Shown piece by piece: positions 1 to 64,000 of a DNA stretch of 64,000 nucleotides. Where the stretch lies: contig RSEE01000025.1 in NCBI GenBank assembly GCA_003971905.1, positions 558,001 to 622,000 of the forward strand. The letters are read 5' to 3'. A model generated the notes under the pieces. It saw only the letters and a program-made list of their open reading frames with translations. It did not search any database and was not told the DNA's origin. This DNA is from Moniliella sp. 'wahieum'. Its lineage: Eukaryota > Basidiomycota > Moniliellomycetes > Moniliellales > Moniliellaceae. Positions within the stretch are counted from its first letter, which is position 1. Every line of letters begins with the position of its first letter. A program made the position numbers and the translations under genes.

Positions 1-1949
1 ATCCAGCCATTCGGGCCTTGAACGGGGCTCTGACCGCGAGCTTGCGTGGCGCCACCTATGCTCGCTCTCCACCTTCCTCGCCTCGCTCCCCATCCTCCCC
101 ATCCTCCCCCACTTCATCTACTCCCACCCCGTCCCTCCCTCGGCATCCCACCCTTCTTCCGCAACCCCCATCCCATCTGCGTCGCCGGCTATTGGAAACG
201 GGACGGCCCCCGCGGCGTCTGCCCCCTCACCCCCCCTCCCTTTACCTCGTAGGGGCTCTGGCGATTCGGGCGGGAAAGAGAAAAAGACCAAGCGGTCTCC
301 GCTCGGGTTTCTCTTGCTGGGCAAGAAGAACCGATCCAACACGCTTCCTTCGCCGCCTAGCTTGCCACCGCTTCCTTCTGTCCCCACGCTTGCCACCCAG
401 GCTTCTCCCTTCCCCACCTCGAGCGCCGCCAACTCGCCCCATGCGCCTGTTTTGCCTCTGCCCACATCACTCGCCCCCGGCGCCACCAATCAGTCCCCCA
501 CCGCCGAGGGCGGCTTTTGGTCCAGCTTGGACGACCACCCGCGCGGTCGCCCCAGGGGTCGAGTAGCAGCGACGACAGTCCACCTGTCCCTCTATTTCCT
601 CTCCGCCCCAGCCTGGCTCCCGGGCTGCGGGGTCGCAACGCCAAGGAGCGGGGGAAAGCCACTGATACCAGCGATCGTGGACGCCAAACCTTCCAAGCGG
701 AGAAAAAAGCGGTTGAGAAGGAGCGCAAGGCGCGGCTCAAGGCCGAACAGGCGTTGGTCAAGGAACTGGCATCGCTCGATAAGATCGTCAAAGCACACGA
801 TGCCAAGCAGGCAAACAGGGGCCAAGCAAGCCAAGGCCCTGGCCAAGGCCAAAGGCCAACACCCGCACTCCCCCCTTGTCCCACTGACCCCGCAGCAAGG
901 GCGCCGAGCTTTCTTCTTCGCCTGCCTCTCCCACCACCGGTCGCTCCGGCCAAGGCCAAGTCGGGCTTGGCCCGATTCAGCTTGTCAGCAAAAAGTAGCG
1001 CAAAAAGGCCGGGGGGCGACAGAGGGCGGACACATGCCCCCCGCGGCTCCCATCCCGATTCCCTTACCACCCAGCACGCCTTTGGTTCGTCCAGCCCGCC
1101 CCCATCCTTGCCGCCAGTGACAGCGCGCTGCGTACCCGCCGTCGTCTGGTGGCATGCAACGAAGCACTTCGACGCGTCGCGCGCTCGCCGCGCTCGAACA
1201 GCGCAAACCGCGCCGAACGCGGCGGTCATCGTGGTGGGCTGTCGCGCTCCTCCTTATCGGCTGCCGCGTCGGTGCGCGAGTAAGCTCCCGCAAGGCGTTG
1301 ACCGGCGCATCGCAGCGGTCGCCTTCGTCTACGCGAACCAGCAGTCGTGGCTCGAGCCACGAATGGCGCCTGTGTCGGCCACGGCGCCCCTCTCGCTGGG
1401 TGGGGCCGTGCCAGATGGGTTTGCGGTCAGGCGCCGGCGCCGGCGGCGGTGGAGGCGGAATGGATCCCCAAGACTGGGCGAGGGCCGATTGGGTCGAAGA
1501 TGAAGCGAGGCTGCTTCGTCGGACGATGATGTGGACCGGGGCGGTCGTTGGATTTGCAACGCAACCGCGAAAAGGCGGCGGCGCGCAAAGCCCAACGGCC
1601 CGCTGTGCCTGTGCCTGGTCGTGTCTGTGTCTGTGCCTGTTCCTGCACCTGTCCCGTCCCCGTCTGGGCCGGTGCCTGCACCTGCATCTCCCGACCGGAC
1701 GGGCCTACCTGCGTCCGCGACAGCTGCCACCACACGGGCTACCGACCGCGACGCGGCGCCGCGTCCCAAATCTCCCGCCTTGGCGCGCAAACCTGTGCCA
1801 GTAGAGGACCCACAGGCGCCGCTCGCGACTTCTACCTCTCTCGAGCGACTCGGTGCCGGGGCCTATGAACCGGATGCGCAACCCGGCGCAGCAAGAGCTT
1901 GACCGCTTTGTCTTTCCCCGGTCGCCTGCGACGGGTGGGCCGGGCTAGA
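1..1949 (+). CDS. Low-complexity Ser/Pro/Lys-rich protein, 5' partial, frameshifted
   Basis: I do not recognise the family. The plus strand reads as protein throughout, but the frame changes repeatedly. Around 640-850 there is a charged, probably coiled-coil segment (KAVEKERKARLKAEQ) after a Ser/Pro-rich stretch; 1119-1280 encodes an Arg/Ser-rich segment and 1600-1790 a Val/Pro/Ala-rich stretch. The likely C-terminus ends RNPAQQELDRFVFPRSPATG with a TAG at 1947-1949. The start lies upstream of the window. The frame change near 555, where one more C would restore SSSSDDS, is typical of the window-wide homopolymer problem. Function cannot be inferred; only the strand and coding nature are supported, by continuous non-stop composition and charged helix-like sequence. 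Confidence 0.45.
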
Positions 1950-2752
1950 GGGGTGCAAGAGAAAACCAAGAGAAACAAAACGAGAAAGAGGAAGCGGGAT
2001 GGGGATGATGGGGTACGGGCGGGGGGTGAGGAGTGTATCTTGTATCTTAGATCGATGTGCTGCATCCTCGTGGGGCTGCGCGCGCTGTGGGCGGGCAGCG
2101 TGGCGTGTAGACGGGGGGGGGCGTAACCGGTAACTTGGCTATATGCGGCGTCCGATGGCACCGAGTGTACTGATGCATGATGCATGATGCCTGGCCGACG
2201 TAATCGACGTGAGCATCAATGATTAATGAATGGTTCGATGGGAGGGCACCTGCAATTTGAAACAGAGGCAGTGTTGTGTTGGCCGCCACCTACCGCGTGC
2301 GCTCGACGCGGCCCCCCGCGGCCGATCGCCCGCGCCGGTCCGGCACGGGCGCAGTGTCGCGCCGCCTGTGCCCTGTCCGCCCGGGCACGGGGCACAGGCG
2401 CAGTGTGCGCCCGACGGCGCGGAGTGTTGGCGCATCGCTGATCCGGCCGTCCCTGACAGCGGCGGCGTGCCGCTGTGCTGGGTGCTGCGTGGGGAGGCAG
2501 CGGAGGCAGCCCCCGAGCGGCGGGGGCGCAGGGACCAGGTGGGGTGCGTGACGCATGGCGTGCGATGCATGATGCATGCATGATGCAGCGTGCATGCTGC
2601 CCGCAGCAGGCAGCGCAGCGGCGGGCAGCATTTAGCAGCAGCACCGAGCACTGCCACCCAGCACCGTCGGCGGCCGGTCGCTTGTGGCCGTACGCAGGAC
2701 TCGGTGCGCATATTCTGCCCCCCTCCGCCTCCATCGCCCCGCGCCCGCCCCC
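1950..2752. other. Intergenic region, 1950-2752
   Basis: Upstream region of the PSR1-like gene. It is GC-rich with no convincing open frame; long minus-strand frames here are Arg/Ala/Cys-rich shadows. It holds two heptad repeat arrays, annotated separately. I see no RNA gene. Confidence 0.5.
2171..2190. repeat. Heptad array, TGA-TGCA type
   Basis: Nearly three units of TGATGCA in tandem, a 7-bp period made of the palindrome ATGCAT separated by one G. A second degenerate array of the same unit lies at 2555-2592. Confidence 0.85.
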
Positions 2753-2993
2753 ATGAGCGCTGCGGACGTCATCACGCAGGTCGCGCCCGGCCAGACGGTG
2801 CTGCCGCTGGCTGTGCCCCGTCTGAATCCGCCTGCCGCTGCCGCGCCCGCGCGCTCCCTCCGCCCCCTCGGCGTCCGCCGGCGTCCCGCCGGCGCCGACC
2901 CCGTCACCGCCGCTGCCGACGCCGCCCGCGCACACTTTCTCCAGCAGCAGCGCCACGCCCGCCACGCCTTCGGCCTGCCCCCCACCCCCCCCC

Positions 2994-3046
<53 letters not shown>

Positions 3047-5059
3047 CGCTCAGCCCCTCGACCCCCCCCCCCCCAGGACCCTCCCCATGCCCCGCTGCGC
3101 CCCACCTCCTCCGCCGATCCCCCCCCCCCGCCTCCCCATCTCATCACCCAGGCCCCCAGGCCATCGCCCCTGCCCACGCTTACCTCTGCCCCGGCCGTCG
3201 CAGGCCAGACGAACGTCGACCAGTCCTTGGCCGCCGACAGCGAAAAACCTGCTGCGGCCGCCGTTCCCTCTGCCTTTGCCTCTGCCCGTCACGCCCTCGC
3301 TCCCGCCCCATCGCGCTTCTCGGCCACCGATGCCAGTGTGTGGCACAAGTTGTTCTTGCTCCTTACCTGCTCATCCGTCAGCTCTCCCGACCCTGCCCCG
3401 CCCACATCCAATGAATCGTGCGCCCACGAGAAGCCCCCGCCAGCAGGCGAAGGCAGCAAGCAGCTGACCCCCCCGCAACCTGCTACCCAATCGCCCTCCA
3501 ATGCCCTGCGGCCCCCACGTCCCAGGGCTCCCACTCTGGCACACCTTTTTCGACCGGAGAAACCCTGACTTCGGCACCGTCGGCTTCTCCTGGCAAACGG
3601 GATACAACCACGCCTACGCTGGACGAAGAAAATGGACGAGCGAGCGCAGCAGGTGGCACATCCACCTTGTCCAAGAACATGGCCACCGCCAGTTCCTTGG
3701 CGCCCTCCACCAAGAACGATCCCCTTGTTGACACGGCCGATCCTTCTGCCGCACGAACGTTGAACGATATCCCCGAACCCAGCACGCCTGCCATTCCTGC
3801 CACACCCTCGATGGCCTACAACCTCCAAGCACCCTCGATGCGCCACAAGCGCTCGACCGACTCGCGCTGGACCCATGATTCACGTAGCAGCTCGCTCTTT
3901 GCCGGGAACCAGGCGATCGTCGGAGGCACCGTTTTGCCCAGGGACGAAACGGAGGATGTGCTGTCAGCAGCAGTGATGCCGCCGGCTCGGCCTTGGCCCC
4001 GCCAACGCCCAAGATGGACCACCGATCGGTGCGGACCATTACGCCTTCCTCCTCTTCCGTGGTGGAATTGTTAGAGGCAGCACACGGCGATCCAGCCCCT
4101 GAGGACAATAGCATCGTCCCAGCCGGAGACCCAGGAGTCGGTCAGGGTCTTGGCCTGGATCCTCACACCCTCTCTCCCCCCAGGGGAGATGGCAGACACG
4201 CCCTCGCCGGCCCCCGTTGTCTCGTCGGAGGAGGAGGAGACGACGGCGGCAGCAGTTACCTGGCCGACGAGACGGACGAAGGGGAGGGGTGTCCGAAGAG
4301 CAAGCGGCCTATCTGGATGAGCAATGGCTCCAATGGGAACAACAGCAAGAACAACGGTTGATCATGCAAGGTGGTGCAGGCATCCCTCACGACGAGATGG
4401 GCAACCCGCACCCGTTGCTTACCGACTTGCTTCCGATCGACCAGGACGCAAGTGTCTCGTACTCGACTTGGATGAGACCTTGGTCCACTCCTCGTTCAAA
4501 CTCGTCCCCAATGCCGACTTTATTGTGCCGGTCGAAATTGAGGAGGTGGTGCACAGTGTGTACGTGGTCAAGCGGCCTGGGGTGGACGAGTTTTTTGCGC
4601 CGGATGGGGGAATTATTTGAGATTGTAGTCTTTACCGCTTCGTTGAGCAAGGTATGCATCCCCCTCTTCCCCCGCTTCCCCTCCCCTTCCCCCCCTTGTC
4701 CAATTGTGTGCGTTTGCCGGGAAACTGACTTTGGCCTGGGTGCTGTTGGGAAGTACGCGGACCCTGTACTGGATCTCCTGGACATACACCACGTCGTTCG
4801 CCACCGCTTATTCCGCGAATCATGCTTGCAACACCGTGGGATCCTCGTCAAAGATCTCTCACAACTGGGGCGGCCGGTAGGCGATGTGATCATTCTTGAC
4901 AACTCGCCGGCCTCGTACATTTTCCACGCCACCAACGCCGTTCCCGTCTCGTCGTGGTTCTCCGACCCGCATGATACCGAGTTGTTGGACATGTGCCCGT
5001 TCCTGTAAGACTTGGTTGGCGTGCAAGATGTACGAGCGGTGCTCGACTGTGCCCTCTGA
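2753..5059 (+). CDS. PSR1: PSR1-like plasma-membrane CTD-type phosphatase
   Basis: HAD-superfamily protein phosphatase (FCP/SCP class). A long Pro/Ser/Ala-rich N-terminal region (from [14 protein letters not shown]) precedes a C-terminal catalytic domain with the aspartate signature [11 protein letters not shown] (about 4462-4494), [46 protein letters not shown] and [14 protein letters not shown]. Known yeast Psr1/Psr2 act at the plasma membrane in the salt-stress response; that role is inferred. An intron at 4652-4753 joins SLSK to YADPVLD in phase. The frame breaks near 4442 (one G short) and 4592 (one T too many). At 5006-5008 an in-frame TAA stands where the family has Glu; the next 16 codons ([16 protein letters not shown]) match the family C-terminus up to TGA at 5057-5059. 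More frame changes occur in the N-terminal region. Confidence 0.85.
2995..3047 (+). repeat. CTCCTG hexamer microsatellite inside the PSR1-like N-terminus
   Basis: About 8.7 copies of a 6-bp unit directly after a poly-C tract. By frame it would encode Ser-Cys, Leu-Leu or Pro-Ala repeats; Pro-Ala fits the neighbouring composition best, but the adjacent poly-C makes the true frame uncertain. Confidence 0.85.
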
Positions 5060-6301
5060 ATGGAATGGAATGGAATTGAGTTGGATTGGATTGGATTGAT
5101 TGCATTGGTTTGGTCGGTGGTCGGTGGTCGCTTGGGGGGTCCTCCGAGCCTTGTATCGCACACCCCACCACCCAACCCGCTCACCCTGCCCCCCTGCACC
5201 ACCACCCCGTGGCTTGCTTTCGGTGAGGCGGTGCCGCGCCCAGTATATATGCCTTCCTTCCTACCTGTCTACCTGCTGTGCCCATTTCCCGCATCTTCCT
5301 GTCCCTACTCTTCCCCCATGCATCCCATCCTCGGCCTTACTACTGTTTGCTGCAATTCTCGACCTCTGTCTGCATGCGTGGGAACGTTGGTACGTCTGGT
5401 TTCATGGATCATCCCCTTGTCGACCTCCCCCCTCCCGCTCCTTTGTCCCACCCTCCTGCTCCCCTCTCCTCTGTCTGTCTCGCCGTTGTGCTGCTCCTCG
5501 TGTTCTATTCTGTTCTGTTCGCCTTCGACCACTGTTGCCCATTGCTCATTGCCAATTGCCCAGTGCCCATTTCCCATTTCCCTTGACCCCCATCCTTTTT
5601 CTCTCTCTCTCCTCACTGTTCTCCTGTTGCTGCTGGTTTGCGCCTTGCCTGTGCCAACCGGGGCCGGGCGCGGAAGAGCACAGCACGCCATCGCTCCCGC
5701 CCCACTCCGCACGGTACGGTACTCACTGTGGCGTAGGACGGCCCAGCCGGATGTTCACTCCCTCCTGCTCTGTTGCAATTCACATTCTGCATCCAGCTGA
5801 CTTTGGCGGGCAAAGGGCTGACGGGGTGCCAGGTGCCAGGTGACCGGTGCCCGATGCACGGTCGGGGGTAGGAGATTTTCCCTGTACCATTGCATATACG
5901 AACTGAGATAGGCAGTGGTATAGCGTACGTTGTGCGAGAAGCGAAGATGGAGGATTGAAGCATAGTTGGCATTGGGGCCGGGGAATTGAGGACTGATGAT
6001 GCGATGCGGAGTGGACGGTGGATGGGTCGCGTGTGGAGCCACATGGGATGTGCAGGTGACGATGCATGATGTATGTATGGTGCCAGCAGGGGCCGATGGC
6101 GCGCCGTCGGGTGAGAGTCACTAGTCACACAAGACAGGTACTGAGTAGGTGGCGATGAGGCAGTGGTGTATGGCAGTACAAGGGAGGCAACTGGGAGACA
6201 AGCGCAGGGCGGTGCCCTTGGACAATTCCATTTCCCTTCCAAAGCTTCAGCTTCATCAGGAAAACCACTAGGCACTATACTCCGAAGTACACTGGACTGG
6301 A

Positions 6302-6545
6302 TGATGAGACCTGGAGTCCTGATGGTCCTCGAGGGTGATGCAATCGCACTGGTGGTGGTGGTGGTGGTCTAAGCCAACCAGCAACGTCTACAGAGGAACA
6401 ACAAGCAGCGAGTCGCCACCAGGGGCTAACCTGCGGAACAGGGAAAAAAGGAGAGAGAAAACACGGAACTCCCAGGCCTGAGGAGGAACTGAAGGGACAT
6501 TGGCCAAAGCACGAGCCACCCGATGACTCAACATGACATACCGAC
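6302..6545 (+). mobile_element. Half-copy of dispersed foldback/MITE-like repeat
   Basis: This stretch matches 63614-63848 closely over its whole length: both contain GAGACCTGGAGTCC, GGTCCTCGAGGGTGATGCAA, a GGT triplet run, CCACCAGGGGCTAA and end with GCCACCC..GACTCAACA or GCTCAACA. Here only the right half is present. The 63.4 kb copy shows the inverted left arm, so this is probably a truncated member of a non-autonomous foldback family. Confidence 0.8.
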
Positions 6546-7589
6546 CAAAGCCGGTGTGGGGCTCTCTTGTGCTCGTCTTGGTCGGCCTCGACGGCACTAT
6601 GGCGAGTAGGACGGGGGCGCTCCGGTTATTTCCTGACGCTGAACCCCGCATGTCGTAGACATCTCTCATCCAAACATGCGTTAGTTAGACTAGCGAGAGA
6701 GAACCAGCGGAAACCTTATCTACTGATGCTGCGGATATATCACATGGCCCGCCATGGTCGCATGGGCTCATCGGTACGATGCGTTGTGCCTGTCGCGCCT
6801 AGTCCTGCTGCGCCCGATCGCCCAGTGTCAGCGCCTGTGAGAGCATGGGCTGCGTATTAAGTAGTCTTCCCCTCTCTGGAAAGTTCCCCGGATCTGTTTA
6901 TACCTGTCATGAGGCACTTGAGGGCTGGTTCCTTCTGTATATAAGCAGCCATAGGTCTATAAGGCTTCCGCTGTGGTCCTTATTGACCATCCTGTCCACC
7001 TGTTACACATACCCCTTTTACAACCTTTCCATCTCTCTTCCACTTTCTACCATCCTTACGAATTTACGACTCGCGTCTCGGTTCCACTGCAAGCGGCAGT
7101 TACTCGCTCTTGCTCTTCATTAGGACTCCGTCTGATTCCGCCTACTACAGCGCGTCGAATGTGGCAACGCCCCAGGTAATCCAGGTTACCCCAGAGTTCC
7201 TGGGCCCCTTCAACAGGGCCTTTGCACGCAGGCAGCCACTCTACCTAGAGGGTGTGTCCCTCGCCTCCCCACCAGCTCGGTTGGACCAGGATCCGAGGCC
7301 TAACATACCGTACGTGGCTCCGATTGGCCGTCCAAAGCAGAACCCCTAAAAACTCCAGGGGTGGAGCCCATCTCGCGACTCCTCCATGACCTATACCCTG
7401 CTTTCAGCGCTCACTTGGAGACGGCGTGGGCAGTGGGGTGCGGTACAACCGCCAGAGCAGCGCCTGGATTCACTTGCGTTGGAGGGTTACGTGTTACGGG
7501 GCAGGTTGCTTGGGCCCATTGCTCTCGTCTCAGACTCAGAAGTCAGCAGGTTAGGTCGCCGGCTCGCCGGTGCACATGCGCTGGAGCTT

Positions 7590-7641
7590 GTCACATGTCA
7601 CAAGAGACAGTCACCGATCATCGATCACTAGGTCACTAGCA
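7590..7641. repeat. Mixed heptad array (CATG, TCGA, CTAG tetramers)
   Basis: TCA recurs at mostly 7-bp spacing, separated by different self-complementary tetramers: TCA-CATG, TCA-TCGA, TCA-CTAG, TCA-CTAG, with degenerate units between. It shows that the rule, not one sequence, is conserved. Confidence 0.75.
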
Positions 7642-7803
7642 CTACGGCAAAGATGATGCTGATGATGTCACTGGATCGGAGGCCGCCAGGCGGCACACTG
7701 CCCAGCTGCCCGCTCTCGGGCACGGGGCAGCCGGCCAGCCTGGGCCACGCAGACCCAACCCCCTCTGTCCGCCTCGCTCGCTCTTCCCTCTCCATCTCGC
7801 CGC

Positions 7804-9802
7804 ATGGCCGACCCTCCCCCCCGCTCGCTGGGTGGCTACGTGCTCGCGCCAGCGCCTCCGCCCGTCGCCTGGCGCGCAACCTGCGCCCCGGCAGGCGCAG
7901 CGCGTACAAGATGGCCGTCTTGACGCTGCTCACTAGCCTGGCCCAGAGCGTGCCGCTGGCCAACATGTTTGCCGTGTACAAGCGCATCGTGTGCCGCGTC
8001 CAGGCCAGTGCCTGGGGCCCCGCCCTCGGCGCACCCGACGGTGAGACGAGCTGTGATGATCCCTGGGTCGCTCAGCGCACATCCAACTACGCCGCCGCCA
8101 TGGCCACCACGGGCGCGCTCTTTGCTCTTCTTGTCCTTGCCCGGGTCACAGCGCTGACCGAGCGCTTTGGTAGGAAACCGCTATTGCTCGTCACGCTCCT
8201 CGTTCTGACCGTCGGGTACAATGTCTACGCCGTGGCACCCCTCGTGCCGGACGCGATTGCATCGGCTGCGCTCATCTTTGTTTGCCGTTATCTTTCTCGA
8301 GGCCGCGCAGGGCTTGTGCTACGCACCGCAATGCAAGAGTACGTTGTCGACACCACCCGGCCCGACGACCGGGCCGGGATGCTGTCGCTGATCGAAGGGG
8401 TGGGCCAGCTGGGCGCGTTCCCTGGCTCATCGCTGGGTGGCTACTGCCTACGCTGACGGGCTTGTTTGATGCCCCCTTTTATGCGGCCTCGCTTACGTTT
8501 GCCGTGGGCTTTGGCTATGTTGGTCAGCGTGCCCGAATCCAAGCGCTCCACTGCTCACCATTTTTGGGACGGGTGGCAGTACGAGACCGAGTCGGAGCCG
8601 TCGGCGTCCGGGCGGGCCGACCGACCCAGGAAGCTCGTTTGCCCGCCACACATGGTACGATCGGGATTGTGCGCATGGCCGCCCCGGCTAGGAAGTCGAG
8701 CGAGTACCGTGTCGGCCACGTCGGCCCCGAGCTCGAGGTCGCTGATTCTCGTTGGCCCACCTTTCTCTATCCGCTTGTTCCTCCTTGGCCCTGCGCCGCA
8801 AGATCAAGGCAAGCGGGATGGGCCGGAGCGGAACGGATGCGTTGGATGCGCCGTCACTTGGCAGTGGTGATTGTGCTGGAAGAAGCGTTTCAAGTGTTTA
8901 TCCTGCCCCTGCTGTTGCTCTACAATGCCGATGTGCTGCACGCGGCGTGGAGCAAAATGGGATGTTGATTTCTGTGCTTCAAGGCTCCCGCGCCCTGTTC
9001 CTCGTCATCATCTTCCTTCTCTCCTCACCCACTTGCGCCGCTTCACTGCCCACTTGGCCCAACGCCGTCGCCCTGTCCCCGGCCCGATCCGACTCTGCTC
9101 CCGGGCCCGCTCCCGGCCCGATCCGCTCGGAGGCGGAACCGAGCGAAACCTCGCCCTTGCTCGTTTCCGCCGAGCAGCACAGGCGCCATGCCGACGAGCA
9201 CGTTCACTGGCCCTCCTCTCGCCCCCCCGAAGATACGAAGAAGATGAGGAGGCAGGAGAGGGTGCACCTGGCAGTGACAGTGACGCGGGCGACAACTCCG
9301 TGTCAGCCGGGGCGGGGGCCGATAAGGAGGGGGCGCAGGTAGGTGCGCTGGACGCGGGGATCATGGTGCTGTCGTACCTGTGTAGCTGTGCTGCGTTCCT
9401 GCTGATTGCCGCCAGCGGCAGTCGGCGTGCGCCGGGGTGGATGGGACGGCACCCGTTCTGGGTGCAGAGCACGGCCCTCGTCTTGCTCGAGATGGCGCGG
9501 GCGGAACAAGTTTGCGGACGGCCTTGTTTGTCAACCAGACGCCCAAGGATCTGCAGGCGCAGGCGCTGGCGGCGTCGCAGATGATGTGTGCGCTGGTGTA
9601 CTCGGTGACGCCGCTGCTGCTGAGTGGGATCTATGCGTGGTCGCTGCCGGCGGGCATGCCGGGGACGGTGTGGGTGGTCAAGGCGGGCTTGGCGGCGGCG
9701 GCGGCGGTGGTGTCGGTGCCTCTGTGCGTGACTCTCTGGGGGGATCGGCGGGAAGGCGGGGGTACTGACGCTGTGTGGGCTGGCAGGCTGTGGGAGACGT
9801 GA
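7804..9802 (+). CDS. Major facilitator superfamily transporter
   Basis: Membrane transporter with an MFS pattern; substrate unknown. Visible segments are YKMAVLTLLTSLAQSVPL (helix 1), SNYAAAMATTGALFALLVLA, the loop signature TERFGRKPLLLVTLLVL, a helix 4-5 region ending RPDDRAGMLSLIEGVGQLG, LFDAPFYAASLTFAVGFGYV, a hydrophilic central loop with VPESKRSTAHHFWDG, VIVLEEAFQVFILPLLLLYN, an acidic loop (YEEDEEAGEGAPGSDSD), then IMVLSYLCSCAAFLLIAAS, MMCALVYSVTPLLLSGIYAW and a final helix, ending at TGA 9800-9802. About twelve helices are expected. Frame changes at about 8290, 8530, 8960 and 9490 split it into at least four pieces. The start at 7804 (MADPPPRS) is the best ATG but needs a frameshift to join helix 1; 7653 is an alternative. 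Confidence 0.8.
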
Positions 9803-10058
9803 GGCGGGTGGTGGTGTTAATGAGTGGATGCATGCTGGGAGATGCGGCGGCTGCGGCCGCAGCAGAAGACGGCGACAGCCAGCGTAGCGCCAGCGCAGGG
9901 CAGACAGGCACGGGGCCAGTGCTCGTAGGCGAGCGCTGCGGTGACGTCACAGAGGGGCGCCGTGCGGGCGGGCCCGTGGGGGGCAGTGCTGGCACTGGCC
10001 GCGGCTACGGCGCGCGCGGCCCGCCAGCGCCGGTGCTCCAAGCGACCACCCCTGCAGG

Positions 10059-13000
10059 ATGCCGCCGGGGCTGCCCAAGCCAAACCACCGCGCGCTGGTC
10101 GATGCATGCTACCCGCCCCCCAAGGCGCTCCTCGCCGCCGCGCCCGAGTACCGCCCCAACTCCAACGAGCTCGGAAAGCTCGAGTACTACGCCGCCAACA
10201 AGCCCCCCAAGCTCCTCAAGGTCGGCCATGTCCTCCCGAGCGCGCCAAGACCTATGCCCGCCATCTCGCCCGCCCCCACGACCACGACAAGGCCGCGCTC
10301 ATGGTCACCCTCGCCATCGCCGAGGCCCTCGTCCACAACACCCCCCTGAGCCTCAACTACTTTGAAAAGCCCGTCCAGGCCATCCTCCTCGCCACCCTCG
10401 GCGCTGCCCGCACCGCCGCGCCCGGCGGAAAGCGCGACATTGAGCTCACCATGCGCGCCGCCAGCCTCTTCTATGCCTTCACCACCCTCATCGACCCCCA
10501 GATCACCATCCTCGACGTGGGATCGCGCTCCTCGCTCAGCGCGCTCCTGGTGGATTTTGCCGCCTGGCCTGTGCCGACCCCTCGGCCAACCTCAAGGGCT
10601 TGGACCAGGACGACACGGCACGTGCGCGTCTTGCCGGGCTCGCCGCCTTGCGCGGGCTGGTGAGCGGGGAACTACTTTATGGCTCGAACTTTGCCCAACT
10701 CACTGCCATCCTCCTCCCCGCGCTGTTGGTCAACGTGACCCGACCTCCGACAAGTCTGCCTCGGCTACCGCGGCTGGCCCCGTGGCTGGCGACACGATCG
10801 ATCTCGCCTATCTCGACGAGCCGCTCGCGAGCTGACGCCGTCCGACTTGGAGGAGGACCTGGCTGCGGCCGCGCACTCGACGCGCGGCCAACTCGCCTCG
10901 CGCACCTCCCCGTCCCACTACGCCACCGAGCGCGCTCGGCGCACACGGAGCAGCCGAGAATGGGGCGGCTCCTGCGCACGATCCGACCTTGTCGGCGCGC
11001 AACGTGGTCCAAGAAGCGATGCACATTCTTCATGCCCTCCTCTCGAGCGCAGATGCCGGCCAGCTGCAGCTGTTGACCGCCCAGACGCTGGACTTTATCG
11101 AAGGCAAGCGTCCCGCTGCCCACTCCTACTGGCGAGCTACGGCGTGGTGCACCTGGCTTGCCAACCTGTACGTGTTGTGGACTGGCGTGCAGTACCGCTG
11201 CACGTTAGTCCATGTACTGGCCGATCGGCTGATGGACGCTGGCACCGATGCGCGTGGCACCCACCGCATCGCAACCCAGCCCAGTGTGCAGCAAGTAACG
11301 CTAGTGATGATGATTCAACGCGTGTTGGAGAGCAATGTGTCCCTCATTGGCCTGGCCACCTCCGAGCTGGTCGACAAACTTCCTCAGCTTGACCATTCAG
11401 CGTGTGCATGCCGACTTGGACGACCCTTTGCTCCCGCCTGGTGCGTACGATTGGGGCGCTGAGCAACCATGTTACTATGCCGAGCAAATGGCCACATTGC
11501 GGAAGAAAAATTTCCGAGGCGGATTGAGGTTCTGCAACGGCCGGAATCGGACATTGTCGCCGTCGCGGCTGGGGAAACCGAATCGCTCTATGGCGGTCAT
11601 GCCCCCGCTCACCAGGCTGATACCAATGAAGAACAGCAAAAGGACGAGAGCATTCGCGTTTTGCTCTATGCATTGATGGCCACCCTGCGCAACTTGAACT
11701 CGGATACGTTGCTGCCCCAGCCTGCGGCCAAGATCGAGGTGGACGCCCAAGGGGACGTGTTTGAAGATGCAGAGCGCGGAAGCCAGGACGGCTCGGACGT
11801 GGCACCGATCGACGGGTCAACACCTTTGGCTGCCCCCCCAGCGGCAGGCGCCAAGGGAGGCTTGAAACGACCGGCTCATGCATTGTCCAACAAGACGGTG
11901 GCTAACATTCCGCTGAGTGTGTTGCACCCCATTTCAGGACTCTTGGCGTGGCCTTCGGCCATTTGCCGCCTCGCCTTTGCCCAGACCCTGGTCCTCTTCC
12001 TTCGCGCCGAGACGACATCGACTGGCTCCGCCGTGAGCGAGCTGCCGGCTACCGAGGAGGCCAAGGCGAGCGTCGCAAGACACCGTGGAACAATGCCTAC
12101 ATTCGGGTCGGTGGAGCAGACGATCGGCACACTCCATGCCGTGTCGGCAGGGTTGTTTGAGCTGTGCGTAGCGCGTGCCCTGTTCGTGCCGGATAATGTG
12201 ACATCGCCTCGCACCCTTGACTTGCTCGTTGGCGTCGAAAGTTACCAACAGCAACGCGCAACGGCCGATTGTGCCCGATTTTATTGCGTCGGCCAATCCC
12301 GTTGATTATGGGGCGATCAAGGCGATCCTGGAGAACGCGGTCAACCACCTGCCCGTCTCGGCCTTACTGGCTCGCTGCCCATGCTGATGTACCTCGAAGA
12401 CCAGCCCCCTCGCGCTTGGCGTCTAAGTTTGAGCGGCGCGAACACTACCTCATCCCCACATTGTGGGGTGGGATCGAGGTGCAGCGGCTGTACGCGATCA
12501 AGGGGGTTATCCTTCACACGTATGCTTTGGCGGCTCAAAAAGTGGGCGCCTACGAACTGCACAACATGTTCCTGGACGTACGTCTTGCTTCGTCGGATAC
12601 CCGTCTCTTACTTGTTTTTGTCCATGGCTAACGCTAACGTTCTCTTTTCTGTTTGTCAGCACCTCGAAACGCTCCCACCGACAGAAATGAACATGCCCTT
12701 GGCGCCCTTGTCGCTTCAGCCGCCGGAAGATGTGTCGCCCTTCCCCCCTGGCGACGCGCCGGCTGGGTTTGAAGAGACGGTGCTCAAGATGCTGCCCGTG
12801 ATTGACCACGAAACGCTCATCTCGTACTTTAGCAAAGCGCCCGCCCTGCAGGCGGCAACGACGTTGAGCCAGGCACAGTTGGCCCAATGGTTCCGCCGCC
12901 CCTGGTCTGTAGAGCAAGCGGTGTCCGACAGCTTCAATGGCACCTCTCCCTTTGCGGCCAAGGCCGACGACACGGGCTTTGGTCCGTCGGATTACTCGGG

Positions 13001-13651
13001 GCTCAACCTGGTTTCCCCCACGGCCTGGTCCGCCGGACATGGGGGCAAGTCACTCGCCTCGGCCTCGTTGCTTCAGCCCCATTTGGTCGGTGGGGGCGGG
13101 GCAACCTGGCGCGGCGGGTTGCCCGGCGACTCGCGCGCCTCGTATCGCCGCAGCATGGGTGCGGGCAGTGTAGGGCCCAAGGAACGCTCGATGCTACCCG
13201 GCGCGGCTGGTCGCAATGGCGAACACGACGGAGGAGGCGGGATCGGGATCGCTGTTCCGCCGTGCTCCCTCAGGGCCGAGACACGAGGGGCGGGCCGACG
13301 ACGGTATCGGACTTACGTTCGGCGTTGGCCGGTGTGCCGCCGCCGTCAGCCCGTCTCGAGTCGGACGAGGACGATTCGAGCGATGCCGACTCGGCGGACC
13401 GGCCGGGCGCCACCGCATCCAAGGGAAGGGAGGAAGTGTTGGTGCCGGTGGCCAAGGGCCGAGGGGGCTCCCATCGTCATGCACCGGGCGGGGCGCGGCG
13501 GGGTCGTACGCCTGCCCTCCCTGCGGGCGAGACAAGCTCGGTGGCGGACTTGCTTGATGCGCTCCACATTGCTCCGCCCTCGACGGTGGCCGAAGAGGCC
13601 GAGGTGGGCTCGGCCGTCCCTCCGCCGCCCGTACCGGGCTATGCGATGTGA
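10059..13651 (+). CDS. EFR3: EFR3-like plasma-membrane scaffold
   Basis: The N-terminus, with ALVDACYPPPKALLAA then YRPNSNELGKLEYYAANKP, is diagnostic of EFR3, which anchors the Stt4/PI4KA phosphatidylinositol 4-kinase complex at the plasma membrane. The remainder is helical, Armadillo-like (AKTYARHLARPHDHDKAALM, LFYAFTTLIDPQITILD, VQQVTLVMMIQRVLESN, AVSAGLFELCVARALFVPDN), with a disordered Ser/Gly/Arg C-terminus ending VPPPPVPGYAM at TGA 13649-13651. An intron at 12578-12659 (GTACGT donor, GCTAAC branch, TTTGTCAG acceptor) joins MFLD to HLETLPP in phase. Single-base losses near 10238, 10563 and 10727 each shift the frame, and several others follow, so no frame covers the whole protein. The length of about 1,150 codons is large for a yeast Efr3 but ordinary for filamentous or basidiomycete homologs. 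Confidence 0.85.
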
Positions 13652-14828
13652 CATGCGAGGTCCTCGCCAGCCTCACGCCCAACGTTCAGCGTTCCAGCTT
13701 CAAGCTTCAAGCCGGACCCGAACTGCCCGCGACTCGGTATACAACCAACACATTCATTGTGGCAGCGCTTGCCAGTCCTACTCGGGCGGGGATCCCCTGT
13801 CTCCCTTTCGTGTCTGTCCTTGTCTGTGTCCTTCCGCCTGGCTTGTATCTGCCTCAATATCTTTCTTGTCCCAAACAAAATTAATCAAAGCCACCCCTCC
13901 CTTGCCCATTTCGTCCCATCTGGCATCCATCTTTCTGTTGTGTGCCTAACCCAGCTTATATCAGCGTGCCAGCTACCCACCATCAGCACTATCCTAGTCC
14001 TTAGTAGGGGAAGAGAGCGCTGCCTTGATGCTTCGCCCGCGTCGTTCCCTGCCTCGGGCCGTAGCTCGGTTCAAGCACATGCACCATCCTGGCCGCCGTG
14101 CCGACTCGGTTTTCCAGTACGAAAACATAGCAATTACAGCGCATCAACTAGGGTCTAGCTATGCCAGTCAGACCGGGGTAGAGGGGGGGGGGGCAAATGG
14201 AGAGGGGGGACAGAGCCGGGGGGGGGGGGGGGGGGGGGGTGCAGAGAAGAATCCTTTCCGGAAGAATAAAGACCGAGACGAACAAAGTGCAGTGGAGGAG
14301 GATACGAAGAACGGTACGAGTGCGAGTGCAAAAAAAAAGAAAACCATGAAAGCAAACCATGAAACCACAAAAAACCAGAGCCAAAGCCATAGCCAAAGCC
14401 AAAGATGAAAAGCAACAACCAACCACATACACACGTCTCGTGCGTAATGCGCGTAACGCGTAAACCCAGAACCGAGGACCAAGAACCCAAAAACGAAAAC
14501 CCAGAATCCAGAATCCAGAACCGAGGCACCGTGTAAAGTGTGTGGTCGGTCCAATCCCACCGCAGTGGCAGCTGCCACGACAGTGCGGGTGGGTGAAACC
14601 AAGAACAGATATAGAACCGGGGGAGGAGGGAGGCACCAAAAGGGGGGCTCCAAAAGGAAACAAATCAGAACAACAGTTGAACGTTGACCCAAAATGGAAC
14701 CGGAACCGGGACGGAGATGGGGACGGGGCCTTTATACCCAGGGACCAGAACCACGGGACCAGAACCACAACCAACCAAATGCGTTATCGCTAGCCCTCTC
14801 AGCTCAGGGGCCGCCGCGTTCTCCCCCG
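13652..14828. other. Intergenic region between convergent EFR3 and histidine kinase genes
   Basis: Shared 3' region of two converging genes. A short AAGCTT-type heptad array lies at 13694-13712, 43 bp after the EFR3 stop. A G-rich stretch at 14180-14240 includes a 22-base G run (14218-14239). From 14270 to 14780 the sequence is A/C-rich with degenerate short repeats (CCAGAA, ACCAGA words); the long minus-strand frame across it is repeat-derived and I do not accept it as a gene. Confidence 0.55.
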
Positions 14829-17800
14829 TTACCTCCACGGTACAGATTCAGACGAGAGCAGCGAAGGCCAGCGAGGTGCGTCTTTGTCCGTCGGCGCGTG
14901 GGCTTGCGTAGGCACTGGTCCGGGCGAGGTAGGAAGGGAGCCAGTGGGTTGAGCAAGCCAGCGTTGGAACCAGTCTTGCAACTCAGCCGACAAGGAGCGC
15001 GGCGACACGGGTTTGGTCCGCCACAAGTCCATCCCACACTCGTACAGCCCGCGTTGCTGGTCTTGTTCGGAGGACAAGGCCGTGATGGCGACCACGAGAG
15101 GGGTGAGGCCCAGCTGCGCCGCACTCGCACGGATCTGCAACGCGGCGGCAAACCCGTCTTGGACGGGAAGCGAAATGTCAAGTAAGACGACAACCGGTTG
15201 GAACGCCGTGTACTTGGTCACCGCATCCACGCCATCCACCCGCTTCGGCATAGTGGAAGCCCAGTCGCTTGACGATCGTGGTCAATAGCCGCATGTTGAT
15301 CGGATTGTCCTCCACCACCAGCACTTTAAACTCGTCTGGACGCGCCGGCGTTTCGGCCACGGGCAAGACCGGATGCGGCACCGCCGAGCTGGTCTGGACC
15401 AGTGTCGTGGGCCCCGGGGGCGCAAGCGGGCCAGAAGGCGTGGGCGGCGGAGAGGTGGGTCGAGGCGCTTGCGCATGTTCCAAGGTGAGATGGAGGTGGC
15501 GGTGGACGACGCCACCGAGACGGTATCCCAGTCCCGCAGGAGCACCGCCGGATCGTGCACCACCCTCGCCTGCTCGTCCTGCACAAACGTCATCATGCGC
15601 CGCAGTTCGCGTGGGCCATGCGGCGGGCGCATGACGTGCACGGATGACCAATGAACCGCCCCGTCGAAGGCAACGCCATCCCGGACGAACCCAACAATAC
15701 CACCTTGGCATTCGGCCGCAAATCGACCGAAATCAAGTTGAACACCGACGTGTCCACTGTGTCCAGTACCACCACGTCCGCCTCGGCCATGGAACTGGCC
15801 GGGACCAAGCCGCTCTTGACCATACCGAGACGAGCAAAGGCCATCAAAGCCACTTTGGGCGACGGCTCGATATAGTAGCTGAGCCCGGACGACGAGGACC
15901 TTGGGCCCGCGCCCCCGCCCACCAGATCCTCCTCTCCTCCTCCTCCCCTTCGATCCGTTGCACTCGCTCCACAGGCACACAGAGCGAGATCTGCGTCCCG
16001 GTCCCGCGCTCAGAGTGACGTGCAGCTGAGCATTCATCTCCTGCGCCAGCAGCGCGACCAACGTCATGCCCAGTCCGGCGCCCGGGGTGAAGGAAGATCC
16101 CTTGTAAACGGACGGAAGAGTTGGTTGCGGATAAACTCTTGGGACATGCCAGCGCCCGTGTCCGAGATGGTGAACAGGAGTTTGTCCTCGTTGCCTTGGC
16201 CTTCCACCACGTCCACCCGCAACTCAATCTCGCCCGCGTGGGTGAAGCGGAACGCGTTGCCAACGATACGACAGACTTTGGTCAGGGTGGTGGTGCGGGT
16301 GACCCAGGACCAAGCGCGCACCTCGTCGGAAAGGATGATGATGAAGTCCGGCATCTCTCGGTTCTCCTTGGCGCGCGACAAGGTCAACTGGCCCGACTTG
16401 ACCCGCCGCATCATCTTTTCGTACGCATAGATTTGCCGGCCCAACCCCTCGATCCAATCAGCAATGTCCAGCGTCTCAAACACCCCGTCTCATCCACCTT
16501 GCCCGCGCGCGAAATGGGATCCGAGGTGGACTTGACGCCGGTCACCTGGCCAAAGTCCAGCACGTCGTCCAGCAACGCGTGAGCGACGAGCCGGCCACTC
16601 AATCACCTCGAGCGAACGATCGAGGTACTCATGTTCGGTCAAAGTGTTTTTCGGCTTCGGTCCCGAGGGAGCGGTTGTGCAGCGCGTGACGCAGGTCCTC
16701 CGCTACACCCAAAATGCCATGCAACGGCGTCCGAAGCTCATCTGCACCGTCTGGATAAACGCGAGCTGCGCCTGCTCGGCCGCCGCGGCCTCTTGGCGTG
16801 TGATGGAGGTATGCAAAATGTTGGCGGCCGCATGGAGAAAGAGAAGGTCGGATTGGTCCAGTGCTTGGAGCGCCGTAAACGTAATCACCAGCACTTGGCG
16901 AATCTTGGTCCGCGACGGCCGACAAGACAGGCACCGTGGCGTACATCCGCGTCTGCTTGGTCAATTGCCGACAGCGGACTAAAGTCGACCGAACCATCCG
17001 ACGTGTCCGAGATGCCCGGGTTGGACGCCGAGCCGGTCGTGGACGGTTCATGTTCCGAATCGGTAGGGTAGTTGCTACCGCCATCGGGCAATGCGCCCAA
17101 AAGTGCGCTTGGCCCGGGTTGTGGGATTGCTGGGCGATCGACAAGAGCTCTTTCAACTCCCGCACGGCCTCAATTGAACTCACAATCGGGCATCTCCTCT
17201 TCGTTCGGCCCATCAAACGCATGCAGAACCGCTTGCTCCCCACCCTCCTCCTCCCCGCCGGATTATGGCCCAACTGGAGACGAGAGATCGGGACCGTAGG
17301 TGATGGTGTCGGGAATGTAGGCTGCCGTGACCCGGGGCGACTCGAGGTGGGAGTGGACAGGTTGGTCGAGCCGGGCGAGTAGGCCTCGGAGTTGTCCATT
17401 TTGGGGGACGATAGCTCCGTACCGCGGCCGGCGGGGCAGACGGGACGGGGATGGGCGTAGAAACCGCTGAGGCCGAAGTGGACGGGACCGTGACAGAAGT
17501 ACCGGCGGAGGAAGGGCTTGAAAGTGGTGAAGGGGAATTCGGTTTCGGTGTAGGCAGCGGGGAGATGGAGGATTGGGACCAAGATGCACGGGGGAATGCG
17601 GCGCGGCGCTTTTGGCGATCCCGATGGCTGCGTGGTTTGGGCACATTCAAATTGAGCTCCCGCACGTCAATCGCAAACGCCGTCTCGGCATTCAGAGTGG
17701 ACCGGAGCGATTGACAGACGAGTTGGGTGCGCTGACACGACTCGGTCTCTTCGTCCAACTCGGACGTTTCCGAGGTAGATGAAGTCATGCTCCCGCCCGT

Positions 17801-18939
17801 GGGTATCTTGTTGAACTTGCGCAGCAACTTGGGATTGTCAACCGATAGTGCCAGATACCCCAAGCTCTGCGCCATCCTTGCCGTCTTCTCTCCCAATTGC
17901 TCACGATACGCATTGTCAAACGCTTCGGACACCATAAATGAGATGTCGTTGAGCACATGCAAATCAGCATCGTCGAGCGTGCGAGGCACTGGTCCATAAT
18001 CATCAGCCGGCCCACATCAACGTGCTCATCGGGAAAGCGGGGATCCTGCGCCGGGAGAGACAGTTTGATGGGTACCGCGCGTAAAAGCGAAACGTCTGCC
18101 CGTCCTCGACGGCCTCAAACCCCTCGCCAAGAGCGGAAGGAGATTCTTTGAACCGCCAGTCTTGCAGCATGTCCTCCACGATGAACAAACCATCCTGGAG
18201 CATTGCGTGCGAACACAGGGATTTATACCGTGGGATGCTTGTGATGTTCGCATCGCCCCCCGCTTGGGACACAATGCTAATGTTTTCTTGGTTCTCGGAC
18301 GGCATGGTCACTGCAGCATAGGGCACTTTGAAAGCTGTCTGAAGAAACGTGACGTAGCGTTGGAGAAAAGGGGTTTTTCAATGGATACAGCCCATGGCGG
18401 ATGAGCGCAGCACGACGCGAGCGTTTCTTGCCCAGCACATTGGGGGCATTCATGTACCCATGTTTCTTGAAAAAGTCTGCAGGGACATGAAGATTAGCTG
18501 AGAGGAACCCCACTGGAGATCAAGACCGAGTCTCGTGCGCAGGGCTGGGCACAATCACGGGTGAGAAGGGAGGGAAAACGTATACGCACCGAGTGTGTTC
18601 AGCCGCTCGCCGGCTTCGTCGGTTACAAAATTCTGTTCGCGACGCGCCTGGCGTCGTTGCTGGCGACGGACTTGGACGCAGCGGAGGCGGAAGTGCCATG
18701 AGCGGCGGTGGCGGCGCAGCGCTGGCCAAGGAGGTCTCGAAGGAGACGCCTGCCCGTTTAACGTGGACGCTCGACGCTGCCCGCTTGGGCTTGGGAGGCA
18801 GAGGAGGAATGGTGGGTATGATGCGGGACGAGGCGGAGCGGGGAAGGAGGGGCATGCTGGGATCCTTCCACGTGCCCGCCCGGTAGCGTGCCAGCCACTT
18901 TTCCCACTCGGAAGGGTCGAGGGAGGGGGCGACGGTCAT
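14829..18939 (-). CDS. Hybrid histidine kinase (GAF - HisKA - HATPase - receiver)
   Basis: Fungal two-component sensor kinase. From the N-terminus (MTVAPSLDPSEWEKWLARYR): a Pro/Ser-rich linker, FVTDEAGERLNTL, a GAF-type region (FKVPYAAVTMP, SLCSHAMLQDGLFIVEDMLQ, AQDPRF, VLNDISFMVSEAFDNAYREQ), a Ser/Pro-rich insert, the H-box remnant ELRTPLHGILGVAEDL, the ATPase domain (NAFRFTHAGEIEL; DTGAGM; GLGMTLV), a degenerate receiver-like segment (EADVVVLDTVDTS) and a true receiver (FKVLVVEDNPINMRLL; phospho-acceptor Asp in VVLLDISLPVQDGF; Lys in RTKPVSP). The HATPase should bind ATP and the receiver pass phosphate to a histidine phosphotransfer protein; the signal is unknown. An intron at 18477-18589 joins LNTL to FFKKHGYM in phase. 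There are many one-base frame changes. The H-box lacks its histidine (see findings). Confidence 0.88.
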
Positions 18940-19277
18940 GTCGGGGGGCGGCGGGGGTCCATGATGAGGAAGGAATATGGTGTGGCACTGGCCTCGCCGC
19001 GAGGGGGGGGGGGGGGGCGGTGCAGGGGGGGCTAATTAGGCGGGTGGTGGTGATGAGGGGGTAGTGGTGGTGGTGGGGGTGGCGGTGAGGGGAGGGTGAG
19101 GGTGAGGGTGAGGGTGGCGGTGGCGGTGGCGGGCAGGCGGGGCTGGGACGTGGGAGCGGAAGGGGCGGCGCAGAGCGGATGGAATACGGACGGGGCTTGG
19201 CTGGCCGCGTACGGGCTGCGGGCTGCCTGCACGGGGTGTTGGATGCTGTCTGAGACGCAGTACGCAGGCCCAGAGTG

Positions 19278-19320
19278 GATGTGATGCGTGACACGTGAGA
19301 TCTGAGATCCGAGATGCTGA
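19278..19320. repeat. Heptad array with GATC tetramers
   Basis: TGA recurs with 7-bp spacing: TGA-TGCG, TGA-CACG, TGA-GATC, TGA-GATC, CGA-GATG. Degenerate, but in register. Confidence 0.6.
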
Positions 19321-19849
19321 GGCCGAGGGTGCGAGCTGCAATGTTCAAAGCATGCTGCGGGCACAGAGCGTGCGCCAGTGCGTCTGCCATGGCTGCCCCT
19401 GCAGTCCGATGGACGCAGCAGCATGCACTGCTCCTGCTCAGCCTGGGCGCTCACGCATGCGTGCATCACCCATCGCATGTCCCCCCGATACACGATAGCG
19501 CTTTATTAGTGCGTAGCAGCACGGGCCGGTGCCAGTCTCGGCCCCCAGGCCCCAGGTGCCACCAAGTGCCACCTCCTCGGCTGCCTCCGATCCACGGTGC
19601 TGCCGTGGCCAACGAGGTACCCGGTACGTATGCATGTGTTTCACCACCGAGCATACGGGGCACTGGCAGTCCTCGACATCGATCATCGATCATCACCCGG
19701 CCCAACCCGTAGAGAGTGGAGACATCAGCCAGCACCTCAATAGCCAGCCCAGCCAGCCCAGCTAGAGCAGCTGTAGCACGCTGTAGCAGCCCACAGCATG
19801 GGTGCCATGCAGCCGGCTGTATAGGGCCAGCCCACTGGATCCTGAGGCC

Positions 19850-19900
19850 TTGAAGCTTGAAGCTTGAAGCTTGAAGCTTGAAGCTTGAAGCTTGAAGCTT
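19850..19900. repeat. Perfect heptad array, TGA-AGCT type
   Basis: About 7.3 perfect copies of TTGAAGC, meaning AAGCTT palindromes separated by single G (or C). The array is bounded on both sides by AGGCCT, another six-base palindrome of the same A-N4-T form. A short TCA-TCGA array lies just upstream at 19678-19696. Confidence 0.95.
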
Positions 19901-19985
19901 GAGGCCTGGGGCTGAGAGTGGTAAGCGCGAAGCTTCAACCGGTAACATGTAACAGGGAGCATTAGCATTTACCATGTAATACAAA

Positions 19986-20009
19986 GCGTGACGCGTGACG
20001 TGTGATCCC
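19986..20009. repeat. Heptad array, TGA-CGCG type
   Basis: Units TGA-CGCG, TGA-CGTG, TGA-TCCC at 7-bp spacing. Confidence 0.65.
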
Positions 20010-20304
20010 GATCAAAGCGTTCGCCGTCAGCGCGTCAGAGTTTTATAAGGTTGCCTACGTTACATTGCAACCCGCACGCTGAGGCAAGTTTTGAGCCAGC
20101 AGTGCGCTATCCTGCGCTGGGCGGGTGGCAAGTGACTAGCTTGACTGGCTACGGCCTGCTCCAGCCCGTCGCCTAAGTAGGTGACCACAGGCTGCTGCTG
20201 GGCCCGAAGCTTCCTTCCTACCGCGGGGCCGCACCCCACCAGTGTCCCGGCCCCAGTCCGCCACCAGCCACCTGCAGTGCTACATGTCACAGTGGCTAGT
20301 GATA

Positions 20305-20390
20305 GTGACATGCATGACATGTGACATGTGACATGTGACATGCCCATATCATGTATCATGCATCGTGTATCATATATCATGCATCATCCT
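20305..20390. repeat. Two adjacent heptad arrays (CATG type, then TGCA/TATA type)
   Basis: 20305-20343 has five TGA-CATG units. 20348-20390 has six units reading TCA-TGTA, TCA-TGCA, TCG-TGTA, TCA-TATA, TCA-TGCA, TCA-TCC, the complementary orientation. A third array (TCA-CGCG, TCA-CGCG, CCA-CGCG) follows at 20450-20477. Confidence 0.9.
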
Positions 20391-20391
20391 G

Positions 20392-22500
20392 TCAGGGAGG
20401 GTGGTAGAGTGTCGCAGTGGCCTGCAAGCACATACTCTCGGCCAGATACTCACGCGTCACGCGCCACGCGTCACGATCGCCCATCGGCTCCTTTGGACCC
20501 TCTTTTCCGCTTCTCAGAACTCCCGTTTTGCATTTCAGGCCCGCCTTGACAGTGTCTGTGTTATCCTCTCCCCGCTTGCCGTTTCCATCTTTTTTCATAC
20601 CAGGAGACCACCGGCCCTGCGGCCCGGTCTGCTGGGGCTTCGCTCCCAGCCTGCTCGCCGCCTTAGCCACCGTTCCATCCTGTTCGCCCTCGTAGCCCCC
20701 GTTAGTAGAGTTGGGCACCTTCCGGTACGCAGCCAGCGCCTCCTGCGTTCCCGAGTTGAGCAGCGTGTGGTCTACCTCCATTCCTGATCCTCCGAGTGCT
20801 CCAGGCCCCATCACGCGGTAATCAGTGCGCATTACCTTCCTCCCACGCCTCGTCCCATCCTCCTCCTCAACAGTCGGCTCGCTGTGGATGTGGGTCGGGG
20901 ATGGACATGCTGCGCATGGAGCAGCACAACGGGCGGCTGGAGACCAAAACCTCTTAACATGCTTGTCGCTGAGCCGGAGGCACGGGGCTGATGGAATGGA
21001 GGAGCCAAGTGTGGCTGAGCGGGTTGCTGTGCTCGACCACATTGCGACCGCCGGCATCGTCCAGCTTCTGGAGCTGTCCTTGTCGGCTCTCCTTCCTCAT
21101 CTCCCGGCAGCGCTGGCGTTCCTTCGTAAATGCGTTCGCCGTCGCCGTGCGTGCATCCGAACGCGGTCATATCATAAGTGGTAATAAGATAGTCGTTGAC
21201 ATCGTTGGCCGCAGCACGCTATACATGGGGCGCGATACACGAGTACAGCGGGCTGCCGCATCCTCCCATCCGGAGAGGACAGCTCATGACGATGTCGAAG
21301 TGGCCATCCTTCATACCTTGGGGGTCCTCGTCGCTCTGGATCCGTCTGAACTCCGTGCAGATGAAGGCATCTATCTCGGCCAGCACATCGTTCAGCTGCC
21401 CCTCCCTCTCATCATTCTCCCCGCATGTCGCTGTCATGCGCTCGACCATCCGCACGATAGGCTCCACTCTGTTTTGCGATGCTACTCGCAGCTGAGTGAT
21501 GGGAGAAGCCAGCTATCGGGAGCGATCGCTCCAGTGATGCCTTTGGCACACAGGCCGTAGATCAGCTCCCCACAGGCCATGGGGCAGATACCTCCCGTGG
21601 TTGCCTTTTCTCCACGGGGGGGGTAAGGCGGGAGGCAAGCAGGAGCACACGGTCCGGAGCAGTTCCGTGGTAAATACCCTTGGTGAGGGCGGTGAGGAAG
21701 TCAACGGAGCTGTCGCATTCGAAGGCCGCACGTAGGAGGGGTTGGGTCCATCCGGATAGACTTGCCCCAACGTCGGGTCGAAATGTGGCAATCAAAGTGG
21801 CAAAGTCGATTTCGTCCAAATCCCCCTCGGCGTGGTTACTGTCCGTCGCACCGGCGTGGTTACTGTCCGTCGCATCGGCGGGGGTGGTGCCAGGCGGTAC
21901 CACGCGGCCTGTATGGGAAGATAGTGCGGCCGGTGGTGTTGCCCAAGGCTGTGCCCGAACCGAGTTGAATGGGTTCGCATCTCCAACAGGATGGAGCTTT
22001 TCGAGGCTTGTCTGGGTCTCTAGAGTGAGTGGGGCAATGGTGGATAAGCCGGCGAGGGTACTTGCTGCGCGGCTGAGGCAGCCCTCTCCCAGTTAAGTTG
22101 GTTGTGGTCTTGGAGACTGAGTCGGGGGATCCGCGTGTTGAAGGTCTATTCGGTATGCATATCCTTGGCAGCTTGAGGCTGGGACAAAGAAACGCTGAGC
22201 CTAAACCGAGCCGTTCCTCCGGCATGTTGTGTGGTATTATAGTACTACTACCGCCTGTACTTTTGTCCTTTATGGGTCGCAGTGGAGAGCAGGTACTGCG
22301 GACAGGTCGGGACTGGCCTAGTGCTTCTTTCCTGGCTGGCACAGCTGGGTCTACACCGAGTAGATGCGGTTCTACGTGCTCTGATGCGAAGCGATGCTTA
22401 CCAAAACATCCCCCAGCGACTAACTCCGCAGACACGCACGGGGACGGTACTTGTGAGGGTCTGGTGATGTCCCCAGCACCCCACACCTTGCCCCGGCTGG
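20392..22500 (-). mobile_element. Decayed non-LTR-type retroelement with internal deletion (copy A)
   Basis: Minus-strand fragments, N to C: a Pro/Ser/Asp-rich part (LDEIDFATLIATFRPDVG; FECDSSVDFLTALTKGIYHG), the reverse-transcriptase segment GGICPMACGELIYGLCAKG (about 21545-21604), QLRVASQNRVEPIVRMVERM (about 21436-21497), then the post-catalytic segment DIVMSCPLRMGGCG..SCIAPHVYSV (21219-21300), KERQRCREMRK, HTWLLHSI, CLRLSDKHVKRFW and a C-terminal region with MGPGALGGSGMEVDHTL (about 20770-20820). The order matches non-LTR-like reverse transcriptases whose C-terminus carries an endonuclease-like domain. The catalytic palm (YADD-type region) is absent: the sequence passes from QLRVASQ directly towards the thumb. 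Several frames are broken, so the copy is dead. The family assignment is by motif order only. Confidence 0.6.
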
Positions 22501-23237
22501 CCTGCTCCGAAGCTGTCGTCCCCTAGCATCGATCGTACGCACCCTTCCGATGTAAGGAGGGTCAAGCCGGTCACTGCTAGGTCACTACTAGACCACTAGG
22601 CTCACCCTGGTGGTGTGTGGAGCATCAGTACACAGTGGTATTGAATGCCCGACGGATTGGCTATACGTGATGCATATGGGTGTGGGTTTATCAGTTGTCT
22701 TGGGGCAATCACGGAAGCTCGCTATAGCCGCTGAAGCTTTCCGGGGCCAGCTGCTGATTACTCGGCGTTTCTCGTTGTGGGATCAAGTTCATCGACGAAC
22801 CCATCATCGGCACCCCCCCCCCCCGCCTCCGAGTTTACATCCGTAGAAACTGCAACCTCCGTGGACGAATAGCCCGCATACCGACTCTTGGTGTGTGTTC
22901 ATTCACAAACACATCACGTCCAACCCATTCCCACCTGGCGCAGGCATATACCTCTTTCCGTATTCCAAAAACCTGGACTTAACCCCATCATGCATTTTGA
23001 TGTACATCCTTCGGTAGTACCGCCTTGCGTAGAAAAAAGCATACAGAAAGGGATCGCATGCAGGTGATAAATGAGAATGACAATTGCTAGACTGTGTGGT
23101 TCTGCTCCAGCCCCAACTGGAGAGCGAGGCGGATACGCGTCCCGGATCAAGAAATGAAGTCATGGGTTCGATTCTCATTTTCGAGCCATCCTTTCCCTGA
23201 TCATTTCCTCCAGGTAGTGACCTCTCACAACAATGAA
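22501..23237. other. Intergenic region, 22501-23237
   Basis: Lies between the upstream end of the retroelement and the SnoaL-like gene. It contains the palindromic CATCGATCG (22528), a C-run at 22811-22821 and a tRNA B-box-like stretch at 23163-23175 that does not fold as a full tRNA. I see no gene. Confidence 0.45.
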
Positions 23238-23773
23238 TCACGCCAACTTGTTGTACTCGGCTTGAGCCTCCGGGGTAATTGATTCGGGCGTCTGTTTTCC
23301 TTTGTTAGTCCATCCGCACAGAAGAAAAACCACCTTCGTTGTCGAAAGCAGGTCCACGTACCAGCCAGACTTGGTACAGCGTGATTTTACGCTCGCCATT
23401 TGCATTGGGTGCGGCCACCTTGAACCGCGAAGTGAAGCTAACATAGCGGAGCGAGCCATCCTTTCGGCCTGACGCAAGGTCCCCGCGGACCAGCACGTCC
23501 CACGGACCAGTTGTCGTCAGCGGCAAACCGGCCGCGGGATAAATTCCATGAACACGGTGATGGCGACGCAAAATGTCCTCCCAAGCTGGTGCGCGCCAGG
23601 CACTGATGGCCGCAAGAGTTGTGGCGGGGGCCATAGCGCCAACCTGAACGTACTTCAGCTCTGGCTCCGGTGCAAAGGCGGCGGCGTACTGGGCAGGACT
23701 GGGGCCGGTGTTCTTGTCGGAGAACATAGAAGTCCTTGACAAAGGACGTGAGCTCAGTGAGGGCGTCAGCCAT
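23238..23773 (-). CDS. SnoaL/NTF2-like small protein
   Basis: Small NTF2-fold protein resembling a fungal SnoaL-like family whose members start with a short helix ending FVKDFYV; the molecular function is unknown. The start MADALTELTSFVKDFYV at 23773 fits the family. One frame change then leads to SDKNTGPSPAQYAAAFAPEP, LKYVQVGAMAPATTLAAISA, WEDILRRHHRVHGIYPAAG, GPWDVLVRGDLASGRKDGS, FTSRFKVAAPNANGERK and ITLYQVWL, the typical final strand. A 70-bp intron (23292-23361, GTACGTGG donor, ACAG acceptor) joins this in phase 0 to TPESITPEAQAEYNKLA and a TGA. Length is about 160 residues, usual for the family. It may be a cone-fold binding protein rather than an enzyme. Confidence 0.75.
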
Positions 23774-24215
23774 GGTAAGTGGGGTGTGTGTTGACAGCGG
23801 TGGCGGGAGACGAGGAGGCCGGGATGAACCCACCAAGGAGAGGTCAGTGCACGCCCACCGGCCACCGCTGACCACTGCGTCGCCGCCTCAGCCTCAGCTT
23901 TGGCGGGTTCAGGACTAATTCTTAGCTAAGGACGTAGATGAAATAAGCGCACCTATTCGTGCCAGCTCGCACTTATAACCAGCTGCGCTTGGTTTCAATT
24001 GCAACCGCACGCGCTGTCCTGCGTCTTTCCAGCTTTCAAATGGCAAAATGGCCTACGCGCTACGAGCAAAGGCTCAGATTTTTGAACGTTAGAGTTCATT
24101 GTTCATTGGCCTGCTGCACTTTGATTTTCTCGCCCAAAGCATCCCCACCCTGCACCTTCTCAACCACGCTGGCTGGCTCCCGCGCCCCGTCTTGAAGCTC
24201 GAGCTCAGAGGTCCA

Positions 24216-25988
24216 ATGGAGCAATTGCTGCTGGACTTTGTCGCAGCACACTCGGCTCAGACGGCGCCCAGCTCTTCTGGTGCGCCCCAGGAGCCCCGCC
24301 CCCCGCTTGTGCACATTCACCACACCCCAGACCAGGGCCGCACCCTCGTCCTCGCCGACGCCGTCGTCCCTGGCCAGACCGTACTCAGCGTGCCGTCCAG
24401 TGCCCTGCTCAATCTCAAGACGATTCGCTCCGTCTTTCCTCCATCTCTCATCCCACGCCCCTCCCCTCTTTGGGCCCCACTCCCAGAACCCCCAACCGCT
24501 GTGGATGACCATGACGCGATCCCGACTGGGGTACGCCTCTCATGCCCGCCCTGGTACCGTCGACTCCCACGCAATGCCTGGTCCTCTGAGCCACACTGCA
24601 CTTGTTGCGCTCTATCTTGCAGTTTGTCGTCAGTTCCCTCGCGACAGGCTACCGCCCCCTCTCGCTACTTTCATTCACCCCGATGATTGATAGCATGCCC
24701 GATTCCCTCTTCTCCACCCACCCACTCGGATCTACCTGTATGCCCACCGCATTGCTCGCCCACCGTCGGACTCGTATGAATTTTATTCGACTCTCTGGGC
24801 CTCCTTCACCCCTCGGGTACGCACCCTGGTAGAAGCGGTCTACCATCGTTTCCGTCGCGACTGGGCCGCAACTTGTACTGCCTACGAGCATGTTCCCACC
24901 ACCAACGCGCTTCGCGATCGTCTCTTCCCCGATGTGCCAACTCCCGAGCGCTGGCGCACGCCTCTCCTCTTCTTTCGAAGGAGGATTTGTCTGGGGCTGG
25001 CTATGCGTAAACACGTGTGTTTCCCTCCTGTACTGCTTGTGGGTATTGCAGATCTGACCATTGCTTCCTCACCGACCCAGCCGGTGCATCTTCTACGAGC
25101 TGCAACTTGCTCCACGAGCTGACAACTTTACCTTGATGCCCATTATTGATATGGCAAATCATACGAATGACCTTGCGACCGCGTTTCGCGTGCACCACAC
25201 GCGCGTGGGGGGTTGGACCTGTGCGCTCCACCCAGTACCGACGCGCAGAAGGATGGAGATCATTGGCGCGGGCTGCGCAAAGGCGATCCCATCTGCCTCC
25301 AGTACGGCCCACATTCGAACCCGGTACGTTGACTGTGTTTTTCCTGCCGTGTTAGTAACTATCAGTCCTGACCCAAGCCTGCTTCTGACTTCAGTTCCTC
25401 TTTGCCGAGTATGGCTTTGTCCTGACACGCGATGACAAAACCGGATGGAACCGATACAACGACGTGAACCTAGACGAGGCAGTGAACGCTGTGCTGGAGG
25501 GGCTGGCCTTGATGTTGAAGTTGGAACCGGGCCACCCGCTTCACCCCCGCACCGTCCTGGACGAAGCAGGGTACGCAGACGATTGGACCATCCAAGAGCA
25601 GCCGGTACCTACCCACCCCAGTTGGCGTACCACCATGACCATGTGGTGTCTTTCCTGTTACAAATCCGACCACGAAGCAACGCAGCAAAACCTGGATCGG
25701 TGGCAGAAGGCCGTGTCGGGGCTAGTGCGGTCGGCAGGCAACTCGCTCAACGCGGCCAAGCTCCTTGCCACCACCCTTCGGCGCGCTAGCCCGGCTCCGC
25801 GATATGCCGCTGCGCTCACGCGCGTGCAACAAATGACCTCGCTGCCTCCTGATGGCCAGAGGTTGGTGGACTTTTCAGCGGCGCTTTTGGGGGAGCAGAT
25901 GGCGATGATCCAGGGACTGCTGGGGCGACTCGATGCGCTTATCGCTGCGCCTACTGAGGCCGACTGGGACGCCTTTTGGGACGCCTGA
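24216..25988 (+). CDS. SET-domain protein (SETD3/Rubisco-LSMT-like)
   Basis: Putative protein lysine (or histidine) methyltransferase of the large-insert SET class. The start MEQLLLDFVAAHSAQ (24216) leads into LVHIHHTPDQGRTLVLADAV and GQTVLSVPSSALLNLKTI, the N-terminal SET half. The insert region is hard to read (frame changes or an intron between 24430 and 24800). TLVEAVYHRFRRDWAATCTA and FEGGFVWGWLCVNT follow, then CIFYELQLAPRADNFTLMPI and IDMANHT (the DxxNH motif at the AdoMet/substrate site), GDPICLQYGPHSNP and FLFAEYGFVL, typical of the SET core. A helical C-terminal substrate-binding-like domain ends DALIAAPTEADWDAFWDA at TGA 25986-25988. Introns 25015-25080 (joins CVNT to RCIFYE) and 25324-25394 (joins GPHSNP to FLFAEYGF) are both in phase. 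The substrate cannot be told from sequence. Confidence 0.82.
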
Positions 25989-26589
25989 ATCGGGTCCAAA
26001 ACGCTCGTCAAAACCATCCAGGCCGGGGAACACTATATCTGCCCGCTTATATGTATGACATCTGAGAAGCATGCCACGGCACATGCATCGATTATGATCA
26101 CTCTCTGCCTTCAAGCCAGCTGTGTTACTCTGATTATCGATTATGCCCACTCAGTACTCATCGATCATCTGGATTGCTTGTAGCCTAATCAGTGTGCTAC
26201 TATGGGTAGCGCAGCTTGAGGCCCGCGGTACTTCTTGAAATGCTGTGGATGTGAAGATGGATGAATGTGAATCGGGCCCGATGATACTAGAGAATGCGGA
26301 TACGATACGGACTCGTAACCTCATGAACACGATGGTTGACACGAATGGTTGGCACGAATGGTTGGAGACGCTGAAGGTTGGGGTTGGTGCTCAGGCTGAG
26401 TTGAGAGCTGAGAAGATGAACTTCAACTGGCATGCATAAAAGCTTTTAATCGTGGTGAAGTGGTGAAAGCCTCATCTCGACCTTAGAAAATAGGATCCAT
26501 GCGTTAGGTAATCAACACGATGATACGTTAATCGTGCTGGAGCTGTCAGCAGCTGATCCCGTACGCCTCTGTCCTTTTCATCCACCATC
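25989..26589. other. Intergenic region, 25989-26589
   Basis: AT-richer spacer between the SET gene and the Rheb gene with scattered ATCGAT and GATTAT words but no clear tandem array, RNA gene or ORF that I trust. Confidence 0.45.
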
Positions 26590-27244
26590 ATGTCCTCCTT
26601 TGCCACTCCGAGACAAAGTTGCGGCGCAAGCTCGTGATTGTCGGTTCGCGCGCGCGTCGGCAAGTCATCCCTGCTCAAACGCTACACCGAGGGAAAGTTC
26701 GACGAAGTACTACCCCACCATCGAGACTGTGCTGCAGAAGGACATCCAGTACCGTGGGCGTACATTCCAGTGCGAGATCTACGACACGGCGGGGCAGGAC
26801 GAGTTCAGCATCCTCAATACACGTCACTCGCTCGGTATCCATGCATACCTCCTCGTCTTTGCCCTATCCAGCCGCGCGTCCTTTGACCTTATCACCACGA
26901 TCCACGCCAAGATCACTGATTACACTGGCACCGAAGTCATCCCCGCCGTGCTCATTGGCCAAAAGTCCGATTTGGACCAGATCCGCCAGGTGCCTGCGGA
27001 AGATGCCCAGGCGCTGGCCAAGGACCTGGGTGTACCCTATATTGAGGTGTCAGCGTTGGACAACACCAACGTCGGTGCGTACCGCTCCTTTTTGCGCAAC
27101 ACTGACGTCGTATGCTGACCCAACGAGGCGTGTTCAGACGAGGCCTTCCAGCTGGCCCTGCAAGAAAGCGAGAAGGGCATGCAGCCCGAACCATCTAGGC
27201 CTCCCTCCCCGTCGGCCAAGCAGGAAGGGTGCTTGCTTATGTGA
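26590..27244 (+). CDS. RHB1: Rheb-family small GTPase
   Basis: Ras-superfamily GTPase of the Rheb class, expected to act on TOR signalling at endomembranes. Visible motifs: LRRKLVIVGS then VGKSSLLKRYTEGKFDE (P-loop), YYPTIETVL (switch I), EIYDTAGQDEFSILN (switch II, DTAGQDE), IGQKSDLD in the guanine-specificity position (normally NKxD, so the usual Asn is Gln here), and EVSALDNTNV (normally SAK). Arg in the P-loop region and the EIYDTAGQDEFSIL string favour Rheb over Ras. A 63-bp intron (27075-27137) joins NTNV to DEAFQLALQESEKG in phase. The C-terminus KQEGCLLM is a farnesylation-type CAAX box, ending at TGA 27242-27244. At least three one-base frame changes lie within 26600-26720, splitting the N-terminal 45 codons. 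The GQKSD and SALD variants could reduce guanine selectivity or be errors. Confidence 0.85.
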
Positions 27245-28115
27245 TTATGCCGGTCCCAAGCTTTAATCGCTTAGCGCCGCGCGCTGAAGCCCGTACCAGC
27301 CCGTACAAGCCCTTACAAGCCCGTGCCATCCCATTTTCTCATCACCCTGAGACGACGTCTTGCTTCTCTCCCTCCTGTGTGTGTGAGAGGAGGGGGGGAG
27401 GTTACCAATGCTAGGCATGGTTTTAGCTACTTCAGCTTACCCATGAGGTCTTCCTGATCAGGTTCTACTCAATGTACATTTCTACTCCCTTTGGCCGCCT
27501 GGCAGCCGAGGCGGAGTCCTCGCGCGGCCCGCATTGGTGCATTGTGTGCTCAACTTGAGCGTTCGTGGGCTGTGGTTGTGCGAAAAGGAGGGAGGGGCGA
27601 TGGCGCGGGGAAAGCGGTGAGTGTTAACTTCTTTGGCACTCACTGCGCCAGACAAACTGAGCGGGAGAGGAGACCAGATAGAAAGGAGGCTGCATGTTCT
27701 CGAGTGGCGTGCATTCTTCTTGGGGGCGGCGGCGGGAGGAACGAGGGCAGAGCGAGACGAGGTACGCGGGAAGTGGCAGACGCGCGCGCGGCAGAATTGG
27801 AAATTGGAGTGAGCTTCCGTCTCATCGGCTGTCACGCATGTCATGCATCAGGCTTAGTGCGCGTGATGCATCTTGCAGCAGCCATGTGCGTCTCACAACT
27901 CGCGCACAAGTCGCGCTTATACGGCTCAAGTAAAGCTAGTAAAGGCAGTTGAAAGGGCTCTTGAAGCAAACCCGATGCATCTAATCAATAGCTGCCCCAT
28001 CAGAAGCGCTTCGCTGGAGCTGGCCAAGTCATCGAAGTCATCGCCAACCGACCAAATTGAAATTGAATATGGCCAGCATTTTTTGGTATTCGCATCTCTT
28101 TTACCCCCCACCGCC
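27245..28115. other. Intergenic region, 27245-28115
   Basis: Holds a degenerate CCGTACAAGC-type 10-bp repeat at about 27290-27330 and a short region with TCACGCATGTCATGCATCA heptad-like words (27831-27849). Overlapping plus and minus frames of 60-150 codons exist at 27490-27950 but show no domain or codon evidence, so I do not call them. Confidence 0.45.
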
Positions 28116-29014
28116 ATGCCGCGTCCACCCGAGTCGCCGACAGTGCAGCTGTCCAAGACGCTGGCCTACCTGCTGCGTCATGGCGCGCAGGCACACAAAC
28201 TTCCCATGCGCCCCGATGGGTTCGTCCCGCTCTCCGCCCTGCTCGCTGTGCCGCGGGTGAGCAAGATCCAGTTGCCCTCTCTCCCCGGCGACGACGGGGC
28301 TGCCCTACCCACGCACCCACCGAAGCCGACATTCACGCCCTCGTTGCCGCTGACAGCAAGAAACGCTACGAGCTTGTACAGGAGCAGGAAGGATGGCTCC
28401 TACGGGCTGTTCAAGGCCACAGTATCAAAGACGTGGACGCCGTTGAGATGACCCGCTTGACCGCTGCCACGCTCCCCAACCACTTGGCTGCTGCCGCGCC
28501 CTCTGCGGCGGTGGCGTCTGGGCCTCGCTACACTCTCATCCATGGCACCACTGAAACAGCGTGGGAAGCGATCCTCACCACCGGCGGGCTTCTGACCATG
28601 GGACGCAATCATATCCACCTGGCCAAGGGACTTCCTTCCGACGGAGGCGTGATCAGCGGGATGCGTTCCTCATCCTCCATTTTGGTTCATGTGGACCCCG
28701 AGAAAGTGCTGGAGCAAGGGATCGACCTTTTGGAGGCATCCAATGGGGCCGTATTGACTCCTGGGAAACCCTACAGCCCCCTACGGAGCCTTCCAAACCA
28801 ACCGCTGAATCCAACGCCGCACCCCCACCTCGAGCAGCCCAAGGCCATCGCAGAGGGACAACCTAAGTTTCCTCCACGCAAAAAGCATCCACAAGGCAAG
28901 AAAGCCAAAGCACAACGTGAACAGGGAATCCTTCCCCTGAGTTGTGTAGCCTATGTCCAACTCGCCAAGACGGGAGAGGTAATTTGGCCTACGGATGCGA
29001 ACAAGTGTGGGTAG
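28116..29014 (+). CDS. TPT1: tRNA 2'-phosphotransferase (Tpt1/KptA)
   Basis: Last enzyme of fungal tRNA splicing: it transfers the splice-junction 2'-phosphate to NAD+. The start MPRPPESPTVQLSKTLAYLL is followed by RHGAQAHKLPMRPDGFVPLS, the family's LSK..LRH and MRPDGFV motifs. The second half has TEADIHALVAADSKKRYELV, GWLLRAVQGHSI (GHS motif), YTLIHGTTETAWEAIL (HGT motif), GLLTMGRNHIHLAKGLP and ISGMRSSSSILVHVD, all expected NAD+/RNA-binding segments. A Lys-rich insert (KFPPRKKHPQGKKAKAQRE) precedes the final strand GEVIWPTDANKCG and TAG. Around 28256-28320 the frame changes between AVPR and TEADIHAL; this is either a short intron starting GTGAGC at 28256 or another lost base, and I cannot choose. 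The intron-containing tRNA at 61768-61868 is a natural client of this pathway. Confidence 0.87.
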
Positions 29015-29049
29015 TGCATCTGTTCCTGGCCCCCATGGGAGATAGGCGG

Positions 29050-30352
29050 TCATAGCCTTAGCTCATAGTTGCACGATTTGCTGGGTCTGGAGGACCGTCC
29101 GGGGTAGGCGTCCGTAGTAGTATGACGTGACTTCTGAGTTTGCGTCCACGAATGAGGCGAAGAGCTCTCCTTAGCCTCGACGCCAGCCTCCTCCGCCTGC
29201 AGTAAAACGGGAGGGGAAGGGGTCTGTCGCCACAGTAAAGACAACAGATCCCAGTTTGAAGTGCTTGCTACCGACTGCACCCCCGGGCAGGAACAAGGTC
29301 CGTTTCAAAGACCAGAGCGCTCTGTTCCCCTCCATAGGCACGGGATATGCCCGTGTCAATGAGCAGGATTTGGGCCTGGGAGCAGCGCACCACGTGGCCG
29401 TCAAAATGCGGCGTATGACCCATAACGAGGTGGTTTACTGGTCCCTGAGCCAAGGCACCAGTCACATCGTGGGAAGGGTGCGTACTAAGTGCGTCCAATG
29501 CCTGGACGGCATTCCCAGGCTTCTTCTTCTGAGTCCAGAGCATAACCGCGGTACCATAGGGGCCCATCCGACCCATATAACTCTCTCTCGTCACTGGGGG
29601 TCGAGGGGGGTAAATGACCAGTGAGCTTGTCCAGTGGCATGGCAAGGAGGCGGTCAAGGAACGATTGGCCAACTTGGTTGATGTACGGTCCACGAACGGC
29701 ATAAGCAGGCGTGATGCCGCCGATGAACGAAGGATGCCCGAGGAGGGTGGGTAGCTTGGTTGGTCCAAAGTGGATGGAGACCTGGCGCTGGCCACCAGGT
29801 GTTCGGAAGGAGCGATACGACATGGTTTACCGAGTAGTTGGCACTCCATGTCTGCCCGATCCACCCCTGGTCCGACATGGCATTGCGCCGCGGCACCGGC
29901 CCCCCAAACGACTTGATGTCACCTTCTGTCACATAGCGCCAGTCCGCGGCTGCGTTCATAAACTCGTGATTTCCCAGAGAGTTGAGCACACGCCCACCAG
30001 ATAACGGCGCCTGTTCTCGCAACCGGTCAAAAGACGGTAGAGAGCAATCGTATCGTCTCCGCGGTCAACAATGTCGCCGGTGGAAACGAGGATGTCATCT
30101 CCAGCAGCCCAATTAGCATTCGAATCAATTACTCCCACCATGCGCAAGACATGATGGGCATGCTCCAAATCGCCATGCAAGTCAGCCACCGCGACCACGC
30201 GGGTGAATCCTTGACTTGGGTGGGCTTGGGCTGGAGTGGCCCCGAGGCCAGAAGAGCCAGAGGAGACAGACAAATGCACAGAGGCCAATGACAAGCTTCT
30301 GGCGCAGAATGTCCCTTACGCGTGCTCTGGTGAAAAGGCGGTTGACAGGCAT
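29050..30352 (-). CDS. Calcineurin-like phosphatase, Shewanella-like (SLP) type, membrane-anchored
   Basis: Metal-dependent phosphoesterase with the PPP signature: VVAVADLHGDLEHA (D-x-H), VSTGDIVDRGDDT (GDxVDRG), LGNHEFMN (GNHE), FGGPVPRR, ITPAYAVRGPYINQVG, GPLWYRGYA, HLVMGHTPHFDG and LIDTGISRAYGGEQS. The GPLWYRGYA and IDTGISRAYGG strings are hallmarks of the SLP branch. The minus-strand ATG at 30352 opens MPVNRLFTRARVRDILRQK followed by a hydrophobic stretch (VIGLCAFVCLLWLFW), which I read as a signal anchor, so the enzyme is probably luminal or extracellular; a frame change just after it leads into the phosphatase domain. Further frame changes occur near 30025, 29850, 29490 and 29300. The C-terminus is uncertain: stops at about 29171 or 29050 are both possible. 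Confidence 0.82.
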
Positions 30353-30520
30353 TGTCCGTCAAGGCAGACCGTTAGGGACGTTGGTGGTGGTGACGCTCCA
30401 GGAGGCGTAGCCACGATTGGGATTTGCAGTTGTCGCGGGTTCCACATGAGCGTGAGCTTGAACATTTAAGCAATGGGCGCCCTCCCTGAGGTCCTGAGGG
30501 GCCTGAGTAACTTAGTCACA

Positions 30521-30550
30521 GTGACTAGTGACAAGTGACTAGTGACTAGT
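30521..30550. repeat. Heptad array, TGA-CTAG type
   Basis: TGA-CTAG, TGA-CAAG, TGA-CTAG, TGA-CTAG: ACTAGT palindromes separated by one G. A degenerate TCA-CCGG array follows at about 30594-30625. Confidence 0.85.
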
Positions 30551-30699
30551 AAGACCTAAGGAGTTCATGGTGCGGCGCAACAGGCATCATCCATCGTCCA
30601 CCATTCACCGGTCACCATGCATCACGCAGGCTTCACGCTATCGCTTCTCTCGTAAGCGCGTAAGCCCAGGGACATTCAGGTGGTTTATAGGTTCTTCTC

Positions 30700-31280
30700 T
30701 GTTGTTAGAAAAGCCAACGGGAGGAATCCGCCCCATCGCCTGTGGGGCGCTGATCTACCGTCTGCGTGCTAAAGACCTCGTTCGGTAGATCAGCTGCCAA
30801 CAGCTGGTCTCTCCCCGGGCCTACTCAGCTGTGGGAGTAGCATCGCGTATAATGTTGGAGTGGAGGAGGTAACGTGCGGATGGTCGAGCGCATGACAGCG
30901 GCAGAGTAAGTTCAGATTGGCCTCCAGCTCCACACCTTGTGCCGTTCCACGTGCAACCAGTGTAACTGATGTGCAAGTGGCTGTCATATGTCTTCGCTTG
31001 AGCACATCATGGCTTGCACCAGCTCCCAGTCCAAGTGTGGTGCATTGCCCGAAGCGGAACGGATATGCCCTTCCTCCAGCGTGTGCGCTCCATCCCCGAC
31101 ACTCACATCCACTACGAGCCAACTGTGGAGGGAAAAGCCTGCCACAATAATACCAATAGATACTATGACTCCCGGCCCGGGTGTCTGCCACGCTTCTTCG
31201 TATCCACGCACACGCTACCTCTTTTGGAGAAGGGAATGGCGGGCGCCAGGGGTCCTGACCTGTGGGCTGCTCCCTAGTTC
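30700..31280 (+). mobile_element. Retroelement remnant (copy B)
   Basis: Plus-strand copy of the element at 20.4-22.5 kb. It has LLLEKPTGG and GGIRPIACGALIYRLRAKD (about 30720-30776), then a nucleotide stretch closely matching copy A around GTGCGGATGGTCGAGCGCAT, and RSIPDTHIHYEPTVEG (about 31087-31130), which matches the C-terminal region of the copy at 44.4-44.96 kb. As in copy A, the reverse-transcriptase catalytic region is missing between the first and later segments. Stops and frame changes are many. Confidence 0.65.
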
Positions 31281-31696
31281 GTAAACGGGTTTAGTGCCAA
31301 CAAGCAGTTCACGCCGGATGAACAGGTCACTTTGGGCGGGCGGCATTTCTTTGTCCATATTATGGCAGTGACTGCCTTAAGCTCTGTAAATGATATGTGG
31401 CTACACCGGAGAATTGAATGAGTACCGGCGAGTAGCATATATTTTCTTTGCTTAGTACAGAGAAATGCTTGGAAGCAGATGAGCAGGTGAGGCAGGACAT
31501 GGGAAGATGAAGGAACTGACAAACACCATAAGATGAGATGGGGAAGCGGGAGAGACGGATGAAGATGTATTGTGAAATCTTCGGTGGTGCCACAAACAAA
31601 ATTCATCTTCTCTTTCCTTGACATGGGTGTTCTGAACGTATGGGTGTCCTGAATGTAAAACGGAAGGATGACCGCATTTAAAGCTTCGTGATGATG
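31281..31696. other. Intergenic region, 31281-31696
   Basis: Between the retroelement remnant and the 3' end of tricalbin. The overlapping minus frames show no recognisable domain; I see no feature. Confidence 0.4.
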
Positions 31697-34600
31697 TCAC
31701 TTACGGCATACCATTCGCATTACTCCAGCTGCCTCAGCTGCAACCATGTTCCCCAAAGAAAAGGAGGGAGCCAGTGAACTCTGGCGCGAAGGAGTGAAGG
31801 GGACATTTCCGTTGTCTCCTTCACTTGTTTCAAAGGAAGTCGGAGGGGTTGAGGAAAACGAGATGCTTCGAAGCGACTGAAGCGAGCCGTGCCCATGGCT
31901 ATCCAATCCTGTCATCTTGATGCTCGTACCGAGTGATGCCGTTGTTTTGCTGTCCGACATATTCTGAGCATTGAGCCCCGCCTTGTTCATTCTGGTATGG
32001 AGGGCAAGAGTGTTTTGCCCCCCCGTGGAACCGTACGGAGAAACTGGAGCATCCATGCCGGTTTCCAGGTTAAATCTACGTTAACCATTCCTTTTCCCTT
32101 CCCCGTCCCCGCTTTTTGAAGATCAAGGGTAATGTTGGTCTCTTGCTCCGGATCCAAGCGTGTCAGAGGAATTGCCGAATCACCAAGCGGTTCAGAGAGC
32201 CGATCGCATCCCAAAGGTACACTCAAAGTGACCTTCTGAGTCGCACGAGAGGCAATTACGATGGGCTCCAAGGTCTCATCGAACTTGGGACTTGACGTAT
32301 TCTTCACCACCTTCGACTTAGCCCTTCTTCTCCCTCGACAACGATGTAAACACATAAGCTAAGAGAATTGCCATCATGGTCAGCTGCCCACAATTCCTTT
32401 CCCGATATAAGGCGGACCGTAAGATAGCCGTGGTTAATAAACTGCTCCGACCAGTCCAAGTCCCACTGGGCAGGGACAAACTTAGACATCAATGTGATGG
32501 TGTTGTTGGCGCTAGAGGATCGTGTAGGTAGGTGATAGAGGTAAAATGGTAGGCTTGTAAAATGATTTGGCTAGCATTTCCTTAGTAGACCCCTCGAATT
32601 GGGCATAAACATCCCCTTCTCCCTCAATCGTCCCCTTCCGGAAACGAATATACATCTGTGAATGCGCCAGCTCCCCCACAGCTCGTTCCACAATTCGTCC
32701 AACTGAATAGACCCTCTGTATCTTGTAGGGGGTTTGGTAGGTAGGCCAGATTAAATCATCAAACCACACCTCAATAGATGTTTGGTCTGCATCGACGACC
32801 GCAGAAAGGATATTCAGCACAAATAGTCCGCTTTGGCTCTTTTTCAAGAGCTCCGAGAGGGTTGTTGGTCCCACTGATTCTCCGTCGGTCGTGTTGGCCA
32901 TAGTTTTCATTATTGTGTGCCATCTTTCCTGCGTTTTTTCCGACTCCACATCGGTCGTCATTGCATCGGCAATAACACTCTTTATTTCATCGTTTTCTTC
33001 CATTAGGGATGCTCCTGACATATCCCTCTTCCCGCTGTGCGCTGCGAGGAAGTTCACCCCTTGAATGTTGGGCGTCGGAATAAAACTGGACGCTGTACTC
33101 GATGACTCCCTTGTATTGGTTCTTGCCCACCAAGATCTGGCGATGATGCTCCTTCCCAAGTGACTTGAAGGGGACCTCACTGAACTCTTTGCTCTTTTCA
33201 GCCAATCCGGCAATAGGAATCATTACGCAGCCAAGCGGGGGGTGATGGGAAGCTTGGCGTTGATAGCAGAGAAGCTCCAACAAGACCGAGTCGTTCAGGC
33301 TGTGGACAGGGCTGTACAATGGTTGGTTCCATACAGGGTTCAAGTTGTCCTCTTGCACAGACGTCCTATCCTAATTACCCCGTGCAGCCGAAGTTGGACG
33401 TATGGATGACTCTTCCCTCCAGCAAACCCGGTATGGGCATTCTTGATGTCCTCCGCACGCTTGGCCCATACTTTGAGTATCCCAATTGGAGGCGAGTACC
33501 CCTCCCCCCCATTTGCTCCGCCCGGAATGGCTACAGGCTTCCAAACCGTCGCCAGCCGCACCTGAGCTCCATCTCCAAGGGGAAACCACTCTTGCTCCAG
33601 AGTTTTGGCTTGAATCAAGTCTGAGAGTGGTTTGGACACTTGTCCCACCACCGACGTGGTGCCAATTCGGATGAGACAACCTGAATGGTCACCATGCAAG
33701 CTTGTTTTTGGTTGATAGAAACTCCTTGGTGTAGGCCCAGTTGGGAGCACTTGTCCGCTTCTGACTAGCTGATGCCCCACCTGGGTACCATTTACCGAGA
33801 TGCAGACCCACGTCGACTGTTCATCTGCGAAAGCAGTCTTTGGAACGTCCTTCGCCTCGTATACACTTAACCGTACAATTCCCGTTTGAGACTGCGAGAA
33901 TCGGTTCCAGTTGCCCATCAGGGCTTTTAGTAGCTGTCAATACGGGGAAGTTTCAGCGAGTAATTGAGTGTTCCGTGGTACTTCCCACCAATGGTCATGC
34001 GAGCGGAAAGGCCGGTATGCTCAGTCTGGTTGACAAACTTGTCAAGAGGGAAGGAGACCGCCCCCAACCGTGTCAGGGCGGAATTCATTGAAGTTCATGA
34101 GTTGTATGGTCAAGAACCCTTGGAGGTTACGCACTAGTACGTGCTGCGTCTCATCCAGGAGGGCGTGTCAGTGGAGGAGAGAGTCTTGGTTCGGGCCTGC
34201 ACCTCCCCATCGTCCACCGACACGGTCACATATGGATCGGGCTTGCCTCCTAGGACGCTGACCTTTTTAATGTCGATCGCATTGGTCAATGTGACTTGCA
34301 CCACCCCAGTTGCTGCGTCAAAAGGCTGACCTCCCAACATCTCCTCGATGTTAAAGGTGAACGCATTGGGTGCATACATCATCGGGGCAAGCACATTGTC
34401 CACCTGGCTGCGGACCAAATTTGTCAAACCAGGGATGTTGTTCACGTCCCATCCAAACATGCGCCCCCCAACCGGTTTCAAGACGTAGTCATAGTACGGT
34501 GCGTCCAACAGAGTGACATCGGCTGATTGGATGTGGGGGAAATTGGTAACTAGCTTGAGCCGCAGACGAATAGATACTTGAAAGGTAAAATCCTCCAAAT

Positions 34601-35743
34601 CGATTGGAAGCGTAACTGTAGCCTTTCCCATGCCCAAGGTGATGGAGATGCGGATGCGTGGATTGACCAACTGGGCAGACTGCCGAACGGTGAGGTCAAT
34701 GTTATCGTTGGGAGTAAAGCTCAGTTTCCAGTCCATGACGACCATCATGGGGCGTATCAGGGAAGGTCTTGACATGCTCAAAACGAGGGGGTTTGCTCCC
34801 TAACGTAAATTCCGACCTGTTGGTTGCTCACAGTCAGAAAAATTATCTTCTCTCGCAGATGTGTTTTCAGAGAGAGTCAAACGAACAAATTCACCGATTG
34901 GACCAATTTGGGAAGAAATTGGGGGATCTGCTGTTCGACCTGAGAAACCACGATGCCGCCCACGATTGGCTCAAATATGGGCCAAAAGCGGGACAGGGAA
35001 AAGTTGAACCACTCCATAGTCTCGTACTGATCAGACATGCGCTTTCCCTTGAGCTCACGTCTAATGTTGTCCCTGAGCCGCTCGTGAGTCCGGTGCATAG
35101 AGGCATTCCAGTAGACGGCGGCCACTGAGCCCACTAGCATGGCTCCACCGAACCCTGCCCAATAAAGTAGTGGGCAATGAACGAGACAGACAGAAGAGTG
35201 GCCAAGGCAATTTGTGTGAATCCACCAAAAGCCCAAAAACTTGTCTGGAATAATGGAGGAAATCAAGTGGTATTCCCACACTAGTTTCTTGTGCTCATCC
35301 AGCTCGGTTTGTTTCCACCGTGCGAGTCTCAATGTCCGATCGCTGGACTCCGATAAACTGGGCAGAGGTGTGAAGCAGATAGCTTATGCGTTCCCATCCA
35401 CCCCTTTTCACATTGAAGGAAGTGCAGACAGAACGGGGTGAGTAGTTCAGCGGGGGGTTGAGGTAACGGGTATTGAAGGCCCGCGCCTTTATCCAACCAA
35501 TGATGGCATCTGACCGAACTCTGGCGCCCGCCTTCTTTTGGGGTTCGCAGAAAAATCGGTTTCTTTCTGTCCCTCTTGCAGGGGTGACGCGTTTGATATC
35601 CTGTAAGTTGGTGTCGGGACGGTAAGACCCGCCGAAATTCGTTCTCGGGTCAAAACGGTGTCGGACGCCAATCCCAGTCCGGAGGCGGGCTTGACGGGCT
35701 TGGAATTCGGAAAGGAGGCTTTCAAAGGGGTTTGCGACTGCAT
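31697..35743 (-). CDS. Tricalbin-like ER-plasma membrane tether (SMP + C2 domains)
   Basis: Extended-synaptotagmin family protein that tethers ER to plasma membrane and moves lipids. From the start MQSQTPLKASFPNSKPVKPA: an N-terminal cytosolic part, a hydrophobic hairpin (IALATLLSVSFIAHYF; FGGAMLVGSVAAVYW), RDNIRREL, an SMP domain (METMEWFNFSLSRFWPIFEP-like start; VMDWKLSFTPNDNIDLT; VTNFPHIQSADVTLLDAPYY; DYVLKPVGGRMFGWDVNNIP; VRSQVDNVLAPMMYAPNAFT), a first C2 domain (GVVQVTLTNAIDIKKVSVLG; GKPDPYVTVSVDDGE), further C2 domains (GIVRLSVYEAKDVPKTAFAD; GILKVWAKRAEDIKNAHTGF; GYLTVRLISGKELWAADHDG) and a Ser/Thr-rich tail ending MRMVCRK. Frame changes occur about every 500-700 bp, some of which may be introns. 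Which of Tcb1-3 it matches cannot be told. Confidence 0.88.
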
Positions 35744-38132
35744 CGGTGGGTCCTAAGGCAGAAGCGGAGAGGACTGGGCAAGGACCTGGTGATGGGGCAG
35801 AGCTGGGTTGGTGATGGTGGCGCAGGGGGAAGGAAGTCAGCAAGGACGAAGTTGTGCGGGGATAAGAACTGCGTTTTAAAGGAACAAGGCGAGGACCGCA
35901 ATAGACACAACTGTGTGAGAAACATGGTCGTGGCTGTGTATATATGAGAGGGTCAACCGTGTTATGCTTTCTCTCACTATACCAAGAGTGTGGAGAGTAC
36001 TGTGATGCATGATACCACGGGAGGGTACCTGCTGTGCGTAGGGAGACGGGCCACCGGGTGTGGATGTTCTTTTGCGTTGTGTCTTATGTGTGCGGTGTCA
36101 AACATAACGGCATACTGCAGCGGCCATTCATACATGCAGTGATTAGGGAGAGAGTGTGGGCGCGTTAAGTCGATGATCGAGGTGCTTTGCAACGTCCGGG
36201 CTGTACACACACTGGTGACCCACACAATCTCATTACCATAATCTGCACTACTACTAACAACAGAAGAACATATTGTTGGAATCATATAAGAGGCCTTCAT
36301 TTGAAGAATTTGATGGGGGAAACTTGAAAAGCGTAAAGCTACTTCCCCAATGCTTGTGCGCAATGCTTGCGCATGGGAGCGATGAGCTGTGCTCCACTCA
36401 CTTCACACTCACCCTCTCAAGCTCACTACTATAGTCTTCGCTGCGGAAAATAAGTTTCTGCAATATGGGTGTAGTTCTCACCACTGCGTTGTACGTTCAA
36501 TATACTCTTACTGCATACTAGTACTAGTAGTACTGATGCAATGATGACTCCTCGGACTATATTGCTGCGGCCGCGGGAGGTCCTGGCAGATATATCATGC
36601 TTTAAGCTTTACAGACGGAGCATTGTGGGGGTTTGTGACATATTAACGTTTAACCCCTACATATAATAGAACCGTCCCCCACTTGCCCCGGGTTCATGTA
36701 CTAGTATACGTATAACAGTGCGGGGGGCCGTGTGTTCGCCTGTGGGTGGTCTAGATATTGGCGCCGTTTTATTATATGTCACGGGGGGCCACAAGGGGTT
36801 GTTAAAAGGTTATATTTTGTGTGAGAGCCAACAGAGCAAGCGATTGATTCGATTAATGCTGTGTTGAGTACCAAAGATCGGAGGGGATGTGGCAAGCGTA
36901 TAGAGAGAGACCACTGCACACACCTCTTCAGTACTACTAGTATACCTGTGGTGATGACAAAAGATCTCTACGAGGTCGTATTATAGGGGTCACTGTACCG
37001 GTCACACCCCAGCACACGCACGGACCATTTGGGTTATGTGGGTATTATAATCCTGTCTCTGTGGTACAGGTACAGCCACACCGTCTACCACCGCCTGGGT
37101 ATACTACGTACCTCCTGCCACAGTCCCTAGCACTTTAATTCCTGTGCCCTCGCCGCAAGCTTTATACTGAGAGTTGGCAAAAATATGAGCAACGCTTATT
37201 TCTACGCTGCGAAGAGAGAGTGAATACTATTATATGACTTTTTTGGTGGACAGCGCTACCTTTGAATTTGTCGCCTGTTGCTGGTAAGTGTCGTTCCGGT
37301 ATCGATGGTCATCGGAATCAGATGACCCCGACTGATAGAAAAAGCTATATAGGTGGCTAATTCCGAGCACTTCCAGAACAAAGTATATCGAGTTTTGTAT
37401 AGTAGAACAGTTGCGAAGAGAGAAGAGACAAAGGAAGAAATGGGGTGCGGGGGGGCGAGTTCAGAGGGGAGCGCAATGGAAGGTGCATGTATGTGGGAAA
37501 GGCAGGTTTCTATAGTGCCAACGGCTCTGCGGAGGGACTAACCAGGGAAGTCACATCTTCATAACATACGTCACAACACTGCGGTACGGCATGGTATGTA
37601 TGCAGTTCGACACACCAGCGCCTGTCATAATATAAGACTCACAGAAATAAAGGAATCTTTTATTGCTGTTCCCCAGGACAGGAGAAGACTAGCGACGAGC
37701 AAGAAGGCGCGGAGAGAACGGGGCACTCCCCCAATACCACAGTTGATCAACAGCGGGGCTGCGTCTACCGACGAATCTGCCATCGACATCTCTACGCAAA
37801 TGAAATATGAGACCTGAGGCCGGTGAGGGTAGTATATGCACCTACATGATCACGTCGATCGCACGCGCCGTCAAGAACAGTGTTGTTGCCCCGTGTATTA
37901 TGCGGTGTGCATATCACGAAATATAGTCATCTCGAACTCATCATCGACATTAGAGTTATTTTGGAAAAAGAAAGGCAACACCGGTTGTTCTACCCCCATG
38001 ATCGGCATGATCGCGAGAATTGTGGTTTAATAAGGGATCACGATTGTCAATCTCTTGTGGGGGAAGGGAGAATCGTGCTTGAGGTAAAGACAGGAGACTC
38101 GAGCAGACTCATATAATACCAGTGATATATGT
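35744..38132. other. 2.4 kb gene-free region of lower GC
   Basis: No credible ORF: the longest frames (for example 35977-36363 minus) lack any domain. Base composition is visibly more AT-rich than the coding parts of the window, with palindromic ACTAGT, AGTACT and GTATAC words (around 36515-36540 and 36935-36950) and many TATA words. No tRNA or rRNA is seen. It separates two minus-strand genes, so it contains at least the tricalbin promoter and the transporter 3' end. Confidence 0.5.
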
Positions 38133-40277
38133 TTAGATGCCATGCCAGACACGCTTCAGGAACGAAGGCTTGGCTTCAGGGTCGATATCCTTGCGCATAT
38201 CGCCCTTGGGGTCGGCTTGGGGATCCTCAATGACTCGCCCATCGTTGGCCGTTCCGTCAACGGCGTTCTGGGTCTTGCCAGGTAGTAGTTCGGCATGTAC
38301 AAACCACACAGCAACGGAACAAACGACAGACACAAGCCGACAATGAACATTGGCTTCATCGTTTGGGTGTAAGCGGCCATCACCTTGATCCGGTCTGGAG
38401 ACCCCCAAGGAATGGCATGTGCGTTGGTGTACGACTTGAGGGCACTAATCACCGTCGCGGGCGAGAGACCTTGGCGCACCAAGTTCTTCTTGTAGCGTCC
38501 AGTGTAGATCGCACTGCCAATGGCCGATCCCATCGAGCTTCCGAGCTTGGACCAGAGCGCCAGGTTTGCAGTCACCATGGCGAGATCCTGGTGCGGTACA
38601 GAAGCCTGGGAGGCAACGCGCGTACCCACCACCGAGCATGCACCTCCAAGACCAATGAGGATTTGGGTAAAAGTAAGAGCAGTGGTGTTGGCATGCTTGC
38701 CTGTCGTCCAAAAGGTGATTCCCATTCCGATTATCCGCACCGACAGCCCAAACAGCTGGATAGCCTTGTAGCGGTGCGTGTATCGCAAAAACAGGCCTGC
38801 GAGGATACCAAACAGCGTCAAACACACAGTCTCGGTTTGGGTAAAATAAGACCAAGCAGAGGTGGACCATGGCGGATGACCAAGATCCATGGGTCCCAGT
38901 AGGCAGCGCGGACGGACCCCGAACCTGAAAGCACTATGTCAGCATCTCAATCGCATGCATGGGGAGGAAGTGAACGCGAACACGTACACATGTAGAACAC
39001 GTCGATCGTAGCAGAAAGAACGAAAGTCTTGTTTCCCCAAATTCGCTTGTTGACCATAGGTTCTGTTGCACCCCAGACTTCCCAAGCAAAGAAGAGCAGA
39101 AGGATGACAAATCCGCACACATCATTGCAATCATGCTTGGGTTGTCCCAGCCCCCCTTGGCGCCCCCGTTTAAACTGAAGAAGGAAGGAAGATCAAAACA
39201 AAGCCGAATGCCAAGAGGACCAGACCGAACGCGTCAATGATGACGAGAAGAGCGTAGAGTTGCTTCAGCCGAGTCATAAAGCTGACCTTCCCGTTTTCAC
39301 CGTGCGCCAGCCTCTCCGCATCAAACTTACTGGCCCCCAAGCCAAGTTCTCCCGCCTCCTTGGCACGCTTGTCGGCGTAGGTCAGAGAGGATGACTGGTG
39401 TCACAAGCACCGGGGTGATGATGCAGAACATGCCAAAGCCCCAGCGCCAGCAAGTTGGGTTGTAGTTAGGGGTTCCCGAGGCGGGACACAAGCTTCCTAC
39501 CATTGTCGATGCAACATAAGGGAGGAAGAGATAGCAAAAGTCGGTTAGGGCTGTCATGACACCACGCCATTCCAACGGCGTCATGTCCGCGATGATAATT
39601 TGGGTCACCAGGTCGAGACCTGCCTGCCCTGTACCGCAGATGACCCGTCCGACACACAGTGCCGCTCCTGTGCGAGCAGATGCAACCACAATGTACCCAA
39701 TCAGGTAAAAACCGATTGTAACTGCATATGCAATTTGCCGGGAAAATGTGTCGGAAATCTTCGCGAGGAAGGGCTTGGACACCGCAGCTGTACAGATCAC
39801 GCGCCCAAATTGTGGTTAGCGCTCGCACTCGTTCAAACCCGCAGGAAAGAGAAACTTACTGATGACGCTCTGCACCGTACTGATGGTGCCGATATACTCC
39901 GACGCCTTGAAATAACTTGTGGCGAATGTGTCGTACTTGAATGTGGACGATTCATCAAACGTGTACGCCATGGAAGTGAGAGCAAGTGAGATGTAGAGCA
40001 TCCAGGCCACTATTGAGCCACGAGCAATCACCCGGTTGAACGCCTCAACACGGTTGATGCCAGGTTGCTGGACAAGATGAGTTTCCTGAGCGTCCACTTT
40101 GGCAAAGTTTTTCTCGTTCTGATTCAGGTTGTAGGGATCCTCCTCGACCGAATCGTGCCCCCCGCCAAAGTTGTCCGCCTTGTTGAGGCTTTCAGGCGGA
40201 GAAGGCGTCTCGACCTTCTCGTTGCTAGGCATGCCGACTCCAGCAGAGGGTGCGACGTGCACGTGTTCGTTCTCCAT
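38133..40277 (-). CDS. Siderophore iron transporter (SIT/ARN family MFS)
   Basis: MFS permease importing ferric siderophores, normally induced by iron starvation. The start MENEHVHVAPSAGVGMPSNE (40277) opens a hydrophilic N-terminus, then RVEAFNRVIARGSIVAWMLY, SLALTSMAYTFDESSTFKYD and TISTVQSVI; AVSKPFLAKISDTFSRQIAY; GRVICGTGQAGLDLVTQIII; MTPLEWRGVMTALTDFCYLF; VSFMTRLKQLYALLVIIDAF; GAKGGWDNPSMIAMM; WGATEPMVNKRIWGNKTF; SYFTQTETVCLTLFGILAG; GLGGACSVVGTRVASQASV and a hydrophilic C-terminus ending SFLKRVWHGI. These follow the SIT pattern. Introns 39788-39859 (GTAAGT donor) and 38925-38989 splice in phase. Frame changes occur near 39380, 39170, 39105 and 38285. A site matching the fungal iron GATA factor consensus lies upstream at 41114-41122. 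Siderophore specificity is unknown. Confidence 0.9.
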
Positions 40278-41113
40278 CGGTATAGAGCAGATGAGGCCAG
40301 CGCCCGCGGTGCTAGAGCGCAGCTGTAATGGGGGAGAAGATTTGGATCAGCAACGCTCAGCTGAAAAGCAAGGGCAGTCTTTATATTTGAATCGCCATGC
40401 CTCCAACGAGCGGCATTTCCTCCTGTCTCTCGCATCGGTGAGGGCGAAGAGCGCCTCGTTTTCGTCAGCATCTCAAGTCTTGCTCTGCCCATGTGCTCAG
40501 CGCTCATGCATCATGGACCCCTTCGTCTCATCCAAGGAGAAGCAAGGCGCGTGTATAGTCCGTACCAGTGAGACCTAGCACACGCAGTGCCGCGGTGGAT
40601 ACTCGTGCCTGACATCTCTGGGACGAAGTGCCGAGGGAAAGAGCTGTTGCCCCGCCATATGACTATCACACTGTAGCGAAACACAGGGGGCTACTGCTTG
40701 ATATGCATGATACGTAGCAGCAAGTGGCTCAGCGGGGACCTACCGGTTAAAAGCCTTTGTACCGCGTATTTCCTACTACTGGCTACGGCAGCCCTACTAG
40801 TAGGGCGAGACGAACCTCCGGCCTTTGTCACTTCCGTGGAGCTTTCGAGCACGTTTTGCGGCCCCCAAACACCTGCGATTGCGCTCGCGCGGCAAGTGTG
40901 TGTGCTGGACTCGACTGTGGCCCGGTGCTCTACGGCATACTGAAAACGCTCGGTCCTCGAGAAGAGAGTGAGCAATGAGACTGGAGGGATACTGAGTACT
41001 GACCGATGACCGATGATCGAAGTGCGACCCTTTGGCCCCTTTCCGGTGCCATCAGCGCCATCAGCCACATCTCCGAACGGCCTGATCGGCCTCATCGCAC
41101 AGGCATTTTTCTT

Positions 41114-41122
41114 TATCTGATC
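41114..41122 (-). promoter_or_regulatory. Candidate iron-responsive GATA-factor site
   Basis: The plus strand reads TTATCTGAT, the exact reverse complement of ATCAGATAA, a form of the ATCWGATAA consensus bound by Urbs1/SreA/Fep1-type iron repressors. It lies 837 bp upstream of the siderophore transporter start. One match within this distance could arise by chance at roughly the percent level, so the link rests mainly on the identity of the downstream gene. Confidence 0.45.
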
Positions 41123-41311
41123 ATCGATGAAACTCGAAATGAATAATTGATTGACTGCGAGAAATACATCCACCACCCACTCTCTCTACCGGGGTCTCAG
41201 ATCCCAGGCAACAACAACCACAGCCAGGAGCGAGCATGTGGGAGACCTGAGAGGAGCCATGCGTTCCAGCCTGTTCCAGCTGGTTGAATCAGCAGCAACG
41301 CCAAAACCTTC

Positions 41312-41362
41312 TCGATCATCGATCAGACTCAAGCTTCAAGCTATAGCTTCAAGCTTCAAGAT
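41312..41362. repeat. Heptad array switching from TCGA to AGCT tetramers
   Basis: TCGA-TCA-TCGA-TCA leads within a few bases into TCA-AGCT, TCA-AGCT, then after ATAGCT two more TCA-AGCT units. Confidence 0.8.
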
Positions 41363-41760
41363 GATGGAACTCATGTAAATGAGGCACTGAGGCCTGTGCC
41401 TGAAGGGCAACTGGTACTTCTATAGTTTAGAATCAAGCGCTTGAAGCACACTTTGGGTTTTGGTGGATATACTGGCCCCGGCCGCCATACGCACACCTCT
41501 GATTTTGAGTTGGCGGCTGCCGCACTCTCAGCCGATATGGCGAACAGAGCCCAAAATCCTTCCCTCTTTTTGACACGGCCTTCGCGGCTGCCTTGTTCGC
41601 AGTGCTCAGCACAGGACTCCATACGCAATACGGTTAAACATTGAACGTTGTACAAGGCTGTTTTCATCTGAAAAGGTCGGGGTGGTTTTCGTGCATTGTG
41701 TACAGTAGCATGTGACACGTGTGACACACCCCGCGTAATAGGTATCTCCGCAGATGTTCG

Positions 41761-41784
41761 CATGATGCATGATGCATGATGCAT
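41761..41784. repeat. Heptad array, TGA-TGCA type
   Basis: Three perfect ATGATGC units with ATGCAT palindromes separated by one G. Confidence 0.9.
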
Positions 41785-42111
41785 GGTGGATGCTCGATGC
41801 CTCAAACGGGGCAAGAGGGTTGGTCATTTAATATTTATCCCTTCCCTCTCGAAGAGCTTGAAGCTTGACTAATTAATGATTCACGATCTGACGGGTGGAG
41901 AAAGAGATCCCATCAGTGCATCAGTACTCAATTAATAATGTACTCAGTTTTCGTGCACTGCCGCAAGCTCTCATGGAACTGTATAGGCCTGTGGGGCCAG
42001 GCATTCGCCTCTCGTCTGCACGCGTGGTCTACGCACACACTCGCTTCCTCGTCGGACGGCACTCACATCAAACTACTGGGCTGCCACTGCAGTCATTTAT
42101 CGACAAAAAGA

Positions 42112-42154
42112 TTCAAGCTCTTCAAGCTCTTCAAGCTCTTCAAGCTCTTCAAGC
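42112..42154. repeat. 9-bp variant array TTCAAGCTC
   Basis: Four copies of a 9-bp unit TTCAAGCTC, related to the AGCT heptad but with a CT added between units. It runs into TCA-TGCA-like words (CATGCATCATGCATCAAGC) at 42157-42175. Confidence 0.85.
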
Positions 42155-42203
42155 ACCATGCATCATGCATCAAGCTTCAAGGCAACAAGTCTTGCATATC
42201 TGA

Positions 42204-42252
42204 TGTCACCGGTCACCGGTCAGCCGCTCACCTGTCAATGTCACACGTCACG
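42204..42252. repeat. Heptad array, TCA-CCGG type
   Basis: TCA recurs at a mostly 7-bp period: TCA-CCGG, TCA-CCGG, TCA-GCCG, TCA-CCTG, TCA-ATG, TCA-CACG, TCA-CGG. ACCGGT palindromes are separated by C in the first units. Confidence 0.8.
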
Positions 42253-42369
42253 GGAAAATATAATAGGCCGCAATGGGGCTGTACCATATATGTGCAAGCT
42301 GTGTCGAGTATCGATATATCGATCACCCACTCTGGATGCAAAAGGCACAAGGAGCACGGAGCGTACTGC

Positions 42370-42433
42370 GTAAGGCTTACGGCGTAAGCGTGTAAGGCCT
42401 AAGGCCTAAGGCCTCAGCCTGAGGCCTGATGCC
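42370..42433. repeat. Heptad array, TAA/TGA-GGCC type
   Basis: Three TAA-GGCC units, then TGA-GGCC and TGA-TGCC, flanked by degenerate units (TAA-GGCT, TAC-GGCG). Shows that the trinucleotide can vary (TAA for TGA) while the palindrome and period persist. Confidence 0.8.
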
Positions 42434-42686
42434 GGCTTGGGGGGCCAGAAAAGGCCAGCCTAAGGCCCGCGTTACGCTAAAGGGGGTCTGAGACGGTGAG
42501 CGTCTCCCTGGGCCTGAGCTTGAGGGCCGGATGCACTGATGCCTGACGAGTACGATGAGTACCTCGTACAGGGATGTGGGTGGTGCTGCACACTGAGGCT
42601 CAGTCCTGAGGTAGTGAGTAATAATGCTTCGTGCTTAGTACTTACACTTATTTACCGGCTGAGGCGCTGATCCATTGACATTGAAT

Positions 42687-42714
42687 ATTGATGTATGATG
42701 CATGATGCATGATG
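42687..42714. repeat. Heptad array, TGA-TGCA type
   Basis: TGA-TGTA, TGA-TGCA, TGA-TGCA, TGA-TGTG in tandem at a 7-bp period. Confidence 0.85.
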
Positions 42715-42884
42715 TGCCGATGCCCTCACGGAATCATTAATCACATCAGCGTTGGTGAAACATGCCAAGCCCTCGCACCTGGCCACACGCAACGCGCCAC
42801 CCACTCGGGACAACTGTAGGCGGGGAGGCGGTGGCCAAAATTTCTGGTATCTGATTTGCGATATTTATAGGCCACAAGCCGGCG

Positions 42885-43081
42885 GTCACCGCTCACCCGT
42901 CAAGCTCAACCTTCTTCAAGCTCCAAGCTCCAAGCTTCAAGCTCCAAGCACCAAGCTCATCAAGCTTCAAGCTTCATGCATCATGAAAGGACGCTTCAAA
43001 TCTTATAGATCTTTTAGATCTTAGACCTTACCGGCCGTCTGGTCATTTGACCTTTGACCGGTGACAGGGACTAGGGACTAG
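42885..43081. repeat. Compound heptad block
   Basis: A cluster of consecutive arrays: TCA-CCG (42885-42902), then about nine AGCT units with TCA or CCA spacers (42917-42976) passing in register into TCA-TGCA-TCA (42976-42985), then AGATCT words (43009-43020), then TGA-CCTT, TGA-CCGG, GGA-CTAG, GGA-CTAG (43047-43081). Confidence 0.8.
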
Positions 43082-43824
43082 TATTACTGCGAGCGTTTGT
43101 TACAGTATGCACCTTGCCTTTTCTGGTCGTTAGGCGCGCCAACAGCGCCTATATCCCTCTTCCTTCTGTTCCTTTTCTTCCCTCTTCACCATACTGCATT
43201 CGTTCTACTTCTCACCCATGTGTGTTGGCCGAACCACCTGCCGCGATGCCGAGAGAACATGCCGTCTCTGCCGGTCAGAATGCACAGGTTCCAACGGTAC
43301 CTTTTTACCCCCCCCACTTCTAGCTGTATGATGCCCTGTGAAGACAACCCCCTCTCCACCTATGGGTCTTGGCGAAAGGATTACGGATAGTCGATGACGC
43401 GCCGCCGACGGAAACTGAGTCCAGAGCTGGCCTGACGCTCTGGGGACCCACCGTTGCTTTGGCGCCGTCACTATATGTTCACACGTTCGGACTGTTGTGC
43501 CTGGGCCTGACCAAAAAAACATATGTCTTCAACGTAGGACAGACTGTCGTGCCTGAAAAAAAACCCTGTCAGATGCCCACTCCTTTCCCTCGACCACACA
43601 TCTTCCTTAGCCGGGCCCGATGAGAACCGGCAGCAACAATAATGGCATGCACCGGTCACCGGTTATGCTGCGTTCCAGAAAACGTGTTGGGGCTGAACGT
43701 GCCGAACCCGAAAACACCAAGTTTCTTCGTGCCTGTGAGGTGGCCCCTCTTCGCCTCCGTTAGGGCATCTTCGGAAGGCGCCCCTAGAAACATAACCCTC
43801 CTTCCTGCTAGATCGCGTCCATTT

Positions 43825-44957
43825 CATTGACAGAGCTTAAGGCTGGGACAGGGGGAACGCTACGTCTAAACCTAACCGTTCATCTTGCGGCTAGATTGTA
43901 TTGGATGGCTGGAACGGTCTCGGTCGGAACATAATACGCGTTTCGTGCTGAATCGCGCCACCGATAACTGGGATAGGGGGAAGCATTCAGAAACACGCGC
44001 TGCGGGGAACCGGTTTGTCTCCTTAAGTTCCCTCAGACTCAGGTTGATTCGACTTGATTCTCTTGGTTCTCGTGTACAACACCACTAAAGTCGTTCTGGT
44101 CCAGCGGGTGTTGTTGCTCAGTCCGACGGGAAAACGTACGCGTGAAGAACGGTTGGGGAATGAGTACTGAGTGGATAGTGTTGAACGGACACAGTCCCGC
44201 AACCTAAACTGCTGCGGGGCGAGGACGGGTGCAAACTCGGGAAAACCTATTACGGTTGAATGGAAGTCCTTACCGATATGATGCCATATCATTGACAGAG
44301 GTTAAGGCGGGGACAAGGAAACGCTCTACGCCTAAACCGACCCGTTCATCTTGCGTGTGTTACTTGGTAGCGCCACCCCTGTTAAGGAACCATCAGGGGA
44401 ATCTCCAGGAGATCAGGATCCTCTGTGGTGCTCGCCATCCGTTCCCATACCCGACGTAGCGCATGTGGACACGGATAACGTGGTAGACATCCGAGCGAGG
44501 AACCATTTCCATTGAGACTCAGTAGCCAAATTCTTCCAATGGGCAAACATCTTGCCCGCTGTCTTGGTGCCGCAGTATCCTCGCGTCGTCAAAACCAGGG
44601 GGAAAAACGGCTCTTGGGTGCGTCCCTGGTACTGGGAGTTCTTGTCGCATTCTGCTTGTTCAAGCAGCCGAAGCAACTCCTTCTCCCGGCGTTCCATTCC
44701 AGGGGCCCCGTCGCTGTGCTCTCATGCACCACCCTCCGGTACGCGCTCTGCGCCTCATGCGTTCCCGTGTCGCGCAGCGTGTGGTCGACCTCCATTCCGG
44801 TTCCTCCCAGTGCTCCAGGCCCCATCACGCGGTAGTCGGTGCGCCTAGCCCTCCGTCCGCGCCTCGTCCCAGCCTCTTCCTCCACAGCCAGTGGTTCCTT
44901 GCGGACGTGGGTGTCGGGGATGGAGCGTATACTCTCTTTTATAGTAGTTCCAACCAT
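43825..44957 (-). mobile_element. Retroelement remnant, C-terminal part (copy C) plus flanking repeats
   Basis: Minus-strand coding remnant at 44413-44957: IRSIPDTHVRKEP, RTDYRVMGPGALGGTGMEVD (matches copy A), HTLRDTGTHEAQSAYRRVV, then after a frame change REKELLRLLEQAECDKN and FFPLVLTTRGYCGTKTAGKM, a pattern seen at the C-terminus of non-LTR-like reverse transcriptases (basic EK-rich helix, then F-x-P-x-V and G). Downstream, two copies of a roughly 60-bp repeat sit at 43825-43890 and 44290-44355; a related copy is at 22171-22222 near copy A. No catalytic motifs remain. Confidence 0.6.
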
Positions 44958-45104
44958 TTTCTCTACCCTATCGGAGTCAAACTATGTAAGCCCTCCCTTG
45001 AATGTGAGGTGAGGCGAGGCGTGGCAAATTCCGAGTCGACTGTACGGGAGGCATGTATCTAGTGTGGCCAGCATGTGTTGACTGGAGGATGTGTGGCCTA
45101 TTCA

Positions 45105-45170
45105 GTGCAATGGGGACTGAAGGGGCCTTGGCCAAACTCACGAGTCACCCGGTAGCTCAACACCGGCTAT
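45105..45170 (+). mobile_element. Fragment of the foldback/MITE-like repeat
   Basis: GACTGAAGGGGCCTTGGCC and GAGTCACCCGGTAGCTCAAC match the terminal arm of the element at 63.4-63.85 kb and 6.3-6.5 kb. Only the last 60 or so bases are present. Confidence 0.6.
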
Positions 45171-45514
45171 ATACGCTTGTACCGACCTAGCGGCGTCGAA
45201 GACGGTGTGAATAGCAACCGAGACAAGAGAAGTGGGGGGCGGAGGTCGTACTTAAATCAAGTCGACTGTCAGCACATCATGCGTTTTTTTGCGGTGTGAC
45301 AGAGGCGAAGGAGCAGGTGTCCGCACGGGTTTGTCGTTGTTTTCGCCGCGACGCTCGATGTAGGAGATCCTGCTTTGAGCGCACATCCACTGGTTCAGTG
45401 GAGAGCAAGGCTTGGGCAATGGACAAGGAGCGAACCAGGGCGTGTCGGCTGGCTATGCTTATCGCGTGGGGTTGGGGATTGCTCATGCTAAGGTGCATCT
45501 TCATATCCGTCCAT

Positions 45515-46345
45515 TCATTGGAGTATGACGGGCCGCAGGGCTTTGCTGCGCTGGGCGAGCATGTACGTGTACATCACATACAGCCCTCCCCACCACAACG
45601 GAATGAATACGGCGTTGGCCCCATCCACCAGCCCCCACCGCTCGCCCTTTGCCGGTAGCGAGCGCCACATGAGCATCGTCTCTGCCAGGCAACCGAGCGG
45701 ATAGAGTACGAGGAACAAGGTGTACCTGTGTGTACGAATCAGCGTTTCGCTCTGCGCAATATCGTCTCCTGCTGCACCCACCAGTGCGGAATGGAGAGGA
45801 AGGACAGATGCACGTACCGAGCCCAAGTCAGGAGCGAGGAGGATGACCCTAAGATGGCCATGCGTAATTCGGGTAGCGCACCACTTCGCTTACGCTCCAT
45901 GCCACCAGCATGACGGTAAACCATCCCGACCCGCTGCGGTGGGAGAATGTTCGACCACGCCCCACACGCACCAGAGGCGTGCAAAGAGTTGCGTGACGAC
46001 AGCCGAGGTGGGACTTCGCACCCACCCGAAAGCACTGTGCAACACCTCGACCAGCGCCAGTGTCTGTGTGGTGCAGAGCAGGCTTCCTACCGCGTAGTGC
46101 ACGCGCGCGGATGGGTGGCCAAGCCCATAAGGACGCCAGGCAGCCAACGCAGCGCCCAGATCAGGTAAAATGGGCAGCGTAGGGTGGGAACGCGCCTGGA
46201 GCGTCGTGGCGAGCACCACTGTCCAGAGGTAGAGGGCGGCGAGGTTGTACGCGACGAGGTAAGCGCGGACGAGTGCCGGAAGCGCCTGCGCTGGGGTCGG
46301 GGCCGAAGCCAAGGTCGGGTGATGCCGCACACCGCCCGGGAGCAT
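45515..46345 (-). CDS. PHS1: Very-long-chain 3-hydroxyacyl-CoA dehydratase (PHS1/HACD)
   Basis: ER membrane enzyme removing water in the third step of the fatty-acid elongation cycle. The start MLPGGVRHHPTL (46345) is followed by LVRAYLVAYNLAALYLWTVV, YAVGSLLCTTQTLALVEVLH, SAFGWVRSPTSAVVTQLFAR, LWCVWGVVEH, then after a frame change FTVMLVAWSVSEVVRYPNYA, the HACD signature with the conserved Tyr/Glu neighbourhood. LLTWAR and YTLFLVLYPLGCLAETMLMW follow, ending in LWWGGLYVMYTYMLAQRSKA. Several hydrophobic helices fit the expected polytopic fold. An intron at 45726-45817 (GTACGT donor, CACACAG acceptor) joins TWAR to YTLF in phase. Frame changes lie near 45920 and 45870. Length of about 245 residues is normal. 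Confidence 0.87.
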
Positions 46346-46987
46346 GCTGGGGCGAGCGGATGCGCAGATGCTCTGATGACTGAGGCTCAGTCGTGCGGGT
46401 ACTGATCGTGTCCGGGTCCGGGCGGAGGTTTGGGCCCCCGCGCTGCGGGTCGCGCGACTATCACATCACACACGCCGTGCCGTGGCGGGGCTCCGCGGGT
46501 GGTCCTGTTGGTGGGTGTACTAGTTGGCGGATACCGGCTGGACTGATTAGATCAGCAATGAAATCTTTGTCAGGGGGCGCTGGTCTCCCATCTGCTTGGG
46601 CCAGCTCGCAGCCAAACACCGAATCGCAACCAAGTGGGCGCACATTTGGCGGAACAGAGCGGAACCACCGTTTGAAATTGCTCCCGCAAACTTCGTGGGC
46701 GACGCACACTGCCCCTGGGCCGGCGCCTGGGTGACCGGTGACACGCCGTGACACCACTTGCATCCTAATCTTGGACCCCGTCCGCGCTGAGACTCCGATT
46801 CAGTACCACTCAGCGCCGCCCAGCTTTTCTCCGCCTTTCTCTGCCGCGCTGGCCTCGCGGTTTTAACTGCGTCTTCTAGCACACTGCCTTGGCCATCTCC
46901 ATCACCAGCAGCCTTCTTCCCTTCCCTTCCCCTTCCCATTCTCCCTCCCGCTCCCCTCCCACTCCCACTCCCACTCTCGCCACAACC
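46346..46987. other. Divergent promoter region between PHS1-like and HOM2-like genes
   Basis: Bidirectional spacer of about 640 bp. A heptad array with TGA-CCGG and TGA-CACG units lies at 46731-46756, and a C/T-rich tract (46910-46985) precedes the HOM2 start, typical of fungal promoters. Confidence 0.5.
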
Positions 46988-48143
46988 ATGCCCGCACAGA
47001 AGGTCCCCGTGGGCGTTCTTGGTGCCACAGGTACGCGCTCTTTCCTTGCCCCCAACCGCACACACCTGACCTCCCCTCCCCCCTTTCTGCGGCACAGGCA
47101 CCGTCGGACAACGCTTCATCCTTCAGCTGGCGAACCACCCCCAGTTTGAGCTCGTCGCACTGGGCGCCTCGTCGGCTAGTGTAGGCAAGACCTACGCCCA
47201 GGCCGTGGCCGGGCGATGGAAGCAAACGTCGCCGATCCCCGCCAACGTGGCCAGCATGCCTGTCCAAGCATGCACGCCCGACGCCTTTCGGCACTGCACG
47301 GTTGTCTTTTCTGGTCTTGACTCGGGTCCGGCCGGGGAAATTGAGCCTGCGTTGCGCGCGGCGGATGTGCGTGTGTTTTCCAATGCCAAGAATTACCGCA
47401 TGGACCCCGTCTGTCCGCTTGTCGTTCCCCTGGTCAACCCGTCGCACTTTAGCGTCATTTCGCATCAACGCACCACCCTTTCGCCCCCGCCCAAGCAAGG
47501 GTACATCATCACGAATGCCAACTGCTCCACTACGGGCATTGTGGTGCCGCTCAAGGCGCTGCAGGACGCGTTTGGTCCGCTGGACAAGGTCCTGATCAAC
47601 ACGATGCAGGCCTGTCGGGTGCCGGCTACCCGGGTGTGTCTGCGTTTGACATTCACGACAATGTCGTCCCCTTCATCTCGGGGGAGGAGGAGAAGATCGA
47701 GAGCGAAACGCGCAAGATCCTGGGCGAGGTAAATGCCGACGGCACGGGCTACGAGGAGGTCAAGACGGTTGTCTCGGCGCACTGCAACCGCGTGCCCGTG
47801 TTGGATGGGCACACGGAGACAGTGAGTGTAAGCTTTGTGCGTCGCCCGGCGCCTCCCCCGAGCAGGTGGCCCAGGTTCTGCGCGACTACACGTGCGAGGC
47901 ACAGACGCTCGGATGCCATTCCGCTCCGAAACAGGTCATCACGGTGCACGACGAGCCCGACCGGCCTCAACCGCGCTTGGACCGCGACCACCAGAACGGC
48001 GCTGGGGTCAACGTGGGTCGGATTCGCGAGTGCCCCGTATTGGACATCAAGTTTGTCGTCCTTTCCAAAACGTAATGATTGGCGCTGCCACGTCGAGTGT
48101 GATGAACGCTGAGATTGCGCTGGCCAAGGGCTACCTGTCTTAA
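46988..48143 (+). CDS. HOM2: Aspartate-semialdehyde dehydrogenase
   Basis: Second enzyme of the threonine/methionine branch from aspartate: reduces aspartyl-phosphate with NADPH. The start [15 protein letters not shown] holds the Rossmann glycine loop and continues after a 67-bp intron (47031-47097) as [71 protein letters not shown] and VPLVNPSHF follow. The catalytic Cys is in [16 protein letters not shown]. Then [50 protein letters not shown] and the C-terminal [20 protein letters not shown] end at TAA 48141-48143. Three frame changes, near 47610, 47850 and 48070, each correspond to one missing base in a short C, G or A run. Length of about 365 residues is normal for fungal Hom2. Confidence 0.92.
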
Positions 48144-48302
48144 CTATCAAATTTGATCCTCGTGAATACAGTCCATCCAGGTGGGTTGAACACAGTGCTG
48201 GAAGCAGGGCGTGGATGAGGCGTGGATGAGGGGAGATAAGGAGAAGGAGGAGGCACGGAGGTACCATGATATTGGTCTACGATAGCGACGGACTGAGAGG
48301 GT

Positions 48303-50205
48303 TCAGGGGCATAGGCGTAGGCGGCAGAGACTTGTCCTCCCTCTCTTCTCCGGGAAGGGAGGCACGGGCGAGGCACTCATCTGCCGCCCAAACCGAGGCG
48401 AATAGGCTACCACTCGTGGTGTGCCGCCCAGGTCGGAAGGTGACTCCAAGCCCGAAGACGGTTCCAAGGGAATGTTCAGCGCCAGCCCATGGCCCTGACG
48501 TGGTGTATACGTCGGGAGACGATACGGATCCCGTAGGCTCACGTCGGGCCCCAAGTCCAACTCGTGCTGCTGACTCTGGCCCCTGGCCAATTGGGCCAGC
48601 GCAGCTGCCTCGGCCGCCTTGACGTCCGCAAGGGTAGGAAGATCCGGAAGCGCTGTGGGCGCAGGAGGAGGAGGGGGACGACGGGCACTCGAGCCCAAAC
48701 TGGGAGAAGTGGGAGAAACAGGCGAGACAGAGGTATTGCTATCCTCTGTCCTTGCCAGGGGAGAAGCCAGCATCGCTTCCACATGTCCATTCTCGTCGGG
48801 AACAGGCGCGGGCGGTGCTTCGGTAGATGCCTTCTCTTCCTCTTCAGGCTTTTGGACCAAAAGTGTAGGTGGGAGATATGGGTACTGCGACAGCCGCTTG
48901 GACGATGTGTCCTCCATCTCTTCCTCTTCGGGATGGTAATCGGGCAGTTGGTTCGCTGGCATACCTGGAGCGTACCCGCCCGCTTCCCAGATCCGTGCCG
49001 AGCGATCGGCCATGGCTTCCAGCGTAGGCCAGCCTGCATAATCCCCCTTCAAGGCGAAGCCCGCCAGGCCATCTCCTGCGGCCTCCCCACCTCCCCTGCC
49101 TGATGCACCGGCACCATGGGCAGAGCCTGAAAAGTACCCTCGTAACCAATTAGGTCCTCGTCTGCGTCCGAGTCGAGCATCTCACTCGCATCCAGCGTGT
49201 ACAGAGTTCCTGCCTCCAATTCGTCGGCAAACCAGGAAAGGAAATGAGCCCACCCTTCGGGCCCGTCCCCAGGGCACAATACCACCTTTGTATCAAAATC
49301 ACGACCAAACGCGATCACCTGCCCTGCCGCTGCGCGATTGCCCGGTGGATCCGAAGGGGGAGGTGGAAGGGCGAGGAGAGGCTTGATCATAACGCGTCTC
49401 CAAGTTGGTGTCGTCGCTACCGGGCGGAGTGAGGTCCACGCCAATGTAGTTCCCCACACGGTCTGTGATCAGGGGGATCCAGCCCGAGTCGGAATACTTT
49501 GCGCGTACCCACCCACCGGGACAGGAGGACATGTTGGCCTTGACGGCCGCCGACGCGCCTGTATCCGGATCGTTATCCACGTGTCGCCAGAAGGACCATT
49601 CCCTCAGCGCCTGCTCGGCCGAGAGCATAGCCAGACCAAAAAAGAGCCCGTCGGTGCAGGAGCCGCCCGGTACAGCAGTTGCATACGCCTCGACGTCTTG
49701 GCCATTTACACACAGCAGGTCGCTCGCACGGCCGTCGGAAGAGGACGACCAAGGGCGCGCTCCAGCTCTCCACGTCTTCCAGGGCGGGCGAGTTGAGAGC
49801 GTATCGTTCACTTCGGGTAGTGTTCCTCGGCCCAGGCGCGAATACGTGCCCAGGAGTGTGCAGGCGGAGGAGCAGGCCGGTGGTGGCTGGCGGTCAAGGG
49901 ATCTTCTTCTCCATCTCCACTCCACTCTCCACGGGAGGAGCGAGCACAGCGAGCGAGTTGGCTCGGGAAGCCAAGCCAGGGCGGGGGAGAGCGTAGCCGG
50001 CGGGCACACCGCGCGTGGCGCAGCAGTGGTGGCGAACATGTCGGAGCTCATCGTCGCTGCCGGTCCGCCACCGTAATGGGAGTACGGCGAGGCGAAGGAG
50101 GAGAGGACGGGGGAAGCCGGCGGACGCGCCGGGCGCGTACCGACCGCTGCTGCTGCCGCCAGCACCGTTCCCGCCGCCCAGCCAGGCAGCGAGCGAGGAG
50201 AGCAT
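48303..50205 (-). CDS. KNR4: KNR4/SMI1-like cell-wall regulator
   Basis: SMI1/KNR4 family, which in yeast links cell-wall integrity signalling to glucan synthesis. The start MLSSLAAWLGGGNGAGGSSS (50205) opens a disordered N-terminus, then the family's GTLPEVNDTLNSPALEDVES and, after frame changes, NGQDVEAYATAVPGGSCTDG, LFFGLAMLSAEQALREWSFW, MSSCPGGWVRAKYSDSGWIP, LITDRVGNYIGVDLTPPGSD, GQVIAFGRDFDTKVVLCPGD and GWAHFLSWFADELEAGTLYT. The C-terminal third is acidic and Pro/Ser-rich (YHPEEEEMEDTSSKRLSQYP). GYIGVDL and FGRDFDTK are the most diagnostic strings. The start ATG gives the SSLAAWLGGG motif usual for this family. The stop is at about 48303. Several one-base frame changes split the N-terminal half. 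Confidence 0.88.
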
Positions 50206-51403
50206 CCTGCTTGTCGAGGAGGGTTGGGAGGAGGCGACGTTGGGAGGGGGGTGTGGGGGGGTGTGGGTGGATGGGGGGTGGGGATGGGGGATGGGGGATG
50301 CAGGACGGGTGGTGGGTGGTGGGTGACTGGCGGGTTCCACGCCGGAGCCGACGGGCTGCGATCGGCGGTGGCCCTCCCGCATCACGCGTCGGGTGTCACG
50401 CGTGTCAAGTGTCACGCGACACACGCCACGCCGCAAGCTGGCACAGCAAACAAACGCGGACGGCACACAGGCGCCGTGCGATGCTCTCGGGCGCACCCGC
50501 CGCAGGTGTTGTGGAGCGCGGGGGCACAGCGCCAGTGTGGATGTGCGGGCTGCGAGCCACCGGGGATGCAATATGCAGCAGCGAGGGGTTGAAAGTTGAA
50601 AGTGCAGACGCCTGCCTAGTGGCTGGCCGCCACGTGGGTACTGCTGCGGTGCGGGGCGGGCGATGTGGGATGGCGGTGGCGGCGTGTGCGCTTAAGCCGT
50701 AAGCGCGTAAGCTAGCAGCTTAAGCGGCGCGTCCTGCTCCGCTCCGCAGCCCGCACGGAGGCACAGCGATGCGGGGCGCAGGTTGGCTGTCGGCTGCGTC
50801 GGCTGTTGAATATGAATATGAATGCTCAATTTCAACTTATCATCGCAGCGCCTGGGCGGCGCAGCGCTGGGCGCTCGCTGCAGCTCGCTCTGGGTTCCTG
50901 AGCAGAGGCCCAACCACACCAGGTGCAACCTCACTCCATCGCCGCTTCCCTGTCCTCTTCGGTCTGTCCCACGTGTGCCTGAGCCGAACCATGCAACTTG
51001 TCTAGATCTAGATAATGATAGCCAGTTGCCAGATCAGTGCGCTCGGCGCACGGTGGAAAAGTGGATATGAATACGATGATTGAGATGGATGTGGCCTTGG
51101 CATCTGCACAACACCAAAGCCCACAATTGGACCCGGAAGATACGCACAGTGATCGTACCAGACAGACAGATACTCCTGCTGCACACCTCTGCTTAGGAGC
51201 AAGCCACCCCGCCACAATCAACGAGGCCACAGGATAGCAGCACCCGACATGCGATGTTTACCCCACCTCTCAGCCCGAGAGCGGCGCAGCGGAATGGAGC
51301 GGAACGAGCGCACGGCCCCCCCGCGCGCGCAGCACCTGGCAACTGCCGCTGGCCAGCCTTGGGTCCGCCCGCAGGCAGCCGAGCGACTTGGCGCGCCACC
51401 GCC
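50206..51403. other. Intergenic region, 50206-51403
   Basis: Upstream regions of KNR4-like (minus) and the OHCU gene (plus). Contains a G/T-rich stretch (50240-50335), a TCA-CGCG heptad array (50381-50432), GC-rich unassigned sequence to about 50760 and a more AT-rich part near 50800-51120. No gene is supported. Confidence 0.5.
50381..50432. repeat. Heptad array, TCA-CGCG type
   Basis: TCA-CGCG, TCG-GGTG, TCA-CGCG, TCA-AGTG, TCA-CGCG, ACA-CACG; ACGCGT-like palindromes at an approximately 7-bp period. Confidence 0.75.
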
Positions 51404-52100
51404 ATGACCTGGCACGCTCCGCCGAGACAAGTGTTGGCGAGCTCTCCGCCGCAGACCTGGCTCCGCTCCTGGCGCACCTCCTCAACGCGCCTGCCGCGCT
51501 GGCCCAGCAGCTCGCCGCCCAGGCTGCCGCCGCCATCGCCGAGCTCGACGCCGACAGCCGCCCCGACTCGTACGAGGGGCTGCTGGACGTGGCGCGGTAC
51601 TGTTGAAGACGATCCCCGCTGGGACGAGCAGGACCGGGTCCGCCTCGCCACATCCCACCCGCGCATTGGCGCTACTGTCCTTTCGGGTCCAAGCGCCAGC
51701 GAGCAACGAAAGGGGGATGCGGCGACCGTAGCGCGCCTGGCCCAGCTCAATGCGCTGTACGAGCAGCGCTTTCCAGCTCTGCTATGGACCACGTTCGTCA
51801 ATGGCCGTGGTCAGGAAGAGCTGGCCAAGGAGTTGGAGGACCTGCTGGGCGAGGCGAGCCAGGCCGATCCGGACGCCTTCCCCACCAGCCTCGTCCTCCC
51901 TCGGGGTTCGGCGGCGTGGGAAGAGGAACTGGAACGCGACATGGAAGCCCTGGGCCATTGCGTACGATCGGGCTGTCAAGCTGGCCCAGAATAAGGGGGA
52001 AGTACCCAACGCCACGCCTACTCCTACAGAGGAGGCCAGGTCAGAGGAGCCGGCACCTGTACCAGACCGGGCTTCTCTCCTGTTCCGGTCAGCCCAGCCC
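51404..52100 (+). CDS. OHCU decarboxylase-like protein
   Basis: Resembles oxo-4-hydroxy-4-carboxy-5-ureidoimidazoline decarboxylase, which converts the unstable uric-acid oxidation product to allantoin. ELSAADLAPLLAHLLNAP, SYEGLLDVA and, after a frame change, RLATSHPRIGATVLSGPSAS (the HPRIG motif), EQRKGDAATVARLAQLNALY, EQRFPALLWTTFVNGRGQEE and LAKELEDLLG are visible, then ERDMEALG and, after another frame change, IAYDRAVKLAQN. The HPRIG histidine and the later FVNGR are the family's key segments. The start is uncertain: the ATG at 51404 needs one frameshift, while 51254 is an upstream alternative in another frame. The 3' limit is also uncertain because coding-like sequence continues (next entry). 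Confidence 0.72.
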
Positions 52101-52978
52101 CGGGGCCAGAGCAAGATGAGAAAGATGAGGTGGTTCAGACCGCGCCAAAGACCGCTACAACCAAAACAACAAAGCCACGATTGCGGAAACTCAGAAAGGA
52201 AGGCCGTTTGTCTCCTTGCAACACTGCGGTTGCTTGCGCTCTCTTCCCCGTGCTCGAATCTTTCTTCGAAACGGACTTGCAGCAGTCTTTCTCGCTTGTG
52301 CCGCCGGAGCGCAGTGAAAGTGGCGGGGCATTTGCCTGGCATGCCGCGCCCATCTCGGGGTCGACGCCACGCGCCTTGCCAGGCGCCGGAGGATCCTCCT
52401 CGCTTCCTCGAGCTACAGTCGCGACGTGACACCTGGCGCACGCGGGCGCGTAGTGGGGTTCCTAGGTGGTCTGCTGGGCGAGGAAGGGAAAGCCAAGATG
52501 GACCAGCTGGCCGACTCGGTGGGCTCCCGACTACAGACCAAGAGCGTGGTAGGCCCCGTGCCTTCGTTTGTACATGAAGATGAGGGAGACCAGCGTGCGG
52601 CCGAGCGGAAAGCTACGTTTGGAGCACGGTTGGTTGGTGCCGTACGTGCTTCAGCATGGGGCGAAAGGCCGCCAGCGCCGCCTCCGAAAGAAGCCGTTCC
52701 GCCCCCGTGGTCTCTGACAAGGGCACAGAAGACGACCTGGTGCATAACCCCCAGCTTGCGGCCGAGCAGCTGCGCCAGGCCGCCGCCCAGGAACGCTCCC
52801 ACTTTGTTATTGATGAGGTGGCGGAGGGGGCAGAGAGTCCTGAGGCCGAGGGTGAGGCTGGGGAGACGGAGGAGGTGCCCGACTTGGACGCGCTCCCTGC
52901 GTTGGATGGGGGGGAGGGAGGCTGGAAGGGCAAGAGGCGCAGTTGGCCAAGGACCTCCGCTCTGCCCCGGCGCAATGA
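52101..52978 (+). CDS. Unrecognised acidic coding stretch, possible extension of the OHCU gene
   Basis: Plus-strand sequence continues with coding character after the OHCU domain: SPVPVSPAPGPEQDEK, TKPRLRKLRK, FPVLESFFETDLQQSF, GRVVGFLGGLLGEEGKAKMD, QLADSVGSRLQTKSVVGPVP, SFVHEDEGDQRAAERKATFG, then AAEQLRQAAAQERSHFVIDE, VAEGAESPEAEGEAGETEEV and a helical end LEGQEAQLAKDLRSAPAQ at TGA 52976-52978. Frame changes occur about every 100-250 bp. I do not recognise a family. It could be the C-terminal part of the preceding protein or a separate gene whose start I cannot locate. It converges on the minus-strand RING/PH gene. Confidence 0.45.
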
Positions 52979-53416
52979 ACGGGCTGGACAGATCTGGACA
53001 GTGCATGCTACTTATCCGGGCAATGGTTGGGGCAAGTGGATAGGCTGGCAGTTCATTCTAAAGGACGTGGCGTGGCGTGGCGTGACAAGCATCGCATGCC
53101 AAGCAAAGGAGAGAGATGATACAGGAATGTGAGCAGAGGGATATTACTGGGGCAAGATCCAGAGGTGTGATCGCCCCAGATGGTGGGACGCAGACCAGTC
53201 TCTTGCATCCCATTGGGCAGGGCGGGGAGGACAAGCAGACCTCCCCTCCTGGTGGAGGAAATACAGGAACGAAGAATTTCCTTGGCTTGAGCAGGACGCT
53301 CGGCAAGCCTGGCGCACCTCTGCACGCACGGTGAAGGAGGAAATGGTCAAGGTGACTTTGGCCCTTCGTTTTCCATGGCGATAAGAGAGGGGTTTGCCAA
53401 CGCTGTTCGCTTCCTT
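52979..53416. other. 3' spacer between convergent genes
   Basis: About 440 bp between the plus-strand coding stretch and the minus-strand RING/PH gene. A minus frame (53058-53462) could be a C-terminal extension of the latter but shows no domain. A short GGCGTGGCGTGGCGTG repeat lies at 53069-53083. Confidence 0.4.
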
Positions 53417-55152
53417 CTACCGCCTCCTCTTCCTCCTTCGTATCAAAGGAGAAGACCAGCAAGGCGACTCGATCAAACCGGCCCAGGGAAAAAATAATTT
53501 CTCTCGCACGCGCCCGTGGGGTATCTTGGGACAGAAGCAGGACAAGATCCAGCGCACGGGTTGGGGCTCTTCGTCGGTGATGGTCAATGGTGCCGGAGCC
53601 GCACGGGCACGCATACGATCGTATACCAAGCGAGCGAACCAGGCGGATGCCTCCTCAGTCGATGAGAAACGGAGGAGACAAGGATCCTGCGGAGCGTTCG
53701 AGAGGGTTACTTCCACCTCGTTCGGGGCAACAAGGCGATACAAAGGCTGGTGGTAGTGGAAGATGCGTCCTTGGATCTGCAGCTGTCCCTGAAGCTCCCA
53801 AAAGAGTAGGAGCGCCTTTTGCATCAGTACCACCAAGAACTGACCCGTTCCCGCATGCGTTTCCACCGCAAGCCACTCGGCCAGCTCGGGGGCGCCATAC
53901 ACCTGCTCCTCGTGGGCGACAATCCTCCTTGGGCTACAAGCCGTCGGAGCATCCCCTTTGCCTCGTGGGCAAGAAGGATGGGAACTTGCGCGCCCTTAAC
54001 AGCCACCCAATCTACCTGCTGCGAGCCAGGGGCGACTAGCCCAGCTTGCTCCGACGGCAGGGGATGGGTAGGGCTCGGGAAATGGGACGAGGTAGCAGGC
54101 GCATTCCCCTCTGCCTTGACGGGCCCATTGAGCCCCAGTTCAGCCAAGAGGGCTGCGTTAGGCAAGGCTGTTTTACACGGCGGAGCTGCGTCGGATGCTG
54201 GCAGACGCACCCCTCGCACTGTCGGCGGTGAAGCGATGGTGGGACTTGGGACGACAGTGGGCGGGGGAGATGCCTTGATGGGGCCGCAGCATTGTGCACA
54301 CTTTCCCCCGTCGGTAAAAAGGCGAAACAGTGGGCGTGCATGACATGTCCACAGGCCGGCACAAAGGGGGCCTTTTCACCCCGGATCCGGTGGGAGAGAC
54401 GCTCGCCACAGAGTGTACACGGTTTCCCTCCCATCAATGGTTTGGACCCCACGTTGGCGTACTTGGGAGAGGTGGGCATCATGGAACCGGCGACGCTACC
54501 CACCGTCGTGGTCGAGGCCGCGGTGGAGGCGAGCGAGGCGCTGCTTAAGCTTCCAATCGACTGTTGCGGCTCATTGTACTTTTTTGGTAAGCCTGCACGG
54601 GCGCGCAGGGCAGCAGCAAAGGAGTGGGTACGGGTGCGGGTGCGGGTGCGGGCGTGGAGTGGGGGTGAGAAAGGGAATGGGAATGGGTGCGCTGGCCTGC
54701 CAGTTGAGTGGTCGGGAAAGCAGGACACGGCGTCTCCTTGCTAGCCCACAGCGAGAGCGGCGTTTTAGGGGACGCGGGTCCAGATAGTGGGGCCAGGGGC
54801 GATGTGGGGGAGGAGGGGGGGGGGGCAAGGTACACAAAGAGGGCGAAGCTGCAACGCCACTTGCGCCACCGGGAGTACTGGGGTTATTATGGGGCGTGCA
54901 ATGGGGGGCCAAGGCCGGATTAGTGGCAGGGGGAGAAACGGGGAGGGAAACAACAGGTGAAAGGGGTGGAAGCGGCGGCGAGGACAGGGCCGGGAACTCC
55001 TGTGGTGAAGGAGCGGCGGTGGACCGGTGACGACGCGGCAGGAACCCAGCGAGGGTGGCGCGTCGGCGGGCGAGCGGCGTGGTGGTGGGTGCGGTGGGCG
55101 AGCCAGGCGGGGTGGAAGGTGGGAGGGAATGCTTGCGAGCAAAGAGGGGCAT
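53417..55152 (-). CDS. RING-H2 and PH domain protein, candidate Ste5/Far1-like scaffold
   Basis: The start MPLFARKHSLPPSTPPGSPT opens a Pro/Ser-rich region. KKYNEPQQSIGSLSSASLAS follows, then a RING-H2: CTLCGERL, FVPACGHVMHAHCF and, after a frame change, CAQCCGPIK give the Cys/His pattern C-x2-C, C-x-H, H-x2-C, C-x2-C. A linker leads to a PH-like domain: VPILLAHEAKGMLRR, APELAEWLAVETHAG, GQFLVVLMQKALLLFWELQG, VEVTLSNAPQDPCLLRFSST and EEASAWFARLVYDRM. RING-H2 followed by PH is the arrangement of fungal pheromone-pathway scaffolds (Ste5/Far1 type), which also often have a VWA domain; I see no VWA here. Other RING/PH proteins cannot be excluded. The end at 53417 is tentative. Frame changes occur at about 54290, 54220 and 53900. 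Confidence 0.6.
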
Positions 55153-55405
55153 TATGTGGCATCGAAAGGACAGGGGAGAAGGAGCCGGAGGGTGGAGGGT
55201 GGAGGCACGAAGACGAAAGCAGGCAAGGGGAGCGAAGGAGAGAGAGGAGAGATATGGGCGTCTGTTGCCGTCCAAAGGGTCCTTTTGTCCAACCGGTACC
55301 TACGGTCTGGGGACAGCTGCAGCCGGTGTTTTATCTCACAAACCCATCAGCAAGGCTTTGGTGCCCTGGTGTGCGTCTCTCGGTCGCACGCCGCCAAAGA
55401 GCCTA

Positions 55406-55805
55406 TCAAGCGTGGGGCTCCTGCGCCAATGCGTCAGCGTCGTCAATATGATGCGGCGTGGGGGGGTAGGCAGGTGACGCACCGTTAGGCCCAGGTGGGG
55501 CAGGGGTATTGCCGGATGAAGCAGCGGTAGGCACATGCTCATCATTGACATCAAATTGATCTAGCCGAAAGGTACACCGCTCGGATCCATTTTCAGCCCT
55601 GCAAATAACGCAACCGTAGCGAAACTAGTGCTTTAAGCTTTACGCTTGATTAGGCGGCTGGTACTTAGTACTTAGTAGGCCAGTCTGCCCCAAGTGTATA
55701 CGTACGTCAAGACGATGAGACGCAAGACAGATATATTTCCTACCCCGCAACGCCGAAAACGCCGCCATCTCCGACTACTGCAAATCCCAGGGGGACGTTG
55801 ATCAT
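55406..55805 (-). CDS. Small two-exon hypothetical protein
   Basis: Exon 1 from the minus-strand ATG at 55805 reads MINVPLGFAVVGDGGVFGVA. A 145-bp intron (55599-55743, GTAGGA donor, TTTGCAG acceptor) joins in phase to exon 2, which reads SERCTFRLDQFDVNDEHVPT and a Pro/Ala/His-rich tail ending DDADALAQEPHA before TGA. Exon 2 is open, acidic and free of repeats, and the splice phases agree, which supports coding. I recognise no family. Exon 2 could instead belong to a gene with different upstream exons. It lies 253 bp upstream of the RING/PH gene on the same strand. Confidence 0.35.
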
Positions 55806-56584
55806 GATCGGTGAGTTGTCTTCAGCACACCACCGCCGCTGTCATGCCAACATCCTCCATTCTTCCATTCCATCCCGGTATCAAGTCCCCTCACAGTATA
55901 CGACCTTCATTCCTTGGGTTTTCCTTCCGCATGTAGAGGGGAAGCGCGCGCAGGAGGGCCCGAGTACTACTATAAAAAAGTATGCCTCTACTTGCCAGGT
56001 CCCGACGGCCTTGGCCCTTCGTTCTTATCACTCTGGTACGTCCAGAACGTGCTGGCAACCCACGCTCACATCCAGGCTGCACGGATTCTAGCGTGCGCCA
56101 TCTAGGCTTCCGCGTGGTTGAGATAGGATATGGTGGTGGTATGGTCGATGGAAGTGATCAGCAAACAGCACGGTTGTCGCGGGGAACCATGTGCACCTCC
56201 GCGGGAGGTACAAGGGGGTGGTCAACGAGGTTAACCGTTGAGTCCTGGTGTACTTGACGATTGGGTTGGCCGTTGCCGACGGCCGAGTACAAGTGGTGTT
56301 GCCTCTGCCACGTGGGTGTCGAGACACCAGGACCAGGTTGTCCATCTGCAGCAAAGGTGGTGAACGTCGTGTGGTGGGTGAATGTGGTGAACGTAACACA
56401 AGGGGAAACAATTCAAACCTCGTGACATGTGACACGCGGCATGTGACGTCGTGACGCGTGACGTGCGGTGTGTGATCCACGATGCCAATTCCGCTGCTTT
56501 CGGCTTTCTGCGTACCACCCCGACATGCCATTCCGCCGCGTCGCAAGTCCCTTCTAACCACCATCGCAGCTGGACCGGTTGAGA
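55806..56584. other. Intergenic region, 55806-56584
   Basis: No trusted gene. A heptad array lies at 56421-56478, about 110 bp upstream of the DENR start. The plus frame at 55798-56091 has no recognisable domain. Confidence 0.45.
56421..56478. repeat. Degenerate heptad array, TGA-CATG and TGA-CGCG
   Basis: TGA recurs at 7-8 bp: TGA-CATG, TGA-CACG, TGA-CGTC, TGA-CGCG, TGA-CGTG, TGA-TCC. Two palindrome types are mixed. Confidence 0.7.
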
Positions 56585-57261
56585 ATGAGCGAGACGACGG
56601 CCGTGGCACCCACGCCACAAACAGTGCTCTACTGTCAAGTGTGCACCTTCCCCCCCGAGTACTGTGAGTTTGGAAACAGTGTGAGCAAGTGTCGTGCTTG
56701 GCTCGAGGAGGCCCACCCCGATGCCTACTCTGCCTTGTGGGGGGAACAGGCCACGGCGGCCAAGCTGGCTTCCATGAGCACCAAGGCGGCGGAAGAGCTG
56801 GAGAAGGACAGCGCCAAGAAAGAGCGCAAGGCGGAAGCCAAGGCCGAGCGGGAGCGTGCGCAAAAGGCACAAAACAAGATCATTGTTTCTCGTACTGCGC
56901 GGACCAAGAAAAGGTGATTACCACCATTGAGGGGCTGCACGTCTTCACTCCGCCTCTGCCGGCTCTCAAGGTTATCTCCAAAGGGTATGTATCGTTTGCT
57001 TCGGCGCGCTCTCTGGCTAGTGCCTGATCTGTGGGAGGTGGACTAACCTGTTTCCCTGGACACAGCCTTTCCTCCCGCTTTGCCACGGGGGCCTCGATCT
57101 CCAAGTCTGCCAAGAACCCGGCAGTAGAGGAAATTGTGGTGCAGGGCGATGTGGCGGACCAGGTGCGGGATTTGATTATCGCACGGCAAAAGCCGTTCGA
57201 CCAGCTCCCGCCCGAGAGTGCAGGTGGGCCGGCGGAGAATGCGATCGCCATCAACCGCTAG
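56585..57261 (+). CDS. TMA22: Density-regulated protein homolog (DENR/TMA22)
   Basis: Ribosome-associated factor that, with MCT-1/Tma20, recycles 40S subunits and supports reinitiation. The start MSETTAVAPTPQTVLYCQVC opens the N-terminal zinc-binding-like region (YCQVCTFPPEYCEFG, SKCRAWLEEAHPDAYSALWG), followed by a Lys/Glu/Ala-rich helix. The C-terminal SUI1 domain reads KNKIIVSRTARTKKR-like sequence, VITTIEGLHVFTPPLPALKV and, after a 71-bp intron (56995-57065, GTATGT donor, CTAAC branch), LSSRFATGASISKSAKNPAV, EEIVVQGDVADQVRDLIIAR and a final INR before TAG. One A is missing in the AAAA run near 56910, which turns a Lys codon boundary into a TGA; otherwise the gene is intact. Length of about 200 residues is typical. 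Confidence 0.93.
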
Positions 57262-58068
57262 GCTAAGCGGCACGGTGTCGATTTCAGCGTCGATTGCTGG
57301 CTGCTGCGCGTTGACGTTCTGGGGGAATGAATCATCTCGTCTGTGGGTATATGAGGTGTGAGGTGGAGGCTCAACTTGGGCCGCATGCTTTAGATGACAG
57401 GGAGAGGGGGGCTGGCTGGGCTGGTTGAGCTACTAGGCAGCGCGGGATGCGCAGCGCAAGGCTGATTGGACATAGAGCGGCCAGAGGGAAGGGAAGGGCA
57501 GCTGGTGCAGAATAGGTTCTCTCAGCGCCTGGCAGCCCCCGAGGTGGGTGTGGCAAGGGTGGCATGTTGCTGCAGCACCTCATTCCGCAGGCTAGCTTGG
57601 GGGGGGGGGGGGGGGGGGCTCGTGGGTGTCCTTCCGCTTCCGGATGCGAACGGCGGCGGCGGAGGCAGTGGAGCGCCAGTGGGAAGGCGCACACAAGGCC
57701 GCGAATAAGCGCGGGGGCGGCCCAGCGCGGCGCGAAGATGAAGATGGCCTGGTGAGCACACACGGCGTAGCACGCACTGGGTACTGACTAAGGGGGGCCG
57801 CCGTCGGCCAGCCCCACCTGCTCGCCATCCCCACAGGCTCGCTTGCCAGCCCAGCCACGAATATGAATCGTCGCAGCGTCCCCCGGCGCACCGCACGTGA
57901 ACATCCCCCCGTCACGCGTCACCCGTCACACTCAGCCACGCCGCCCAAACGTCCGCGTTATCCGCTGGCCGCGGCGGCCCCAGCATCCATCCCGCGCTCC
58001 ACCACCTTCCCCACCCAGACCACCTCGTCCACACGGGGGCCTGCCTTGGCCACACCGGTACAGAGGCC
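57262..58068. other. Intergenic region with poly-G tract
   Basis: Spacer between DENR and the kinase gene. It contains a 20-base G run at 57599-57618 and a TCA-CGCG heptad array at 57911-57936. The kinase start could lie upstream (ATG at 57863), so the last 200 bp may be coding. Confidence 0.5.
57911..57936. repeat. Heptad array, TCA-CGCG type
   Basis: TCA-CGCG, TCA-CCCG, TCA-CAC, TCA: 7-bp period, about 130 bp before the called kinase start. Confidence 0.7.
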
Positions 58069-61000
58069 ATGCCCCCGGACTCGCCCGCCGCCCCGCCCGG
58101 CGCCTCCCGGCCCTCCAAGGCCCGCCCCCGCCCCACCGCCGAGCAGCAACGCCGCCGCGACGCCGCCCTCGCCCAGGAGCGCGCCGAGTGGGAGCACACC
58201 GCGGCGCCGGCGCCGGTGTCCTGCGTCTGCTCGAGGAGCCCAACTGGCGGCGTGTCCATGCCGCCCGCCGCCGAGGAGTGGGGCCCGCTGATGTGCTCCC
58301 CTCGGTTGCCCGCATCGAGGCTGCTCCTCCTTCCGAGGTGCGCGAGGTGCCGAGCGCGGATCGGCTGCTTGCTACCGGCATTGGGGATTATACCCTGTTG
58401 CCCAAAATCCTGGGCCGCGGCAAGTCAGCACCGTTTTCCTTGCCGCCAAGCAGGGCAGACTCTATGCTCAAGCACACGCCGCTCTTCCCCCATCATCCTT
58501 ATCGCCACACGGTTGCTGCGGGAGCCTACGTTGCTCGCCGAACTGCCGCCTCACCCCAACCTGGTGGCTGTGTACGAAACGATTCGGACCCCGGGCACTT
58601 CTACCTCATCGAAGAGTACCTGGGCGGTTACGTGACACTCGAGAAGCTGCTCATGATGAAAAGCACCGTTCCCCTCCTGGCCTTCCTGCTTGCCTGCCCG
58701 CCGAGTGGGGAGCAAAGTGTTTTCCCAGCTCCTTAGTGCTGTCGACGCCATCCATCGCCCTTGCAAATCTGCCACCGGGACATAAACCTGAGAACATTCT
58801 TGTCCACCCAACTACTCTACAACTCAAGCTCCTCGACTTGGATTGGCCACCCACTACTCCAAATCCCAAGCCAAGCTCAGCACATGCTGCGGCAGCCCCG
58901 CCTTTCATTGCCCTGAGATTGTGCATGCGCTCTCCTCACCCTTGGGAGCAGCGACCTACTGGGGTCCCGAGGTTGATGCCTGGACCGTGGGGGTGACCAT
59001 GCTGCGAGTCTTGACCGGCGTACGCTACCCACTGGGTACATCCCACAGTTCGTTGCGCAACATGGCGATCCGCGCTCAGCGAGCTGTTGCGCTTGTGCCT
59101 GACCCCGAGTTGAGAAGACGGACAGGAATGCTACTGGACATGGATGCGATACAAAGGATGCGCAATTTCGAGCTGTTGGCGGGCGACTCCCCTTCTCCGC
59201 CAGAGAGGGGCGTCAAAGAATTCAAGTCTTCCACCTTTGTGCCTACCCCACCCACCCACCGGATCAATCTTCCGCTTCTGGTGGACAAGACAGGGCAAGC
59301 ACGTGTCTCACGTGCTCACTCCCATTCGAGAGGGGTCACCTCCCCTTCACCTTCCCGCGTTCAGTCTCAGCCATCTCTAGTCTCCGAAGGGTCCGTCCTC
59401 CTCACTCTGCTCAACCCCTCACAAGAACCAGGGGAAAAAGTGATGAGCTTTATCAAGTACGCGCTGCGATGCTTTGGGATCCTATACCATGCGTGGCAAG
59501 TGGATGAGGAGTGGGTACTCGAATGTGTTTGGGAGGTTCCCCCCACCCCAAACGCCGGGACTCTCTCCTTTGTGCAATCACTCATGTCCGCACTAGGGGA
59601 AAGGAAAAACGATCCTCCTCTACCCCTGTTACGGGGGAAGTACCCCGTCCAAGTCCAGGCCCTTCTGGACGAGAAGGTAAGATTCCCTGCTTGAGGTTTT
59701 ACATGGTCGTCCGGCCCTCGCGTACCAGGCGCTCCCCCAGCGCCCGCCCCACTCCTCGGTCCGCACTGTTTCCCGTCCAGGAGGAAGCCAAATATCCGAT
59801 CGAGGCAGCACCCTCACCCGCCCACTACGGAAACGAGTTCAGATTTTCCTTACCGACAGCCGTCCGCTCGAGGCGGTGGCTCATGCCCTGAGCCTCGGGG
59901 GCACGCAGACTGCCGAGGAAGAAGAGGAGGAAGAAAGAGGACGACGTCCCCATCCCCGCCGCCCATCGTTGGCACCGAGCTCTACTGTGTCGGAGGAACG
60001 TGGGGGAGACACCAGCCGCCACACATCGCTCGTTTCGGATTCTGTAAGAGGAGAGAGGGGGCGGACGAGGGAGCGGGAGCCATGGGAGCGGGGGGTGCGG
60101 CACGCGGTGCAGGACCTGAATCATGTTCTTCGTGGGGAAGAACGAGGGAGGGGCGTAGCTCACCTGGCCTCGTCCCTTTCGCTAGGGAGAGGCAGGAAGA
60201 GATACCCCCGCCAATGTTGGAGCAGACCTTTACCATTTTGCTGCGCTCACACCCTGCTTGGGCGTAGAATCGCTCGTTCCCGATGGCATGCAAATCTTGA
60301 GCATTTTATCTCGCCGCGCTGCTCCCGAGAAGTCTTTGTCGCATTGCTCGAACGTATGGAAGTCCTCGAACGACTGGATACACCAACCACCAACCTTTCT
60401 CAGGTTCAGTGGGACCCAGTGAAGGAGCTGATCGCCCTTCTCAGCTGTTGGTCCTTAGTACGTACCTCCTCCTCCCACTATTCCCTTCATACTGTGTCCG
60501 CTGACTCTTGGTCCCTGTCCAGTCATACCCCGGCTCGAGTCGAAACAGCCTTACAAATTCACGGATGAACTGCTACGCGTCTTACCCAAAGCAGTGGCTG
60601 CCCAACCCCTCTGTGCTCTATGTCACCTTGTGGCAGAGCTGTGCACTGTCCTCCACTCTTGGGCTGGATACCAGGTGCATTCTAAGGACGCAGGGGGGGT
60701 GGAAGCACTCTGTCTCTCCGTGATGGCTAAGCTCGTTCCGCTTTTCCCGCCCCTCCATTCGCCTAATCCTGCCCAATCTCTCGAATCAGAAAATGATGCA
60801 AGAATCAGCCCGCTATCGCACACTACTTCAATGGACACCATTTCTCACCAAGCGCCGAACGGTTTGGCGAAGAACACTCCTAATGGCACCGCCAATGGTA
60901 TCCATCCCCCTGGTGACCCCCCCTCCCGTCCCCCACCTTCCCCCCCATGGGAGGAGATGGGTGAAATGCTGCGCACCCTCCATATTTCGCTCTGGGCTTC

Positions 61001-61517
61001 TATTCAAGTTTCCTCGCCCGACGCGTTTCCCCTACTCGTACACCTCCTTGCCCACGATGTCGAAGTGGATCTGCCCCCGCCGCGTACCTGGTCCTCCCAG
61101 ACCGGCGGGAAGCTGCTGCAGAGCATGGTGGAGAGGCTGCCAGCCTCGTCAGACGAAGGGATACAATGGGTTTCCTGGTGCCTTGCCACGTCTCCCCCGC
61201 CATCGATTGTCCTCCCCGTTGCTCGCGCTCTCTTTCCCGATGTCCTCCCTCTTCTCCGTTACCTCGAAGACGGAGCAGGACCGCTCCTACAAGAGTGGAT
61301 GAGTCAGGATCCTACGGCGACATGGGACTTGGCTGTGCAGCTGGTTCGTTCCCAGCCGAGCGGCGGTGTCGACTTGCTTACTTCCTTGGTACGAGTAGGT
61401 CCACCCGAGGCCGCGACTTGGTTCGAGCAACTGCGACGTACCGAGCCAAGAGCTCACCAGGTGCCTGGCGAGGAAGATACGCAGATTGCCGCCCAACTAG
61501 GCACGTTAGAGATGTGA
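58069..61517 (+). CDS. Large protein kinase with long C-terminal region
   Basis: Eukaryotic-type Ser/Thr kinase domain assembled across frames: GDYTLLPKILGRGK (glycine loop), TVFLAAKQGRLYA, REPTLLAELPPHPNLVAVYE, FYLIEEYLGGYVTLEKLLMM, a HRDIKPENILVHP-type catalytic loop (DIKPENILVHP after one frame change), LLDFGLATHY (DFG), CGSPAFHCPEIVHAL (APE-like) and EVDAWTVGVTMLRVLTG. It keeps the residues needed for catalysis once frames are joined. The long C-terminal part has SFIKYALRCFGILYHAW, an acidic/Arg-rich linker (59910-60110), LPKAVAAQPLCALCHLVAEL and a helical end (LLRYLEDGAGPLLQEWMSQD, GGVDLLTSLVRVGPPEAATW), ending at TGA 61515-61517. Introns 59677-59780 and 60462-60522 fit the phases. I do not recognise the exact subfamily; CAMK-like with a large regulatory tail is my guess. 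Confidence 0.75.
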
Positions 61518-61767
61518 TTTCTGAAGGATCTATTCCGTCGATGCATGTTTAACGTTTATCAGCCAAGCCGGGCCTGGTCCTGGTACTTGTGGTTCTGAAG
61601 CCAGGTGGAGGGGCAAGGTGAAGAGTGGGGTTTCTAGCAAGTCTGTAGCGCCTGTAGGACGTTCAAGGTTCCCGCTCAAAGGGGTTATTATGGTTACGGG
61701 CCTTGCCCCTTATGGACAAGCCGTGGGCGCGCTGCGCTAGAATGGCAAAAAGGATGCCAAAAAGGTG
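61518..61767. other. Spacer between kinase gene and tRNA
   Basis: About 250 bp with no ORF. I see nothing else of note. Confidence 0.4.
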
Positions 61768-61868
61768 TGCTTCGTGCCAGGCTCGAACTGGCGACCTCAG
61801 GATGACGTGGAAGAACCACTCATACAGGCGTATGAGACCTGCGCGCTAGCCAACTGCGCCAACGAAGC
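61768..61868 (-). tRNA. tRNA-Met (CAT), elongator, with intron
   Basis: The minus strand starts GCTTCGTTGGCGCAGTTGG and ends GTTCGAGCCTGGCACGAAGC plus A. The acceptor arms pair fully (GCTTCG.. with ..CGAAGC), the D-arm carries GGCGCAGTTGGCTAGCGC and the T-arm GCCAGTTCGAGCCTGGC. The anticodon region reads TCTCATA, anticodon CAT. The total of 101 nt exceeds a mature tRNA by about 27 nt, explained by an intron directly after the base 3' of the anticodon. The sequence is of the elongator type (T-arm TTCGA, A-box TGGCGCAGTTGG). The position-31/39 pair looks mismatched, so the exact intron edge is uncertain. Confidence 0.92.
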
Positions 61869-61948
61869 AGCTTGGCTTTGCGGAGAGTTTTAGTTTCGAG
61901 TCAACACAGTTGGAATTCATGTCCAAACGACACGATACAAAAAGTAGA

Positions 61949-62957
61949 TTAAACCGTAACCGCGGCCACCTCAAGCGTTTGCTGAGTACAAATAATGGCC
62001 AACGCTACAGCCAAGGCAAGGTCAAAGTGCGGTGCGACTGGACCGTACACATGCCCGCGTGAGAACGAAGACCGAGAGGTTCAGTTAGCGTCTGTAGTGA
62101 ACACATGCATGATCGTATAGAGGGGGCAGGGACGAACCTTCGATCACTGCATCTGTCTTGATTCCACTGCGCTCCTTGATTAACACAAGGGGCGCCTTCC
62201 CCCCCTGTGGATCTTTGACTTTGATCTGAGCCACGGCAAGTCGCCGGGTGCGAATCTCGCACTGCACCGCCCCCCCATCCAAGTTGGTGGGGATCACGAA
62301 CGCAGAGCGCGATCGCACTGCGGAGCGCTTGAGTACATGGAACAATTCGTCAGGCGGAAACGTATCGGATTCGCTGAGAGCACCCAAATTAGCAAGATGA
62401 ACTTCTTTCTTAAATGTCCCAGGACGGACAGCTACCCAGCCTTGGAACGAGTACATAACGTGATGTAGACTCATCAAGGGGCCCTGGGAGTCTGACAAGA
62501 CAATCTCCTGGTTCCTTCGCATCATGGCCTTGGGATCTCCCAGGATTGGAGTGCCAGTGTAGGAGAAGAGAGGAGGCGAACCGGCGCCCTATCACACAGT
62601 GCAGAGAAAACTCCAGAGTAAGTTTGGGGGGGTAGGAAGAGTAAAAGGGGGGACGGAACGTACGGACCCGCGCACAATAGAAACATCGGTTCGGCTGGAT
62701 AGAATGGAGGACCGCTTGAGGCGAAGGAGAATAGGCTGGTCGTGGGTAGCATACTGAGGGAAGAGACCGTAATGGGCCATGCCCAGGTCAAAGCGGGATA
62801 CGTAGGGTGGCGGTTCTTCTTCCCCCTCCGCCTCGGTGAGCCCCAGAGACCATACCGAGTCATCGTCATCCGAGTAGGCTGGCGAATCGGCGGCGAGGGC
62901 GTCGTCCTTGGTTTTGCTGTTGCTAAAGGGCAGGATCATTGATGTGAATGTCAGCAC
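61949..62957 (-). CDS. Uncharacterized protein, possibly tubby/LURP-like fold
   Basis: Three exons that splice without any frameshift: 62957-62664 (MILPFSNSKTKDDALAADSP; DDDDSVWSLGLTEAEGEEEP; YVSRFDLGMAHYGLFPQYAT; ILLRLKRSSILSSRTDVSIV), intron 62589-62663 (GTACGT donor), then SPPLFSYTGTPILGDPKAMM, RRNQEIVLSDSQGPLMSLHH, VMYSFQGWVAVRPGTFKKEV and VQCEIRTRRLAVAQIKVKDP, intron 62038-62137, then a hydrophobic last helix VAPHFDLALAVALAIICTQQ ending at TAA 61949-61951. The mix of beta-like strands with a hydrophobic C-terminal helix recalls tubby-like/scramblase/LURP folds and a basidiomycete DUF family, but that is only a resemblance. The start could be 62939 (MILPF) rather than 62957. One of the few genes here with no frame break. 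Confidence 0.6.
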
Positions 62958-63395
62958 GGAGGGCGCGGAAGATGAGGTTTGCCGATCTCAGGCCAGCCGC
63001 GTTGCAGATATAGGGAAGCAGAATGCCATGGATGGTCGAGGGAGAGCGAAGCGGAGGTCGGAGGGTATGTGGGCTGCGAGCTGCGGACAGTGCTGCGACG
63101 CAACACGTGCTCTGCGTCAACGTCTGTTCAATGTTGCATCCAGTCAACCGCTGCGGCAATAAGCCACCACACATGACGTCACCCATTGCGCCCCCCGGAG
63201 TCTGGCAGCCTCTAACCGGCAGCACACGTGCATATCGTAGGCCTGCTGGTCTACCCCGGTATCGGTCTCGCAGACGGTGTGAAGCCTGGGGGAGCAGGTC
63301 GAAATGAAGCGACCAACATGCCAGCAACGGTACTATCGGCCCAATCAACCAACCGCGAGTTTGAACTCCCTCTTTCATTCTCATCTGAGACCAAC
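62958..63395. other. Promoter-side region of the preceding minus gene
   Basis: No gene supported. Frames of 65-150 codons on either strand lack any domain. Confidence 0.4.
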
Positions 63396-63890
63396 TAGAG
63401 TGTGTTGAGCCACCGTGTGGGTGGCTCCAGTGTGGGCCAAACGTCCCCTTTCAGCCCCACCTCCCAAGCCTAGGAGTTCCGTGGTTTTCTCGCTCCCGTG
63501 TTTTCCTAGTTCCGCGGCCTACTTAGCCCCTAATGGCAACTGGCTGGCTGATGTTACCCTGTACTAGTAGGCGCAGCATTGACCACCATCACCACCACTA
63601 CTAGCGCCACTGCATGATGAGACCTGGAGTCCGGATGGTCCTCGAGGGTGATGCAATCGCACTGATGGTGGTGGTGGTGGTCTAAGCCAACCAGCAACGC
63701 CTACTGAGGAACATCAAGCACCGAGTCGCCACCAGGGGCTAAGCTGCGGAACAAGGAAAAACAGGAGAGAAAAACAACCGAACTCCTAGGCCTGAGGAGG
63801 AACTGAAGGGACATTGGCCAAAGCGCGAGCCACCCGGTGGCTCAACACTGCATTGCCCTCGAGGACCAGCAGGACTCCAGGTTTTCCGCC
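63396..63890. mobile_element. Foldback (MITE-like) element with long inverted arms
   Basis: The left arm (63396-about 63600) begins GTGTGTTGAGCCACCGTG and contains CTAGGAGTTCCGTGG and TTAGCCCCTAATGG. The right arm (about 63600-63850) is its imperfect reverse complement: CCACCAGGGGCTAAG, GAACTCCTAGG, GGCCAAAGCGCGAGCCACC and GGTGGCTCAACACT. The arms are about 220 bp each with a short centre, and no coding sequence. 63851-63890 repeats in inverted form part of the centre (CCTCGAGGACC). Homologous pieces occur at 6302-6545 and 45105-45170. No clear target-site duplication is visible to me. Confidence 0.75.
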
Positions 63891-64000
63891 GGGGTGGTTA
63901 TCGGGCATATGCACACACACACACAACAGTGTGTATTGAACGCTGCGAGGGTTGGCTTTGCGTCGGGCGGACTTGCGCTCGAGAGACAATTCCACCCGAC

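Follow-up and report, generated by a model that had tools for sequence, protein, structure and literature searches.

Among the products of transposases are duplications of no more than 7 bp with a symmetric core at their centre. The target duplications of hAT elements are 8 bp long, and Tc1 scars keep bases of the inverted transposon ends. For the hAT system Ac/Ds in yeasts, the accessible text of PMC5873905 describes as the rule that bases are deleted and P nucleotides inserted on either side of the break, counts 28 kinds of scar among 128 revertants, and proposes flank hairpins together with the Artemis-related Pso2, which is involved in S. cerevisiae. Galileo, a member of the P superfamily, makes 7-bp target duplications with the palindromic consensus GTAGTAC, as stated in the accessible text of PMC2775673. 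Muta1, a Mutator-like element that moves by cut-and-paste and is active in yeast, makes 8- or 9-bp duplications according to the accessible text of PMC5225508.

Here we analyse a 64-kb stretch, referred to as the window (C25:558001-622000), of a 69.5-Mb, 223-contig assembly of Moniliella, in which frames similar to tricalbin and Rheb point to a fungus. An earlier note had described many short arrays of period 7 in this window as TGA or TCA followed by a self-complementary tetramer. In the literature searched (mostly titles and abstract openings, with few subscription journals), neither this heptad grammar nor the TNA grammar reported below was described.

Materials and methods

Twenty stretches of 10 kb (L009-L028), one per contig from C1 to C20, were picked by position and joined to the window as an own-genome set of 264 kb, i.e. 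0.4% of the assembly. Statements on the whole genome are based on pattern counts, not on its full sequence. Coding DNA was predicted with a home-made codon model. In the case of the window, exact period-7 runs of at least two copies were compared with 20 dinucleotide shuffles. Insertion classes were defined by k, the number of reverse-copied bases before TNA, and l, the number of forward-copied bases after them.

Results and discussion

The window contains 47 exact period-7 runs (shuffle mean 3.65) and three exact runs of period 8, which confirms the abundance of heptad arrays. The palindromic form was likewise recovered, with 25 of the 47 runs consisting of a palindromic hexamer plus one base (shuffle mean 0.2). 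Among the 86 period-7 runs of the 20 other stretches, 30 were near-palindromic, and 27 of these 30 carried an A-N4-T hexamer.

Checks of the kind proposed in the earlier note agreed with the observation. Genome-wide, five TGA at 7-bp spacing occur in 2309 places and the backwards pattern in 426 (for five TAA, 272 and 180). When three TGA or TCA stand at this spacing (66 placements), 86 of the 132 gaps are self-complementary, compared with a fraction of 0.00 in four shuffles. The next triplet, ATG, reached 20 of 94 gaps, and CCC/GGG, at 71 three-copy placements, yet had only 2 self-complementary gaps out of 142. Altogether, no other triplet core and no other period gave a signal comparable to that of TNA at period 7.

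The idea of one rule for all arrays was thus upheld, but not its restriction to TGA and TCA, as the core is TNA with any N. Neither are all the arrays perfect palindromes: the one at 42917 has one broken pair and the one at 43046 two, while the segment 42112..43081, put forward for its heptads, includes at 42112-42154 an array of period 9. Arrays are also not the typical form, since 127 of the 163 clusters in the 264 kb hold just one TNA-palindrome-TNA.

Like CNG triplet repeats, these arrays have a unit made of a palindrome and one base, and a strand can pair with itself. If such self-pairing were the driver, the perfect palindrome TGA-N4-TCA would be expected at least as often as TGA-N4-TGA. 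The opposite was seen: among 217 occurrences of TNA-palindrome-TNA in 264 kb, the middle base was the same on both sides in 183 and different in 34 (shuffles 8.0 and 26.8). Symmetry, or hairpin formation by the array, is therefore not supported as a selected or favoured feature. The palindrome is a by-product, in which two flank bases are copied backwards beside a forward copy of 5 to 7 bases. Of the two causes suggested earlier, a templating mechanism is supported and selection on symmetry is not.

The basic form is a word of 12 bp, either ab-TNA-b'a'-ab-TNA or its reverse complement, and the palindromic tetramer of this word is copied from the two flanking bases. In the lag-7 profile of 120 single units, the repeat extends two bases to the left and none to the right in 31, none to the left and two to the right in 16, and not at all in 10. 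A search that left the core free found, at lag 7, 5-bp duplications whose 2-bp filler is reverse-complementary to the flank, 47 and 38 of them where shuffles gave 9.0 and 7.2. Of these 85, 54 carry TNA at an end. When words were counted by core in the 264 kb, TnA gave 162 and shuffles 0.7; any other core gave at most 14. By extrapolation from 162 per 264 kb, the assembly would hold about 4 x 10^4 words.

Pattern counts over the whole genome agree. The pattern ACTNAGTACTNA occurs 2955 times and its backwards control 143 times, with the same N twice in 86 of the 100 places listed, among which adjacent hits on opposite strands do not count as independent. For the ANT-core word ACANTGTACANT there are 80 places, with the same N twice in 22 of them; read backwards it is a TNA-core word, found in 6225 places.

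Words are blind to a, b and N. The frequency of the two bases ab tracks availability (16 dinucleotides, chi-square p = 0.30), 15 of the 16 possible palindromic tetramers are present in single units, and in isolated words N was A in 9, C in 34, G in 29 and T in 13, with 11.1, 31.4, 31.4 and 11.1 expected. There are 207 perfect words (1.0 in shuffles) and 259 in which one constraint is broken (39.0 in shuffles), so that a large share of the scars is still intact. The observation that arrays lie outside coding DNA extends to words: 160 of 162 are off the predicted coding DNA and two within it, compared with 2206 of 9662 TNA sites, a scarcity that can be explained by selection against frameshifts.

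For window 40562-43646 the assembly has a second copy, L007 (C1:202383-205403), and the matches C1:229645-234289, 198612-202532 and 243231-247439 are collinear with the window in reverse order. C1 therefore most likely carries the other haplotype or a homoeologue here, as judged from this collinearity (window about 5.6-47.5 kb; C1:198612-247439). Identity at aligned columns was 0.965 and 0.963 in two long blocks.

Comparison of the window with L007 gave 52 indels, among them 11 of exactly 7 bp, two of 6 bp and one of 8 bp. By eye, eight of the 11 fit the rule, the one at 42537 fits with one changed base, and the remaining two do not, one being a plain duplication at a TNA core (41000) and the other lying at 41542. 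In three blocks together, the third of which (L031) is partly misaligned, 16 of 156 indels were 7 bp long; against a sparser stretch, L043, the number was 2 of 50. Since the compared stretches are array-rich, such rates are not genome averages.

For 87 word copies, the other copy of the locus was checked for the predicted empty site; 33 were classifiable at a strict threshold and 54 were not. Among the 33, 18 occur in both copies, and 15 occur in just one, the other copy having the empty site as predicted. These 15 comprise eight single words (that at 42682 adjoins an array) and seven within arrays. At other TNA sites, taken as a control, 7 bp were absent in 4 of 199 classifiable places (222 more were unclassifiable). 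Presence and absence go in both directions, and further cases were seen by eye at 41230 and 44166 (Table 1). Two copies alone give no polarity; nevertheless, insertion at some point in the past must have produced a structure that repeats and reverse-copies its own flank. The 7-bp units are built at ab-TNA-cd as ab-TNA-[b'a'-ab-TNA]-cd or ab-TNA-[cd-d'c'-TNA]-cd.

Table 1. Words, empty sites and arrays in the window, with their state in the second copies where compared
Feature	Position	Strand	Remark
Word ATTTA-AT-ATTTA, single 12-bp	41826..41837	+	7 bp absent from L007
Word ATTGA-AT-ATTGA running into TGATGCA array	42680..42714	+	7 bp absent from L007
Word AATCA-TT-AATCA, single	42732..42743	+	7 bp absent from L007
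Word TGAGT-AC-TGAGT	44161..44172	+	absent from L043, alignment by eye
Word GGTGA-CC-GGTGA, single	46730..46741	+	
Word GATTA-TC-GATTA, single	26132..26143	+	
Empty site AGTGAGC	40967..40973	+	L007 carries TGAGC-GC-TGAGC
Empty site GATGAGT	42554..42560	+	L007 carries GATGA-TC-GATGA
Empty site TTTGACC	43053..43059	+	L007 carries TTTGA-AA-TTTGA
Empty site CCTAATC	46764..46770	+	L043 carries CCTAA-GG-CCTAA
Mixed array; left flank GC copied into left unit, right flank TG into right unit	40495..40515	+	
Mixed array; left flank CA copied into left unit, right flank AG into right unit	42161..42181	+	
Mixed array AGCT, AGCT, TGCA on TCA core	42960..42983	+	right flank fits, left does not
9-bp-period array, CTTCAAG-CT repeated	42112..42154	+	putative no-loss (+9) form
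TCACCGG array	42205..42222	+	
TAAGGCC array	42393..42414	+	one unit fewer in L007
TGATGCA array	41760..41785	+	one unit fewer in L007
TCATCGA array	41312..41325	+	
TCAAGCT arrays	41329..41360	+	
TGAAGCT array, longest in window	19849..19902	+	
TGACATG array	20315..20342	+	
TGACTAG array	30520..30550	+	

These results bear on the possibility that the arrays are selected as sites for a dimeric DNA-binding protein or as structured RNA. Their noncoding location and their clusters in the window (around 19.3-20.5 and 41.3-43.1 kb) would be in line with it, but absence from coding DNA is expected of any frameshifting insertion. Moreover, nearly every palindromic tetramer is used, the dinucleotide that is copied tracks its availability, the spacer base is repeated instead of complemented, and almost half of the classifiable words are in one copy of the locus only. 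We regard selected binding sites as very improbable; spacer identity, one-copy words and availability leave selection on symmetry or binding unsupported as the main cause.

Single-unit slippage, held less likely in the earlier note, cannot explain the common rule of the arrays. Unlike in CNG repeats, single units enter empty sites and the palindrome follows the flank; CNG-type arrays would grow through slippage of a unit already in place. Here, first units arise at empty sites, and differences in array copy number are present as well. Slippage or CNG-like folding is thus unsupported as the origin of first units, given the same spacer base, the empty sites and the blindness to bases.

The size of the insertion is tightly limited. 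Above control were the classes with k = 2 and l = 3, 4 and 5, corresponding to duplications of 5, 6 and 7 bp (206, 13 and 17 words); l = 6, an 8-bp duplication, gave none. Further counts at k = 2 were 2, 1 and 1 for l = 7, 9 and 11, and the 17 at l = 10 are read as arrays; at l = 3, k = 3, 4 and 5 gave 2, 2 and 0. Measured against a 7-bp duplication abTNAcd, the three classes may be read as two P nucleotides on one side and a loss of two, one or no bases on the other. One-loss classes at TNA number 6 and 7 (maxima at other cores 3 and 3). The no-loss classes number 7 and 6 (maxima 2 and 6), only modestly above other cores, and are suggestive rather than strong. Plain 7-bp tandem duplications had a TNA core in 17 of 292 cases and hence are not TNA-specific.

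This limit is also informative about a replication error, in which a strand would fold back at a TNA loop, copy two of its own bases into a 7-base mini-hairpin and recopy the site, the arrays then slipping. Indeed, a mini-hairpin with a 2-bp stem and a TNA loop, placed before the original site, is one way to write the main product, single units do arise from empty sites, and arrays may well gain units via slippage. However, the folding model predicts no limit by which loops of 3, 4 and 5 occur and none of 6. It also has to account for stem bases that are immaterial (9 A/T-only stems where 15.5 were expected, and 19 G/C-only stems where 26.5 were) and for the nearly absolute requirement for T and A around the middle base. 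An origin by replication error is, in our view, improbable.

The structure of mixed arrays gives a further view on the mechanism. Some arrays among the genome matches listed change their palindromic tetramer midway while keeping the TGA or TAA phase. If each event copies one flank, repeated events at one TNA would give an array of no more than two blocks, the left one copied from the two bases that precede the array and the right one from the two that follow it. Exactly two blocks are seen in every one of the 11 mixed, fully palindromic arrays of the own-genome DNA examined. The left flank fits in 9 of the 11 and the right in 7 of the 11, with a chance of 1/16 each; the 11 are not all independent, as L007 and L030 are second copies of window loci.

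As preferred explanation, to which we give about an even chance, we propose that the units are scars of cut-and-paste transposition. A transposase would make a 7-bp staggered cut centred on TNA and duplicate the target NNTNANN, leaving the flanking DNA with hairpins, presumably by chemistry of the hAT/RAG type. A host nuclease of the Artemis/Pso2 type would then open each hairpin two bases from its tip, giving 4-base overhangs. Joining that keeps one overhang and loses the other would gain two palindromic P nucleotides and lose two bases across the break (+7), and rarer joins losing one or no base would give +8 and +9. Repeated events at one TNA may lead to in-phase arrays whose units on either side are copied from the flank on that side. 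The hairpins, the nuclease and the staggered cut are steps that we infer from the sequences of the products.

Compared with known scars, the likeness is partial. A duplicated target surrounds hAT scars, as direct repeats of 5 to 7 bp surround TNA here, but the hAT duplication is 8 bp, and here it is at most 7 bp, is centred on TNA and gives no words at 8 bp. The P nucleotides on one side and the short deletion on the other that the accessible part of PMC5873905 reports have their counterpart in the 2-bp filler, the reverse complement of the flank; unlike the many kinds of Ac/Ds scar given there, those described here show far less variety, stand in in-phase arrays and belong to no known element. 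Galileo shares the 7-bp duplication, which is the limit here (with a modest no-loss class), yet has the consensus GTAGTAC where NNTNANN leaves the outer bases free, and P-nucleotide scars are absent from the description in the accessible text of PMC2775673. Muta1 is similar in its cut-and-paste movement with duplications of several bp and differs in their length, in the lack of a target preference and in excision that is mostly precise when duplications are present (accessible text of PMC5225508). Tc1-like scars keeping two bases per transposon end are ruled out, because the tetramer matches the flanking host bases.

We looked for an element. Domain searches of the genome gave no match for hAT (PF05699) or the TNP-like P-type transposase (PF21787), with the controls silent too in both cases, and none for the MULE transposase (PF10551), for which 3 of 14 controls matched. 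Thus, no known transposon family was matched in three domain searches, two of them with silent controls. Inverted-repeat elements directly between TNA were not above shuffles at end lengths 7 and 8, and lengths 10 and 12 yielded none. Inverted ends were present in 11 pairs of 7-bp TNA repeats (none in one shuffle); by eye, all but a weak pair in L025 lie within the arrays. This pair, at L025:2540-3243, encloses 703 bp between 7-bp GGTGATG repeats (TNA core) with imperfect inverted ends (11/14) and is a weak, chance-compatible candidate for the missing element. Opposite window about 21830-21870, L030/L031 have several hundred extra bases beside a short tandem repeat, and no TNA-core duplication was seen there by eye.

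A scar without an element could also be the work of a host or domesticated enzyme that cuts or hairpin-caps DNA at NNTNANN, with end joining writing the same 7-bp product. Identical products are expected from such an enzyme, so the sequence evidence for transposition serves it equally. The dominance of one product type and the lack of an element in the 264 kb, the second-copy stretches or the three domain searches speak for it. Counting against transposition are the greater uniformity of the scars compared with known hAT scars, the plain 7-bp tandem duplications that are not TNA-specific, the modest no-loss class and the weakness of the only 7-bp-flanked candidate, in L025. On the other hand, a duplication of at most 7 bp on a symmetric core is made by transposases, we know of no host enzyme that makes such duplications, and the absence of an element is weakly tested (0.4% of the assembly and silent controls in two of the three domain searches). 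An enzyme acting without an element is the main rival; we consider it less likely, and scars of transposition remain our preferred reading.

In other organisms, TGAAGCT heptad arrays are common in Pseudomonas and some other bacteria, without a general TNA grammar. They were found in at least 120 bacterial stretches, mostly Pseudomonas by record titles, and in 9 contigs of a viral collection. In 120 bacterial stretches (944 kb, four-copy arrays masked), 14 of 144 heptad runs were near-palindromic, about as by chance, and TnA gave 13 words (2.7 in shuffles) with other cores reaching 47; these masked stretches show no general TNA rule, and TnA does not lead among the cores. The viral-collection contigs (9, with 51 kb, too few to judge) gave 7 TnA words (1.3 shuffled) and at most 4 for other cores, and 6 of 27 heptad runs were near-palindromic, all AAGCTT.

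Other repeats were noted in the window. Positions 20716-22141 and 44285-44930 are parts of a repeat with dozens of genome copies at about 77-88% identity; neighbouring copies contain what we take to be a reverse-transcriptase-like frame with a YLDD motif, and the repeat is probably a retrotransposon. A repeat of about 232 bp lies at 6302-6533 and 63615-63846 of the window, at L019:6001-6234 and at L011:6576-6794, with more than 20 copies among the genome matches listed, most at 90-94% identity. Runs of 22 and 20 G are present at 14218-14239 and 57599-57618.

Conclusions

On balance, the chances seem to us equal for and against an undescribed enzyme, belonging either to a new transposon group with 7-bp NNTNANN duplications or to the host and free of any element, that writes 7-bp templated insertions across the noncoding DNA. 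Such insertions would be an ongoing class of mutation that seeds heptad arrays and makes up a visible share of the indels between copies. An ordinary microsatellite survey would class the arrays as slippage and miss their origin. Puzzling short repeats instead become a readable record of single events whose states before and after are known. If a transposon is responsible, its scars reveal the target rule, the duplication length, the hairpin-opening step of the host and a count of past activity without the element itself. If there is no element, they would represent a new intrinsic type of mutation with a strict sequence rule.
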